NCBI GenBank assembly: GCA_020832005.1
Contig: JAFIFN010000011.1
Coordinates: forward strand, 1-47,773
DNA length: 47,773 nucleotides
Source of the DNA: Gammaproteobacteria bacterium
GTDB taxonomy: Bacteria > Pseudomonadota > Gammaproteobacteria > Steroidobacterales > PWYM01
Direction: 5' to 3'
The notes under the pieces were generated by a model. It was not told where the DNA came from and searched no databases. It worked only from the letters and a program-made list of their open reading frames with translations. The first letter of the stretch is position 1. Every line of letters starts with the position of its first letter. Of the stretch, positions 1-47,773 are shown piece after piece. Both the position numbers and the translations under genes were made by a program.

Positions 1-209
1 GTCGGCAGGTCGACGCGCACATCGTCGAGTGCCAGCGGGCCGATGAGCCTGCCGTGCGCTTCGCCGACCGAGAATTCAATCGGCGCCAGCGCTTCGGCGC
101 GGGCCAGCGCGAATCGCAGCCCGGCCTGCGTCGTGACCAGCCAGGTCAGTGCCGCGATCAGAAGCGCAGCAAGCACTGGCAGTGACCAGATCAGCAGCCG
201 ACGCAGCAT
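1..209 (-). CDS. tamB: TamB, N-terminal fragment (translocation and assembly module)
   Basis: The gene runs off the left edge of the window, so only about 69 residues are visible. They begin MLRRLLIWSLPVLAALLIAA, a basic start followed by one membrane helix, the usual inner-membrane anchor of TamB. After it comes the pattern RFALARAEALAPIEFSVGEA and then GPLALDDVRVDLP, typical of the first strands of the AsmA-like TamB fold. The ATG overlaps the tamA stop by one base (TGATG), so the two are probably translated together. Known role of the family: TamB spans the periplasm and works with TamA in outer-membrane protein assembly and phospholipid transport. The call rests on the fragment plus its position directly after tamA. 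Confidence 0.85.
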   Translation of the reverse strand, partial: MLRRLLIWSLPVLAALLIAALTWLVTTQAGLRFALARAEALAPIEFSVGEAHGRLIGPLALDDVRVDLP

Positions 210-1963
210 CACAGGTCCGGCCTGATACTGATGTGCAGTCGCGGCGAACGTCCTTCCGAGATCGGCTTGGCGACCTCGACGCGCAGGCGACCGATCGGCG
301 TGAGGAAGTGCACGCCCAGTCCGGCCGAGACCACGAGGTCCGACTCCAGCCTGTCGAGACGATCCAGTGCGTTGCCCACGTCAACGAAGGCGGCCACGTG
401 CCAGGGACCGCGGACGCGACGGTGCGCCTCGACGCTGCCGAACACCAGGTGACGGCCGCCGATCGTCCGGCCTTCCTCGTCGGTGGGACCCAGGCGGTTG
501 TAGCCATAGCCGCGCACGCTCTGGTCACCACCGGCAAAGAATCGTTGAGAGGCCGGCAGCTCGCCGAAGCCGCGCACCAGCCCCAGGCCGATCTCGCTGC
601 GCAGATGCAGGGTCCAGTCGTCGCTGGGCGACATCACGCGTGCCGCGGCGGCATTCAGTCGCAGGAAATCGGTCCGCGAAGCCAGCATGGAATGCGAGCC
701 GCGCAGCTCCGTGCGCAGCCGATGCCCCTCGGTCGGCGCCAGCGGGTCGTCGGCGATCAGCCGCTCAAAGCCGATGCCAGGCACGACCAGGGTGTCGGAA
801 AAGCGCTCATCGGCGGAAAGCCGCGTGCGCTCATCGACAACGTCGGTGAACAGGTTGCGCTGCCAGTCGCCCAGAACGCGCCGATGGTTGATGCCAAGGG
901 ATGCGCGCTGGCTGCGGACATCGGCAAGATCCTCTGAGGTGAGCGTGCTGCGAAACGCCAGGCGCTCGCGCAGCGGATCGCCGAACGGGATGATGTATTG
1001 AGCAGCCAGTTCGGTCAGTGGCTCGGACACCTTGAGATTGAGGTTCGCACGGTGACCACGCTGGTTGATGCGTCGCCAGTCCCAGCCGACCGAGCCGCGT
1101 GCCTGCGTATCCGTGCCGTAGCCCAGGCCAAGGCGGATACGCTGGCGACGGGCGGGCACGGTTTCGATGGTCACGGGTACGGTCAGCGTCTCGGTGTTGC
1201 GCTGACCGGTATCGATCACGACGTTGGCGTAGTACTGGCTGTCGCTGAGCGCGTACTGGGTTCTCAGCAGGCGGTCGTTGTCAAACGGTTCACCCTCGCG
1301 CGTGAACACCAGCCGCTCCAGCAGCGATTCATTGAGGATGTCCTGGTCGATCTCGACCTTGCCAAAGCTGTAGCGGGGGCCGGTGTCCATGATCAGCACG
1401 GCACTGGCGCTCAGGGCGGCGGCGTCGATTTCCAGGCGGCGTTCCACAAAGCTGCGGTCGAAGTAGCCGTGGGTATTGGCCGCGCGCTCGAGCCGCGCGC
1501 GCAGCTGGTCGAATTCCTGGTGACGCAGCGGCCGACCCACGACCAGCGGCGTATCCGCCAACAGCGCGCGGAAACTTGGGTGGTCGCGCCCCGGACCGGT
1601 GACTTCAAGGCGCACCTGCGTGAGCCGGACCGGTTCGCCGCGCGAGATCTCGAGCGTGGCCAGCCAGTCGTCGCCACTGCGGGTCAGCGTGCGTGATACG
1701 ACGCGTGCGTCGTAGTAGCCAAAGGGTTTGAGCGCCGCGCGGACCTGGCGTGGGGCGCGATCATAGAGCCTGCGTACGGCAGCATCCGAGAGATCCTCGC
1801 GCTCGGCAAAGCGCACCAGGTCGAGATAGGCGCGCACGTTCGCCGCAGCATCACCCTCCACGCCGGTGAGCTGCACGCGGATACGCGCCTCAAGCGGTGT
1901 GCTCAGCAGCAGCGCCAGCAGCGCTGCGATACAGGTTGAGGCGATCCGATGATCCATGAGCAT
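209..1963 (-). CDS. tamA: TamA, Omp85-family outer-membrane assembly factor
   Basis: 584 residues. A signal peptide (about residues 1-26, ending STPLEA) is followed by a POTRA region to about residue 260 and a C-terminal 16-strand-type barrel. The barrel holds the Omp85 hallmark VRGY in the stretch RFFAGGDQSVRGYGYNRLGP, and the protein ends HISIRPDL. Known role: TamA pairs with TamB to insert outer-membrane proteins such as autotransporters. I chose the ATG at 1963; a second ATG two codons later (1957) would work equally well. The open frame continues upstream into the preceding peptidase gene, but that extension lacks signal-peptide character. The 20-base gap to the peptidase gene and the one-base overlap with tamB point to one transcript. 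Confidence 0.93.
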   Translation of the reverse strand: MLMDHRIASTCIAALLALLLSTPLEARIRVQLTGVEGDAAANVRAYLDLVRFAEREDLSDAAVRRLYDRAPRQVRAALKPFGYYDARVVSRTLTRSGDDWLATLEISRGEPVRLTQVRLEVTGPGRDHPSFRALLADTPLVVGRPLRHQEFDQLRARLERAANTHGYFDRSFVERRLEIDAAALSASAVLIMDTGPRYSFGKVEIDQDILNESLLERLVFTREGEPFDNDRLLRTQYALSDSQYYANVVIDTGQRNTETLTVPVTIETVPARRQRIRLGLGYGTDTQARGSVGWDWRRINQRGHRANLNLKVSEPLTELAAQYIIPFGDPLRERLAFRSTLTSEDLADVRSQRASLGINHRRVLGDWQRNLFTDVVDERTRLSADERFSDTLVVPGIGFERLIADDPLAPTEGHRLRTELRGSHSMLASRTDFLRLNAAAARVMSPSDDWTLHLRSEIGLGLVRGFGELPASQRFFAGGDQSVRGYGYNRLGPTDEEGRTIGGRHLVFGSVEAHRRVRGPWHVAAFVDVGNALDRLDRLESDLVVSAGLGVHFLTPIGRLRVEVAKPISEGRSPRLHISIRPDL

Positions 1964-1983
1964 TTGGCCTGAGACGCCTGACT

Positions 1984-3909
1984 TCAGCTCGGCAGGTTGT
2001 CGATGGGCAGCGGCGGCAGCGCGTCGGCCGGCGTAAAGCCCAGGATCCGCGCATAGAAACTGAACTCGGCCGCGATGCACCGCGAGATCGTCTCGGCCTG
2101 GCGAAAGCCGTGGCCTTCTTCAGCGAACGTCAGCATCGCCACCGGCACCCCCTGGCTGCGCAGCGCCGCTGCCATGCGCTCCGACTGATCCGGCGGTACC
2201 ACCCGATCGCGCAGGCCCTGGAAAAAAATCACGGGGCGTCGAAGCCGCTGCGCGTGATGCAGCGGGGAGCGGGCGCGCATGCGGGCGAAGCGCCCGGCGT
2301 CATCGCCGATGAGGGTCCGGTCATAGCCGGCCTCGAAGCGATGAGTGATGGCAAACAGCGATTCAAGGTCGGCGACTCCGTAGTAGCTTGCGCCAGCGGC
2401 GAAGGTATCGTGAAAGGTTAGCGCACACAGCACAGTGTATCCGCCTGCGCTTGAGCCGCTGATCACGAGTCGCGCGGGGTCGGCGAGGCCCTGGGAGGCG
2501 AGCCAGCGGGCACCGAGACAGCAGTCCAGAGTATCTGTGACCCCCCAGCCGCCATAAAGTTTTCGCCGATACGCACGGCCAAAGCCGGTGCTGCCGCGAT
2601 AGTTGACATCGAAGACCGCGAAGCCTCGGCTGGTCCAGAACTGCACCCGGGCGTCGAATCCCGGATCGGCGGCGCCAGTGGGACCGCCGTGACAGCGCAC
2701 AAGCAGCGGCGGCCGCTCAGTGGCCGCGGCCTGCGCTTGCGGATTGGTCGGCGGATAGTACAGACCATGGGCATGCTCGCCATCACTGGTCGGGAAGCGC
2801 AGCGGCCGGGCATGCGAGACCTGCTCGATCGCGATCCCGGCAACGCCTGCCTGGCGCAGCGCCCGCATGCCATCGTCGCGCCAGCGCAGCACGGTATTGC
2901 CGCGTGTCGGCGAGGCGGCGAGCCACACGGCGCCTTCTCCGGGGCGCGCGGAGAGGTGCTCGACGGCCACCCAGTCACCGTCAATGGGTTGACTGCGGCC
3001 GGTGGCAAGAAACACCCGCTCGATCCGCCAGAAACCCTCGTGGCCGATCGCACACAGGACGCTGGCGCGATCCGCAAAGCCATAGGTGGACATCCGGAAG
3101 ACCCACTGCGGCAGGCCGATGTCGCCATCCGGGCAAAACACCGGTTCCACGCTGTGGCCGTTGTAGCGGTACAGATTCCACCAGTCGCGCCGGTCGCTGA
3201 TGAAATACAGGTGACCATCCGGGCCCCACTGCGGCTGGCACACGGATTCCCCCGATCCCCCTGCCACCAGTGTGGCGTCCTGCGGAACACCCTCGGCATC
3301 CAGCCGGGCAAGCCACAGGCAGGTGGTGTCCCACGGCATGTCCGGGCTGCGCCAGCTCAGGTACGCCAGCTGGCGTCCGTCGGGGCTTGGGCAGGGGTTG
3401 GCGTAGAAGTCTTCGCCCTGACACAGCACCGTGACGCCGCCATTGGCCATGTCCACCGCCACCAGCTGCTGGCTGATCTGCGCTTCGTCGCGGCGTTCAC
3501 GCACGCACAGCAGGCGTCGGCGCAATGTGTCGACCACGAGGTCCGCGTAGTCGTCCGCGCCGCCGTCACACAGCAGCCGGATACCGGACTCATCGATGCA
3601 GCGGATCGCGTGATCGCCCGCATTGACGAACCAAAGCTGCGCACCGTCCACTGCCCAGGCGCCGCCGCCGTATTCGTTGACCGCGCTGCGCACGCTGTAG
3701 CCGGACGGCACCAGATCGCGTGTGCGACCGTCAGGTTCGGCCACGACGACGACGCTGCGACCCTGCTCGGCCGGACGGCCCTCCAGCCACAGCGTACGTT
3801 GGCCTTGCACCCGCGGTTCGGAGAGGCGCAGGCCTGCGCGGCCGACCAGCGCCGGGGTGACCGGCGAGGGCCAGCTGCCATACGGTAGCCTCACGCGTCG
3901 GCCGGACAT
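1984..3909 (-). CDS. S9-family peptidase (prolyl oligopeptidase / dipeptidyl aminopeptidase type)
   Basis: 641 residues with no signal peptide, so probably cytoplasmic. The first 380 residues read as a beta-propeller with repeated segments such as PSPDGRQLAYLSW and WGPDGHLYFISD. The last 240 form an alpha/beta-hydrolase: RCHGGPTGAADP near residue 405, nucleophile Ser487 in GSSAGG, Asp568 in GLRDRVVPP and His600 in EEGHGF give a complete catalytic triad. Family members cleave short peptides, often after proline or from the N terminus; the exact specificity cannot be read from sequence. Its start overlaps the end of the NRDE gene by 19 bases, indicating translational coupling. The family call is secure; the substrate is unknown. 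Confidence 0.9.
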   Translation of the reverse strand: MSGRRVRLPYGSWPSPVTPALVGRAGLRLSEPRVQGQRTLWLEGRPAEQGRSVVVVAEPDGRTRDLVPSGYSVRSAVNEYGGGAWAVDGAQLWFVNAGDHAIRCIDESGIRLLCDGGADDYADLVVDTLRRRLLCVRERRDEAQISQQLVAVDMANGGVTVLCQGEDFYANPCPSPDGRQLAYLSWRSPDMPWDTTCLWLARLDAEGVPQDATLVAGGSGESVCQPQWGPDGHLYFISDRRDWWNLYRYNGHSVEPVFCPDGDIGLPQWVFRMSTYGFADRASVLCAIGHEGFWRIERVFLATGRSQPIDGDWVAVEHLSARPGEGAVWLAASPTRGNTVLRWRDDGMRALRQAGVAGIAIEQVSHARPLRFPTSDGEHAHGLYYPPTNPQAQAAATERPPLLVRCHGGPTGAADPGFDARVQFWTSRGFAVFDVNYRGSTGFGRAYRRKLYGGWGVTDTLDCCLGARWLASQGLADPARLVISGSSAGGYTVLCALTFHDTFAAGASYYGVADLESLFAITHRFEAGYDRTLIGDDAGRFARMRARSPLHHAQRLRRPVIFFQGLRDRVVPPDQSERMAAALRSQGVPVAMLTFAEEGHGFRQAETISRCIAAEFSFYARILGFTPADALPPLPIDNLPS

Positions 3910-4691
3910 CTGACCGCATCATCGAAGCTCAGCTGCAGACTCGACTCGCCATCAACCCTGCCTGCAGGTGCGAATCGCCGCTCGCGCCAGTGCAGCATGC
4001 CCTGGGTGTCGAGTACCAGCACGCTGGAGCAGCGGGTGCCGTACTCCCGTCCTGCAATGAATATGGACGACAGCGCCTGCTCCTTGACCCGCGGCAGACC
4101 GGTGTCAGGCAGCTGGTCGGCCGCCGCCGTCGTGCTGTCGGCCAGCAGTGTGAAGGCAGCATCACAGAGCCGATCGATGTCGTCATGGTGGGCCAGCGCG
4201 GCGCCCAGCGTTGCGCGCGCAAGCACGGTCTTCGGCCAGTCCACACCGGGTGGGGCGTTGCTGATCGCGTGCACGCCCTTGGGCAGCGTGAGCACGCCCG
4301 GTGCCTGATTGGACATCAGCAGCAGCGACTCGCGCGTGGCCAGCAGCAGATTAAACCCCCGGTAACGCCCACCATGCGCCTCGAGCGTATTGGCGAAGGC
4401 CTGCGGGGACAGCGGGCTGGTCAGGAAATCCACGGGCAGCTCGCCGCGCGAGCGGGCTTTCTCAGGGCCACCCGCCGGGGAGCGTACGTTGGTGACGGCG
4501 GCGATACGCCCGATGGTGTTCACCCCCAGCCAGGTGCCGCCAGCTTCGAGGTCGCGACCGCCGGTGATACCCACCGGGCTGTCCCAGACATGCACTGGTG
4601 CAGTCGGACGCGCGTGAAATTCGTCGCGATTCGCGGCGATCACGAGCGGAAATTGCGGATGGCTCCGCCAGGCAACGGCAATCAGGCACAT
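3891..4691 (-). CDS. NRDE-family protein (TANGO2-like)
   Basis: 266 residues. It begins MCLIAVAW and has the family-defining tetrad NRDE at residues 21-24, followed by HARPTAP and a GGRDLEAGGTWLG block. These are the conserved N-terminal features of bacterial NRDE proteins and eukaryotic TANGO2. The Met-Cys start is typical of the family and fits the proposal that Cys2 is functional. The biochemical role is not settled; TANGO2 has been linked to heme handling and to lipid or Golgi homeostasis. The gene overlaps the S9 peptidase by 19 bases. The family is certain; function is left open. Confidence 0.9.
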   Translation of the reverse strand: MCLIAVAWRSHPQFPLVIAANRDEFHARPTAPVHVWDSPVGITGGRDLEAGGTWLGVNTIGRIAAVTNVRSPAGGPEKARSRGELPVDFLTSPLSPQAFANTLEAHGGRYRGFNLLLATRESLLLMSNQAPGVLTLPKGVHAISNAPPGVDWPKTVLARATLGAALAHHDDIDRLCDAAFTLLADSTTAAADQLPDTGLPRVKEQALSSIFIAGREYGTRCSSVLVLDTQGMLHWRERRFAPAGRVDGESSLQLSFDDAVRCPADA

Positions 4692-4751
4692 GGGACGATT
4701 ATAGGCTGCGCGCGGCGGACTGCCGGATCGCGCCGCTTCGCAAGCGTCCGA

Positions 4752-6218
4752 TCAATGGGGCGGGCGTTGTGCGACGGGCGCATTGCCCGTTTCGCTGCCG
4801 GGGCCTTCAGCATCCCGCAGGTGCGCGATCGCATTCGCGTAGTAGGCCAGCACGGGCAGCTCTGCCGGATTTGCCCGGTAGTGGCCCTCGTGTTCCAGCA
4901 CGATATGGCGCAGCCGCAGCATGCGCAGGCCGACATCCACGGCATAGTCGTCGCTCTGGCGGGGCAGATAGACCTGCGCATTGCGACTCATCAGCTCGCC
5001 CTGCAGGCCCTGGGCGCGCTGGCGGATGTCCTCGACGCTGAAATTCGCCTCGGGGTGTTCGTGAAACAGCGTGGCGATCAGGCTCACCGGCAGCACCGGC
5101 ATCAGCGTGCCAACTTCGCACATCAGGAACTCGGCGAGCTCGACCAGTCTGGCTGAGCGGTCCGGTGCGCACAGGTCGCGGGGGTCCCAGTCGCGCTGCG
5201 TTGCATACGCGCGCAGCGACACCGGGCGCCCGAAATTCGCGCAGGCATAGCCGAAACGGTACCAGCGCTTGCGCAGCCCCAGGCGCAGGTTCTGCAGCAG
5301 GAAGCCCAGCATTTCGCGGATCGCCGCCAGGCCACTGCGTCGCGGCGTCTCGGGGTCGAGCTCTGCAAGCAGGGTGCGGTCCTCGAGCACCCGGTCGTAG
5401 TTGATGGCGATCGGCAGGAAGACGATGTCGCGGCTGCCGCGCGGATCGAAATCGCGCAGCATGTAATCAAGCAGTCCCACGCGCGGCTGGCGCAGCCGGC
5501 CATCGCGGCTTAAGCCCCCCTCGGGGAAGACCACCTGGGTTACTCCGCCTTCCACGGCCATCTGCACATAGCGTTCCAGCACGCGTCGATACAGCGGATT
5601 GCCCGAGCCGCGTCGCACAAAGTAGGCGCCAACCGAGCGAATCAGCTGCTGCAAGGGCCAGACTCGCGCCCATTCGCCCACGGCATACGAAAGTACCGTT
5701 CGCGTCATCGCCAGGTGGGCCACCAGCACGTAATCCATATTGCTGCGGTGATTGACGACAAACACCAGGCTTGCGTTGTCATCGAGATCGGACAGGGCCT
5801 GCTCGTCGACGAAGCCCAGGCGCACGCGATACAGTGTGCGCACCAGCTTGCGCGCCAGCCAGCTGCCAACGCGGAAATACACGTAGGCGTTGAAGGCCGG
5901 CACGATCTCGCGGGCATAAATCGCGACCCGATCCATGGCCACCTTGCGCGGCTCTCCTGTGGCCTCGCAGTGCTCGGCGACGGTGCGCGCGATGCGCGGG
6001 TCATAGACCAGGCGGTCGATGAGCACCTGGCGGCGGGTCAGTGACAGCGGCGGGATTTTCAGGTTCAGACTGCGATTGACGCTGTCGATGATGACGTTGG
6101 CCCGGCGGCGGAAATACCAGCGCACCGTGGGCAGCAGCAGTCGTGATACCAGCAGCCACAGCGCAATGCCGGTAAAGACCAGTGCAAGCCACAATGGAAT
6201 TTCGACCGTCTCGGTCAC
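4752..6218 (-). CDS. PlsB/PlsC-type acyltransferase, membrane-anchored
   Basis: 488 residues. One N-terminal membrane helix (about residues 7-30) precedes the acyltransferase domain. The catalytic HX4D motif is present as NHRSNMD (His157, Asp162), and the phosphate/glycerol-binding motif as FPEGGLSRDG (from residue 231), with a third block VFLPIAINYDR near 266-276. Known role of such enzymes: transfer of an acyl group to glycerol-3-phosphate or lysophosphatidate in phospholipid synthesis. It is much shorter than the usual 800-residue PlsB and longer than a 240-residue PlsC, with about 190 extra C-terminal residues. It is therefore best called a PlsB-like acyltransferase of unproven acceptor. 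The 60-base gap to the NRDE gene shows no obvious terminator. Confidence 0.85.
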   Translation of the reverse strand: MTETVEIPLWLALVFTGIALWLLVSRLLLPTVRWYFRRRANVIIDSVNRSLNLKIPPLSLTRRQVLIDRLVYDPRIARTVAEHCEATGEPRKVAMDRVAIYAREIVPAFNAYVYFRVGSWLARKLVRTLYRVRLGFVDEQALSDLDDNASLVFVVNHRSNMDYVLVAHLAMTRTVLSYAVGEWARVWPLQQLIRSVGAYFVRRGSGNPLYRRVLERYVQMAVEGGVTQVVFPEGGLSRDGRLRQPRVGLLDYMLRDFDPRGSRDIVFLPIAINYDRVLEDRTLLAELDPETPRRSGLAAIREMLGFLLQNLRLGLRKRWYRFGYACANFGRPVSLRAYATQRDWDPRDLCAPDRSARLVELAEFLMCEVGTLMPVLPVSLIATLFHEHPEANFSVEDIRQRAQGLQGELMSRNAQVYLPRQSDDYAVDVGLRMLRLRHIVLEHEGHYRANPAELPVLAYYANAIAHLRDAEGPGSETGNAPVAQRPPH

Positions 6219-6263
6219 GCGTGCGTCTCCCCCCTGCAGTGCAGAACGCCTGCGACTACCCTA

Positions 6264-7199
6264 CTACCAGCGCGTGGTGCCGCCCAGCACTTCGGCCAGC
6301 GTTGGACCGTCCCAGGCATCGAACCAGTCGCGGATCAGCCGATGGGAGATGGACATTCCGGGCGGCACGCGGATGCGACCATTGACGATGTCCTCGCGTG
6401 CAAACCAGCCGGCATCGGCAAGTTCGCCGTCATTGAGCTGGATGTCCGTGCTCTGGGCCTGCGCCGTGAACCCCAGCATCAGCGAAGACGGGAACGGCCA
6501 GGGCTGTGAGCTGTGATAGCGCACCTCGCCGACCCGGATGTTCGTTTCTTCCTCGACTTCACGTGCAACCGCATCCTCGAGACTCTCGCCGGGCTCGACG
6601 AATCCGGCAATCGTCGAATAGCGCTGTTCCGGCCAGGTGGTCTGGCGACCCAGCAGGCAGCGCTCGCCATGCGTGACCAGCACGATGATGGCCGGATCGA
6701 CGCGTGGAAACAGTTTGCGTCCATCGGGGGCAGCGAGCACATGGCCACCACTGTCCACGACCAGCGGATCACCGGTCATGCTGCAGAACCGGTGATGCGT
6801 TCGCCAGCCGATCATCGCCTTGGCATAGGCGAGGATGGCGGCCTCGGCCGGGTCCAGCCGCTGACCGACCTGCCACAGGTCGACGAATTCCCCATCCATG
6901 CCCTCGGGTGGTGTGTCCAGGGGCAGGGCGAATACGGCGCGATCCTGGTAGAGGCCCAGGAATACCGCGGTGTGTGCGTCGGGCTCACAGCCCAGCGTCA
7001 CCAGCTGCGCGCGTTGCAGAAAACGGGCCCTAGGGGCTTCCAGGCTTGCCACCAGGCAACGATCGGCATGCACCGGCACAAACAGACTGCGTTCATCCGC
7101 CAGCGCCGCACTCAGCCAGGCGGCATCCTGACGCAGGCGACTGGCGCGATCGAGGTAGCCCCCGGCAAAGTGATTCGCCGGTTCCGGGCGCCGCGCCAT
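6264..7199 (-). CDS. nudC: NAD+ / NAD-capped RNA diphosphatase NudC, without the usual zinc cysteines
   Basis: 311 residues. The Nudix box is complete: Gly199 starts GFVEPGESLEDAVAREVEEE, and the NudC-specific signature SQPWPFPSS follows at residues 231-239. Known role: NudC hydrolyses NAD(H) to NMN(H) and AMP and removes NAD caps from bacterial RNA. The part that normally forms a four-cysteine zinc ribbon reads RFCSMTGDPL, then GGHVLAAPDGRKLFPRVDPA. Only one cysteine (Cys139) remains, although the spacing and the FPRVDP end of the ribbon are kept. The start follows the rraA-like stop after a single base, so the two are probably co-translated. Confidence 0.92.
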   Translation of the reverse strand: MARRPEPANHFAGGYLDRASRLRQDAAWLSAALADERSLFVPVHADRCLVASLEAPRARFLQRAQLVTLGCEPDAHTAVFLGLYQDRAVFALPLDTPPEGMDGEFVDLWQVGQRLDPAEAAILAYAKAMIGWRTHHRFCSMTGDPLVVDSGGHVLAAPDGRKLFPRVDPAIIVLVTHGERCLLGRQTTWPEQRYSTIAGFVEPGESLEDAVAREVEEETNIRVGEVRYHSSQPWPFPSSLMLGFTAQAQSTDIQLNDGELADAGWFAREDIVNGRIRVPPGMSISHRLIRDWFDAWDGPTLAEVLGGTTRW

Positions 7200-7200
7200 G

Positions 7201-7701
7201 TCAGCTCACGAGCTTGCGTTCGCAAAGCACGATGCCATCAGCATCGGCATACAGCCAATGCCCCGGCGTGAACGTCGCCTCGCCAAAGCGCAGCGGCACA
7301 TCCGCCTGGCCCTGCCCGGTTCTGGGGCCGCGGGCGGGGACTGCGGCCAGCGCCATGATGCCGACCGGCATCCCGGCCAGCAGTTCGGTGTCACGCACGC
7401 AGCCGTGCACGACGATGCCCGACCACTCGTTATCAATGGCAAGCTTGGCGAGCTGGTCGCCTACCAGGGCCACGCGCAGCGCGCCGATGCCATCGACCAC
7501 CAGGACATTGCCATGCCCGGGGGTTTCCAGCATCGCTCTGACCATGGAATTGTCTTCATGGGTGGAAACTGTGCGCAGCGCGCCGCAAAAATGACGACGC
7601 CCGCCGAAGTGACGAAACAGGGGGGCGACGACCTGCAGCTCGGCGGCATGCTCGTCAGACAGGTCAGCAGTTCTGAAGATCGGTGTGTCGGCGCGGGTCA
7701 T
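7201..7701 (-). CDS. rraA: RraA-family protein (RNase E regulator / HMG aldolase fold)
   Basis: 166 residues. The sequence has FGGRRHFCGALRTV, LVVDGIGALRVALVGDQLA, NEWSGIVVHGCVRD and GHWLYADADGIVL, which track RraA along its whole length. RraA of E. coli binds RNase E and inhibits RNA decay; related proteins are divalent-metal aldolases or decarboxylases. Here the Arg-Asp pair of the aldolase active site is kept (Arg103-Asp104), whereas E. coli RraA, from memory, lacks that aspartate, so enzyme activity is possible. The start is at 7701 because AGGA lies six bases upstream; an in-frame ATG at 7743 lacks this. It precedes nudC by one base. Confidence 0.85.
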   Translation of the reverse strand: MTRADTPIFRTADLSDEHAAELQVVAPLFRHFGGRRHFCGALRTVSTHEDNSMVRAMLETPGHGNVLVVDGIGALRVALVGDQLAKLAIDNEWSGIVVHGCVRDTELLAGMPVGIMALAAVPARGPRTGQGQADVPLRFGEATFTPGHWLYADADGIVLCERKLVS

Positions 7702-7806
7702 GGTGGTTCCTGTATGGCGATTCAGGCGCCAAGGGTATGACAAAACACCGCGCAGGACAGTGACAGCGGTGGAAGCCGGCCGACCACGCCGGGGGTTCCG
7801 GCCAGC

Positions 7807-8391
7807 TCAGGCAGGCAGTGGCGCAGCTGCAGCGTTGGCGAAGTGCGCCGCGGGGAGCATCAGGCAGCCGGGACACTGCTCTTCGTCGAGTGCGAGCAGG
7901 TCGCGTACATAGTGGGCCGCGCAATGCGGACAGGTCTCCAGCGCCAGCTCATCGCCCGCCCGCAGGCTGGCGAGCAGGTTGGAGGCCCACTCGATCGACA
8001 GCAGCGGCGGCTGCTGTTCGCCGTGCAGGTGCAGATAGCGCTCATAGGCCCGACACAGGCGCCGACCGGTGTCCAGGCTGCCTGCCGGGACACGGCCAGC
8101 GCCATCGAGCAGCCCGCCGCCGACGAACGCCGCCGCCAGCGAGGCGGCATGCAGGCGATGCAGCGGGGTTTTCACGAACAGCGCCACCTGGGAGGGGGTG
8201 CGCCCGCGGCGGCGCCGAACTTCGTTGCCCGGACTGTGTTTGAAATAACTGCCGTAGAGCCGGCGAATGCGGTCGTCCGACAGCCCGGTGAACTGGCGGA
8301 TGGTCCCGGTTCGGGCCTCGTGGCCGATCAGGCGCAGGGCAAGCTCATGACGGGCCCGCTCGCTGCGGTAACGATCGTCGGTGGTTCTCAT
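7807..8391 (-). CDS. FlhC-like transcriptional regulator
   Basis: 194 residues. The N-terminal helices (HELALRLIGHEARTGTIRQ, then TGLSDDRIRRLYGSYFKHSP) match the DNA-binding part of FlhC. The middle (CRAYERYLHLHGEQQPPLLS, then IEWASNLLASLRAG) matches its core. The C terminus has the zinc-binding set Cys154, Cys157, Cys173, Cys176, spaced CX2C-X15-CX2C as in FlhC. Known role: FlhC binds DNA with FlhD as the FlhD4C2 master activator of flagellar genes. The start at 8391 is preferred because GGAG lies nine bases upstream; longer in-frame starts run through the AT-rich promoter region. It is transcribed away from a FlhD-like gene, not in the usual flhDC operon. No flagellar genes are in view, so its target is unknown. 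Confidence 0.8.
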   Translation of the reverse strand: MRTTDDRYRSERARHELALRLIGHEARTGTIRQFTGLSDDRIRRLYGSYFKHSPGNEVRRRRGRTPSQVALFVKTPLHRLHAASLAAAFVGGGLLDGAGRVPAGSLDTGRRLCRAYERYLHLHGEQQPPLLSIEWASNLLASLRAGDELALETCPHCAAHYVRDLLALDEEQCPGCLMLPAAHFANAAAAPLPA

Positions 8392-8452
8392 AGGCGACAT
8401 CTCCGGGTCCGATTTCACAACTGGCCAATTTGCAGAAATACAGTACTGGATG

Positions 8453-8482
8453 CCATATATGGGCCAGAATAACCATATATGG
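8453..8482. promoter_or_regulatory. Twin palindromic operator candidate between the flhC-like and flhD-like genes
   Basis: CCATATATGG occurs twice, at 8453-8462 and 8473-8482. Each copy is a perfect 10-base palindrome, and the copies start exactly 20 bases apart, about two helical turns, so both face the same side of DNA. They sit in the 134-base AT-rich gap between two divergent genes in otherwise GC-rich sequence. This is the layout of an operator pair controlling both promoters. No clean -10/-35 pair could be assigned in either direction. Confidence 0.55.
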
Positions 8483-8525
8483 TAATTAAGGGCAAAAATA
8501 ACCGCACAGCGGACAGGAAAACGCC

Positions 8526-9113
8526 ATGCAGCCACCCCTCGCAGAGACCTCCCCCCTGGCCCAGATCACCGAACTCAATCGCCTGTTCCTGAGTCTGCTG
8601 GCTGCCCTGGAGACCACGCCGGAACAGCCCGCGGACCGGCTCAGCCTGGGCCTGGACGAACAGCAGCGCGCGGCCCTGCTGGCCTTGTCTCCACAGTGCC
8701 TTGATACGCTGACCAACGCCCCGGTGGCGCTGTTTCGCCTGCCCTTGAGTCGCCCGCAGCCAGGCGATCACGCCGGCTGTGAAGCGTGGCTGTCGGTGCG
8801 CGCCCATCACGCGCGCCTGGCATTCGCCACCGCGGCCCTGTCGGTGATGTGGCATATGCTGCGCAGCGCGCCGGACTGGGCACGGCTGGGGTTCGGCCTG
8901 GGGGCGCGACAGCTGCTATGGCTCAACAACGTGCCGATCTCGGCGCTGCCGCAGCTGGCCGTGCCGGCCGCGGAGGGGCTGCGCGTGCGCTTCACCCGCC
9001 GCGGAGTGTTCTGGCCAAGAGTGCTGCTGTTCGCGGCCCGCGAAGACTGCGAGCAACTGCGGCTGGCCGTGGCGGCTTCCGTGCACCTGGCCAGCGCCCA
9101 GCAGCGCAGCTGA
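8526..9113 (+). CDS. FlhD-like protein with two FlhD-type units in one chain
   Basis: 195 residues. Residues 11-76 read like FlhD: ITELNRLFLSLLAALE, then LSLGLDEQQRAALLALSP and LFRLPLS. FlhD is normally about 105-120 residues and forms a dimer. Here a second, weaker unit seems to follow at about 93-160: AALSVMWHMLRSAPDWARLG, then FGLGARQLLWLNNVPISALPQ and GLRVRF. Helix lengths and the RLG...LL.L...L..L...RF spacing match the first unit. The start has AGGAAA seven bases upstream. It lies divergent to the flhC-like gene. FlhD4C2 is the known complex; that this protein partners the FlhC-like regulator is inferred from the pairing. The tail after 160 is unassigned. Confidence 0.6.
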   Translation: MQPPLAETSPLAQITELNRLFLSLLAALETTPEQPADRLSLGLDEQQRAALLALSPQCLDTLTNAPVALFRLPLSRPQPGDHAGCEAWLSVRAHHARLAFATAALSVMWHMLRSAPDWARLGFGLGARQLLWLNNVPISALPQLAVPAAEGLRVRFTRRGVFWPRVLLFAAREDCEQLRLAVAASVHLASAQQRS

Positions 9114-9189
9114 GCCCACGCGGCGCTACAATGGTGTGCTTCGCCGGCCTGCCAGGACGGCAGCGCCAGTATCAGGACACCTGGGTGAC

Positions 9190-10131
9190 ATGGACGCACT
9201 GCGGCTGGAAAACCTGCGCAAGACCTACCCCAATGGCGTCGAGGCGCTCAAAGGCATCGACCTGACGGTCGAAGAGGGCGATTTTTTTGCGCTGCTTGGG
9301 CCGAATGGCGCCGGCAAGACCACCTCGATCGGCATCATCACCTCGCTGGTCAACAAGACCGCCGGCCGCGTGGTCGTATTCGGTCACGATATGGATCGAG
9401 AGCGCGAGGCTGCCAAGGCCTGCATCGGCGTCGTGCCGCAGGAAGTCAATCTGTCGATGTTCGAAAAGCTCATCGATATTGTTGTCAACCAGGCGGGCTA
9501 TTACGGCGTGCCTGCGCGGCTTGCCAGGCAACGCGCCGAAAAATACCTCAAGGCGCTGCACCTGTGGGATCGGCGCACTGACATTGCACGCAACCTCTCC
9601 GGTGGCATGAAGCGCCGACTGATGATTGCGCGTGCGCTGGTGCATGAGCCGCGGCTGCTGATCCTCGATGAGCCTACGGCCGGCGTGGACATCGAGATTC
9701 GCCGTTCCATGTGGCAACTCATGCGCGCCATCAACGAAGCAGGAGTGACGATCATCCTGACCACCCACTACCTCGAAGAGGCCGAGAGTCTGTGCCGCAA
9801 CGTCGCAATCATCGATGACGGACGCATCGTCGAGAACGACCGGATGACGCGCGTACTGCGCAAGCTCCATCACGAGACCTTCGTGCTGTCGCTGGAAGAG
9901 CCCATCGATGCGCTGCCGCAACTCGACGGCTACACGACGCGCCTGCGCAACGAGCACGAGATCGAGGTGGAGGTCACCCGCGACCAGAACATCAATCAGC
10001 TGTTCAGGCTGCTCAGCGAAAAAAACCTCAACGTGCACAGCATGCGCAACAAGGCCAACCGGCTCGAGGAACTGTTCCTGCGCCTGGTGGAGAACAAGCC
10101 GGCCAACACAAGTCAGGGGCCGCAGGCATGA
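9190..10131 (+). CDS. yadG: ABC exporter ATPase, YadG type
   Basis: 313 residues. Walker A GPNGAGKTT at 37-45, signature LSGGMKRR, Walker B LLILDEPTAGVD and switch histidine in TTHYLEEAE are all intact. A C-terminal regulatory segment of about 90 residues ends in NKANRLEELFLRLVE. The protein and its partner match E. coli YadG/YadH, an uncharacterised type-2 exporter pair. The start at 9190 places the ATP-binding domain directly at the N terminus; an upstream in-frame ATG at 9136 adds only a low-complexity leader. The stop overlaps the permease ATG by four bases. TACAAT at 9127-9132 may be a -10 element, but no -35 was recognised. Confidence 0.92.
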   Translation: MDALRLENLRKTYPNGVEALKGIDLTVEEGDFFALLGPNGAGKTTSIGIITSLVNKTAGRVVVFGHDMDREREAAKACIGVVPQEVNLSMFEKLIDIVVNQAGYYGVPARLARQRAEKYLKALHLWDRRTDIARNLSGGMKRRLMIARALVHEPRLLILDEPTAGVDIEIRRSMWQLMRAINEAGVTIILTTHYLEEAESLCRNVAIIDDGRIVENDRMTRVLRKLHHETFVLSLEEPIDALPQLDGYTTRLRNEHEIEVEVTRDQNINQLFRLLSEKNLNVHSMRNKANRLEELFLRLVENKPANTSQGPQA

Positions 10132-10976
10132 ACCGGGCCGCTGCCAGGGAAGAGGCGCGCGCCGCGGATTTCGCCCGAGAGTCGGACCAGGTGAAGGCCG
10201 AGAGCCTGCTGGCGATCAACCTCATTGGTCTGCGTACCATCATGCGCAAGGAGATCAAACGCGTCAGCCGGATCTGGGTGCAGACCATAGTGCCGCCGGC
10301 GATCACGATGTCGCTGTATTTCGTCATCTTCGGCAGCCTGATCGGCCGGCGTATCGGCGAGATGGAAGGCATGCCCTACATCGCCTACATCGCGCCGGGA
10401 CTGATCATGATGGCCGTGATCACCAACTCCTTTTCCAACGTCGTGTCTTCGTTCTTCGGCGCCAAGCTGCAGCTTTATCTCGAGGAGATGCTGGTCTCGC
10501 CGCTGTCCACGGCAACCATCGTCGTGGGCTACATGGTCGGCGGCATCTTCCGCGGGCTGGCGGTGGGTGCGCTGGTGACGGTGGTGGCCCTGATGTTCAC
10601 GCGCCTGAGCATCGTGCATCCCTGGATCACGCTGTCGGTGGTGGTGCTGGTGGCGGGCGTGTTCTCGATGGCGGGCCTGCTCAATGCAATCTTCGCCAAG
10701 ACCTTCGACGACATCTCGATCGTGCCGACCTTCGTGCTCACCCCGCTGACCTACCTGGGTGGGGTGTTTTTCTCCATCTCGCTGCTGTCGCCGACATGGC
10801 AGGCCGTGGCCATGGCCAATCCGATCCTCTACATGGTGAACGCCTTCCGCTACGGCGTACTCGGTATCTCGGATATCCCCATCGCGGTGGCTTATTCACT
10901 CATCATCGGGCTGTTCGTTGCCCTGTTCTCGCTGAACATGTGGCTGTTGTCCAAAGGGCGCGGAATCCGCAGCTGA
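10128..10976 (+). CDS. yadH: ABC-2 type permease, YadH type
   Basis: 282 residues with six predicted membrane helices. Diagnostic segments shared with E. coli YadH include RIWVQTIVPPAITMSLYFVI, FAKTFDDISIVPTFVLTPLT and YLGGVFFS, and the protein ends KGRGIRS. The N terminus is about 26 residues longer than in E. coli and is rich in Ala, Arg and Glu; it may be an extension or an over-long start, but the ATG overlaps the yadG stop by four bases, which favours this start. It works with YadG to export an unknown substrate across the inner membrane. Confidence 0.92.
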   Translation: MNRAAAREEARAADFARESDQVKAESLLAINLIGLRTIMRKEIKRVSRIWVQTIVPPAITMSLYFVIFGSLIGRRIGEMEGMPYIAYIAPGLIMMAVITNSFSNVVSSFFGAKLQLYLEEMLVSPLSTATIVVGYMVGGIFRGLAVGALVTVVALMFTRLSIVHPWITLSVVVLVAGVFSMAGLLNAIFAKTFDDISIVPTFVLTPLTYLGGVFFSISLLSPTWQAVAMANPILYMVNAFRYGVLGISDIPIAVAYSLIIGLFVALFSLNMWLLSKGRGIRS

Positions 10977-11058
10977 AACAAACGGGCGCGGCGGCGGCCC
11001 CGCGATCTCGATCAGCGTGTGATGGGGGCGGGGCACAGCAGCATTGGCTTTCGGGCGG

Positions 11059-11071
11059 GTGTGGACCACAC
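11059..11071. promoter_or_regulatory. 13-base perfect palindrome upstream of the MscS-type gene
   Basis: GTGTGGACCACAC is a perfect dyad around one central base and ends 28 bases before the channel gene start. It could be a regulator site or a small hairpin in the leader. No matching regulator is evident nearby. Confidence 0.3.
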
Positions 11072-11099
11072 TTGTGCCTGCTGTACACCGGGAAGCGCG

Positions 11100-12470
11100 A
11101 TGTCGCCAACGTTCCATCATGTCCTGCCCGGCCTGCTCTGTACCGTGCTGGTGATGGGTATGCCGCAGGCTGCAGTGCACGCGTTGGCGGGCGATGCGAC
11201 CATAGCGCAGCCGCCTGATTCGATTGCAGTCGAGCTGGTTCGCCAGAGCGATCTTGAGCTGCGCGAACGTCTGGCTGCGCGCTTCAGTGTGATTCCCGGC
11301 CTGGAGAAAACCCAGATCGAGGTTTTCGGTGGCGTGGTCATCCTGCGTGGCGAAGCCAGTGATGATGGTCGCAGGCAGCTGGCCACGACGCTGGTCGAGC
11401 AGACCGAGGGCGTCATCGCGCTCGACAACCAGCTCGGCATCGATACCGGCATCGTCACTCGCAGCCAGCCGGTGCTTGAACACATGCGCGCGAAGCTGCA
11501 GCGGCTGGTTGCCGCGCTGCCGCTGTTGCTGATCGCTGCGCTGATGGTGTTCGCCGCCGATCGTGTCGGGCGCTGGCTGGCCGCGCGCCAGCGCCTGAGC
11601 CGCCGTGCACGGCGCAATCCTTTCCTGGCGGGTCTCACCGGCCAGGCCATCCGCGTGGTCGTGCTGCTGGCGGTAGCGCTGGTCGTTCTGGACCTGCTCA
11701 ACGCCACGGCCCTGGTTGGCGCGCTGCTCGGCACCGCGGGCATCATCGGCATCGCCGTGGGGTTCGCATTTCGCGACGTTGCGGAAAATTACATCGCGGG
11801 GATTCTGCTGAGTCTGCGGCAACCCTTTGCACCGCATGACCATGTGGTCATCGACGGCCATGAAGGCCTGGTCGCGGCGCTGACCTCGCGCGCCACCATC
11901 CTGATCACCCTGGATGGCAACCACCTGCGTCTGCCTAATGCACTGGTGTTCAAGAGCGTCATGCTCAACTACACGCGCAATCCGACGCGGCGCTTCAGCT
12001 TCGATCTGGGCATCGCCAACGAGGCGTCGATCTCACACACCCAGCGCGTGATCCGCAACTGCCTGCATGACATCGAAGCGATCGAGGCCGAGCCTGCGCC
12101 CAGTGTCCTGGTGGCCGAGCTCGGTGACTCGTCCACCGTCATGCGTGTCTCGGCCTGGGTCGATCAGCGCAACGCGAGTTTCGGGCGTGTGCGCAGCGAG
12201 GCCATTCGACTGGTCAGGCGCGCACTGGCCGAAGCCGGCATCGACATGCCTGATCCGGGATACCGGGTGGAGCTTCGCCGGGCTGGCGCTAAGGTGCCTG
12301 ATGCTGCCGCACGTACCCGCGAGGCGGCGCCGGTCGCAACGGATCTTGCGGCGGAGTCGCCTACGGAAGGTGATGTCGCCGTAGAGCGGCATATCGATCG
12401 CCAGGTCGAGACCGAGCGCGCAGCACTCGCCAAGGCCGATCTGCTCGACCCGGACGCGCCCAGGGAGTGA
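11100..12470 (+). CDS. BON-domain mechanosensitive channel (MscS family)
   Basis: 456 residues. A probable signal peptide or first helix (1-30) is followed by a periplasmic BON domain (about 48-115, with IEVFGGVVILRGEASDDG and VEQTEGVIALDNQL). Membrane helices follow at about 136-156 and 184-204. A Gly/Ala-rich pore helix at about 205-235 (ALVGALLGTAGIIGIAVGFA) leads into the MscS beta domain (PFAPHDHVVIDGHEG). The last 60 residues are a charged, low-complexity tail. MscS channels release solutes under hypo-osmotic shock; a BON domain may attach the channel to membrane or wall. The ATG at 11100 has GGGAAG just upstream. Confidence 0.88.
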   Translation: MSPTFHHVLPGLLCTVLVMGMPQAAVHALAGDATIAQPPDSIAVELVRQSDLELRERLAARFSVIPGLEKTQIEVFGGVVILRGEASDDGRRQLATTLVEQTEGVIALDNQLGIDTGIVTRSQPVLEHMRAKLQRLVAALPLLLIAALMVFAADRVGRWLAARQRLSRRARRNPFLAGLTGQAIRVVVLLAVALVVLDLLNATALVGALLGTAGIIGIAVGFAFRDVAENYIAGILLSLRQPFAPHDHVVIDGHEGLVAALTSRATILITLDGNHLRLPNALVFKSVMLNYTRNPTRRFSFDLGIANEASISHTQRVIRNCLHDIEAIEAEPAPSVLVAELGDSSTVMRVSAWVDQRNASFGRVRSEAIRLVRRALAEAGIDMPDPGYRVELRRAGAKVPDAAARTREAAPVATDLAAESPTEGDVAVERHIDRQVETERAALAKADLLDPDAPRE

Positions 12471-12604
12471 TGCCTCGCAAGCCGCGGAGCCTGAAACCCT
12501 GACATGCCGATGCATCCGCGCTATGGATGGCACCCTCGAATGGCATTAGCGCCCGAACCGCTCTGCGGATAAGGTGAACATCGGAAATTCATGGAGCCCA
12601 TCTG

Positions 12605-14065
12605 ATGAGTGAGCAGTCATCTTCATTCAGCCGCGTCCGGGTGACCCGTCGCGAACTTTTGGGCGGAGCGCTGGGCGCCACGGCCCTGGCCGCAGCCCCG
12701 CGTGTGGCCGTGGCCACGGATGCGAAACTCGATGTGCTGGTCATCGGCGCAGGGCTTTCCGGTCTGTATGCGGCGATGCTGCTCCAGGAGATGGGCGCGC
12801 GCGTGCAGGTCATCGAGGGCCGCAGCCGCCTCGGCGGGCGCATGTACACGATGGACCAGGTGCCTGGCCGCCCCGAGGCCGGGGGCAACGCCATCATGGG
12901 CGGGTACGGCCGCACCCGCCAGCTGTGCGCCGATCTGGACATCGCGCTGCGCGATGTGGCGCCGCGCCAGCGCCTCAATAGGCCGCTGATCGCGCTTCGC
13001 GACCAGGTCATCGACCGCGACGACTGGGCAGGCAGCGCGCTGAACCATCTGCCCGAAGAGCACCGCGCGAAGTGGCCGCCATCGATCATCTGGGAGATGG
13101 TTGCGCGCCACAATCCGCTGAAGGTCGCCGAGAACTGGTACGGCGACCACAACGCCGCGCTGGACATTCCCGTCCAGGCTTTCCTGGAAGACCTCGGCTT
13201 CGAGCAGCCGGCGATTGATCAGCTCTACAACACCAATCCGCAGTACGGCAGCTCGGCCCATACCGTGTCCATCCTGCAGTGGTTCTACATGCAGTACTGG
13301 TTCGGCCTGCAGCAGGAGATCGACCCGGTGGCGCTGGTGGCCCCTGGCGGCAACCAGCGCATTCCCGAGGCCATGGCTGCGACGCTGGAGCGTGAGGTGC
13401 TGCTCGATAAAACGGTTCGCGCCATTCGCTACGGCAACGGCGAGGGCGAGGTGTTATGCGGCGACGGCAGCCGCTTTCGTGCCCGCCATATCATCTGTTC
13501 GATGCCGCTGCCGCCGATGCGCTGGGTGGCCTTCGATCCTCATCTGCCGGCCGAGCGCATCCGTGCCCTGCACACCGTGCCTCAGATGCTGATCACGCAG
13601 GTCTTCCTCGTGCCCAGGCGAGCGTACTGGGAAGACGATGGTCTGGATCCCGCCATGTGGACCGATACCGCTGCCGGCGACCTGATGGCCAACCGCCAGG
13701 CCGATGACGAGCACGCGATCACGAGCCTCACGGCCTGGGGCCGGGGTTTCGGTGCCGAGTACCTCGATACGCTGGGTGAGCGCGATGCCGGCCGCGCCGT
13801 GGTCGCGGCGATCGAGGCGCTGCGCCCGGCCGCGCGCGGCCAGCTCGAGGTGGCAGGGTTCAAGTCCTGGCAGCTGGACCCCTTCTCCGGGGGTGACTGG
13901 GTCGTCTGGGGGCCCGGCCAGGTGACCCGGCATCTCGAGGCCCTCGGCGAGCCGCTGGAGAACCTGCATTTCTGTGGTGAACACACCGCCCGGGCCAACC
14001 GCGGCATGGAAGGCGCACTTGAGTCCGGTGAGCGTGCCGCGATCGATATTGCCAGAAGCTTGTGA
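12605..14065 (+). CDS. Tat-exported flavin amine oxidase 1
   Basis: 486 residues. A twin-arginine signal (RVTRRELLGGALGATALAAA, Arg15-Arg16) precedes the FAD Rossmann motif GAGLSG (48-53) with Glu71 for ribose binding and LGGRM after it. The flavin-binding C terminus is FCGEHTARANRGMEGALESG. This is the monoamine-oxidase/nicotine-oxidase family; folded export with FAD bound fits the Tat signal. GGAG lies about nine bases before the start. It is the first plus-strand gene of the accessory cluster and ends 25 bases before the end of the convergent LysR gene. Substrate unknown; a secondary or tertiary amine or cyclic amine is expected from the family. It resembles the second oxidase at 17595 but is clearly diverged. 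Confidence 0.88.
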   Translation: MSEQSSSFSRVRVTRRELLGGALGATALAAAPRVAVATDAKLDVLVIGAGLSGLYAAMLLQEMGARVQVIEGRSRLGGRMYTMDQVPGRPEAGGNAIMGGYGRTRQLCADLDIALRDVAPRQRLNRPLIALRDQVIDRDDWAGSALNHLPEEHRAKWPPSIIWEMVARHNPLKVAENWYGDHNAALDIPVQAFLEDLGFEQPAIDQLYNTNPQYGSSAHTVSILQWFYMQYWFGLQQEIDPVALVAPGGNQRIPEAMAATLEREVLLDKTVRAIRYGNGEGEVLCGDGSRFRARHIICSMPLPPMRWVAFDPHLPAERIRALHTVPQMLITQVFLVPRRAYWEDDGLDPAMWTDTAAGDLMANRQADDEHAITSLTAWGRGFGAEYLDTLGERDAGRAVVAAIEALRPAARGQLEVAGFKSWQLDPFSGGDWVVWGPGQVTRHLEALGEPLENLHFCGEHTARANRGMEGALESGERAAIDIARSL

Positions 14066-14090
14066 AGTCGCGCCGATCAATCAATTCCGG

Positions 14091-15029
14091 TCAGCCCTGC
14101 GGTTTCTCGTGACGGTCAAAATGCCTCTTCAGCGACTCCACAAAGTCGTTCAGCGCCCTGGTGCTGGTGCTGCGCCGCCTGGTCAACAGGCTCACGGAAT
14201 AATTGAGCGCCAGCGGCGGACAGGCGATGGGCACCATGTCGCCACGGGCCACTTCGTCCTCGACGACGTGTCGCGGCACGATCGTCAGAAGGTTCAGGCG
14301 CAGGCAGGTCTGCACCATCAATGTCAGGTGGCTGGTGTTGAGCACCTGCGCCGGCGCACCGAGGTTGTGATCCGTGAACACGTTCTGGAAGACATAGCTC
14401 ATCGACAGGCTGTAGGGAACCGCCCAGCGGTGGCCGCCGAGTTCCTCCAGGGTGGCACGGGCTGCCTGCGCCAGGGGGTGGGTCGCCGGCGCGTAGACGC
14501 CCGCGGTCAGGCCGGCAAGCCGGGTCTGGGTGACATCCATGACCCGTCCCAGCGCTGCGTCCATGGTGCCGCGCCAGACGATCGCCACGGCAAGGTCGAG
14601 TTGTGCGCCGGCCAGCATTGCCAGGAGCTGCTCGCCGCTGCCTGTCTGGACCTCGATGCTGGCTTGCGGATAGTCGGCCACGAAGTCTTCCAGCACATCG
14701 GGAATCACATAGCGCAGAAAGTTCGGTGATATGCCCAGCTTGATGCGGGCGCGCCGTTTACCCCTGAGATTCTGCCAGTCTTCGGTGGCACGGTCGGCCT
14801 CGGCGAGGATGGCCTTGGCATGGGGCAGCAGGGTCTCGCCCAGTGGCGTCAGGATCACGCCGCGCGCCGAACGATCGAACAGGGGCTCGCCGAACTCGCT
14901 CTCCAGGCGCTGGATGCTGCGTGTCAGCGCCGGCTGGCTGACCTGCAGCAGCCTCGCGGCCATACCGATGCTGGCGTGCTCGGCCACGGTGCAGAAATGC
15001 CTGAGCTTCGTCAGCCGGAACACGTTCAT
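14091..15029 (-). CDS. LysR-type transcriptional regulator of the accessory cluster
   Basis: 312 residues. The N-terminal helix-turn-helix is canonical (RHFCTVAEHASIGMAARLLQ, then VSQPALTRSIQRLESEFGEP and LFDRSARGVILTPLG). Residues from about 95 on form the two-lobed effector domain. The start at 15029 aligns with normal LysR length and has AGG eight bases upstream; a longer open frame adds 28 atypical residues. It is transcribed away from the TonB receptor across a 207-base gap containing a dyad at 15089-15104, the classic arrangement for a LysR regulator activating its divergent neighbour. The inducer is likely the cluster substrate or an intermediate. Confidence 0.93.
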   Translation of the reverse strand: MNVFRLTKLRHFCTVAEHASIGMAARLLQVSQPALTRSIQRLESEFGEPLFDRSARGVILTPLGETLLPHAKAILAEADRATEDWQNLRGKRRARIKLGISPNFLRYVIPDVLEDFVADYPQASIEVQTGSGEQLLAMLAGAQLDLAVAIVWRGTMDAALGRVMDVTQTRLAGLTAGVYAPATHPLAQAARATLEELGGHRWAVPYSLSMSYVFQNVFTDHNLGAPAQVLNTSHLTLMVQTCLRLNLLTIVPRHVVEDEVARGDMVPIACPPLALNYSVSLLTRRRSTSTRALNDFVESLKRHFDRHEKPQG

Positions 15030-15088
15030 CGGGATGCCTGGGGTCTGCTTCGTTGGCGACAGTGCCGGTGGTGTCGCGACAACAAGGG

Positions 15089-15104
15089 TATGCCTAAAGG
15101 CATA
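15089..15104. promoter_or_regulatory. LysR-type dyad operator candidate
   Basis: TATGCCTAAAGGCATA has perfect 7-base arms (TATGCCT/AGGCATA) around AA. It is 60 bases upstream of the LysR start and centred about 53 bases before the start point predicted from the -10 at 15138-15143, near the usual activator position. Which regulator binds is inferred from location. Confidence 0.6.
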
Positions 15105-15137
15105 TTGTGGCATTGGTCTACGCGAATACCACCTCCC

Positions 15138-15143
15138 TATACT
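15138..15143 (+). promoter_or_regulatory. -10 element for the receptor operon
   Basis: TATACT matches the sigma-70 -10 consensus in five of six bases. Upstream, TTGGTC at 15113-15118 is a poor -35 with 19-base spacing, which fits a promoter that needs LysR activation. It lies about 94 bases before the receptor start. Confidence 0.45.
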
Positions 15144-15236
15144 GGTAATCCGATCGCAACGCGGTCACCGGCCCGCTGTTGGGCACGCTTCCGGGGGGGC
15201 TCGGAGCATCACAGAACATTTATTGGGGATCAGGCA

Positions 15237-17555
15237 ATGAAAATATCGACCTCGTCTACACTTCTTGGGGCAGCCGTGGCCCTGGCGCTCAGCGCTCCTG
15301 CGGCCGCGCAGCAGGCGCAGACCGAACGGCGCGCATCCTCGCTCGACGAAATCGTCGTCACGGCGCGCAAACGCGAGGAAACCCTGCAGAGCGTGCCGGT
15401 GGCCGTGACCGCCTTCACCGGCGATGCGCTGCGCCAGCAGCGTATCGAGAGCATCTCGGACATCGCGCTGTTCACCCCCGGCCTGGTCTACCAGGACATC
15501 AATGCGACGCTGTCACTGCCGGTCATCCGCGGCCTTGCCCAGACGACGATCGTGGGCGACAACAATGTCGGCATGTTCCTCAACGGTATCTACCTGGCGA
15601 ACAATCGCACGCTGGACATCGGCATGGTCGAGCTCGAGCGCGTCGAGGTGATCAAGGGCCCGCAAAGCGCGCTGTATGGCCAGAACAGCTTCGCCGGCGC
15701 GATCAACTACATCACGCGCCGACCCGGCGATGCCTTCGCGGCCAACGTGGAAGCCACGCTGGGCAGTGACGAACTCTACGAACTGCGCGGCAGCGTGGGC
15801 GGACCGATCACCGACACCCTCGCAGGCACGGTATCGGTGGCCTGGCGGGAGTTTGACGGCACGTTCACGAACCAGAATCCGGCTGATAGCAGCAACCTCC
15901 AGGGGTACGAGTCCAAGGGCGTCACGGCATCGCTGGAGTTCACGCCGACCGACAACTTCTCGGCCCGGCTGTTCGGCTACTACGTCGACCTGCAGAATGA
16001 TCTTCCGGCCCAGTACCTCGTGTCCAACAACTGCGGGGTCTCTGCATTCGGCACGCCAACCTTTTACTGCGGCAGTCTGCCGACCGACAGGACCTTCGAC
16101 CTCAACACCAACGGCACCTTCGGGCGCGATGCTGACAGCACGATCGTGTCACTCGATCTGGATTTCGCACTCAATGATGACTGGTCACTGAAGAGCGTTT
16201 CGTCCTACGTGGAGACTGAAAGCGCCTCGTATTTCGACTTCGGCTTCGCCAGTGGCGGCGTGCCCTTCGCCGTTGTGGATACCTCAACCGGTGCCACCAG
16301 CACAGTATTGACCAACACCTACCTGGGCCAGGGCTTCACCCGCTTCAGGGACGTCAGCCAGGAGTTGCGCCTGGAGTACGCCAATGACCGTTGGGAAGCC
16401 ACGCTTGGCGGCTACTACTATGACTCTGACCGCCGCGACGGCTCGCTGGCCGGTGTTGACACCAGCGTGCTAGGGCCGAACCAGGCGTTTACTTCGGCAC
16501 TGGGCTTCCTGTTCGGAACCAGTGACCCGGTCAACAGCCCGGTAACGTCGAATCTGAGCTTCAACACCTCGCGCACCACCGCGCTGTTCGGTCGTGTCGG
16601 CTACCAGGCAAGCGATCAGCTGCGCCTGAGCGCCGAGCTGCGCTGGGCCGAGGACCGCAAGAAGATCGACCGCGTCCTGAATTTCGCAAATCCGGTGACC
16701 GTGAATGCCCAGCAGGACGCCAAGTTCGATTTCATCACGCCGCGCCTGACGGCCGACTTCCAGCTCACGGATGATGTGCTGCTGTATGGCGTGTATGCGG
16801 AAGGCGTTCGCACGGGTGGCTTCAATGCCAACGCGACGATCGAGGCCGAGCAGGCATTCGATCCCGAGGAGAACCGTACCTACGAATTGGGTGTTAAGTC
16901 CCAGTGGTTCGATCGGAACCTGACCGTGAACGTGGCGGTCTTCCATGTCGACTGGAAGGACATGCAGATCAATTCCCGGTCAGTGGATCCAAACAATCTC
17001 TTCGGCGTCGTACGCAATACCGGCTCGGTGCGCTCGCGCGGTATCGAACTGGAAACCGCGCTGCGGGTCAGCGACAACCTGGCCGTCGGTGCCACCTACG
17101 CCTATGCCGATCCGAAGTACAAGTCCGGCTCCGTGGACCTGGGTCTTGCGGGCTTCTGCGGAACTGATCTGAGTATTTGCCCGAACGGCCCTGACGTCAG
17201 CGGCCAGCAACTGGGCCGCACGGTCAAGCAGCAGGTGTCCGGGTATTTCCTGGTGCAGGCGCCGATGACGGCCGGCTGGGACTGGTCGCTGCGCACCGAT
17301 ATGGCCGCGCAGGGCAGTCAGCCGACCAATGCCATTGGCACCGCGACACTGTCGGGCTTTGCGATCGTCAATTCGCGGCTGTCGTTCAATTCAGATCGCT
17401 ATGAGATCGCGCTTTGGGCGAAGAACCTTTTCGACCGGGATTACCTGACGGCCAGCTCCAACCAGCCACGGTTCCACGTGGGTGCAACCTCTGATGTGAC
17501 CTTCGGTTACGGGCGCATCATTGGCTTGAGCGCGCTGGCACGGTTCGGGGAATAA
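15237..17555 (+). CDS. TonB-dependent outer-membrane receptor
   Basis: 772 residues. A signal peptide (1-24, ending SAPAAA) is followed by a TonB-box-like DEIVVTA (37-43) and the plug domain (VPVAVTAFTGDALRQQRIES, then VEVIKGPQSALYGQNSFAGA). The rest is a 22-strand-type barrel. The end LSALARFGE has Glu after the usual terminal aromatic residue. It belongs to the broad group of receptors in environmental proteobacteria that import compounds other than siderophores. It starts an apparent nine-gene plus-strand operon with gaps of 40 bases or less and likely brings the cluster substrate across the outer membrane. Confidence 0.92.
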   Translation: MKISTSSTLLGAAVALALSAPAAAQQAQTERRASSLDEIVVTARKREETLQSVPVAVTAFTGDALRQQRIESISDIALFTPGLVYQDINATLSLPVIRGLAQTTIVGDNNVGMFLNGIYLANNRTLDIGMVELERVEVIKGPQSALYGQNSFAGAINYITRRPGDAFAANVEATLGSDELYELRGSVGGPITDTLAGTVSVAWREFDGTFTNQNPADSSNLQGYESKGVTASLEFTPTDNFSARLFGYYVDLQNDLPAQYLVSNNCGVSAFGTPTFYCGSLPTDRTFDLNTNGTFGRDADSTIVSLDLDFALNDDWSLKSVSSYVETESASYFDFGFASGGVPFAVVDTSTGATSTVLTNTYLGQGFTRFRDVSQELRLEYANDRWEATLGGYYYDSDRRDGSLAGVDTSVLGPNQAFTSALGFLFGTSDPVNSPVTSNLSFNTSRTTALFGRVGYQASDQLRLSAELRWAEDRKKIDRVLNFANPVTVNAQQDAKFDFITPRLTADFQLTDDVLLYGVYAEGVRTGGFNANATIEAEQAFDPEENRTYELGVKSQWFDRNLTVNVAVFHVDWKDMQINSRSVDPNNLFGVVRNTGSVRSRGIELETALRVSDNLAVGATYAYADPKYKSGSVDLGLAGFCGTDLSICPNGPDVSGQQLGRTVKQQVSGYFLVQAPMTAGWDWSLRTDMAAQGSQPTNAIGTATLSGFAIVNSRLSFNSDRYEIALWAKNLFDRDYLTASSNQPRFHVGATSDVTFGYGRIIGLSALARFGE

Positions 17556-17594
17556 GATGCAGTCAGTGAATCAGCGAAACCTGGAGTGGCAGAT

Positions 17595-19049
17595 ATGAAG
17601 CGGCGGACCTTACTCGCAGGCTCATTGGCCGTCGCGGCGGCGGCCAGGCCGCTGGGCGCGATGGCGGCCCCTGAGCGCAGCGATGTCATCGTCATCGGCG
17701 CGGGTGTCTCGGGCCTGTACGCCGCGATGCTGCTGGCCGAGGCCGGTGCCAGCGTGCTCGTCCTCGAGGCCACGCAGCGGCCTGGCGGGCGGGTCTATAC
17801 CGCCGACCATTTCGACGGCCGGCCTGAACTCGGCGCGTCCCAGATCGGACCGATGTATGCCAGGGTGCGCGATGTGGCAAGACAGCTGGGTGTTGAGCTT
17901 GCGCCGGGTGCCAACATCAACGCGCCCTACAGCTTCATCATTGATGGGCGTCTGATAAGTGCACAGGAATGGGCGGATTCCGATCTGAACCAGACCGTGG
18001 GTGACGAACGTGAGGCACTGCCGCACACGCTGTCGGGCATGTATGTTGAGCGCCGCTCACCTTTTCGTTCATTGACGGACTGGTTGTCACCGGAGGCGCG
18101 GCAGTACGACATCTCGCTTTACCAGTGGTTGAAGCAGCAGGGCGCCTCGGATGCCGCCATCCAGCTCATCGACGACGGGCTTGTCGATCCTGGCGTGCAC
18201 GGGGTCTCGGTGCTTACGCAATTGCAGGAGGCCACCCGGTCGGCGCTCGAGGTTCAGGCCGCGACCGCGCAGCTGGGCGAAGACATGGACGTCTTCGAAC
18301 GCTTCGCGCGGACATCCTCGCGAATCGTCGGTGGCAGCTCACGATATACCGAGGCGATGGCCGAGCGCCTTGGTGACCGCGTACGCTTCGGGAAGGCGGT
18401 GGCCGCGGTTGATGCCGATGGCAGCGGCTGCGAGGTTACCTGTGCCGATGGCAGTCGATATCGCAGCGACTACGTTGTCTCTGCCGTGCCTTTTTCGGTG
18501 TTGCGCAATATTCGTCTGCGGCCATTGCTCAGCGGAGCGCAAGGCGAGGCCGTGGCGGTGATGCCGTACGGTCGGCAAAGCCAGGTGTTCATGCGGGTGA
18601 AGAAACCCTACTGGGAGGATGACGGCTTCGATGCCTCGATGTGGAGCACGGGTCCCATCACGCTGATTCGCCAGCAGATCGACCCCGATGGCTCACGTAC
18701 CCAGCTCGTGGCCCTGGGCATCGGCCGCAAGGGCACCGTGCTTGACAGGTTGCCGCCAAAAGAGCGCGGGCAGTTCGTGCTCGACCATCTCGCCGAAATA
18801 CGGCCTTCGACGAAAGGCAAGCTGGAGGTGACCGGCGTGTTCTCCTGGGAGGAGGAGGCTTTCGTGCATGGCTGTCGGCACAGCTATCGACCGGGTCAGG
18901 TCGGCAAGTATGCCGAGGCCATGATCAAGCCACACGGCCGCATCCACTTTGCCGGCGAACACACGCGCAGACTCGACGTGGGCATGGAAGCCGCCATGGA
19001 GTCCGGCGAGCGCGTGGCCTTCGAGATTCTCGAAAGAGTCATGGCATGA
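17595..19049 (+). CDS. Tat-exported flavin amine oxidase 2
   Basis: 484 residues. Twin-arginine signal MKRRTLLAGSLAVAAAA (Arg3-Arg4), FAD motif GAGVSG at 35-40, Glu58, PGGRVYTA, and C-terminal FAGEHTRRLDVGMEAAMESG. The family is the same as the oxidase at 12605 and both share the block PYWEDDGFDASMW / AYWEDDGLDPAMW, so the pair likely arose by ancient duplication and then took separate substrates or steps. The ATG at 17595 is chosen over the GTG at 17586 because GGAG lies eight bases upstream. It follows the receptor by 39 bases. Periplasmic location, and a cytochrome c gene in the same operon, raise the option that it is a dehydrogenase rather than an oxygen-using oxidase. Confidence 0.88.
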   Translation: MKRRTLLAGSLAVAAAARPLGAMAAPERSDVIVIGAGVSGLYAAMLLAEAGASVLVLEATQRPGGRVYTADHFDGRPELGASQIGPMYARVRDVARQLGVELAPGANINAPYSFIIDGRLISAQEWADSDLNQTVGDEREALPHTLSGMYVERRSPFRSLTDWLSPEARQYDISLYQWLKQQGASDAAIQLIDDGLVDPGVHGVSVLTQLQEATRSALEVQAATAQLGEDMDVFERFARTSSRIVGGSSRYTEAMAERLGDRVRFGKAVAAVDADGSGCEVTCADGSRYRSDYVVSAVPFSVLRNIRLRPLLSGAQGEAVAVMPYGRQSQVFMRVKKPYWEDDGFDASMWSTGPITLIRQQIDPDGSRTQLVALGIGRKGTVLDRLPPKERGQFVLDHLAEIRPSTKGKLEVTGVFSWEEEAFVHGCRHSYRPGQVGKYAEAMIKPHGRIHFAGEHTRRLDVGMEAAMESGERVAFEILERVMA

Positions 19050-19086
19050 GCAGTGTTCTCGACTATGGCATCTCCCGGGGTTTGAT

Positions 19087-19449
19087 ATGAGTACGGCAAC
19101 CGACACACAGGGCCGTTTTCGTGTCGCCCGGGCAGAGAAGCCGAAGATTCACGATGACCCGGCGATCGACGACCTGATGGCCATGGTGGCGTCATTGGCA
19201 GGCGAGGTGGCCGTGTTGCGTGAACGTGTGGATACTCACGAGCGCCTCGCCGCGGCCAAGGACTGTTTCTCACCAGACGAGGTCGATCGATTCACGCCGT
19301 CCGCAGAGGCCCAGGCCACCCGCGCCCGGCTGCGGACCCAGTTGGTCGAGAGCGTTTTCCGACCTCTGCTCGCACCGGAGAACCTCGAGGATCCCGGCTC
19401 TCACGCCGCTATCGTTGAGGAAATAGAACGCAGTGCAGGTGGCATGTGA
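19087..19449 (+). CDS. Small unknown protein of the oxidase cluster
   Basis: 120 residues, not recognised. There is no signal peptide or membrane helix. Residues 30-60 (DLMAMVASLAGEVAVLRERV) look like a short coiled coil, and the rest is mostly charged helix. The start at 19087 lies 37 bases after the oxidase; GGGG is seven bases upstream. Its place between an amine oxidase and a methyltransferase, in the same direction with 40-base spacing, supports a real gene and perhaps a helper of one of them. Longer upstream in-frame starts overlap the oxidase gene and lack a ribosome site. Confidence 0.65.
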   Translation: MSTATDTQGRFRVARAEKPKIHDDPAIDDLMAMVASLAGEVAVLRERVDTHERLAAAKDCFSPDEVDRFTPSAEAQATRARLRTQLVESVFRPLLAPENLEDPGSHAAIVEEIERSAGGM

Positions 19450-19489
19450 TGTTGCCTTACAGGGAAAGACTGCCCGCAAGGAGATTGCC

Positions 19490-20632
19490 ATGAGTCAGGC
19501 TCACGCCATGATGCCCGAGACGCTGCACGATGAGCGCGCGCGGCTCGCATTTATCATCGACTTGAAGGGCTGCCTGGATGTGAAAGCCAGTGTCGCCAAC
19601 GCGCAGCTGCTGGAGCGCAATGTGATGCCGAAGCTGGCGCCACGCGACGGGGATGACCCTCTGCACGCGGCGCGCAAGGCGATGGAAAAGGAACTTCCGT
19701 ATCAGAACTGGATGACGCTGATGCGCAGCGCCCAGCAGATGATGTGGGATGCCGTAGGCCGCTGCGTGGATCGCCAGTATTCTGATCTCGAATCGCGGGC
19801 CGGGGAGTACTCGGGCGATGAGCAGGTACGCTTCGATGAGAACTTCGAGGTGCCGCGCTACCTCACAGCCGTGGATACGCACCTGATGCCCGGCAGTTAC
19901 TATACCCAGCGTTCATCGAACGATGTGCGTCAGGGCGCCGTGTTCGATCTGGCCGCCGCGATCTACCATCGCGGCCAGAACGGCAACGAGCTCAACGATG
20001 TGCGGGGCCACACCATCGTATCGCACCTCTGGGAACGCTTTCCGGAGCTCGAGGCGCACAAGCTGCTGGAACTGGGCTGCACCGTGGGCCACTCGACGGC
20101 GGCGGTGGCAGGCTATTTCCCGGACGCGGAACTCCACGCCATCGACATCGGACTGCCCGTGCTGCGTTATGCGCAGGCGCGCGCCCGCTCACTTGGCATC
20201 AAGAACGTCCACTTCGCCCAGGAAAATGCCGAAACGCTGAGCTATCCGGACGCAAGCTTCGATGTGGTCTATTCGAGCGTGATGCTGCACGAGACCTCCG
20301 CCAAGGCCTTGCCCAGGATCATGAGCGAGTGCTACCGGGTGCTCAAACCCGGTGGCGTGGTGATCCACCTCGAGGTGCCGATTCGCTACGAGTCGATGTC
20401 ACTGGCCGAGAAGCTGCGCGCCGAGTACGAGACCCATTACAACAATGAACCCTTCTGGCGCGGTGCCTGTACGGCCGATCTGGTCGGTGCCCTGCGCGCG
20501 GCCGGATTCGAAGGGGTCGAGGAAGGCTATCAGCAGGCTGTGCCGAAGGCCTCCCGTGGCGCCGAGGGCTTCTCGTCGAAGCGTGGTCCGGTGTATGCCT
20601 GCTGGTATGTGGTCTCCGGTCGCAAGCCTTGA
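19490..20632 (+). CDS. Class I SAM-dependent methyltransferase with long N-terminal domain
   Basis: 380 residues. Motif I is LLELGCTVGHSTAAVAGYFP near residue 203, followed by AIDIGLPVLRYAQARA, the post-motif FDVVYSSVMLHE and YRVLKPGGVVIHLEVP. The first 190 residues are a mostly helical region rich in Met, Asp and aromatic residues that I do not recognise. AAGGAG lies seven bases before the ATG. The stop overlaps the transporter TTG start by four bases (TTGA). It is cytoplasmic, unlike the oxidases, so it probably acts before or after transport or on an intermediate. Acceptor unknown. Confidence 0.82.
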   Translation: MSQAHAMMPETLHDERARLAFIIDLKGCLDVKASVANAQLLERNVMPKLAPRDGDDPLHAARKAMEKELPYQNWMTLMRSAQQMMWDAVGRCVDRQYSDLESRAGEYSGDEQVRFDENFEVPRYLTAVDTHLMPGSYYTQRSSNDVRQGAVFDLAAAIYHRGQNGNELNDVRGHTIVSHLWERFPELEAHKLLELGCTVGHSTAAVAGYFPDAELHAIDIGLPVLRYAQARARSLGIKNVHFAQENAETLSYPDASFDVVYSSVMLHETSAKALPRIMSECYRVLKPGGVVIHLEVPIRYESMSLAEKLRAEYETHYNNEPFWRGACTADLVGALRAAGFEGVEEGYQQAVPKASRGAEGFSSKRGPVYACWYVVSGRKP

Positions 20633-22047
20633 GCACATCCGTCAGCGACAGTGCGCTGACGGCATCCGCCTCCCCACGCCCCGGGCGTTCACTGCCAGGG
20701 CTGAGCCTGGGGATGTGCCTGGGATGGGGCACCGGCACCATCGGCATTGCCATCCTGTTCAATACGGTCAACCTGCTGCTGCTGCGCTTCATGACCGATT
20801 TTCTCGGCATCGCCGCAGCCCTGGCAGGGCTGCTGCTGGCCGCCTCGAAAATCTACGATGCGCTGACAGACCCGGTGATGGGGATCATCAGCGATCGTAC
20901 GCGCTGGCGCCTGGGTCGACGGCGACCCTACCTGCTGCTGGGCGGCGTGTTGTGCGCCGCGAGCCTGCCGATCCTGTTCTGGCTGCCCTCATGGGTCACG
21001 GCAGACTGGCGCGTGGCCGTGGTCGTGTTCGCCACCTTCTTCTATGCGACGGCCTATACGGTCTTCAATGTGCCCTACCTGTCGATGGCATCGGACATGC
21101 CGTTGACCTACCACGAACGCTCCAAGCTCATGTCGTTTCGAGTCTCCTCGATCGGCATCGGGCAATTGCTTGCCGGTGTGCTCGCACCACTGCTGGTGGC
21201 GTGGTTCGGTGGTGGTCAGGCAGGCTTTGCCGCAATGTCGCTGGTGATGGGCATGCTGGTGTTGACGGCCTGCTGGACGAGCTTCTTCGCCACCGGAGAT
21301 GCACGACTGACGCCGCCGTCGGCGGCCGCACGCCGTGGTGTGGGCATCGAATGGAGTCTGCTGCGCGACAACCGGCCGTTCGCGTTGCTGCTGACCGTCA
21401 AGACGCTGCAGCTCAGCGGCATCGCCGTGCTGCAGGGCTCGCTGGCGTTTTTCGTCGTCCAGGTGCTGCAGGCCGGGGGTGGCATGCTGGCGACAATCTT
21501 CACGGTCAATACGGTGGTGATGATCGCGACCATGCCGGTGTGGCTGGCGATATCGCGACGCTACGGCAAGGTGCGCAGCTTCCAGCTGGCCGCGCTGATC
21601 TTCTTCGTGGCCTCTCTGGCGTGGTTTTTCGCCCGCCCCGGCTATCCCATGGCGCTTGTCGTCATCCAGGCGACGCTGACAGGGTTCGCCTCGGGCGGCA
21701 TGCTGCTGGTGGGCCAGTCCCTGCTTCCGGACACCATCGCCTGGGACCGCCACCACAGCGGTCTGAATCGCGAGGGCGCGTTCACCGGCTTCTACTCGAC
21801 TGCAGAAAAGATCGCCTTCGCACTGGGCCTGGCGTTCACCGGCTTGATCCTCGGCGCTGCGGGCTACGTCGAGGGCCAGGGTGATGACATCGGTGCACAG
21901 CCGGTCAGTGCCGTGCGTGCCGTCTACGCCTGTGTCGCGCTGGTGCCGGGCCTGCTGTCATTGGGCGCAGCTGCGGTTCTGATAGGCTACAAACTCGATG
22001 AAAAGACCATGCATCAAGTGGAGCAGGGCCATGCAGCACCGAAGTAA
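20629..22047 (+). CDS. GPH-type (MelB-like) MFS transporter
   Basis: 472 residues, about 12 membrane helices. The GPH family signature is clear: ASKIYDALTDPVMGIISDRT followed by RWRLGRRRPYLLLGG, and the NVPYLSMASDM motif of helix 4. Members move sugars, sulfonates or other solutes with a cation; here it probably carries the cluster substrate or product across the inner membrane. The start is TTG at 20629, overlapping the methyltransferase stop; there is no suitable ATG before the first helix, so coupling must support initiation. Its 3' end overlaps the molybdenum-subunit gene by 17 bases. Confidence 0.88.
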   Translation: MSTSVSDSALTASASPRPGRSLPGLSLGMCLGWGTGTIGIAILFNTVNLLLLRFMTDFLGIAAALAGLLLAASKIYDALTDPVMGIISDRTRWRLGRRRPYLLLGGVLCAASLPILFWLPSWVTADWRVAVVVFATFFYATAYTVFNVPYLSMASDMPLTYHERSKLMSFRVSSIGIGQLLAGVLAPLLVAWFGGGQAGFAAMSLVMGMLVLTACWTSFFATGDARLTPPSAAARRGVGIEWSLLRDNRPFALLLTVKTLQLSGIAVLQGSLAFFVVQVLQAGGGMLATIFTVNTVVMIATMPVWLAISRRYGKVRSFQLAALIFFVASLAWFFARPGYPMALVVIQATLTGFASGGMLLVGQSLLPDTIAWDRHHSGLNREGAFTGFYSTAEKIAFALGLAFTGLILGAAGYVEGQGDDIGAQPVSAVRAVYACVALVPGLLSLGAAAVLIGYKLDEKTMHQVEQGHAAPK

Positions 22048-24229
22048 AGCGCAGAAGGCCGGTGTATCGCGCCGGGGGTTTCTCCAGGGCAGTGTTGCTG
22101 CCGCCTTCCTGGTGGGTTTGCGTGTTGATGGCACGCTGATAGCCGGAGAGCGTCCGGCCGATGGGCGCTTCAGTGCCTTCCTGGAGATCACACCAGACGG
22201 GGTGATCCGCATCACCACGCCGACTACCGAGATGGGCCAGGGCATTCACACCAATCTGCCGCGCATCGTGGCTGAAGAACTCGACGCGGACTGGCAGGAT
22301 GTCGAGGTCGTGATGCCCCATGCCGACGAGGCCTTCGTCAGTCCGATCACCGGCCGCCACCGCACGGCCAGCAGCGAGTCGGTGTATATCTACTACGAGC
22401 AGCTTCGCGATGTGGGTGCGTCTGCCCGCGAGATGCTGTGCGCAGCCGCCGCCGCGCAGTGGTCCGTGGCCGCGGAGGAATGTGAAACCAGCGCCAGCGT
22501 CGTGCGCCATGTGGCCAGCGGCCGCGAGGCAAGCTTTGGCAGCCTCGCGCTGGCAGCTGCGGCACAGCCGGTACCCAGCGAGCCGCGCAAGAAACGGCCT
22601 GAAGACTTCACGCTGATCGGCAAGGCCATCGAGCGCAAGGATGTGCGCAACAAGGTCACCGGCAAAACCGTGTTCGGCATGGACGTGGCATTGTCCGACA
22701 TGCTGCACGCAGCCCTGCGCACCCCGCCCCAGGTGGGCGGCGGTGTGAAAAGCTTCGATCCCGCCTCGGTGCTCGAGCGTCGGGGCGTCGTAGCCGTCGT
22801 GGAGGTGGATGGGGGCGTTGCAGTGATTGCCGACAGTTTCTGGCGCGCGCGTCAGGCGGCCGAGGCACTGGAAGTGGAGTTCACGCCGGGCCCAGCCGAT
22901 GGCCTGGACACCGCTGCGATGCGCAAGACATTGCTTGCCGGTCTCGATGACGATGAGGCGGCCGTGCCGTTTCCGGATATCGACACCCAGGCCGTACCCC
23001 CTGCCTTCCGGCCGCTGGATCGCGCGGCGACCCTGCAGGTGCTCGCAGAGGCACAGCGCACGCTGGAACTGGAATACGAGGTGCCATATCTTGCGCACCT
23101 GACCATGGAGCCGATGGTCTGTACCGCGCAGGTCACGGAGTCGGCCTGTCGCATCTGGGCGCCGAGCCAGCAGCCCGATCGCGGCCGTGAGGCCGCAGCG
23201 CAGATCACCGGCCTGCCGCTGGAGGCCGTGCGCATGGACATCACCTTTACGGGGGGTGGCTTCGGGCGCAAGTGGGAGCTGGACTTTCTGCGCCAGGCCG
23301 TCCAGGCGGCGAAGGCGGTACCGGGACGGCCGGTGAAGCTCGCCTGGACACGCGAGCAGGACGTCCAGCACGATTTCTACCGCCCCGCCTATGTCGCGCG
23401 CACCCGCGTGGCGTTCGACGACAAGGGCATCACGGGGATGTACAGCCGCCTCGTGGGCCAGTCGATCTGGCGCTTCCAGGGTCGTCAGATGATTCCGGGC
23501 ATGGCCGATCCCACGGCTGCCGGCCTGCTGATTTACGACATCTACGATTTCCCCAACAAGTACATCGATCATGTCGATGTGCCGTGGGACATCCCGGTGG
23601 GCCTGTGGCGATCGGTCACACTTTCGCAGAACTCGTTTTTCGCCGAGTCCACGATCGACGAGGTGGCAGCAGAACTGGCGCGCGATCCCTATGAGTTCCG
23701 CCGCGAGATGCTTGCCGGTCATCCACGCATCCGCAAGGTCCTCGAGACGGCCGCGCAGCTCGCTGGCTGGGATGAACCCCTGCCTGAGGGTCACGGACGT
23801 GGTATCGCCTTAAGCCATGGCTATCAGTCGATCTGCGCGCAGGTGGCCGAAGTCTCCATCGAAAACGATCGACTGCGTGTGCACAAGCTCAGCTGCGCCT
23901 TCGACTGCGGCCAGCAGATCGACCCGGACATGATCCGGGCGCAGATGGAGGGCGGGATGGTCTACGGACTCTCCGCTGCGCTGCGCGGTGACATCAACTT
24001 CAAGGACGGCGCGGTGGTGGAGAGCAACTTCCATGATCAGCCCATACTGCGAATGGGCGAAACACCGCAGATGCTGATCGAGCTGATCGACAGTGGTGCA
24101 GCCCCAGGAGGCGCCGGAGAGGCGGCCGTGCCCCCGGTGGCGCCTGCGCTGGCCAATGCCATCTTTGCCGCCAGCGGGCGGCGGATCCGTCGTCTGCCGC
24201 TGTCAGCCAGCGGCCTGCGACTGGCCTGA
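22031..24229 (+). CDS. IorB-like molybdenum hydroxylase large subunit, Tat-exported
   Basis: 732 residues, xanthine dehydrogenase superfamily. The Tat signal GVSRRGFLQGSVAAAFLVGL (Arg14-Arg15) is followed by FLEITPDGVIRITTPTTEMG and GIHTNLPRIVAEEL, typical of isoquinoline 1-oxidoreductase beta subunits. GGGFGRKWELDFLRQAVQAA is the molybdopterin block, and GGAGEAAVPP near the end holds the catalytic glutamate. Such enzymes hydroxylate aldehydes or N-heterocycles with water as oxygen source. ATG 22031 puts the twin arginine at position 14; an in-frame ATG at 21998 gives an unusually long signal. It pairs with the 2Fe-2S gene 21 bases downstream and, by context, the cytochrome c. No separate FAD subunit is present. 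Confidence 0.9.
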   Translation: MQHRSKAQKAGVSRRGFLQGSVAAAFLVGLRVDGTLIAGERPADGRFSAFLEITPDGVIRITTPTTEMGQGIHTNLPRIVAEELDADWQDVEVVMPHADEAFVSPITGRHRTASSESVYIYYEQLRDVGASAREMLCAAAAAQWSVAAEECETSASVVRHVASGREASFGSLALAAAAQPVPSEPRKKRPEDFTLIGKAIERKDVRNKVTGKTVFGMDVALSDMLHAALRTPPQVGGGVKSFDPASVLERRGVVAVVEVDGGVAVIADSFWRARQAAEALEVEFTPGPADGLDTAAMRKTLLAGLDDDEAAVPFPDIDTQAVPPAFRPLDRAATLQVLAEAQRTLELEYEVPYLAHLTMEPMVCTAQVTESACRIWAPSQQPDRGREAAAQITGLPLEAVRMDITFTGGGFGRKWELDFLRQAVQAAKAVPGRPVKLAWTREQDVQHDFYRPAYVARTRVAFDDKGITGMYSRLVGQSIWRFQGRQMIPGMADPTAAGLLIYDIYDFPNKYIDHVDVPWDIPVGLWRSVTLSQNSFFAESTIDEVAAELARDPYEFRREMLAGHPRIRKVLETAAQLAGWDEPLPEGHGRGIALSHGYQSICAQVAEVSIENDRLRVHKLSCAFDCGQQIDPDMIRAQMEGGMVYGLSAALRGDINFKDGAVVESNFHDQPILRMGETPQMLIELIDSGAAPGGAGEAAVPPVAPALANAIFAASGRRIRRLPLSASGLRLA

Positions 24230-24250
24230 TTGACCAAAAGGCGGGAAGCA

Positions 24251-24715
24251 ATGACAGATATGACACTCAATGGTGAGGCGGTCAGCCTCGATGTCGAGGC
24301 TGACATGCCGCTGCTCTGGGCCCTGCGTGATCACCTGGGCCTGACAGGCACGAAATACGGCTGCGGTCTGGCACAGTGCGGCGCCTGCACCGTCCACATG
24401 GACGGCCACCCGATCCGCGCCTGCGTGACCCCGGTGGCCGCTGCCGAGGGTCGCAGCGTCACGACCATCGAAGGCCTGGGCGGTGATCATCCGGTGCAGG
24501 CGGCATGGATTGCGCTCAACGTGCCCCAATGCGGTTACTGCCAGTCGGGTCAGATCATGGCTGCCGTGGCATTGCTGGAACGCACGCCGGAGCCCACCGA
24601 TCGCGACATCGATCAGGCCATGCAGGGGCAGCTGTGCCGCTGCGGCACCTACCCAAGAATTCGCCAGGCGATCAAGCAGGCGGCCCGAAATCGTGTACAG
24701 GAGAAATCTGCGTGA
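24251..24715 (+). CDS. IorA-like 2Fe-2S subunit of the molybdenum hydroxylase
   Basis: 154 residues. A plant-type 2Fe-2S site uses Cys38, Cys43, Cys46 and Cys58 ([17 protein letters not shown]); the second cluster uses Cys94, Cys97, Cys129 and Cys131 ([18 protein letters not shown]). It has no export signal, so it is likely carried out bound to the Tat-targeted large subunit, as in related enzymes. It passes electrons from molybdenum to an acceptor. Its stop overlaps the GTG start of the cytochrome gene by four bases (GTGA), which ties the cytochrome to the enzyme. Confidence 0.93.
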
Positions 24716-25143
24716 AGTTACTGTTCCTTGTTCTTGTTGCTACCCTGCTTGGTGCTGCCACACTGAAAGGCACGGGTGCGTCGCGCGCCGAGATGCCGGC
24801 CGAGCCGGCCTTGACGGAACGCGAGCAGATGCGTGGACGCCTGCTTTTCATGCAGTGTCGTGCATGCCACGCTGTGACCGGCGATGAAGGCGCGCGGATC
24901 GGGCCTTCGCTTGTGGGTATTTTTGGTCAGCCTGCGGCCAGCGTCGAGGGCTACGATCAGTACTCTGATCAGCTGCTAAGCGCGAAGATCGTATGGGATG
25001 ACGCCACGATGGACGAATGGATCAGGAGTCCGGCCACCATGGTGCCTGGCAATCTGATGGCCTACGGCGGTATGGCAAGTGAAGCCGATCGCCAATTGCT
25101 GGTACGCTATCTGCGCAAGATCACCGCACCGGCCACCGATTGA
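24712..25143 (+). CDS. Exported class I cytochrome c
   Basis: 143 residues. A signal peptide (about 1-24) precedes the single heme site CRACH at 49-53; Met116 in [10 protein letters not shown] is the likely axial ligand. The GTG start overlaps the stop of the 2Fe-2S subunit. Known precedent: nicotinate dehydrogenase and several IorAB-type enzymes use c-type cytochromes, and the amine oxidase NicA2 hands electrons to a cytochrome c. Here it could serve both the molybdenum enzyme and the Tat-exported amine oxidases. That link is inferred from gene order. Confidence 0.9.
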
Positions 25144-25163
25144 AGACATTGGAGCGGGCGTAT

Positions 25164-26555
25164 ATGACCACCACCAGTCGTCGTGAAATTTTGCTCGGGC
25201 TGGCCGCAGGCGCGGCCGTCGTTCCCCAGCTTGGCGGGGCGGTGGGTAGCGCACAGGCCGCCAGTACTGTGCCGATGGTCAAGCGTGACGGCCGGCTCAC
25301 GGTCAATCGCGAGCGCGCCTACCGGCTGATGAAGGACGCCGGGCTTGATGCCATCGTCGCCGCCGGTGAGTTCAACTCCCGCTATCTGACGAATATGCGC
25401 AGCATCTTTGCCGATATGGGCCAGGCACACACCGTCATCGGCGTGATGCCTGCCGACCCGGATGCACCGATCATCGCGATTGTGCCGGCTGGGTTCGATA
25501 TTGCCCGGCATACCCAGGCGGATCGTGAATGGCCGGAAATCGTCACCTACTCTGCGGCCGGCGCTGTGGAGTCGTATTTCGGGCGATCATCCCTGGCCCT
25601 TGATGAGGAAGTCGAGGCGCGTGCGCCACGAGCAAGGCCAGCGGCGTCTGACGTCGAGCTCAGCGCGCACGAAATTGCCTGGCAGGAGGCCTCCAGTGCC
25701 CTGCCTACCTTCACGGCTGCCAGTGCCGAGCTGGCCTTGCGGCAGGTGCTCATGGAACTGGGGCTGCAGCGCGGGCGCGTCGGCATGGATGAAGCGGCCA
25801 CAGCGGATACGCTGGTGCGTTACGGCTGGAGCAGGGACAGGCTCGTTGATGCGGGCAATCTCTTCCAGAAGCTTCGCATGGTGAAATCCGCGGTCGAGAT
25901 CGAGCGCATGCGCATCGCTGCGCGCGCCAACGCCGATGCTGCACGGGCCATGTTTGCTGCGCTTCAGCCCGGTATGACTGAAGCCGATATCCAGGCGCTG
26001 TTTTTCGCCGAGGTGGCGAGACGCGGCGGACGACCCGACATGGTCGTCACCGGCATGGTCTCGGGCCTGCGCAACGGCGAACTGGTGAAAAACGAGCCCA
26101 TGCTGGTGGACTGCGTGGGCCGGTTTGACGGCTACTGTGGCGACTTCGGTCGCACGCTGGTGTTCGGGACACCCTCATCCAATCTCGAGCACCGGATGGA
26201 TGTCCTGCGCCGACTGGTGCCCGCGATGTTCGAGCTCGTCAAGCCGGGCGTCCACTATTCTGAGCTTAGAGAACAGGGCGCGGAACTGGTGCGCAAGTTT
26301 GGTGCGCGTTTCAACGTCGGCATCGGGCCGCACTCCGTGGGCATGCAGCACACCGATGACGCCGCGCGCGACGACCTGCCCTTCAGGGTCAGAGCCGACA
26401 CCATGCTGGAAGCGGGCATGACCATCACGCTGGACATGCCGACCATCGAGCCCGGCTGGGGATCGACGCACATGGAGAGCCTTATCCTGGTCACCCCCGA
26501 TGGTGCGGAATGGCTCGATCCATATGACGATCCGCTCTACGAGTTACAGGCCTGA
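25164..26555 (+). CDS. Tat-exported M24-family metalloenzyme (Xaa-Pro peptidase / creatinase fold)
   Basis: 463 residues. The signal TTTSRREILLGLAAGAA (Arg6-Arg7) is followed by a creatinase-type N-terminal domain and the pita-bread domain from about residue 230. The metal ligands are present: Asp in LVDCVGRFDGYCGDFGR (two), His in GPHSVGMQHTD, Glu in MPTIEPGW and Glu in THMESLIL. The family includes prolidases, creatinase and ectoine hydrolase, so it may split an amide or peptide in the cluster substrate. The ATG at 25164 has GGAG upstream; the earlier TTG at 25140 seems less likely. Last gene of the operon; 72 bases separate it from a convergent unit. Confidence 0.87.
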   Translation: MTTTSRREILLGLAAGAAVVPQLGGAVGSAQAASTVPMVKRDGRLTVNRERAYRLMKDAGLDAIVAAGEFNSRYLTNMRSIFADMGQAHTVIGVMPADPDAPIIAIVPAGFDIARHTQADREWPEIVTYSAAGAVESYFGRSSLALDEEVEARAPRARPAASDVELSAHEIAWQEASSALPTFTAASAELALRQVLMELGLQRGRVGMDEAATADTLVRYGWSRDRLVDAGNLFQKLRMVKSAVEIERMRIAARANADAARAMFAALQPGMTEADIQALFFAEVARRGGRPDMVVTGMVSGLRNGELVKNEPMLVDCVGRFDGYCGDFGRTLVFGTPSSNLEHRMDVLRRLVPAMFELVKPGVHYSELREQGAELVRKFGARFNVGIGPHSVGMQHTDDAARDDLPFRVRADTMLEAGMTITLDMPTIEPGWGSTHMESLILVTPDGAEWLDPYDDPLYELQA

Positions 26556-26627
26556 ACTTAGGCCCGGCCTGACGAGAATCCAGCCGCGCTGTCGGCGTGA
26601 CGCTCAGCGTCCGTCACCGGCTGTGCT

Positions 26628-27395
26628 TTAGTCTGATGCCTCATGTGGCGTCACATCGATGCCGAAAGTCATGCCGGGTGAGACTTCGCCGGCCAGCAGA
26701 CGCTGCAGATACGCTGGCGCGATGAAATGACAGTACTGGATGCCACGAAAGGGTTCGGGCCTGTCCACGAATCTCGGGTCGCTGAAATCCACCCGAAATC
26801 CCTTGCTGTGAATCACCAGTGCCCCGTCGGCGTCGCGGGTGGCCTGTGCGAAAGGACTCAGCCAAGCGGGACCGGCGCTGAACGGCGCTTCTGCGCGCAT
26901 GACCACCTCGTCGGGATCGAACTTCACGGCAAACGGCAGCTTCGAACCGATGTCTGCCTGGACGCGGGCCAGGGTCTGGCGATTCATGTCCTGACACAGG
27001 CCATCAGGCCCGGCGTCTGCCTCCGGGTAGCGCAGGTTCAGGTGATCGGCGCTCTTCATCTTGCAGGAGACCATGGCCGGTCGCTTGCCTGTGTCATCCT
27101 CGTACCAGATGTACTGCTTGACTGTCGGCGGATCGATCATCGCCTTGGAGCGTCCGAATCCCTCGATGTCGCGGTAGTGCTTGATCTCGAAGGGATGACG
27201 CGTATTGGCCAGCAGCGCCTGTGCCTGCAGGCAGAAGTCATCGAGTCCAGTCGCGGCACCTTGATCGTCGGCCGCAGCGGGTCCATGGCCCGCTGCGCAG
27301 GCGATCAGCAAGGTGATGACGGCCGCAGAGCGTGTATTGCCCGGGGGGCGCGAAATTCCGGCAATCCTGTGCATGAGTCGTTGCATCCTGCTCAT
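26628..27395 (-). CDS. Secreted protein of unknown function (last gene of the vWA/ABC unit)
   Basis: 255 residues. The first 50 hold a signal peptide with a hydrophobic stretch AAVITLLIACAAGHGPAAA. The mature part begins DDQGAATGLDDFCLQAQALL and contains four cysteines (in DDFCLQ, VSCKMK, DGLCQDM and IQYCHF), consistent with disulfides. I do not recognise a family. Its ATG overlaps the permease stop by four bases (ATGA), so it is co-translated with the ABC permease. By position it could be the periplasmic or outer-membrane partner of the transporter. Confidence 0.7.
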   Translation of the reverse strand: MSRMQRLMHRIAGISRPPGNTRSAAVITLLIACAAGHGPAAADDQGAATGLDDFCLQAQALLANTRHPFEIKHYRDIEGFGRSKAMIDPPTVKQYIWYEDDTGKRPAMVSCKMKSADHLNLRYPEADAGPDGLCQDMNRQTLARVQADIGSKLPFAVKFDPDEVVMRAEAPFSAGPAWLSPFAQATRDADGALVIHSKGFRVDFSDPRFVDRPEPFRGIQYCHFIAPAYLQRLLAGEVSPGMTFGIDVTPHEASD

Positions 27396-28657
27396 CCGTC
27401 CCGTAATCCGATCGAAGGTTCCAGCTGCGACACGCGTCGCCCGCCAAGCGCCGCTGCAAACACCGCAGCCATCAGTGTGACGACCAGCGCGGCCAGCAGG
27501 TGCCATGCCTGCAGGCGACACACCGGTTGGCCACCGCCGATGGTCGTGGCGAACAGCGCATTGAGTATGGCCTGCACGACCAGGAATACAAGGCAGGCAA
27601 GCGCCCAAGCCAGCGTGGCTGTCAGCGCTGCCTGGAGGATCGGAAACAGGGTGATCTGTCCGGTGCCAAAGCCGATCAGGCGCAGCACGCTGAACTCGCG
27701 GCGCTTTCGATCGACATTCGCCCATACGCTGGCGGCGAACGAGGCCACATACCCGCTGATCGCGATCAGCGCGATGATCCAGTAGGCCACACCGAGATTG
27801 CGATCCAGCGTCTGTACCAGTGAGATGTCCGCGACGCTGGTACGCACATCGATGTTCTCGTCGGCAAGTACTCTCCGGATGGCAGCGACATCCTCTATAT
27901 CGCGTGCATACAGTCTGAAGCCTGCGAACGCGCGTTCATCGCCGCGTGCCGGTGCCCCGTCCCAGCCCAGTGCAGGCACGGCGCGTCCGTCCAGAAAATC
28001 CTCGACCGCGGTCATCAGCTCCACCGACACGAACATCCCATCGCGTGCGAACGCCGCCGCGGAGGCCACTGCGGTCACCTCCAGGGGCAGACGCACGGTC
28101 TCGGCGGTGTCCCGGCGGGTGCGTGTCAGAATGCCCTCGACGCGATCCTGTGGCTGCACGCCGATTTTTTCCGCTGTGGTGGCGGAGAGGACCACCTGCT
28201 GATAGCCGCTGGGGGGAGGGCGCTGTGCATCCAGCAGCGGATCGTGCTCTGCCGACGGAATCAGTTCGACGTCGAGGATTCTGCCGACGTCGCGCCCGGG
28301 CGCCCGCAGTCGCAGGCTCGCTGCGATCGTGCGTGTCCGTGGCACGATGAACTCGACGTCGCCTCGCGCACGCATGCCCTCGAACCACGCCGGCTCGAAG
28401 CGGCCGCTGGCCATCGGCGTGATTTCGCGATAGCGCGGGTTCTCGATCAGCGGATCGAGCAGATTCGTGATGATCCCGTACTTCAGGCCGAACAGCACGA
28501 GCAGCGGAATGAGTACCGCGGCAAGTGCGAGGATCGAGCAGCCGGACATGACCCATTCCTGGCGATAGTCGGCCACCGCCAGTCGACCCACCAGTCCGGC
28601 AGGTTGCCGCGAAGGCCGGGCGCTCCGGCGGGCTGGGCCTTGGCCGGGTTCAGCCAT
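27392..28657 (-). CDS. FtsX/MacB-type ABC permease (TagS-like by context)
   Basis: 421 residues with the four-helix topology of the family: helix 1 at about 38-58, a periplasmic domain of about 230 residues, and three helices in the last 130 residues (VAYWIIALIAISGYVASFAA and others). These permeases usually do not move solutes but transmit force to periplasmic partners. It overlaps the ATPase gene by eight bases and the secreted-protein gene by four. The neighbour vWA protein suggests likeness to TagS of type VI secretion regulation; sequence alone cannot separate TagS from LolC or MacB relatives. Confidence 0.85.
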   Translation of the reverse strand: MAEPGQGPARRSARPSRQPAGLVGRLAVADYRQEWVMSGCSILALAAVLIPLLVLFGLKYGIITNLLDPLIENPRYREITPMASGRFEPAWFEGMRARGDVEFIVPRTRTIAASLRLRAPGRDVGRILDVELIPSAEHDPLLDAQRPPPSGYQQVVLSATTAEKIGVQPQDRVEGILTRTRRDTAETVRLPLEVTAVASAAAFARDGMFVSVELMTAVEDFLDGRAVPALGWDGAPARGDERAFAGFRLYARDIEDVAAIRRVLADENIDVRTSVADISLVQTLDRNLGVAYWIIALIAISGYVASFAASVWANVDRKRREFSVLRLIGFGTGQITLFPILQAALTATLAWALACLVFLVVQAILNALFATTIGGGQPVCRLQAWHLLAALVVTLMAAVFAAALGGRRVSQLEPSIGLRDG

Positions 28658-29384
28658 CCGAGACGTCCACGGTCATGGCCCTATCGCTCGTGCTGCTGAC
28701 CTGGTGGCGTATTAACGTGAAACCCGTGCGGCGCACCAGTTCCTGCGCGTGGGTGGCCATGATCAGCGTCACCCCAAGCTCGCCGGCAAGTTCTGCCAGC
28801 AGCGCGACGATACGCTCGGCGTTCGGCGGATCGATCGCGGCCGTGGGTTCGTCTGCGATCACGATGGGTGGTGCGTGGGCCAGTGCGCGGGCGATCGCTG
28901 CGCGCTGCCGCTGTCCGACCGACAGCTCCGATGGTCGCTTGTCGAGTTGCTGGCCGATGCCGAGTTTGTCGGCAAGACCCGATGCCACGCCGTCGAGCGG
29001 CAGGCCGAGCAGTTCGCAGGGCAGCTCGATGTTGCCGCGGACACTCAGGTAAGGCAGCAGGCCGCCGTACTGCAGCACATAGCCGATATGGCGACTGCGC
29101 AGCTGGCCGAGTGTATCGGTGGCCCGCGCATGCCACAGTCCGGCGATGTCGTAGGCCTGTCCGTCAGCCTGCGGTGTAAACTCGAATCCGCCGCTGCCGC
29201 TGGGCTGAAGAATCATCGCAAGCAGCTCCAGCAGCGTGCTCTTGCCCGAGCCGCTCTCGCCGATCAGCGCGATTCTGGCACCGCGCGCGATCTCCAGCTG
29301 CGAGACCCTGAGACGGAACTCCGTGCCCCCGGCGGTGTAGGTCTTCTCGACGTCGCGCAGCGCATAGACCGCATCAACACTCAG
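28650..29384 (-). CDS. ABC ATPase of the FtsX-type transporter (TagT-like by context), CTG start
   Basis: 244 residues from the start chosen here. Walker A GESGSGKST at 42-50, signature LSVGQRQRA, Walker B IVIADEPTAAID and the switch histidine in MATHAQE are intact. No ATG, GTG or TTG lies in frame near the expected N terminus. A CTG at 29384-29382 sits seven bases after a perfect GGAGG (29396-29392) and overlaps the stop of the vWA gene by four bases, the same coupling seen at other junctions of this unit. The alternative ATG at 29453 would overlap the vWA gene by 73 bases and add an odd Gly/Arg/Trp-rich leader. Confidence 0.8.
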   Translation of the reverse strand: MSVDAVYALRDVEKTYTAGGTEFRLRVSQLEIARGARIALIGESGSGKSTLLELLAMILQPSGSGGFEFTPQADGQAYDIAGLWHARATDTLGQLRSRHIGYVLQYGGLLPYLSVRGNIELPCELLGLPLDGVASGLADKLGIGQQLDKRPSELSVGQRQRAAIARALAHAPPIVIADEPTAAIDPPNAERIVALLAELAGELGVTLIMATHAQELVRRTGFTLIRHQVSSTSDRAMTVDVSDG

Positions 29385-31330
29385 GGCAGTGCCTCCAGCA
29401 ACAGCGGATACAGCGAATCGCCATCCACCGCCCCGCCATCGAGCGACACCCACAGGTCGAGGTTGTCATGCAGCGCACGGTAGTAGGCGGCCTTGCTGTC
29501 GAGCTGGTTGATGAACTCGAACTGCTCCTGTGCCGTCCACTGCTGCCAGGTGCTCAGGTCGATGTTCATGACCTCGCTGCGATACGGCAGACCCTCCATG
29601 TACTCGCGCATGTAGCCGAGCTCTGCGAGGCTTGCGCCCGGGCCTGCGACCTGCGCGGCCTGCGGATCACGACTGACGATAGCGGCTAGGCTGCGCAGCT
29701 CGTCGAGGAACCTGTTCGGGGCCAGCGCGCCTTCCTCGGCGCGGTCGAGGATGCGGCGCAGCAGTTCGTGCAGATCGCTGAGCTGATCGCGGGTCAGCAC
29801 TACGCGCACATCGATGGCGCGATCGGCAGGCTGCTCGAGGTCGCGATCCAGCATCCAGGCATTGAACAGCAGCGGCGCGCGTTCGTCCTCGGTGGCCTGG
29901 CGCAGATAGTCCATGCGCAGGGCATACCCGAGGCGTTGCACACTGGCCTGGAATTCGGCCAGCGCAGGATCACGCGCATCGTCCGTCGGCCGGCCCGGCC
30001 CTGCCTGCAGCGGCTGGAAGCCGGCGGCTGCCGACTGCACCTGTGCGGTGAGCTCGTCCATCATCGTGCCCAGCGCGGTGCCGAAATCCTCCACGTCGCC
30101 GGTCTCCACCGGATGGTAGAAGGTGCCGACATCCTCGATTCTGGCCAATGCCCGGTATTCATCCTCCGCATACTCGTGATTTTCGTTGCGGGCACCCGAC
30201 GCGGTTTTCAGGTGAATGACCCAGGGCACGATGCCATTGGCCAGCAGGCGTTCGCGCATCTGCGAGGTCGAAAGCCCGGTGCTCGACAAGGGGTCATCAG
30301 CAAGCCGTGGACCTGCATCGGTGATCAACACCACGTAGCGGGCGAAATAGCCGCTCCAGTCGATCGAGTCTATGGCCTCGACAATACCGGCATAGGGGTC
30401 TTCGTTGAAGTCGCGACTCGATACCGTGGTGGCCCGCACGCCGGCGACCTGCGACAGAAAAGTCTGCGGATCGTCCGTAAGCTCTGAGTACACGCGGGTG
30501 AGATAGCCCAGTCCCGGTGCTGCGGAGACGTTGTCGCGAAACGCCACCAGGCCATAGCTGACGCGATCTGTGACCCCGGCTTCGGCGATTTTTTCGTAGA
30601 CGTCGCGCACCAGCTCGCGCGTGCGCTCGATGTAGGGTTGCATCGAGACGGTGGTGTCGATGACAAAGACGATGCCGGCACGATAGGGGTCATCCGCGGC
30701 GGAGAAACGCAGCGGCACGCTGGCCACCTCGAGCAGACGGGCCTGGTAATCACCGGCGAGCACGTCTTCGTGACTTAAGATCGGCACCAGGTAGAAATTC
30801 CGGCGGATGTCGATGAAGCCTTCCGGCTGCAGTGCCGCCACCGGTGAGTCGGCAACATCGCCCTCGGCGGCGCGCTCGCGCAGCGATCGATAGGTCTCGA
30901 CATCGTTGGCTTCGGCAAGTCGAACCAGTGCGTCGCGGTCTTCGAACAGCATGACGCGAGGCTGCTCTGCGGTGTCCTTGAAGCCGACCGTCAGGGTCTG
31001 CCGCCATGCGACCGCCTGGCTGGCGGGCAACCAGCCGCGGATATTGCCGCGGCTGTCCAGTCCGACCCGCAGCCACTGTTCGCCGTCGATGTCTTCGCGT
31101 GCATAGACGTAGAACACCGTGAACGGCGTGACCGGCTGGGTTGCACGTGCACCGGCTGTGGCGGCTACGGCCGCGCCCGGGATTGCAACCACGCGCTGAT
31201 AAAGGGCCTGTTTGCCTTCCAGCGTGAGCGGACGCGCCTGCTGCGCCGATGCGCTGCCTTGCGGAGTGCCCAGGGCAACGAGCAGCACCGACGTCAGCGC
31301 TGCAAGTGTGATGATCAGTCTGGCTCGCAT
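29381..31330 (-). CDS. Exported vWA-domain protein resembling the periplasmic part of PpkA
   Basis: 649 residues. A signal peptide ends at about residue 29 (GSASA). Residues 40-105 (LYQRVVAIPGAAVA, PFTVFYVYARED, WLRVG, GWLP) and the vWA domain at about 217-410 resemble the C-terminal half of the type VI secretion kinase PpkA. The metal-binding MIDAS reads DTTVSM (Asp225, Thr227, Ser229), a DXTXS variant. There is no kinase domain or membrane anchor. GGAGAA lies six bases before the ATG. It heads a coupled set with an FtsX-type ABC transporter, recalling TagTS acting on PpkA. Role: probably envelope sensing or protein binding; inferred. Confidence 0.78.
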   Translation of the reverse strand: MRARLIITLAALTSVLLVALGTPQGSASAQQARPLTLEGKQALYQRVVAIPGAAVAATAGARATQPVTPFTVFYVYAREDIDGEQWLRVGLDSRGNIRGWLPASQAVAWRQTLTVGFKDTAEQPRVMLFEDRDALVRLAEANDVETYRSLRERAAEGDVADSPVAALQPEGFIDIRRNFYLVPILSHEDVLAGDYQARLLEVASVPLRFSAADDPYRAGIVFVIDTTVSMQPYIERTRELVRDVYEKIAEAGVTDRVSYGLVAFRDNVSAAPGLGYLTRVYSELTDDPQTFLSQVAGVRATTVSSRDFNEDPYAGIVEAIDSIDWSGYFARYVVLITDAGPRLADDPLSSTGLSTSQMRERLLANGIVPWVIHLKTASGARNENHEYAEDEYRALARIEDVGTFYHPVETGDVEDFGTALGTMMDELTAQVQSAAAGFQPLQAGPGRPTDDARDPALAEFQASVQRLGYALRMDYLRQATEDERAPLLFNAWMLDRDLEQPADRAIDVRVVLTRDQLSDLHELLRRILDRAEEGALAPNRFLDELRSLAAIVSRDPQAAQVAGPGASLAELGYMREYMEGLPYRSEVMNIDLSTWQQWTAQEQFEFINQLDSKAAYYRALHDNLDLWVSLDGGAVDGDSLYPLLLEALP

Positions 31331-31340
31331 GGTGTTCTCC

Positions 31341-31844
31341 CTACCGCCACTGCAGCAACAGTCGCTCGGCCTCGGAATCGCCTGCTGCCGCCGCGCGCTG
31401 CGCCCAGTCGCGCAGCGCGTCGAGGCGTGCCTGCGCGGCCTCCAGGCCCTGGTCCTGTGCGGTCGTGTACCAGCGATAGGCCGGGAAGGGGTCAGGGTCA
31501 GGCAGCAGGCTGGTGGCGTGCGAGTGGGGCTGGGGGTCGGTGATCGTGGCCAGCGCGAATGCCGATTCCGCATGTCCCGCGCGCGCGGCGAAGAAATACA
31601 GCAGTTGCGCATCGGCCAGTTGACCGTCGCGCTGGAAGCGCTGGGCGTCAGCGAACGCTGCGTCGTAGTCCGGGGCGGGCGCACGCTCAATCTGCTCGAT
31701 CAGGGCACGGGCGTCTTCGGCACGCTCGGGGCCGGTGATCGGCGGCGGCCCGGGATCCGGCGCCGTGCGCAGGGCGAAATACCCGACTGCCGCCAGCGCA
31801 ATGACGCCCGCCGCCACGATCGCAATGATTGCAGATCTGTTCAT
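31341..31844 (-). CDS. Membrane-anchored Sel1/TPR-like small protein
   Basis: 167 residues. One N-terminal helix (about 5-23, IIAIVAAGVIALAAVGYFAL) is followed by a Pro-rich linker and a Sel1/TPR-type helical repeat region (DAQLLYFFAARAGHAESAFA, YRWYTTAQDQGLEAAQARLD). Such domains bind proteins. It is the first gene of the vWA/ABC unit, ending 10 bases before the vWA start. An in-frame upstream ATG at 31940 lacks the correct N-terminal character. Confidence 0.72.
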   Translation of the reverse strand: MNRSAIIAIVAAGVIALAAVGYFALRTAPDPGPPPITGPERAEDARALIEQIERAPAPDYDAAFADAQRFQRDGQLADAQLLYFFAARAGHAESAFALATITDPQPHSHATSLLPDPDPFPAYRWYTTAQDQGLEAAQARLDALRDWAQRAAAAGDSEAERLLLQWR

Positions 31845-31867
31845 GGCATCGACTCGACTCAAAACGG

Positions 31868-31885
31868 CTTGAAAATCAAGATATA
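31868..31885 (-). promoter_or_regulatory. Promoter and short palindrome ahead of the vWA/ABC unit
   Basis: On the minus strand TATATC (31885-31880) is a plausible -10, directly followed by the palindrome CTTGAAAATCAAG (31868-31880), which has 5-base arms. The palindrome could be an operator just after the -10. A -35 candidate TTGCGT is about 15 bases upstream, so the assignment is weak. Confidence 0.35.
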
Positions 31886-31946
31886 CCTTTGACGTCAGCA
31901 ACGCAAAGCCATGCCGTGTCATGCAGCGTATCATCGGCACAAGGCC

Positions 31947-34001
31947 ATGGATCGCAACGAAAACAATGCTTCGGGGAGTGACGGGCCGGCGGCGGTCGGC
32001 ACGTCCTGGTGGCGTAGTGCCCGAGGACGTGTGGCATTACTGGTGACGGCGGTGTTGCTGCTGGTGGCGGGCTATGTCGCGATGGGTTTTCTGTGGGCGC
32101 CGGTCGCCGTCGAGCGTGGGCTGACACGCACGGCCGCCACTGCCATGCAGTCGGCGCTGACTATCGGCGAGGTGCACGTCGACCCCTTCCGAATGGTGGT
32201 CGTGCTCGACGACGTTCGCCTCAGCGCCGCGGATGCCCACGAGACGCTGACCGTGCACCGGGTCGAGTACCGACTGCGGGTGCTCAGCCTGCTCGGCGCT
32301 CGACCTGTGCTCGACAGGCTGGTGCTGGCGCAGCCGCAGATGATGCTGGGTGTCGACCGGCCAGCCGGGTCTGCTGAAGGTGGCCAGTTGCCGCTGCGCA
32401 TGCTGGCCGCACTGCTCGACGCCGAGCCGTTTCGGATTGAACGCCTGCAGCTGATTGACGGCGAGCTCCAGGTGCGCCGGCATACAGGCGGCGATGAGCA
32501 CGTCGGGGTATACGCCGGGATCTCCCTGACGGCCCGGTCGATCGACAGCGGCGATGCGGCCGTGCCCGCCCAGTATCTGCTGGAGATCGAAGAAACCCCC
32601 GGTGGCCGACTCACGCTCGAGGGTGCGGCGCGTGTGCGCTCGGCCACGACGGGTCAACCCGCACTGGAAGTTCTCTCCGGTCATGGCGCGGCGCAGGCGC
32701 TGCGTCTGCAGGTGTCACCAGGGTTGGTGTTTCGCGCGCCGGACACGGGCATCGAGGATTTCGCCGCCACCCTGAGCCTGCCAGACGGGAGCATCGAGGC
32801 TGTGGCGCGACTGCGCATACATGAGGCCCTGTTGCGCGATGAAGACGGGGTGGGGCTGGCGCTTTCACAGCTTGAAGGCGCGTTGGACGTCGGGCGCAGT
32901 GCGCACGGCGGCGTCGAACTGCAGCTGCAGGGGGACTCGGCACTCGCCGGGCGCTTCAGCCTTGCGAGCAGCTACAAGACTGCCGGGGCCGCAGCGACGA
33001 CCAAGCTGACACTGCACGATGTGGCGGCCGAACCGCTTTCGCTGATGCTTGAGCGCGTCGTCGGCCGTCGCGTCAGCGCAGGGCTGGCCACGATCTCGTT
33101 GCACAGCGCCGGCATCGAGTTCGGCGCAGAGCCGACGGTGACCCTGGAGGTGCTCGCCGCGAATCTGGCCCTTGCGCCCGAGCCCCAGCTTGGCGCAGCG
33201 GACGCTGGAGTCGATGCCGAGCTCTTTATTGCCCTGCTCGAAGACCCGCGGGGTGAGATTCGCTTCACAGTGCCCGTGCCGATGCGCCCGGCGGTTTCTG
33301 CATCCGCAGCGCTCACACTGGCGCTACGCAGCTATGCGCTTGCGACGGTGGCAGCACCCGCGGCGGCGCTCGGTCGCGCGCTGGAAATGCCCGGCCCACC
33401 ACCCATGACCATAGAGTTCGAGCCCGGTGCCGCGGCGCTGACGCCAGCGGCCACCGAAACCCTGGACGAGCTGGCCGCGGCACTGTTGCTGCGCCCCCGC
33501 CTCGGCGTGGCCGTGCCGGCACGCATCGATCCGCAACTCGATCGCGATGCCCTGGCCCGGCAGCAGGTCGAGCTGCATGTCACGCTGGCGACTGCGAGGA
33601 CCGCCTTTCGGGCCCGCCCGCAACCCGTGGATTTTGCCTCCGCGCGTGCCCAGAATGTGCTGGATGAATTCGCCGGCGAACGCCTCCCCGCCGATGTGCT
33701 CGCAGCGATCGCGGCCCAGCATGAACGCAGTGGCGAGCCGCAGGCCCGCGCGCCCTACTATCGCGAAGTGTTTGCCGCACTCGTTGAGCGCGAGCGCATC
33801 GAGCGCAGTGCGCTGGAGCGGATCGGCCGCTACCGCGCGCGCTCCATTGCCGATGCGCTGACGGGTCTGGGTCTGCCGTCGGCAAGCGTGGAGGTGGGGG
33901 AGGATGTCACCTCCGGGAGCTCAGACGCAGAGCAGGCCAAGGTGCCGGTCCAACTGCGCCTGCGCGCGCATTCAGCCCAGCAGCAGCCAGGCGGCCAGTA
34001 A
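31947..34001 (+). CDS. DUF748 (AsmA-like) envelope protein
   Basis: 684 residues. A membrane helix at about residues 28-50 (VALLVTAVLLLVAGYVAMGF) is followed by beta-rich AsmA-type sequence (GEVHVDPFRMVVVLDDVRLS). Near the end is the family segment FEPGAAALTPAATETLDELA with ALLLRPRLGVAVPARIDPQL. DUF748 proteins are inner-membrane-anchored periplasmic proteins of the AsmA/TamB-like superfamily, thought to help lipid or envelope transport. The ATG at 31947 has AAGG very close by, so the start is not certain. It is divergent from the vWA unit, and its last 30 bases overlap the end of a convergent small gene. Confidence 0.8.
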   Translation: MDRNENNASGSDGPAAVGTSWWRSARGRVALLVTAVLLLVAGYVAMGFLWAPVAVERGLTRTAATAMQSALTIGEVHVDPFRMVVVLDDVRLSAADAHETLTVHRVEYRLRVLSLLGARPVLDRLVLAQPQMMLGVDRPAGSAEGGQLPLRMLAALLDAEPFRIERLQLIDGELQVRRHTGGDEHVGVYAGISLTARSIDSGDAAVPAQYLLEIEETPGGRLTLEGAARVRSATTGQPALEVLSGHGAAQALRLQVSPGLVFRAPDTGIEDFAATLSLPDGSIEAVARLRIHEALLRDEDGVGLALSQLEGALDVGRSAHGGVELQLQGDSALAGRFSLASSYKTAGAAATTKLTLHDVAAEPLSLMLERVVGRRVSAGLATISLHSAGIEFGAEPTVTLEVLAANLALAPEPQLGAADAGVDAELFIALLEDPRGEIRFTVPVPMRPAVSASAALTLALRSYALATVAAPAAALGRALEMPGPPPMTIEFEPGAAALTPAATETLDELAAALLLRPRLGVAVPARIDPQLDRDALARQQVELHVTLATARTAFRARPQPVDFASARAQNVLDEFAGERLPADVLAAIAAQHERSGEPQARAPYYREVFAALVERERIERSALERIGRYRARSIADALTGLGLPSASVEVGEDVTSGSSDAEQAKVPVQLRLRAHSAQQQPGGQ

Positions 34002-34295
34002 CCCGACCAGCCAGGCCAGGCACAGCCGCAGCAGCCGCAGGCAGGTGGCGGCATAGGCCTGCAGCAGCGGGTCATCGACGCCGTGCCACTGGCCGGCGAT
34101 CAGCCAGCGCAGCACAGCGACCACGCCGGGCAGTCTGTCCTGGCCCGGCGCTGCCGCACCGAGTTCGGCGGCCAGTTGCGGGTGGTGCTCGGCCACCAGC
34201 AAGCGCAGCGATGCGAAACGCCGCTGCAGTGCCAGGCCGCTCACACCCAGGCCGATCAGTGCGACCACCCAGAGATGGCTGATCAGCGACTGCAT
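33972..34295 (-). CDS. Small two-helix membrane protein (UspB-like layout)
   Basis: 107 residues. Helices lie at about 5-23 (ISHLWVVALIGLGVSGLAL) and 88-107 (CLRLLRLCLAWLVGLLAAWL). Between them comes RRFASLRLLVAEHHPQLAAE and a DDPLL segment, a layout like the small stress membrane protein UspB, but the likeness is weak. Its start overlaps the end of the FakAB-type gene by 13 bases, and its 3' end overlaps the opposite-strand DUF748 gene by 30 bases. A long upstream extension of the frame is Arg-rich and lies inside the neighbouring gene, so it was not used. Confidence 0.6.
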   Translation of the reverse strand: MQSLISHLWVVALIGLGVSGLALQRRFASLRLLVAEHHPQLAAELGAAAPGQDRLPGVVAVLRWLIAGQWHGVDDPLLQAYAATCLRLLRLCLAWLVGLLAAWLLLG

Positions 34296-36157
34296 GTGTC
34301 GCTCTCGTAGAGGCCTTCGGGGTCGCCGTCGGCCGCCTGGAAGGCCACGACGAGCGTGCCGGGACCGCCGTGGACGCCGAACGCCGAACCCAGTTCGCTG
34401 CGGTACATGCGCGTCATGTTTGGCAATCGTGCGGTCAATTCCGCGGCCAGGTAATCGGCCCCCTGCGGGTCCAGTGCATCGCCCACCGACACCCGCCACG
34501 CACGCGTGGGATCGATGCGCTTGAGCACATGGCGCACGAACTTCGGCAGTGCCCGACGCCGCCCGAAGATGGCACCGCCGGCGGCGACGAGACCCTCCGG
34601 CGTGGTCCACAGCACCGGCGCCAGGCCCAGCAGGTCGGCGACTACTTTCTTGGACTTTGGCACGCGTCCGCCACGTACGGCGTAGCTGAGATCGCGCAGC
34701 AGCCCGAAGGAGTGGGTCTGCGCGGCCACGCGCTCGGTCTCTGCCACGACGGCGTCGACATCCATGCCTGCCTGCGCACAGCGCGCCGCATGCATCACGA
34801 TCAGCCCCTGGCCGAGCGAGACATTGCGACTGTCAACGATGTGCACCTTGCCGGCAGGCTTGACACGACTGGCAGCGGACTTCGCCGCCTGCAGGGTGCC
34901 GCTGACCCGTGTGCTCAGGTTCACCGAGACCACATGCTCGTAGTGTGAAGCCAGAAACTCGTAGAGCCGGCGGAAGTCGCCCGGCGCAGGCTGTGAGGTC
35001 GTCGGGTGAGCCGGATTCTGCGTCAGTTCGCGGAAGAACTCGGCGTTGGACAGGCTCACCTTGTCCAGGTAGCTGCGTTCACCGAACATCACGCGCACCG
35101 GTACCATCTGCAGGTTCAGGCGCTCGAACTCCTCATCAGGGATGTCGGCCGCCGAGTCGGTGATCACCGCTACGCGCTGGGCACCGGTGTGATGCGCCGT
35201 TGCCTGCTGGCGGAACATGTCGTCGGCCTTCTCGCCGGATACGCGGCCGTATTCGGCAGCCAGGCGAAATACCTGCTGCGGCGCATCCACGTGGATGTGG
35301 ATCTTGCATTTCGAGTGCGTGCCTGCGAGCACCAGGCTGCTGCCCAGCGCCGAGAGTTCCTCGCGCAGCCGTCGCCGGTCGATGTCATCGCCGGTGACCA
35401 TGCACTCCGTGCAGTAGCGGTGGGTCTCCTCGCCATGATCGTGGGCCAGCGATTCTTCCGAAGCCAGCAGCTCGACATCAGGCAGTGCCGGCGGCGGTTC
35501 GCGCAGCGAGCCTGCGGTCAGAAAGCGGTGCATGCCCGCCAGCAGCAGCACGAAACCCTCGGCGCCGGCATCGACGACGCCGGCGCGCCGCAACGCCTCG
35601 AGTTTCTCCGGCGTGCGTGCCAGCGACGCCCGGGCGCAGACCAGTCCTTCGCCGAGCAGTTCGGCGAAGTCGTGCGCACCTTCGCCGACGCGTCGCTGGA
35701 TCTCGTGGGCAAAATCAGCGAGTACGGACAGCACCGTGCCTTCACGTGGATCGCTCAGGGCCTCACGGGCGTACTGTGCGCCGTTGCTGACCGCATGGGC
35801 GAAGTCGGCGGGTGCCAGACGCGACAGGTCGATCGTGGCATCCGAGAGGCCCTGGAAGAACTGGGCAAGAATGGCCCCGGAATTGCCGCGTGCGCCGTCG
35901 AGCGCGGCATCGGCCACGCTGCTGAGGGTGCGGCCGGCATGGCGCTCACGGGTATGCTGCAGGGCCTGGAGTACCGAGTGCATGGTCAACGCCATGTTCG
36001 TGCCGGTGTCGCCATCGGGAATCGGGAACACGTTGATCTTGTTGAGGTGATCCTGCCCGGCCAGCAGACGTGCAATACCCGCGCGCAGGCTGCGCCTGAG
36101 GCGGGCGCCATCGAGGTAGGCAATGCTGTGCGCGGTCACGGGCGCGGCGTCTTCCAT
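34283..36157 (-). CDS. Fused fatty acid kinase: DAK/FakA domain plus DegV/FakB domain
   Basis: 624 residues. Residues 15-215 form the DhaL/DAK2 nucleotide-binding domain with FPIPDGDTGTNM (44-55) and GARGNSGAILAQFFQG. Residues 240-300 match the FakA middle domain (YCTECMVTG, KCKIHIHVDAP). Residues 328-615 form DegV (VITDSAADIP, NLSTRVSGTLQAAKSAASRV, AVRGGRVPKSKK). In Firmicutes FakA and FakB are separate: FakB holds the fatty acid and FakA phosphorylates it to acyl-phosphate. Here one chain carries both, a form known as DegV-DAK2 proteins. It lies between gspB (19-base gap) and a small membrane protein (13-base overlap). Confidence 0.88.
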   Translation of the reverse strand: MEDAAPVTAHSIAYLDGARLRRSLRAGIARLLAGQDHLNKINVFPIPDGDTGTNMALTMHSVLQALQHTRERHAGRTLSSVADAALDGARGNSGAILAQFFQGLSDATIDLSRLAPADFAHAVSNGAQYAREALSDPREGTVLSVLADFAHEIQRRVGEGAHDFAELLGEGLVCARASLARTPEKLEALRRAGVVDAGAEGFVLLLAGMHRFLTAGSLREPPPALPDVELLASEESLAHDHGEETHRYCTECMVTGDDIDRRRLREELSALGSSLVLAGTHSKCKIHIHVDAPQQVFRLAAEYGRVSGEKADDMFRQQATAHHTGAQRVAVITDSAADIPDEEFERLNLQMVPVRVMFGERSYLDKVSLSNAEFFRELTQNPAHPTTSQPAPGDFRRLYEFLASHYEHVVSVNLSTRVSGTLQAAKSAASRVKPAGKVHIVDSRNVSLGQGLIVMHAARCAQAGMDVDAVVAETERVAAQTHSFGLLRDLSYAVRGGRVPKSKKVVADLLGLAPVLWTTPEGLVAAGGAIFGRRRALPKFVRHVLKRIDPTRAWRVSVGDALDPQGADYLAAELTARLPNMTRMYRSELGSAFGVHGGPGTLVVAFQAADGDPEGLYESDTCSR

Positions 36158-36176
36158 GTCAGGCCCAGGGGCGCTT

Positions 36177-36881
36177 TCAGTCGCGCGGCAGTATGAAACG
36201 GGTGCTGCCCTGCTGCAGCACGATGCCGTCGGCGAGGATCTCGTGGACCCGCAGGTCAGGGCTTATCTCGTCGCCCTGTCGCAGCCGCCGTCCGTTGATG
36301 AATACGAACCGCTGTGCCGGATCCGTGGCATAGACATGCAGATCCATGTGCAGGTCCGGAATGGTCAGCTCACCGCTTGCAGTCAGTTCGTCTGCAGAGG
36401 GCAGGTCGGATGCGGGGCTGGCCGTGTCAGCGGTGCTGCGCGGCGCTGTCGACGGAGCGCTCGCGGGCGGCGCGGCGACGTCGCCGGCAGGGGGCGCGCT
36501 GCTGCTGCGGGCCGGCGGACTGGTCGCGGGCACTTCGCGGGCCAGCGATCGCACACTGCGGTCCGGCCCCGCAAGTGCGTAGTCGCGCACGGGTTCATCA
36601 TCCCACGGGTCGGCGTCCACGGGCGCCGCGATCCGGGCGCCATCGTCGCGTTGCGCCGTGGCGCTGGCCGTGTCTGACGGTGATGGCACGTCGCGTCCCT
36701 GCAGGAAGAAGAATGCAACGCCCAGTGTCACCAGCAGCGCGCTCAGCGCACCCACCCCCAGCAGCACCCAGGGCGGTATCGGCGCACGAGGCGTGGCCGT
36801 CGGCAGATCGGCGAAGCCCGGGCGCTCCTGGCGCCGGCGCTCGTTTTCGGACTTCTTCAGGGCATCCAGAATGATCGACAT
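36177..36881 (-). CDS. gspB: GspB, type II secretion assembly partner
   Basis: 234 residues. It begins MSIILDALKKSENERRRQE, the standard GspB N terminus; a helix follows at about 36-60 (PPWVLLGVGALSALLVTLGV), then a Pro/Ala/Ser-rich periplasmic linker and a C-terminal domain (VFINGRRLRQGDEISPDLRV, HEILADGIVLQQGSTRFILP). Known role: with GspA it helps place the type II secretin in the peptidoglycan. The start comes one base after the gspA stop. Confidence 0.92.
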   Translation of the reverse strand: MSIILDALKKSENERRRQERPGFADLPTATPRAPIPPWVLLGVGALSALLVTLGVAFFFLQGRDVPSPSDTASATAQRDDGARIAAPVDADPWDDEPVRDYALAGPDRSVRSLAREVPATSPPARSSSAPPAGDVAAPPASAPSTAPRSTADTASPASDLPSADELTASGELTIPDLHMDLHVYATDPAQRFVFINGRRLRQGDEISPDLRVHEILADGIVLQQGSTRFILPRD

Positions 36882-36882
36882 G

Positions 36883-38511
36883 TCAGCGGCGCTCGCCGAG
36901 CATCGGCACGCCCGGCTCTGCGAGTTCACCCTGCATGATGATCATCGTGCGTGGCCCGACCAGCCCATCGACGCTGAGTCGGCGGGCCCGCTGGTACTCG
37001 CGCACGCGCTCATCGACCGTGTTGTCGAAGACGTCGGAATCCTCCGGCGGCAGCGGTGCGCCGGTCAGCGTCGCCAGTGTACGACGCAGCCACAGGACAC
37101 CCTCATCGCGCATGCCGGCACTGAGCACGCGCCCGCCGGCGGTGACGGGCTGCCACAGCAGCAGGTAGTCGCCAAACCAGTACTCCGAGAGTTCCGGGAC
37201 GCTGACCCAGAAGTGTTCGTCACCGATGATGAGCTGCGCGGCATCGTCCTCGACGGCGCCAATCACCAGCTGGTGCTGGCTGCCCTCGCTGTCGGTCAGG
37301 TTCAGAATCGAGGGACTGTTGAGCTTGAGCAGGTGGCTGAGCGAACCACGCTGGAACAGGCAGGCCAGGCCCTGTCTGTCGGCCTGCTGGCAGGCCAGCC
37401 CATCGCCGCGGCGGTAGGGGATCTGCCAGAGGTTGAACAGGGTGGCGAAAGCCCCGTCGGTGCTGGTATCCAGCCCCAGGCCCAGCAGCTGTTCCAGCGG
37501 CACGATGTCGACGCCCGGGGGCGGTACAGGTGCAGAGGACACGCCGGCCAGGCGGATCGGCGGTGTCGAGGCCTCGGCCATCGGGGCGGTTGTCGGCGCT
37601 ACGGCTTCGCCGACGCCCAGTCGCCACAGTCCGACCGCCAGCAGTGCCATGCCCGCCGTGGCCAGCGTGGCGATGATCCAGGGTTTGCCCCAGGGCGTGA
37701 GTCGCGAGCCGAACACCTCGCCGGCCGCCAGGCGCACCAGCCGGCGGTCGATCTGCGGCTGCTCGCGGCTGTAGGCACCCAGCAGCGCCCGATCGGCGAT
37801 GATGTTGATGAGTCGCGGCACACCACCGGCCTGGGCGTAGAGCTCGCGCAGCGCGCCGGCGGTGAACAGCGTGCCCATGCCGCCGGCGACACGCAGCCGG
37901 TGGCCGACATACTGCTCGGTATCGCTGCGATCCAGCGGTTCGAGGTGGTAGCGTCCGGTGATGCGCTGAGCAAGCTGGCGCAGGTCATGGCGGTCGAGCA
38001 GCTCGCGCAGCTCCGGCTGGCCGATCAGGATGATCTGCAGCAGCTTCTGCCGGGCGGTCTCGAGGTTGGTGAGCAGGCGGACCTGCTCGAGCACATCGGG
38101 CTTGAGATTCTGCGCCTCGTCCACGATCAGCACGGTTCGCCGTCCCCGCGCGTGGGCAGCCAGCAGGTGGGCGTTCAGCGTGTCGACCAGGGCCTTGGTG
38201 CTGTCACGCTGCTCCGGCAGCGCGATGCCCAGCTCGTCGCAGATGCCCTGCAGGAACTCCACAGCCGAGACCTGCGGGTTGAGAATCAGCGCGACATCAG
38301 CATGCTCCGGCGTCTGCTCGAGCATGCTGCGCACCAGCGTGGTCTTGCCGGTGCCGATTTCGCCGGTGAGCTGGATGAAGCCGCCGCTTTCCGAGATGCC
38401 GTAGAGCAGGTGGGCGAGCGCATCCGCATGCCGCGTACTCATGTAGAGATAGCGCGGGTCCGGAGTGATCGAGAACGGCTTCTCGTTAAGCCCGAAGAAC
38501 TGTAAGTACAT
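36883..38511 (-). CDS. gspA: GspA/ExeA ATPase with peptidoglycan-binding domain
   Basis: 542 residues. It begins MYLQFFGLNEKPFSITPDPR, the classic ExeA start. Walker A GEIGTGKT is at 50-57 and Walker B VLIVDEAQ at 127-134. A membrane helix lies at about 275-297 (WIIATLATAGMALLAVGLWR), followed by a periplasmic part with a C39-like stretch and a C-terminal PG_binding_1 domain (VREYQRARRLSVDGLVGPRT). Known role: GspA/GspB open the cell wall for secretin assembly. No other gsp genes are in the window. Confidence 0.93.
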   Translation of the reverse strand: MYLQFFGLNEKPFSITPDPRYLYMSTRHADALAHLLYGISESGGFIQLTGEIGTGKTTLVRSMLEQTPEHADVALILNPQVSAVEFLQGICDELGIALPEQRDSTKALVDTLNAHLLAAHARGRRTVLIVDEAQNLKPDVLEQVRLLTNLETARQKLLQIILIGQPELRELLDRHDLRQLAQRITGRYHLEPLDRSDTEQYVGHRLRVAGGMGTLFTAGALRELYAQAGGVPRLINIIADRALLGAYSREQPQIDRRLVRLAAGEVFGSRLTPWGKPWIIATLATAGMALLAVGLWRLGVGEAVAPTTAPMAEASTPPIRLAGVSSAPVPPPGVDIVPLEQLLGLGLDTSTDGAFATLFNLWQIPYRRGDGLACQQADRQGLACLFQRGSLSHLLKLNSPSILNLTDSEGSQHQLVIGAVEDDAAQLIIGDEHFWVSVPELSEYWFGDYLLLWQPVTAGGRVLSAGMRDEGVLWLRRTLATLTGAPLPPEDSDVFDNTVDERVREYQRARRLSVDGLVGPRTMIIMQGELAEPGVPMLGERR

Positions 38512-38541
38512 GATGGGCGTTACATTACCACGCGCAGGGGC

Positions 38542-39711
38542 TTATCGCAGCGAACGTGCACGGCTCAGCGCCGTGCTGCCGAAGCGCGCCCGGATGCGAT
38601 CGGCCGCAGCGTCGAGTCGCTCGCCCTGGCTGTCTCCGGGTACATCGAACAGCCCGGGCTGGCGGCTGTGCGACAGGGCCGAGACCCCGACACCAAGCAG
38701 GCGCACGCGCGCGCCGGGACGCGTCTTGTGCCAGGTGACCAGCAGCCGGCGGGCCGTGTCCATGATGGTCCGCGTCTGGCAGGTCTGCTCTGCCAGGCCC
38801 TGCTGGCGTGTCACGGTGGTGAAGTCATGCTCGCGGATCTTGACGGTGACCGTGCCGGCGAGCAGGCCCTTTGCGCGCAACCGTGCCGCCGTGCGTTCGC
38901 TCAACTGCGACAGTGCCCGCTGCAGGTCCGCCGGCGCCACCAGGTCGATGTCGAAGGTTTCTTCGGCGCTGATCGATTTCTCGGCGCGCTCCGGCGTCAC
39001 CGGGCGGTCATCCTGGCCGGCCGCGCGGCGCTGCATGTGCTCGGTGTCGCGGCCCAGCGCGGCGCGCAGTCGGGTCGCCGGCATGGTCCGCAGCTCGCCG
39101 AGCGTGCGCACGCCCAGGCGCGCCAGACCGGGCAGTGTCCGCGGGCCCAGGCCGGGCAGGACGCGCACCGGCAATGGATCGAGCACGCTGTGCAGCGACT
39201 CTGCCGTTACCTCGACCAGGCCATCGGGCTTGTCGAGATCCGAGGCGATTTTCGCCACCAGCTTGTTCGGTGCGATGCCCACGGAGGCGGTCAGGCCCAG
39301 CTCGTCGTGGATCTGGCGCTTGATGGACACAGCGACCGCGTGCGCGCTGCCAAAAATAGACAGGCTGGCGGTGACGTCCAGGAAGGCCTCGTCCAGGGAC
39401 AGGCCTTCGACCTGCGGGGTGTAACGCTGGAAGATCTCGAAGATACGCCCCGACTCGCGGCGATAGACCTCCATTCGTGGCTTCACGCGCAGCAGCTGCG
39501 GACAGCGCCGCAGCGCCTCACGCAGTGGCATCGCCGAGCGTACGCCGAAACGACGGGCCTCGTAACTTGCCGCAGCCACGACACCGCGTGTGCCCGTGCC
39601 GCCCACCGCCAATGGCTGACCACGCAATGCCGGATCATCGCGCTGTTCGACTGCGGCGTAGAAGGCATCCATGTCGACGTGCAGGATGCTGCGGCGTACA
39701 GGCTGGTTCAT
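38542..39711 (-). CDS. dinB: DNA polymerase IV (Y family, DinB)
   Basis: 389 residues. Catalytic residues Asp13 and Asp15 in HVDMDAFYAAVEQ and Asp107-Glu108 in SLDEAFLDV are present, along with the SVGIAPNKLVAKIAS and GLGPRTLPGLARLG helix-hairpin-helix blocks. A clamp-binding motif QPGLF lies at 351-355 with 34 more residues after it, instead of at the very end as in E. coli. Known role: lesion-bypass synthesis. It starts four bases after the DUF3667 gene stop, so it is not preceded by its own promoter or a recognisable LexA box. Confidence 0.95.
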   Translation of the reverse strand: MNQPVRRSILHVDMDAFYAAVEQRDDPALRGQPLAVGGTGTRGVVAAASYEARRFGVRSAMPLREALRRCPQLLRVKPRMEVYRRESGRIFEIFQRYTPQVEGLSLDEAFLDVTASLSIFGSAHAVAVSIKRQIHDELGLTASVGIAPNKLVAKIASDLDKPDGLVEVTAESLHSVLDPLPVRVLPGLGPRTLPGLARLGVRTLGELRTMPATRLRAALGRDTEHMQRRAAGQDDRPVTPERAEKSISAEETFDIDLVAPADLQRALSQLSERTAARLRAKGLLAGTVTVKIREHDFTTVTRQQGLAEQTCQTRTIMDTARRLLVTWHKTRPGARVRLLGVGVSALSHSRQPGLFDVPGDSQGERLDAAADRIRARFGSTALSRARSLR

Positions 39712-39715
39712 TGCG

Positions 39716-40999
39716 CTACACCGTCATTGCCGTGAACAGCGCCGTGCCGAGCGTCACGACCAGCAGGCACAGCGTGTAGGCGAACAGCAGCAGTGCAAGC
39801 TTGATCAGCGTGAACACCCGGCCCTGCTGATAGACCCTTCGCATTGCGCGGTAGGGGTAGTAGAGCGTGTACAACCAGCCCGAGAACGCCAGCGCGCTGC
39901 CCATACCCGTCGGCAGCGCAGTCCATTCGATGAGCTTGAGTGCGCCCAGCAGCAGGATCACGAAGCCGAACAGAAAGGCATGGTAGTGGACGAAAAACAG
40001 CAGGTGCTCGGCGTAGTAGCGACCGGTGAACAGGTAAAGAAGCTTCATGACCAGCGCCAGCAGCGGCAGCGTCAGCAGCAGGGAAAACGGCAATGCATCG
40101 ATCAGGCCGCGCACGAAGCCCTCGGGATTGCTGACGATGCGCAGACAGCGTCGCTCCAGCAGTTCCATGCTCAACCGATCGGCAAGCCACTGTGGCTCAA
40201 TCCGGAAGTCCGCGTCTATGCGACACATATCCTGGGCACGCTCACTGGGCGTGGTCTGCGAATCCGCCTGCCCGATATTGAACGCGACGATATCCTGCCC
40301 CCGGGTGCCCAGCGTCACCAGCAGGAAGAAGATCAGCGAGAACACCAGGTACATGCGAAACGGTGGCATATAGCGCACGCGTCTGCCGGCCAGGTAGTCG
40401 GCGGTCAGCTGACCCGGGCGCGTGATCAGCGGAATCAGGCTGCGCCAAAGCCTGGACTCCAGTTGCACCAGATCCGTTGTCAGGTTGCTGAGCAGTTCCC
40501 CGACGGTGATCATGCGCGCCTTTGCGCGTTGACCGCAGCGCCAACAGTACTGGCCGGTGAGCACCGCCTCGCAGTTCAGGCAGCGCGGCGCGTGTGCCGA
40601 GTACTGATCGTTGCCCCCGCTGAGCAGGCGAGCGCTCAGCTGCAGCTCGTCACCCCAGCGGTTGCGCAGCGCCGTATGCAGGCGGTCGATGTCCTCGGCG
40701 AGTGCGCGGTCGAAGGCCTGCCGGTCGGCGACAGTAAACTGCGCGACGCGTTGCAGCGGCGCGCGGCGCAGCGCCACGGTATCGCCGGGTTCGCGCTGTG
40801 CATCGGCCGCAGGCGCATCGGGTATGTACACGCGCCCGGCTGCGAAGGCCGGCAGCTGCAGCATCTCCTGCAGGTAGTCACCCAGCCAGCTCTCCGCAGC
40901 CAGTGCCTCGGCTGCGGGGAGCATGAGCTCCACTTCGAAGACCAGGCCCGGCGGGCTGCAGGGTTCGGGTAACACGCGCTCGTGCTCGCCCCTGCTCAT
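39716..40999 (-). CDS. DUF4286-DUF3667 membrane protein with zinc ribbon
   Basis: 427 residues. Residues 15-100 read as a DUF4286-type ferredoxin-fold domain (VFEVELMLPAAEALAAESWL, GDYLQEMLQLPAFAAG). The zinc ribbon CLNCEAVLTGQYCWRCGQ follows near 140-157, then DUF3667 with five hydrophobic segments (MYLVFSLIFFLLVTLG; LLLTLPLLALVMKLLYLF; HAFLFGFVILLLGAL and others). DUF3667 proteins are of unknown function. The start is 16 bases after the fadE stop; a longer frame would overlap fadE. The gene sits between fadE and dinB in one run. Confidence 0.8.
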   Translation of the reverse strand: MSRGEHERVLPEPCSPPGLVFEVELMLPAAEALAAESWLGDYLQEMLQLPAFAAGRVYIPDAPAADAQREPGDTVALRRAPLQRVAQFTVADRQAFDRALAEDIDRLHTALRNRWGDELQLSARLLSGGNDQYSAHAPRCLNCEAVLTGQYCWRCGQRAKARMITVGELLSNLTTDLVQLESRLWRSLIPLITRPGQLTADYLAGRRVRYMPPFRMYLVFSLIFFLLVTLGTRGQDIVAFNIGQADSQTTPSERAQDMCRIDADFRIEPQWLADRLSMELLERRCLRIVSNPEGFVRGLIDALPFSLLLTLPLLALVMKLLYLFTGRYYAEHLLFFVHYHAFLFGFVILLLGALKLIEWTALPTGMGSALAFSGWLYTLYYPYRAMRRVYQQGRVFTLIKLALLLFAYTLCLLVVTLGTALFTAMTV

Positions 41000-41015
41000 G
41001 ACCGCCGCGATGCCG

Positions 41016-43646
41016 TCAGCCGCGCGGCGCTTCGCTGTCGCCGTCGATGCGTTCCGGGTCCTGGCCGGCATTGTCACGCCGCCCCGAGGCCTCGACCGTG
41101 GATTTCTTCCTGGCCCTCACTTTGCCGGCGGGTTTTTTGGCCGGGCGCGGGGCTTCCTGCGCGGCCGCCGCCTGCCCCGAGTCAGCTTTCCCCCGCGCCT
41201 TCTTGCCGGCGCCGGCGCGCGTGCCAAGCTCCTCGGGCGCGAAGTCATCCACGCAGATCAGTTCGAGTACCTTGCTGTCGAAGTCACGCACCTTCGCGGC
41301 TTCTTCGGCGGTCAGGACGCCCAGGCTTTCAGCCTGGTTGATCTGCGAAGGCACTTCCTCGGCGGTAATTCGGCCGTCGCGAATGGCGTCGAAGACCTTG
41401 CGCTCGAGGTCGCGCACGCTGATGGCCGCCTCCAGCGCTTCCTGCAGCAGGCCCAGTGGATTGCCCGGCTCCACCGTGTTGTAGATGCCGGCACATAGAC
41501 GATCACGCGTTGCCGTGGGTGCCATGATCAGCTCGACGATGTCCTGGCCGAGTTCATCGGACGGGGATGAGTAGGTGCGTCCGCGCGGAAATACGAACAT
41601 GCGCAGCAGCACGGCGACCCAGCGCACCGGGAAGTTGCGCAGGAAGCCGTGCAGCTGCTCCTGCGCGTGATACAGCAGATGGCGGCAGGCCCACTCGACC
41701 AGCGGCAGGTCCTCGCGCTGGCGACCCTGGTTGTCATAGTGCTTGAGCACCATCGAGGCCATGTAGATGCTCGCCAGTACATCGCCCAGGCGCGCCGACA
41801 TCAATTCCTTGCGCTTGAGGGCACCGCCCAGCGTGAGCATGGCGACATCCGCGGTCAGCGCAAATGACGCGCTGTAACGGTTGATGTGCTGATAGTAACG
41901 ACGCACCGGTCCTTTCTCGGGCACCCGGGTGAAGCGCGCCTGGGTAAGCGCCATGACCAGCGAGCGGGCGGCGTTGCTGATCGCATAGCCGACGTGGCCG
42001 AACAGCGAGCGGTCGAAGTCGATCAGCCCCTGCTCGAGATCCGGATCGCCCGCCGCCTGCATTTCGTCAAGCACAAAGGGATGACAGCGGATCGCCCCCT
42101 GGCCGAAGATGATCAGGCAGCGCGTGAGGATGTTCGCACCCTCTACCGTGATGCCCACGGGCACCCCCTGGTAGCCGCGACCAAGATAGTTCCTCGGCCC
42201 CATCATGATGCCCTTGCCGCCGTGCACATCCATCGCGTCATTGGCGATCATGCGGGCCATCTCGGTGTTGTGGTACTTGAGGATGGCGCCGGGTACGGAC
42301 GGCTTCTCGCCACGATCGATCGCGCCCGAAGTGACTTCGGAATTCGCGTTCATGATGTAGGTGTAGCCGGCCATGCGCGCCAGCGCCTCGCCCACGCCAT
42401 GGAACTTGCCCACCGGCAGGCCGAACTGACGGCGGATGCGTGAATAGGCACCCGAGGCGTAGACGGCTGCGCGCGCCCCACCCATTGCCGAGGCTGGCAG
42501 CGTGATGGCGCGGCCCACAGACAGCTGCTCGACCAGCATCTTCCAGCCCTGGCCGGCCATCTTCGGACCGCCGATGATCGCATCGAGCGGCACGAAGACA
42601 TCCTTGCCCTGGGTCGGACCATTCTGGAAGGGCACGTTGAGCGGGAAATGCCGGCGGCCGATGGTGATGCCGTCGATGTCGGCTGGGACGAGTGCTGCGG
42701 TGATCCCGTAGTCATCCTGGTCGCCGATGAGGTGGTCCGGGTCGTAGAGCTTGAAGGCAAGTCCTATCACCGTCGCCACCGGGGCCAGCGTGATGTAGCG
42801 CTTGTCCCAGTTCAGGCGGATGCCGATGACCTCCTCGCCCTGCCACTGACCGCGGCAGACCACGCCGGTATCGGTGATCGCCGTGGCATCGGAACCCACG
42901 CGCACGGAGGTGAGTGCGAAGCAGGGAATCTCCTGGCCGGAGGCCAGGCGCGGCAGCCAGTAGGTTTTCTGTTCCTCGGTACCGTAATGCAGCAGCAGTT
43001 CGGCCGGGCCGAGCGAGTTGGGCACGCCGACGGTGGAGCCCAGCACCATGCCGCGGCTGGAGAGCTTGGCCAGCACCATCGAGTTGGCCAGCGCCGAGAA
43101 TTCCAGTCCGCCGTACTTCTTCGGGATGATCATGCCGAAGAACCTGTTTTCGATGATGTAGTTCCAGACGGGCTTCGGCAGGTCGGCCAGCTCGTGGGTG
43201 ATCTCCCAGTCGTTGGCCATGCGGCAGAGGGTGTCGACGGGTCCGTCGATGAAGGCCTGCTCCTCCTCACTGAGCCGCGGTGGCGGCATGTCCATGAGTT
43301 TTTCCCAGCGCGGACTGCCGGAGAACAGTTCGCCCTCCCACCACACGGTGCCCGATTCCAGCGCCTCGCGTTCGGTGCGCGACATCTGCGGCAGCATGGT
43401 GCGATAAATGGCCAGCAGCCGGCGCGTGATGTGCTCGCGGCGCTGATCCTCGATGTTCAGGAAAACCATGCCGGCGAACAGCACCCACAGCAGCAACAGC
43501 CACAGGATCCAGCCGCTGCCGAAGATGGTGTAGGCCAGCAGCGTGATACCGATGACGATGGTGGAGGACTGCAGGTCCACCCGGCGGTAGGCCAGGGTCG
43601 TGGCAACGACAATGAACAGCAGCAGCCAGAGCAGGCTGGACAACAT
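41016..43646 (-). CDS. fadE: Acyl-CoA dehydrogenase, long FadE form
   Basis: 876 residues. Two N-terminal membrane helices (MLSSLLWLLLFIVVATTLAY; GITLLAYTIFGSGWILWLLL) precede the acyl-CoA dehydrogenase core with FALTSVRVGSDATAI, NVPFQNGPTQGKD and DVHGGKGIMMGPRNYLGRGY. The C-terminal DUF1974 part follows. Known role: first step of fatty acid beta-oxidation. It is longer than E. coli FadE because of a Lys/Ala/Pro-rich tail of about 60 residues (KKARGKADSG, RPAKKPAGKVRARKK). The ATG at 43646 has GGGGA upstream and gives the standard MLSSLLW start. Confidence 0.95.
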   Translation of the reverse strand: MLSSLLWLLLFIVVATTLAYRRVDLQSSTIVIGITLLAYTIFGSGWILWLLLLWVLFAGMVFLNIEDQRREHITRRLLAIYRTMLPQMSRTEREALESGTVWWEGELFSGSPRWEKLMDMPPPRLSEEEQAFIDGPVDTLCRMANDWEITHELADLPKPVWNYIIENRFFGMIIPKKYGGLEFSALANSMVLAKLSSRGMVLGSTVGVPNSLGPAELLLHYGTEEQKTYWLPRLASGQEIPCFALTSVRVGSDATAITDTGVVCRGQWQGEEVIGIRLNWDKRYITLAPVATVIGLAFKLYDPDHLIGDQDDYGITAALVPADIDGITIGRRHFPLNVPFQNGPTQGKDVFVPLDAIIGGPKMAGQGWKMLVEQLSVGRAITLPASAMGGARAAVYASGAYSRIRRQFGLPVGKFHGVGEALARMAGYTYIMNANSEVTSGAIDRGEKPSVPGAILKYHNTEMARMIANDAMDVHGGKGIMMGPRNYLGRGYQGVPVGITVEGANILTRCLIIFGQGAIRCHPFVLDEMQAAGDPDLEQGLIDFDRSLFGHVGYAISNAARSLVMALTQARFTRVPEKGPVRRYYQHINRYSASFALTADVAMLTLGGALKRKELMSARLGDVLASIYMASMVLKHYDNQGRQREDLPLVEWACRHLLYHAQEQLHGFLRNFPVRWVAVLLRMFVFPRGRTYSSPSDELGQDIVELIMAPTATRDRLCAGIYNTVEPGNPLGLLQEALEAAISVRDLERKVFDAIRDGRITAEEVPSQINQAESLGVLTAEEAAKVRDFDSKVLELICVDDFAPEELGTRAGAGKKARGKADSGQAAAAQEAPRPAKKPAGKVRARKKSTVEASGRRDNAGQDPERIDGDSEAPRG

Positions 43647-43717
43647 GACTTTCCCCGCGGGTTTCCGGATGTCCTGTGAGTGTACGGCGCGGGCTGGGCA
43701 CTGTACACGCCGGGCGG

Positions 43718-43751
43718 CCTGCAGGACGGGGCGGGGCACCCGTCCTGCAGG
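43718..43751. repeat. Inverted repeat with 13-base perfect stem
   Basis: CCTGCAGGACGGG (43718-43730) pairs perfectly with CCCGTCCTGCAGG (43739-43751) across an 8-base loop. It lies 72 bases upstream of fadE on the leader side. There is no T-run on either side, so it does not look like a simple intrinsic terminator. Confidence 0.7.
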
Positions 43752-43795
43752 TGGTCAGGACCTGGAAGCCAATGGCACTTGCTCAATCCCCGGTT

Positions 43796-43878
43796 GGCGA
43801 CGCCTGCGGGAGCTCCCTGGCGGAATGGCTCCCTTCGGTCCGCTTTATTTCCGCCAGGGAGCTCCCGCAGGCGTCGCC
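43796..43878. repeat. Perfect 30-base inverted repeat between mdh and fadE
   Basis: The arm at 43796-43825 is the exact reverse complement of 43849-43878, separated by 23 bases. Each arm itself contains the palindrome GGGAGCTCCC. It begins 35 bases after the mdh stop on the minus strand. No T-tract follows on either strand, so termination would have to work without one. It may be a member of a dispersed palindromic repeat family. Confidence 0.9.
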
Positions 43879-43913
43879 GGATTCGCCGCCGGGTCAACTA
43901 AGCGCTAGTGGGC

Positions 43914-44891
43914 CTAGAGCAGGTCGGCAACGCCGTCGCGCTCTTCACGCAGTTCGGCGTGGGTGGCGTCCATGCGTTCGCGGCTGAACGCGTCGATCTC
44001 CAGGCCCTGGACGATTTCGTAGCGTCCCTGGCCGCAGCGCACGGGATAGGAGTACACGACACCCTCGGGAATGCCGTAGCTGCCGTCGGAGGCCACGGCC
44101 ATGCTCACCCAGTCGCCCTCGCGGCTGCCGAGCATCCAGTCATGGATGTGGTCGATGGCCGCCGAAGCTGCCGAGGCGGCCGACGACAGGCCGCGGGCCT
44201 TGATGATGGCCGCGCCGCGCTGCTGCACCGTGGGAATGAACTCGTCGCGGTACCAGGTCTGTTCGACCAGGTCGCGCGCCGGCTTGCCATTGACGCTGGC
44301 CTGCGCGATGTCGGGGTACTGCGTGGCCGAGTGATTGCCCCAGATGGTCATCTGGCGGATGTCGCGCGGGTGTGTGCCGGTTTTCGCGGCCAGCTGCGCC
44401 AGTGCACGGTTGTGATCCAGGCGCGTCATGGCCGTGAAATTGCGCGGATCGATGTCCGGGGCGTTTTCGCGGGCGATCAGTGCATTGGTGTTGGCGGGGT
44501 TGCCGACCACCAGCACCTTGACGTCGCGGCTGGCCCGTTCATTGAGGGCTTTGCCCTGCACCGAGAAGATCTGCGCGTTGGCCACCAGCAGGTCCTTGCG
44601 CTCCATGCCCGGTCCGCGCGGGCGCGCGCCCACGAGCAGGGCCGCATCGGCGTCGGCGAAGGCCACGGTGGGGTCGTCTGACAGCACGAGGCCTTCGAGC
44701 GTGGGGAAGGCACAGTCGTCAAGTTCCATGGCCACGCCGGACAGTGCGCCCATGGCGGGCGGAATTTCCAGCAGCTGCAGGATCACGGGCTGGTCTGGGC
44801 CCAGCATCTGGCCGGAGGCGATGCGGAAGGCCAGCTGATAGCCGATCTGGCCGGCAGCACCGGTGATCGCGACTCGGACGGGTGTCTTCAT
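43914..44891 (-). CDS. mdh: Malate dehydrogenase
   Basis: 325 residues, the usual length. The NAD motif is [20 protein letters not shown] at the N terminus; substrate arginines are Arg92 and Arg98 ([13 protein letters not shown]); catalytic His187 is in [21 protein letters not shown] is also present. It belongs to the cytosolic-type group found in Xanthomonas and Burkholderia rather than the E. coli type. It converts malate and oxaloacetate in the TCA cycle. The ATG at 44891 gives the standard [14 protein letters not shown] start, with AGGA upstream. Confidence 0.97.
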
Positions 44892-45012
44892 TTCTTTGGG
44901 TTCCTCGGCAGGCAGTGCGTGTATCTCCGGTCCGCGCTGAGCCTCGCAGGGGGCGGCCGGGACGTCAGGTGGACTGTGCCCGCGGCGCGAGCGCTGCGCG
45001 GCGGCGGCGCGG

Positions 45013-45021
45013 ATTGTAGCA
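45013..45021 (-). promoter_or_regulatory. Extended -10 promoter for mdh
   Basis: On the minus strand TGCTACAAT is an extended -10 (TGN plus TACAAT, five of six to consensus). It is 120 bases upstream of the mdh start. No clear -35 was seen, which extended -10 promoters can tolerate. Confidence 0.45.
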
Positions 45022-45048
45022 CTTGCGAAAAATATTCCGGCCGGGGGC

Positions 45049-45076
45049 TTGCCTTTTCGGAGATCAGTGTTATAGT
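45049..45076 (+). promoter_or_regulatory. Sigma-70 promoter for the GntR/ABC operon
   Basis: TTGCCT (45049-45054) and TATAGT (45071-45076) are separated by 16 bases, a good match to a housekeeping promoter. It lies 57 bases ahead of the first gene. Confidence 0.65.
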
Positions 45077-45088
45077 TGACTACAACAC
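45067..45088. promoter_or_regulatory. 22-base GntR/YtrA-type operator overlapping the -10
   Basis: GTGTTATAG-TTGA-CTACAACAC: nine-base arms with one mismatch around four central bases. It covers the -10 element, so binding would block transcription. The GntR regulator encoded second in the operon is the likely ligand, implying self-repression. Confidence 0.65.
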
Positions 45089-45132
45089 CAAGCCACACAG
45101 TGTTCCACGAACGCTAAAGCAAGGGGACTGAC

Positions 45133-45525
45133 ATGAACACCAAGACGATGAACACGGGGATTTCGGGCGGACGCGCAAGGCTGGCCCTGGGTCTTGCACT
45201 CGCGCTGGGCGCGCTGGGTCTGACCACGGCTTCCTGGGCGGATACCCGGGTCGCGCTGGTCGATGCATCCTCGGCGGCGACGTTGGCCGAGCTGCGGCGC
45301 GATACCCTCGCGGCCCTGCGTGCCGAGGCGATGGATGCAGCGGCCGAGTCGCTGGATGTTCCGGTGATCGACTGTGCGACCATCGAGGTGGATCTCGCCG
45401 GGCTGACCCCGGCGCTGCCTGCCCGCAACCGCAAACTGGCCGAGATTGAGTTACGCTTGCCGGCGACCCGCGGGGACCGCCTGGCGGCACACCCGGCCAT
45501 GGAGAGCCCGGACTCGGCGTCCTGA
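45133..45525 (+). CDS. Small exported protein of unknown function
   Basis: 130 residues. A clear signal peptide (ALGLALALGALGLTTASWA, cleavage before DTRVALVD) and a 90-residue mature part with one cysteine (VIDCATIEVDL). I recognise no family. AGGGG lies six bases before the ATG. As first gene of an operon with a GntR repressor and ABC exporter it may be a periplasmic partner or a product of the same stress response. Confidence 0.7.
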   Translation: MNTKTMNTGISGGRARLALGLALALGALGLTTASWADTRVALVDASSAATLAELRRDTLAALRAEAMDAAAESLDVPVIDCATIEVDLAGLTPALPARNRKLAEIELRLPATRGDRLAAHPAMESPDSAS

Positions 45526-45568
45526 ACGCCGGTCCGGTCTGCTGCGGCATGTGACCGCAAGGTGACGG

Positions 45569-45967
45569 ATGGATCCGAACTGGAATGACCAACAGCCCAT
45601 CTACCGGCAGCTTCGCGACCGCGTCGTCGCGATGCTGCTGGAAGGCGTGCTTAGCGATGGCGACTCATTGCCTTCCGTGCGCAATGTTGCCGCGGAGTAC
45701 CGCGTCAATCCGCTCACGGTGCTCAAGGGCTACCAGGAGCTGGTCGACGAGGGCCTGGTCGAGAAACGTCGGGGTCTGGGCATGTTCGTCATCGAGGGTG
45801 CGCGCAAGCGCCTGCTGAAGGCCGAGCGCGATCGCTTCCTCGCCGAAGAGTGGCCGCAGGTCATGGCCACGATCGAGCGCCTGGGGCTGGATCCGCAGAC
45901 GCTGCTCAGCGAGGGCGCACCAGGCCACGATGGCGCCGGCGATGGCGCCAAGGAGAACAAAAAGTGA
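45569..45967 (+). CDS. GntR-family repressor, YtrA subfamily
   Basis: 132 residues. The winged helix is typical (QPIYRQLRDRVVAMLLEG, SLPSVRNVAAEYRVNPLTVL, KGYQELVDEGLVEKRRGLGM). Only a short C-terminal helix follows, which is the mark of the YtrA subfamily. These proteins usually repress the ABC genes next to them and respond to cell-wall antibiotics or related stress. The stop overlaps the GTG start of the ATPase gene by three bases (GTGA). Confidence 0.92.
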   Translation: MDPNWNDQQPIYRQLRDRVVAMLLEGVLSDGDSLPSVRNVAAEYRVNPLTVLKGYQELVDEGLVEKRRGLGMFVIEGARKRLLKAERDRFLAEEWPQVMATIERLGLDPQTLLSEGAPGHDGAGDGAKENKK

Positions 45968-46821
45968 GCGAGCTTGTGCACGCGCGGAACCTCATCAAGG
46001 TCTATGGTCGCACCCGCGCACTCGATGGTTTCGATCTGTCCATTGCGCAAGGTCGTATCGTCGGCCTGATCGGCCCCAACGGGGCCGGCAAGACCACCGC
46101 GCTGAAGGCCTTGCTGGGGTTGACCTCGTTCCAGGGCGATCTCAAGGTGCTGGGCCTGGATCCGTTCCGCCATCGCAAGCAGCTGATGCGTGACGTGTGC
46201 TTCATCGCCGATGTCGCCGTGCTGCCGCGCTGGCTGCGTGTCGACCAGGCGCTGGCCTTTGTCGAGTCCATGCATCCGCGTTTCCGGCGCGAACGCGCGC
46301 AGGAATTCCTGGCGCGCACGGATATTCCACGTCGGGCACGGGTGAAGACGCTGTCGAAAGGCATGATCACGCAGCTGCACCTGGCGCTGATAATGGCCAT
46401 CGATGCCAAGCTGCTGGTGCTCGATGAGCCCACGCTCGGCCTGGACATCCTGTTCCGCAAGGCCTTCTACACGACGCTGCTGAACGACTATTTTGATGAC
46501 AGCCGCACCATCATCGTGACCACCCACCAGGTCGAGGAGATCGAGCACATCCTCACCGACGTGGTGTTCATCAATCACGGCAGGAACGTGCTCAACGAAT
46601 CCATGGATACGCTCGGCGACCACTACAGCCAGCTGGTGGTCCGGCAGGAGCACGTCGAGGCGGCACGCGCGCTGGGGCCGCTGTCCGAGGAGCAGAGCTT
46701 CGGCCGTCACGTATTCGTCTTCGAGCATGTCCCGCGCGACCAGCTGGCCGCCCTGGGTGAGCTGCGTACGCCGCCAATCAGCGATCTGTTCGTCGCCAAG
46801 GTCGGAGGAGCCCGTTCATGA
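45964..46821 (+). CDS. ABC exporter ATPase of the YtrA-regulated operon
   Basis: 285 residues. Walker A GPNGAGKTT at 37-45, Walker B LLVLDEPTLGLD, switch histidine in TTHQVEE. The signature reads LSKGM (130-134) rather than LSGGQ, a variant seen in this exporter group. The GTG start at 45964 overlaps the repressor stop and has AAGGAG eight bases upstream. Substrate unknown; likely an envelope-active compound or lipid. Confidence 0.92.
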   Translation: MSELVHARNLIKVYGRTRALDGFDLSIAQGRIVGLIGPNGAGKTTALKALLGLTSFQGDLKVLGLDPFRHRKQLMRDVCFIADVAVLPRWLRVDQALAFVESMHPRFRRERAQEFLARTDIPRRARVKTLSKGMITQLHLALIMAIDAKLLVLDEPTLGLDILFRKAFYTTLLNDYFDDSRTIIVTTHQVEEIEHILTDVVFINHGRNVLNESMDTLGDHYSQLVVRQEHVEAARALGPLSEEQSFGRHVFVFEHVPRDQLAALGELRTPPISDLFVAKVGGARS

Positions 46822-47759
46822 ACGCCGCCACAAGCCTCCTGATGCTGCTTCGCCGCGAACTCTGGGAGCATCGGGGTGTAGTCATCGCACCCGCGGTGAT
46901 CGCAATCCTGACCACGCTGCTGATGCTGACCGGTCTGTTTCGCGGGCTCAGCGGCAATGTCTCGCAGATTCAGATCGTGCAGGGCCTGTCGATGATGCCG
47001 CCGGCCCAGCGCGAGGGCGCACTTGCCGCATTGCTGGCCAGCGTTACCCCGCTGTTTCTGGTGGCCATGCTGGTGCTGATCGTGTTCTATGCTGCCGACG
47101 CCCTGTATGCCGAGCGGCGGGATCGCAGCATCCTGTTCTGGAAGTCGCTGCCGGTCACCGATCTTGCGACGGTGATGTCAAAGCTGCTTACCGCTGCAGT
47201 GGTTATTCCGCTGGTCACTGCCATATTGATCATCCTCACCCATCTGGTCACGCTGCTGCTGGCCACGATCATGGTCTGGGGTGCCAACGGGGATGCCTGG
47301 GCGCTGGTCTGGCAGCCGGCACCGCTGCTCAGGCTGTGGGTGCTGATGATCTACGCGCTGCTGGCGGTGATGCTGTGGTACCTGCCCTTCCTCGGCTGGT
47401 TGCTGCTGGCAAGCGCCTGGGCGCGCAAGGCCCCATTGCTGTGGGCCGTGTTGCCTGTCGTGGTGGTCGGCCAGTTGGAAATCCTCGCCCTGGGCACCTC
47501 GCGCGTCTACCGGCTCATCGGCGATCGGGTGATCGGCGTGTTTGGCGCGGGCTTTCGGCGCGATCTCGGTCAGCTGGTCCAGTTCGACGGGGATTCGGGC
47601 AGCGTGCGCGCGCAGACTGATCTGGCTGGCGAACGCCTGTTGAGCTACATTGACCTTCCGGGGCTGCTGACGGCGCCGGGGTTCTGGGGCGGAATTGTGG
47701 TGGCCGCCGTATTCGTGACGCTGGCGGTTGTGCTGCGTCGCTTCCGGGACGAGGCCTGA
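46818..47759 (+). CDS. ABC-2 type permease of the YtrA-regulated operon
   Basis: 313 residues with about six membrane helices (VVIAPAVIAILTTLLMLTGL; TPLFLVAMLVLIVFYAADAL; VVIPLVTAILIILTHLVTLL; WVLMIYALLAVMLWYLPFLG; GGIVVAAVFVTLAVVL). A conserved YAERRDRSILFWKSLPV loop follows helix 2. The start overlaps the ATPase stop by four bases. The window ends 14 bases after its stop. Confidence 0.9.
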   Translation: MNAATSLLMLLRRELWEHRGVVIAPAVIAILTTLLMLTGLFRGLSGNVSQIQIVQGLSMMPPAQREGALAALLASVTPLFLVAMLVLIVFYAADALYAERRDRSILFWKSLPVTDLATVMSKLLTAAVVIPLVTAILIILTHLVTLLLATIMVWGANGDAWALVWQPAPLLRLWVLMIYALLAVMLWYLPFLGWLLLASAWARKAPLLWAVLPVVVVGQLEILALGTSRVYRLIGDRVIGVFGAGFRRDLGQLVQFDGDSGSVRAQTDLAGERLLSYIDLPGLLTAPGFWGGIVVAAVFVTLAVVLRRFRDEA

Positions 47760-47773
47760 GCCACCGGTTTTCA

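Follow-up and report, generated by a model that had tools for sequence, protein, structure and literature searches.

A tandem FlhD protein encoded head-to-head with an FlhC homologue in Steroidobacterales: a probable FlhDC-like transcription factor at a shared palindromic promoter

FlhDC is the textbook regulator of flagellar genes, and in E. coli FlhD is part of a DNA-binding complex. An open reading frame at 8526–9113 (+ strand) of the window, by which we mean the whole stretch of 47,773 nucleotides analysed here (contig JAFIFN010000011.1, from a gammaproteobacterial genome of the order Steroidobacterales), raises the question of whether two FlhD units can be carried in one chain and, if so, what such a protein would regulate. 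A preliminary description had proposed an FlhD-like first half (residues 11–76), a second half (residues 93–160) repeating it, and a single-chain FlhD dimer that would be a new architecture for the master regulator.

The frame, which begins with ATG and encodes 195 amino acids, is a real and conserved gene, homologues being present in each of the genus's four other genomes and in further families of the order. Searched alone, its product matches no family in Pfam or NCBIfam, does not reach the gathering score of PF05247, and gives only noise with phmmer against the PDB; as a single sequence it shows FlhD weakly in its N-terminal half (16.2 bits) and not at all in its C-terminal half (6.4 bits, against 7.4 bits for the best shuffle). 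As these single-protein searches came back empty, family profiles were used, and it is on the family that the evidence for a tandem FlhD rests. Profiles of the N and C halves, built from 118 sequences each, both aligned in register with canonical FlhD (hhalign score 51.8, P 1e-10, and score 37.0, P 6e-7, respectively) and also with each other (score 26.9, P 1.6e-5), whereas no reversed profile scored above 10.2 and the top scores among 200 column shuffles were 15.3–18.5, so that the repeat is not due to chance. We also tested whether the second half might have no relation to FlhD or might match some other family: against 177,635 distinct PDB sequences the C-half profile (A5) alone gave Cupriavidus FlhD (8J56, E=2.9e-9) as its best match, followed by 1G8E (E=5e-4), and the one non-FlhD match, also at E=5e-4, is to a repeat-built protein in which no single stretch is significant.

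Profiles of the whole protein, searched against the same 177,635 sequences, had FlhD as their sole significant matches (8J56 at E=1.3e-6 with profile A3 and at 3.9e-10 with profile A2, columns 4–85 of A2, corresponding to unit 1, matching PDB FlhD at E=3.9e-10). A 167-position model of the family matches canonical FlhDs with E down to 1.5e-10, and these align either to positions 1–78 or to about 74–155, i.e. to either half. Among individual proteins, 16 of 38 diverse members match the Pfam FlhD model at E<=1 (best 4.3e-7), and in one relative (G019) the model matches both halves of the same ORF at E=0.028 each. Complete homologues are tandem, like the 195-residue window protein and unlike the single, homodimerising FlhD of ~100–120 residues. 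The profiles show, and the structure model supports, what we read as two FlhD units fused head to tail, an arrangement of which our search of the open-access literature found no description.

The AlphaFold2 model of the protein (pLDDT 88.9, pTM 0.85) fits this reading. Unit 1 (residues ~10–80; 8553–8765, +) is predicted to comprise a long helix carrying the invariant Asn18 (residues 10–30), two short helices (45–52 and 56–63) and a strand (70–71). Unit 2 (residues ~91–194; 8796–9107, +) repeats this order of helices (91–114, 116–123 and 127–134, 138–150) and has a strand at 153–154, and, as a complete FlhD, it also retains the terminal helices (162–171 and 175–194). The two strand segments both align with the FlhD segment C65-H-F-R-F, which forms the dimer contact, and, as the model contains no other strands, we infer that they pair with each other. 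In FlhD dimers the two Cys65 residues are disulfide-bonded (PMC3510510); the equivalent positions in the window protein are Ala68 and Leu152, which could be expected if a peptide link substitutes for the disulfide. A Foldseek search with the model gave no significant match, E. coli FlhD (2avu_B) ranking 29 with E=1.6, prob 0.47 and TM by target 0.51. Structural support is therefore partial. The model is consistent with an intramolecular FlhD pseudo-dimer and with the boundaries first proposed for the two halves (11–76 and 93–160), and the FlhD-like first half, its repetition in the second half and the single-chain dimer that they would form find support in the in-register profile matches.

Head-to-head with the FlhD-FlhD gene lies a second gene (7807–8391, − strand; 194 aa, start MRTTDDRY), passed over in the preliminary description, whose product qualifies by sequence and predicted fold as a distant FlhC homologue. 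The window protein itself scores below the Pfam cut-off (PF05280, E=7e-4, 19.8 of 27 bits; NF009365, E=7e-5), which is exceeded by the FlhC-like proteins of 21 of the 59 relatives. Searched against the PDB, the profile of this family finds FlhC at E=8.6e-13, and the three best Foldseek matches of the AlphaFold2 model (pLDDT 87.5) are all FlhC, with E between 8e-7 and 2e-5. An HTH-like TGLSDDRIR core is invariant in the family, and so, in 77 sequences, is a Cys4 cluster (Cys154/157/173/176) that would form a putative zinc cluster.

Loci carrying the pair were collected by searching the 59 relatives with FlhC and FlhD profiles and then the loci themselves iteratively with HMMs, and a GTDB scan added 80 more (MAGs, mostly labelled Woeseiaceae or Gammaproteobacteria), giving a combined set with the FlhD-like protein in 119 loci and the FlhC-like protein in 120. 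The FlhD-like gene always adjoins the FlhC-like gene in the loci examined, and the two are divergent in 117 of the 119 loci that have both. Of the remaining two pairs, one is co-directional and the other was scored as convergent, its stop-to-stop frames overlapping. The neighbours of the pair are housekeeping genes and not flagellar ones. Directly behind the FlhD-FlhD gene, and co-directional with it in 103 of 104 loci with a match, stands the gene for a DrrA-type ABC transporter ATPase (9136–10131, +, likely start 9190), and next to this an ABC-2 type permease gene (10128–10976, +) whose product scores above the cut-off of NF011648/PRK15066, which we take to be the YadGH type. On the other side, nudC (NAD(+) diphosphatase; 6264–7199, −) lies behind the FlhC-like gene and is co-directional with it in 98 of 101 loci with a match, and rraA (ribonuclease E activity regulator; 7201–7743, −) follows the FlhC-like gene in the window and at 16 further loci. 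The ATPase and permease genes on the one side and nudC on the other thus each accompany the pair at about 100 loci. These flanking genes may merely be stable neighbours of the pair. One single-contig genome of the order (G031) has two copies of the pair (L051 and L052), and in one copy the FlhC-like protein is very diverged.

The intergenic regions between the divergent genes share the palindrome ACCATATATGGT (10.3 bits, vs 3.0–4.8 in shuffled controls). In the window it is represented by two boxes, A (8470–8485; the palindrome TAACCATATATGGTAA, 18.9 bits) and B (8450–8465; ATGCCATATATGGGCC, 14.6 bits), which lie 20 bp apart. Among the loci the dominant spacings between palindromes are 31, 20 and 51 bp, near whole numbers of helical turns, and the density of palindromes in the shared promoters is 333 to 2500 times that in the rest of the loci. 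Box A is the sole site with 0–1 mismatch to the 12-mer ACCATATATGGT in the 4.18 Mb genome from which the window derives, and in another genome (G005) the 12-mer at 0–1 mismatch is likewise found solely at the pair's own promoter. As the strict site is confined to that promoter, it points to autoregulation; the boxes resemble an autoregulatory operator, with the pair as the putative binder. The genome-wide search used the strict 12-mer only, which looser sites would escape, and it otherwise gave few matches, in several genomes no commoner than the control pattern, and no evident common gene among them. A scan of the intergenic region for sigma-70 promoters found nothing. At one locus (L228, G052:C2) operator-like boxes (at about 1499 and 1628) are placed upstream of a DUF6502 gene and at its beginning, and in that genome the gene is a candidate for a second target.

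We consider it likely that the fused FlhD and the FlhC-like protein together bind the palindromes of their shared promoter and control their own genes, the ABC-2 transporter and nudC, and that the system is not mainly flagellar. One FlhD-FlhD chain would be the equivalent of the E. coli FlhD homodimer and, with the divergently encoded FlhC homologue, would make up a two-protein transcription factor, the probable complex being two fused FlhDs and two FlhCs in place of FlhD4C2. In the shared promoter, such a complex would bind groups of two or three ACCATATATGGT-type palindromes spaced by two or three turns of the DNA, and in this way could determine both its own abundance and the expression of the two flanking units, the transporter and nudC, whose synteny with the pair is conserved.

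Alternatively, the palindromes could be bound by another regulator, with the pair acting elsewhere in the genome on looser or different sites. This would agree with the decay of the palindrome in three of the five members of the genus (L032–L034) although both genes are intact, unless the site has changed there together with its binder, as it may have. It would also agree with the motifs of AcaCD and SetCD, which are unrelated to each other and to that of FlhDC (PMC4207636; PMC4344509), so that the motif of an FlhDC-like regulator is not predictable from homology. We regard this alternative as unlikely, as the box occurs almost nowhere but in this promoter, and for a site found once in the genome the regulator encoded at that place is the simplest candidate reader.

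A further question is whether, in this order, the pair serves as the genuine class I master regulator of flagella, that is, a fused FlhDC driving class II promoters. The FlhC-like gene occurs in 208 of the order's 246 genomes (165 of the 179 good ones); at the same threshold, none of 271 genomes from the class's other orders has it. FlhA is present in 121 of the 246. Cross-reading the two lists by hand gave approximate counts of ~115 genomes carrying both genes, ~93 carrying the FlhC-like gene without FlhA, 6 having FlhA but not the FlhC-like gene, and 32 lacking the two. That the FlhC-like gene accompanies FlhA in ~115 of 121 genomes speaks for a flagellar master regulator, as do the FlhA and flagellins encoded in the window genome and the absence, at the curated cut-off, of canonical FlhD from the 59 relatives. 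On the other hand, ~93 of the 125 genomes of the order without FlhA (~74%) also retain the FlhC-like gene, which makes a purely flagellar role for the pair unlikely; the neighbours of the pair are not flagellar, and the flagellar contig of the window genome holds no operator with 0–1 mismatch. We therefore find this explanation quite improbable, and the role of master regulator suggested in the preliminary description is not established by these data, given that about three quarters of the genomes without FlhA retain the FlhC-like gene and that the strict operator in this genome is restricted to the pair's own promoter. Outside the order, one genome (G303) has four single-unit FlhD-like paralogues (L075, L087, L090 and L091), at least one of which is overlapped by an FlhC-like ORF.

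That FlhD-FlhD has lost its function in a DNA-bound complex and acts alone, or as an antagonist titrating the FlhC-like protein, might explain why divergence is so much faster among the FlhD-like than among the FlhC-like sequences (mean column identity 37% vs 71%, the latter in A4), but is very improbable given its constant place beside the FlhC-like gene in the loci examined, the FlhD pattern retained by both of its halves, and the membership of E. coli FlhD in a DNA-binding complex.

The transcription factor that we favor, composed of FlhD-FlhD and the FlhC homologue, resembles FlhD4C2 of E. coli and Cupriavidus necator (PDB 2AVU, 1G8E and 8J56) in that the partner has the FlhC fold, a Cys4 cluster and an HTH-like motif, both halves of FlhD-FlhD show the FlhD pattern, the genes are adjacent, and the predicted strand contact falls in the segment used for FlhD dimerisation. 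It differs in carrying two FlhD units in one chain and in lacking Cys65. Unlike flhD and flhC, which form an operon, the two genes are divergent; furthermore, the window proteins fall under the family cut-offs, the operator sequence is different, and the FlhC-like gene is also retained in genomes without flagella. What emerges is an FlhDC-like system that is nearly universal in a large order whose members are mostly uncultured and in part lack flagella, and its fused FlhD, conserved operator and fixed neighbours make its targets directly testable. As a natural single-chain FlhD dimer, the protein would also let each FlhD position of the complex be mutated separately to learn its role.

Non-flagellar FlhDC-like activators are already represented by AcaCD of IncA/C plasmids, SgaCD/FlhDC-SGI1, and SetCD of SXT/R391 ICEs, and in this respect the pair described here is similar. 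AcaCD differs from the pair in being borne on a mobile element, encoded in an acaD-acaC operon and activating conjugation; for the pair, a tblastn search with the window proteins gave no plasmid match, and its housekeeping neighbours and conservation throughout the order are not those of a plasmid or ICE gene. AcaC and AcaD have been described as weakly FlhC- and FlhD-like, with AcaD at 22.8 kDa, in a report whose account of AcaD, in the portion available, contains no mention of a repeat (PMC4207636). We find that AcaD of pRA1 (L242:22679-23284, 202 aa) contains two FlhD stretches, at residues 18–95 and 106–182 (Pfam E=4.2e-6), so that the fused architecture is not unique to the protein described here. 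In a tree of single units (113 columns, with long branches) the C halves of the order group together (99/92), the N halves do so weakly (52/91), and the two AcaD halves are each other's sisters (99/85), which makes the duplications look independent. A common origin of the two tandems was considered and is unsupported by this tree of 113 columns and long branches, in which the halves of each group stand apart from those of the other. AcaD, the known switch for IncA/C plasmid transfer, is thus apparently a tandem FlhD by independent duplication, an architecture of which we found no description in the literature.

We see about equal grounds for and against a more general proposal, namely that tandem duplication produced single-chain FlhD dimers on at least two separate occasions, once in the chromosomal regulator of the order and once in AcaD, in both cases within an FlhDC-like regulator whose role is not specifically flagellar, and that fusion lets the two units diverge, giving a fixed asymmetric complex on helically phased palindromes.

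A more distant FlhDC-like regulator is BisDC of ICEclc, in which BisC carries DUF2857 and BisD is a ParB-domain protein (PMC7423338), and which, unlike the pair, sits on a mobile element. One FlhD-like ORF (L086:1495-2136) that we had considered as another tandem FlhD was rejected on finding that it encodes a DUF2857 (BisC-like) protein. The N-terminal part of this protein matches FlhD weakly (E=0.015), 3 of 38 FlhD-like proteins of the order match DUF2857 weakly, and DUF2857 may itself contain an FlhD-like unit.
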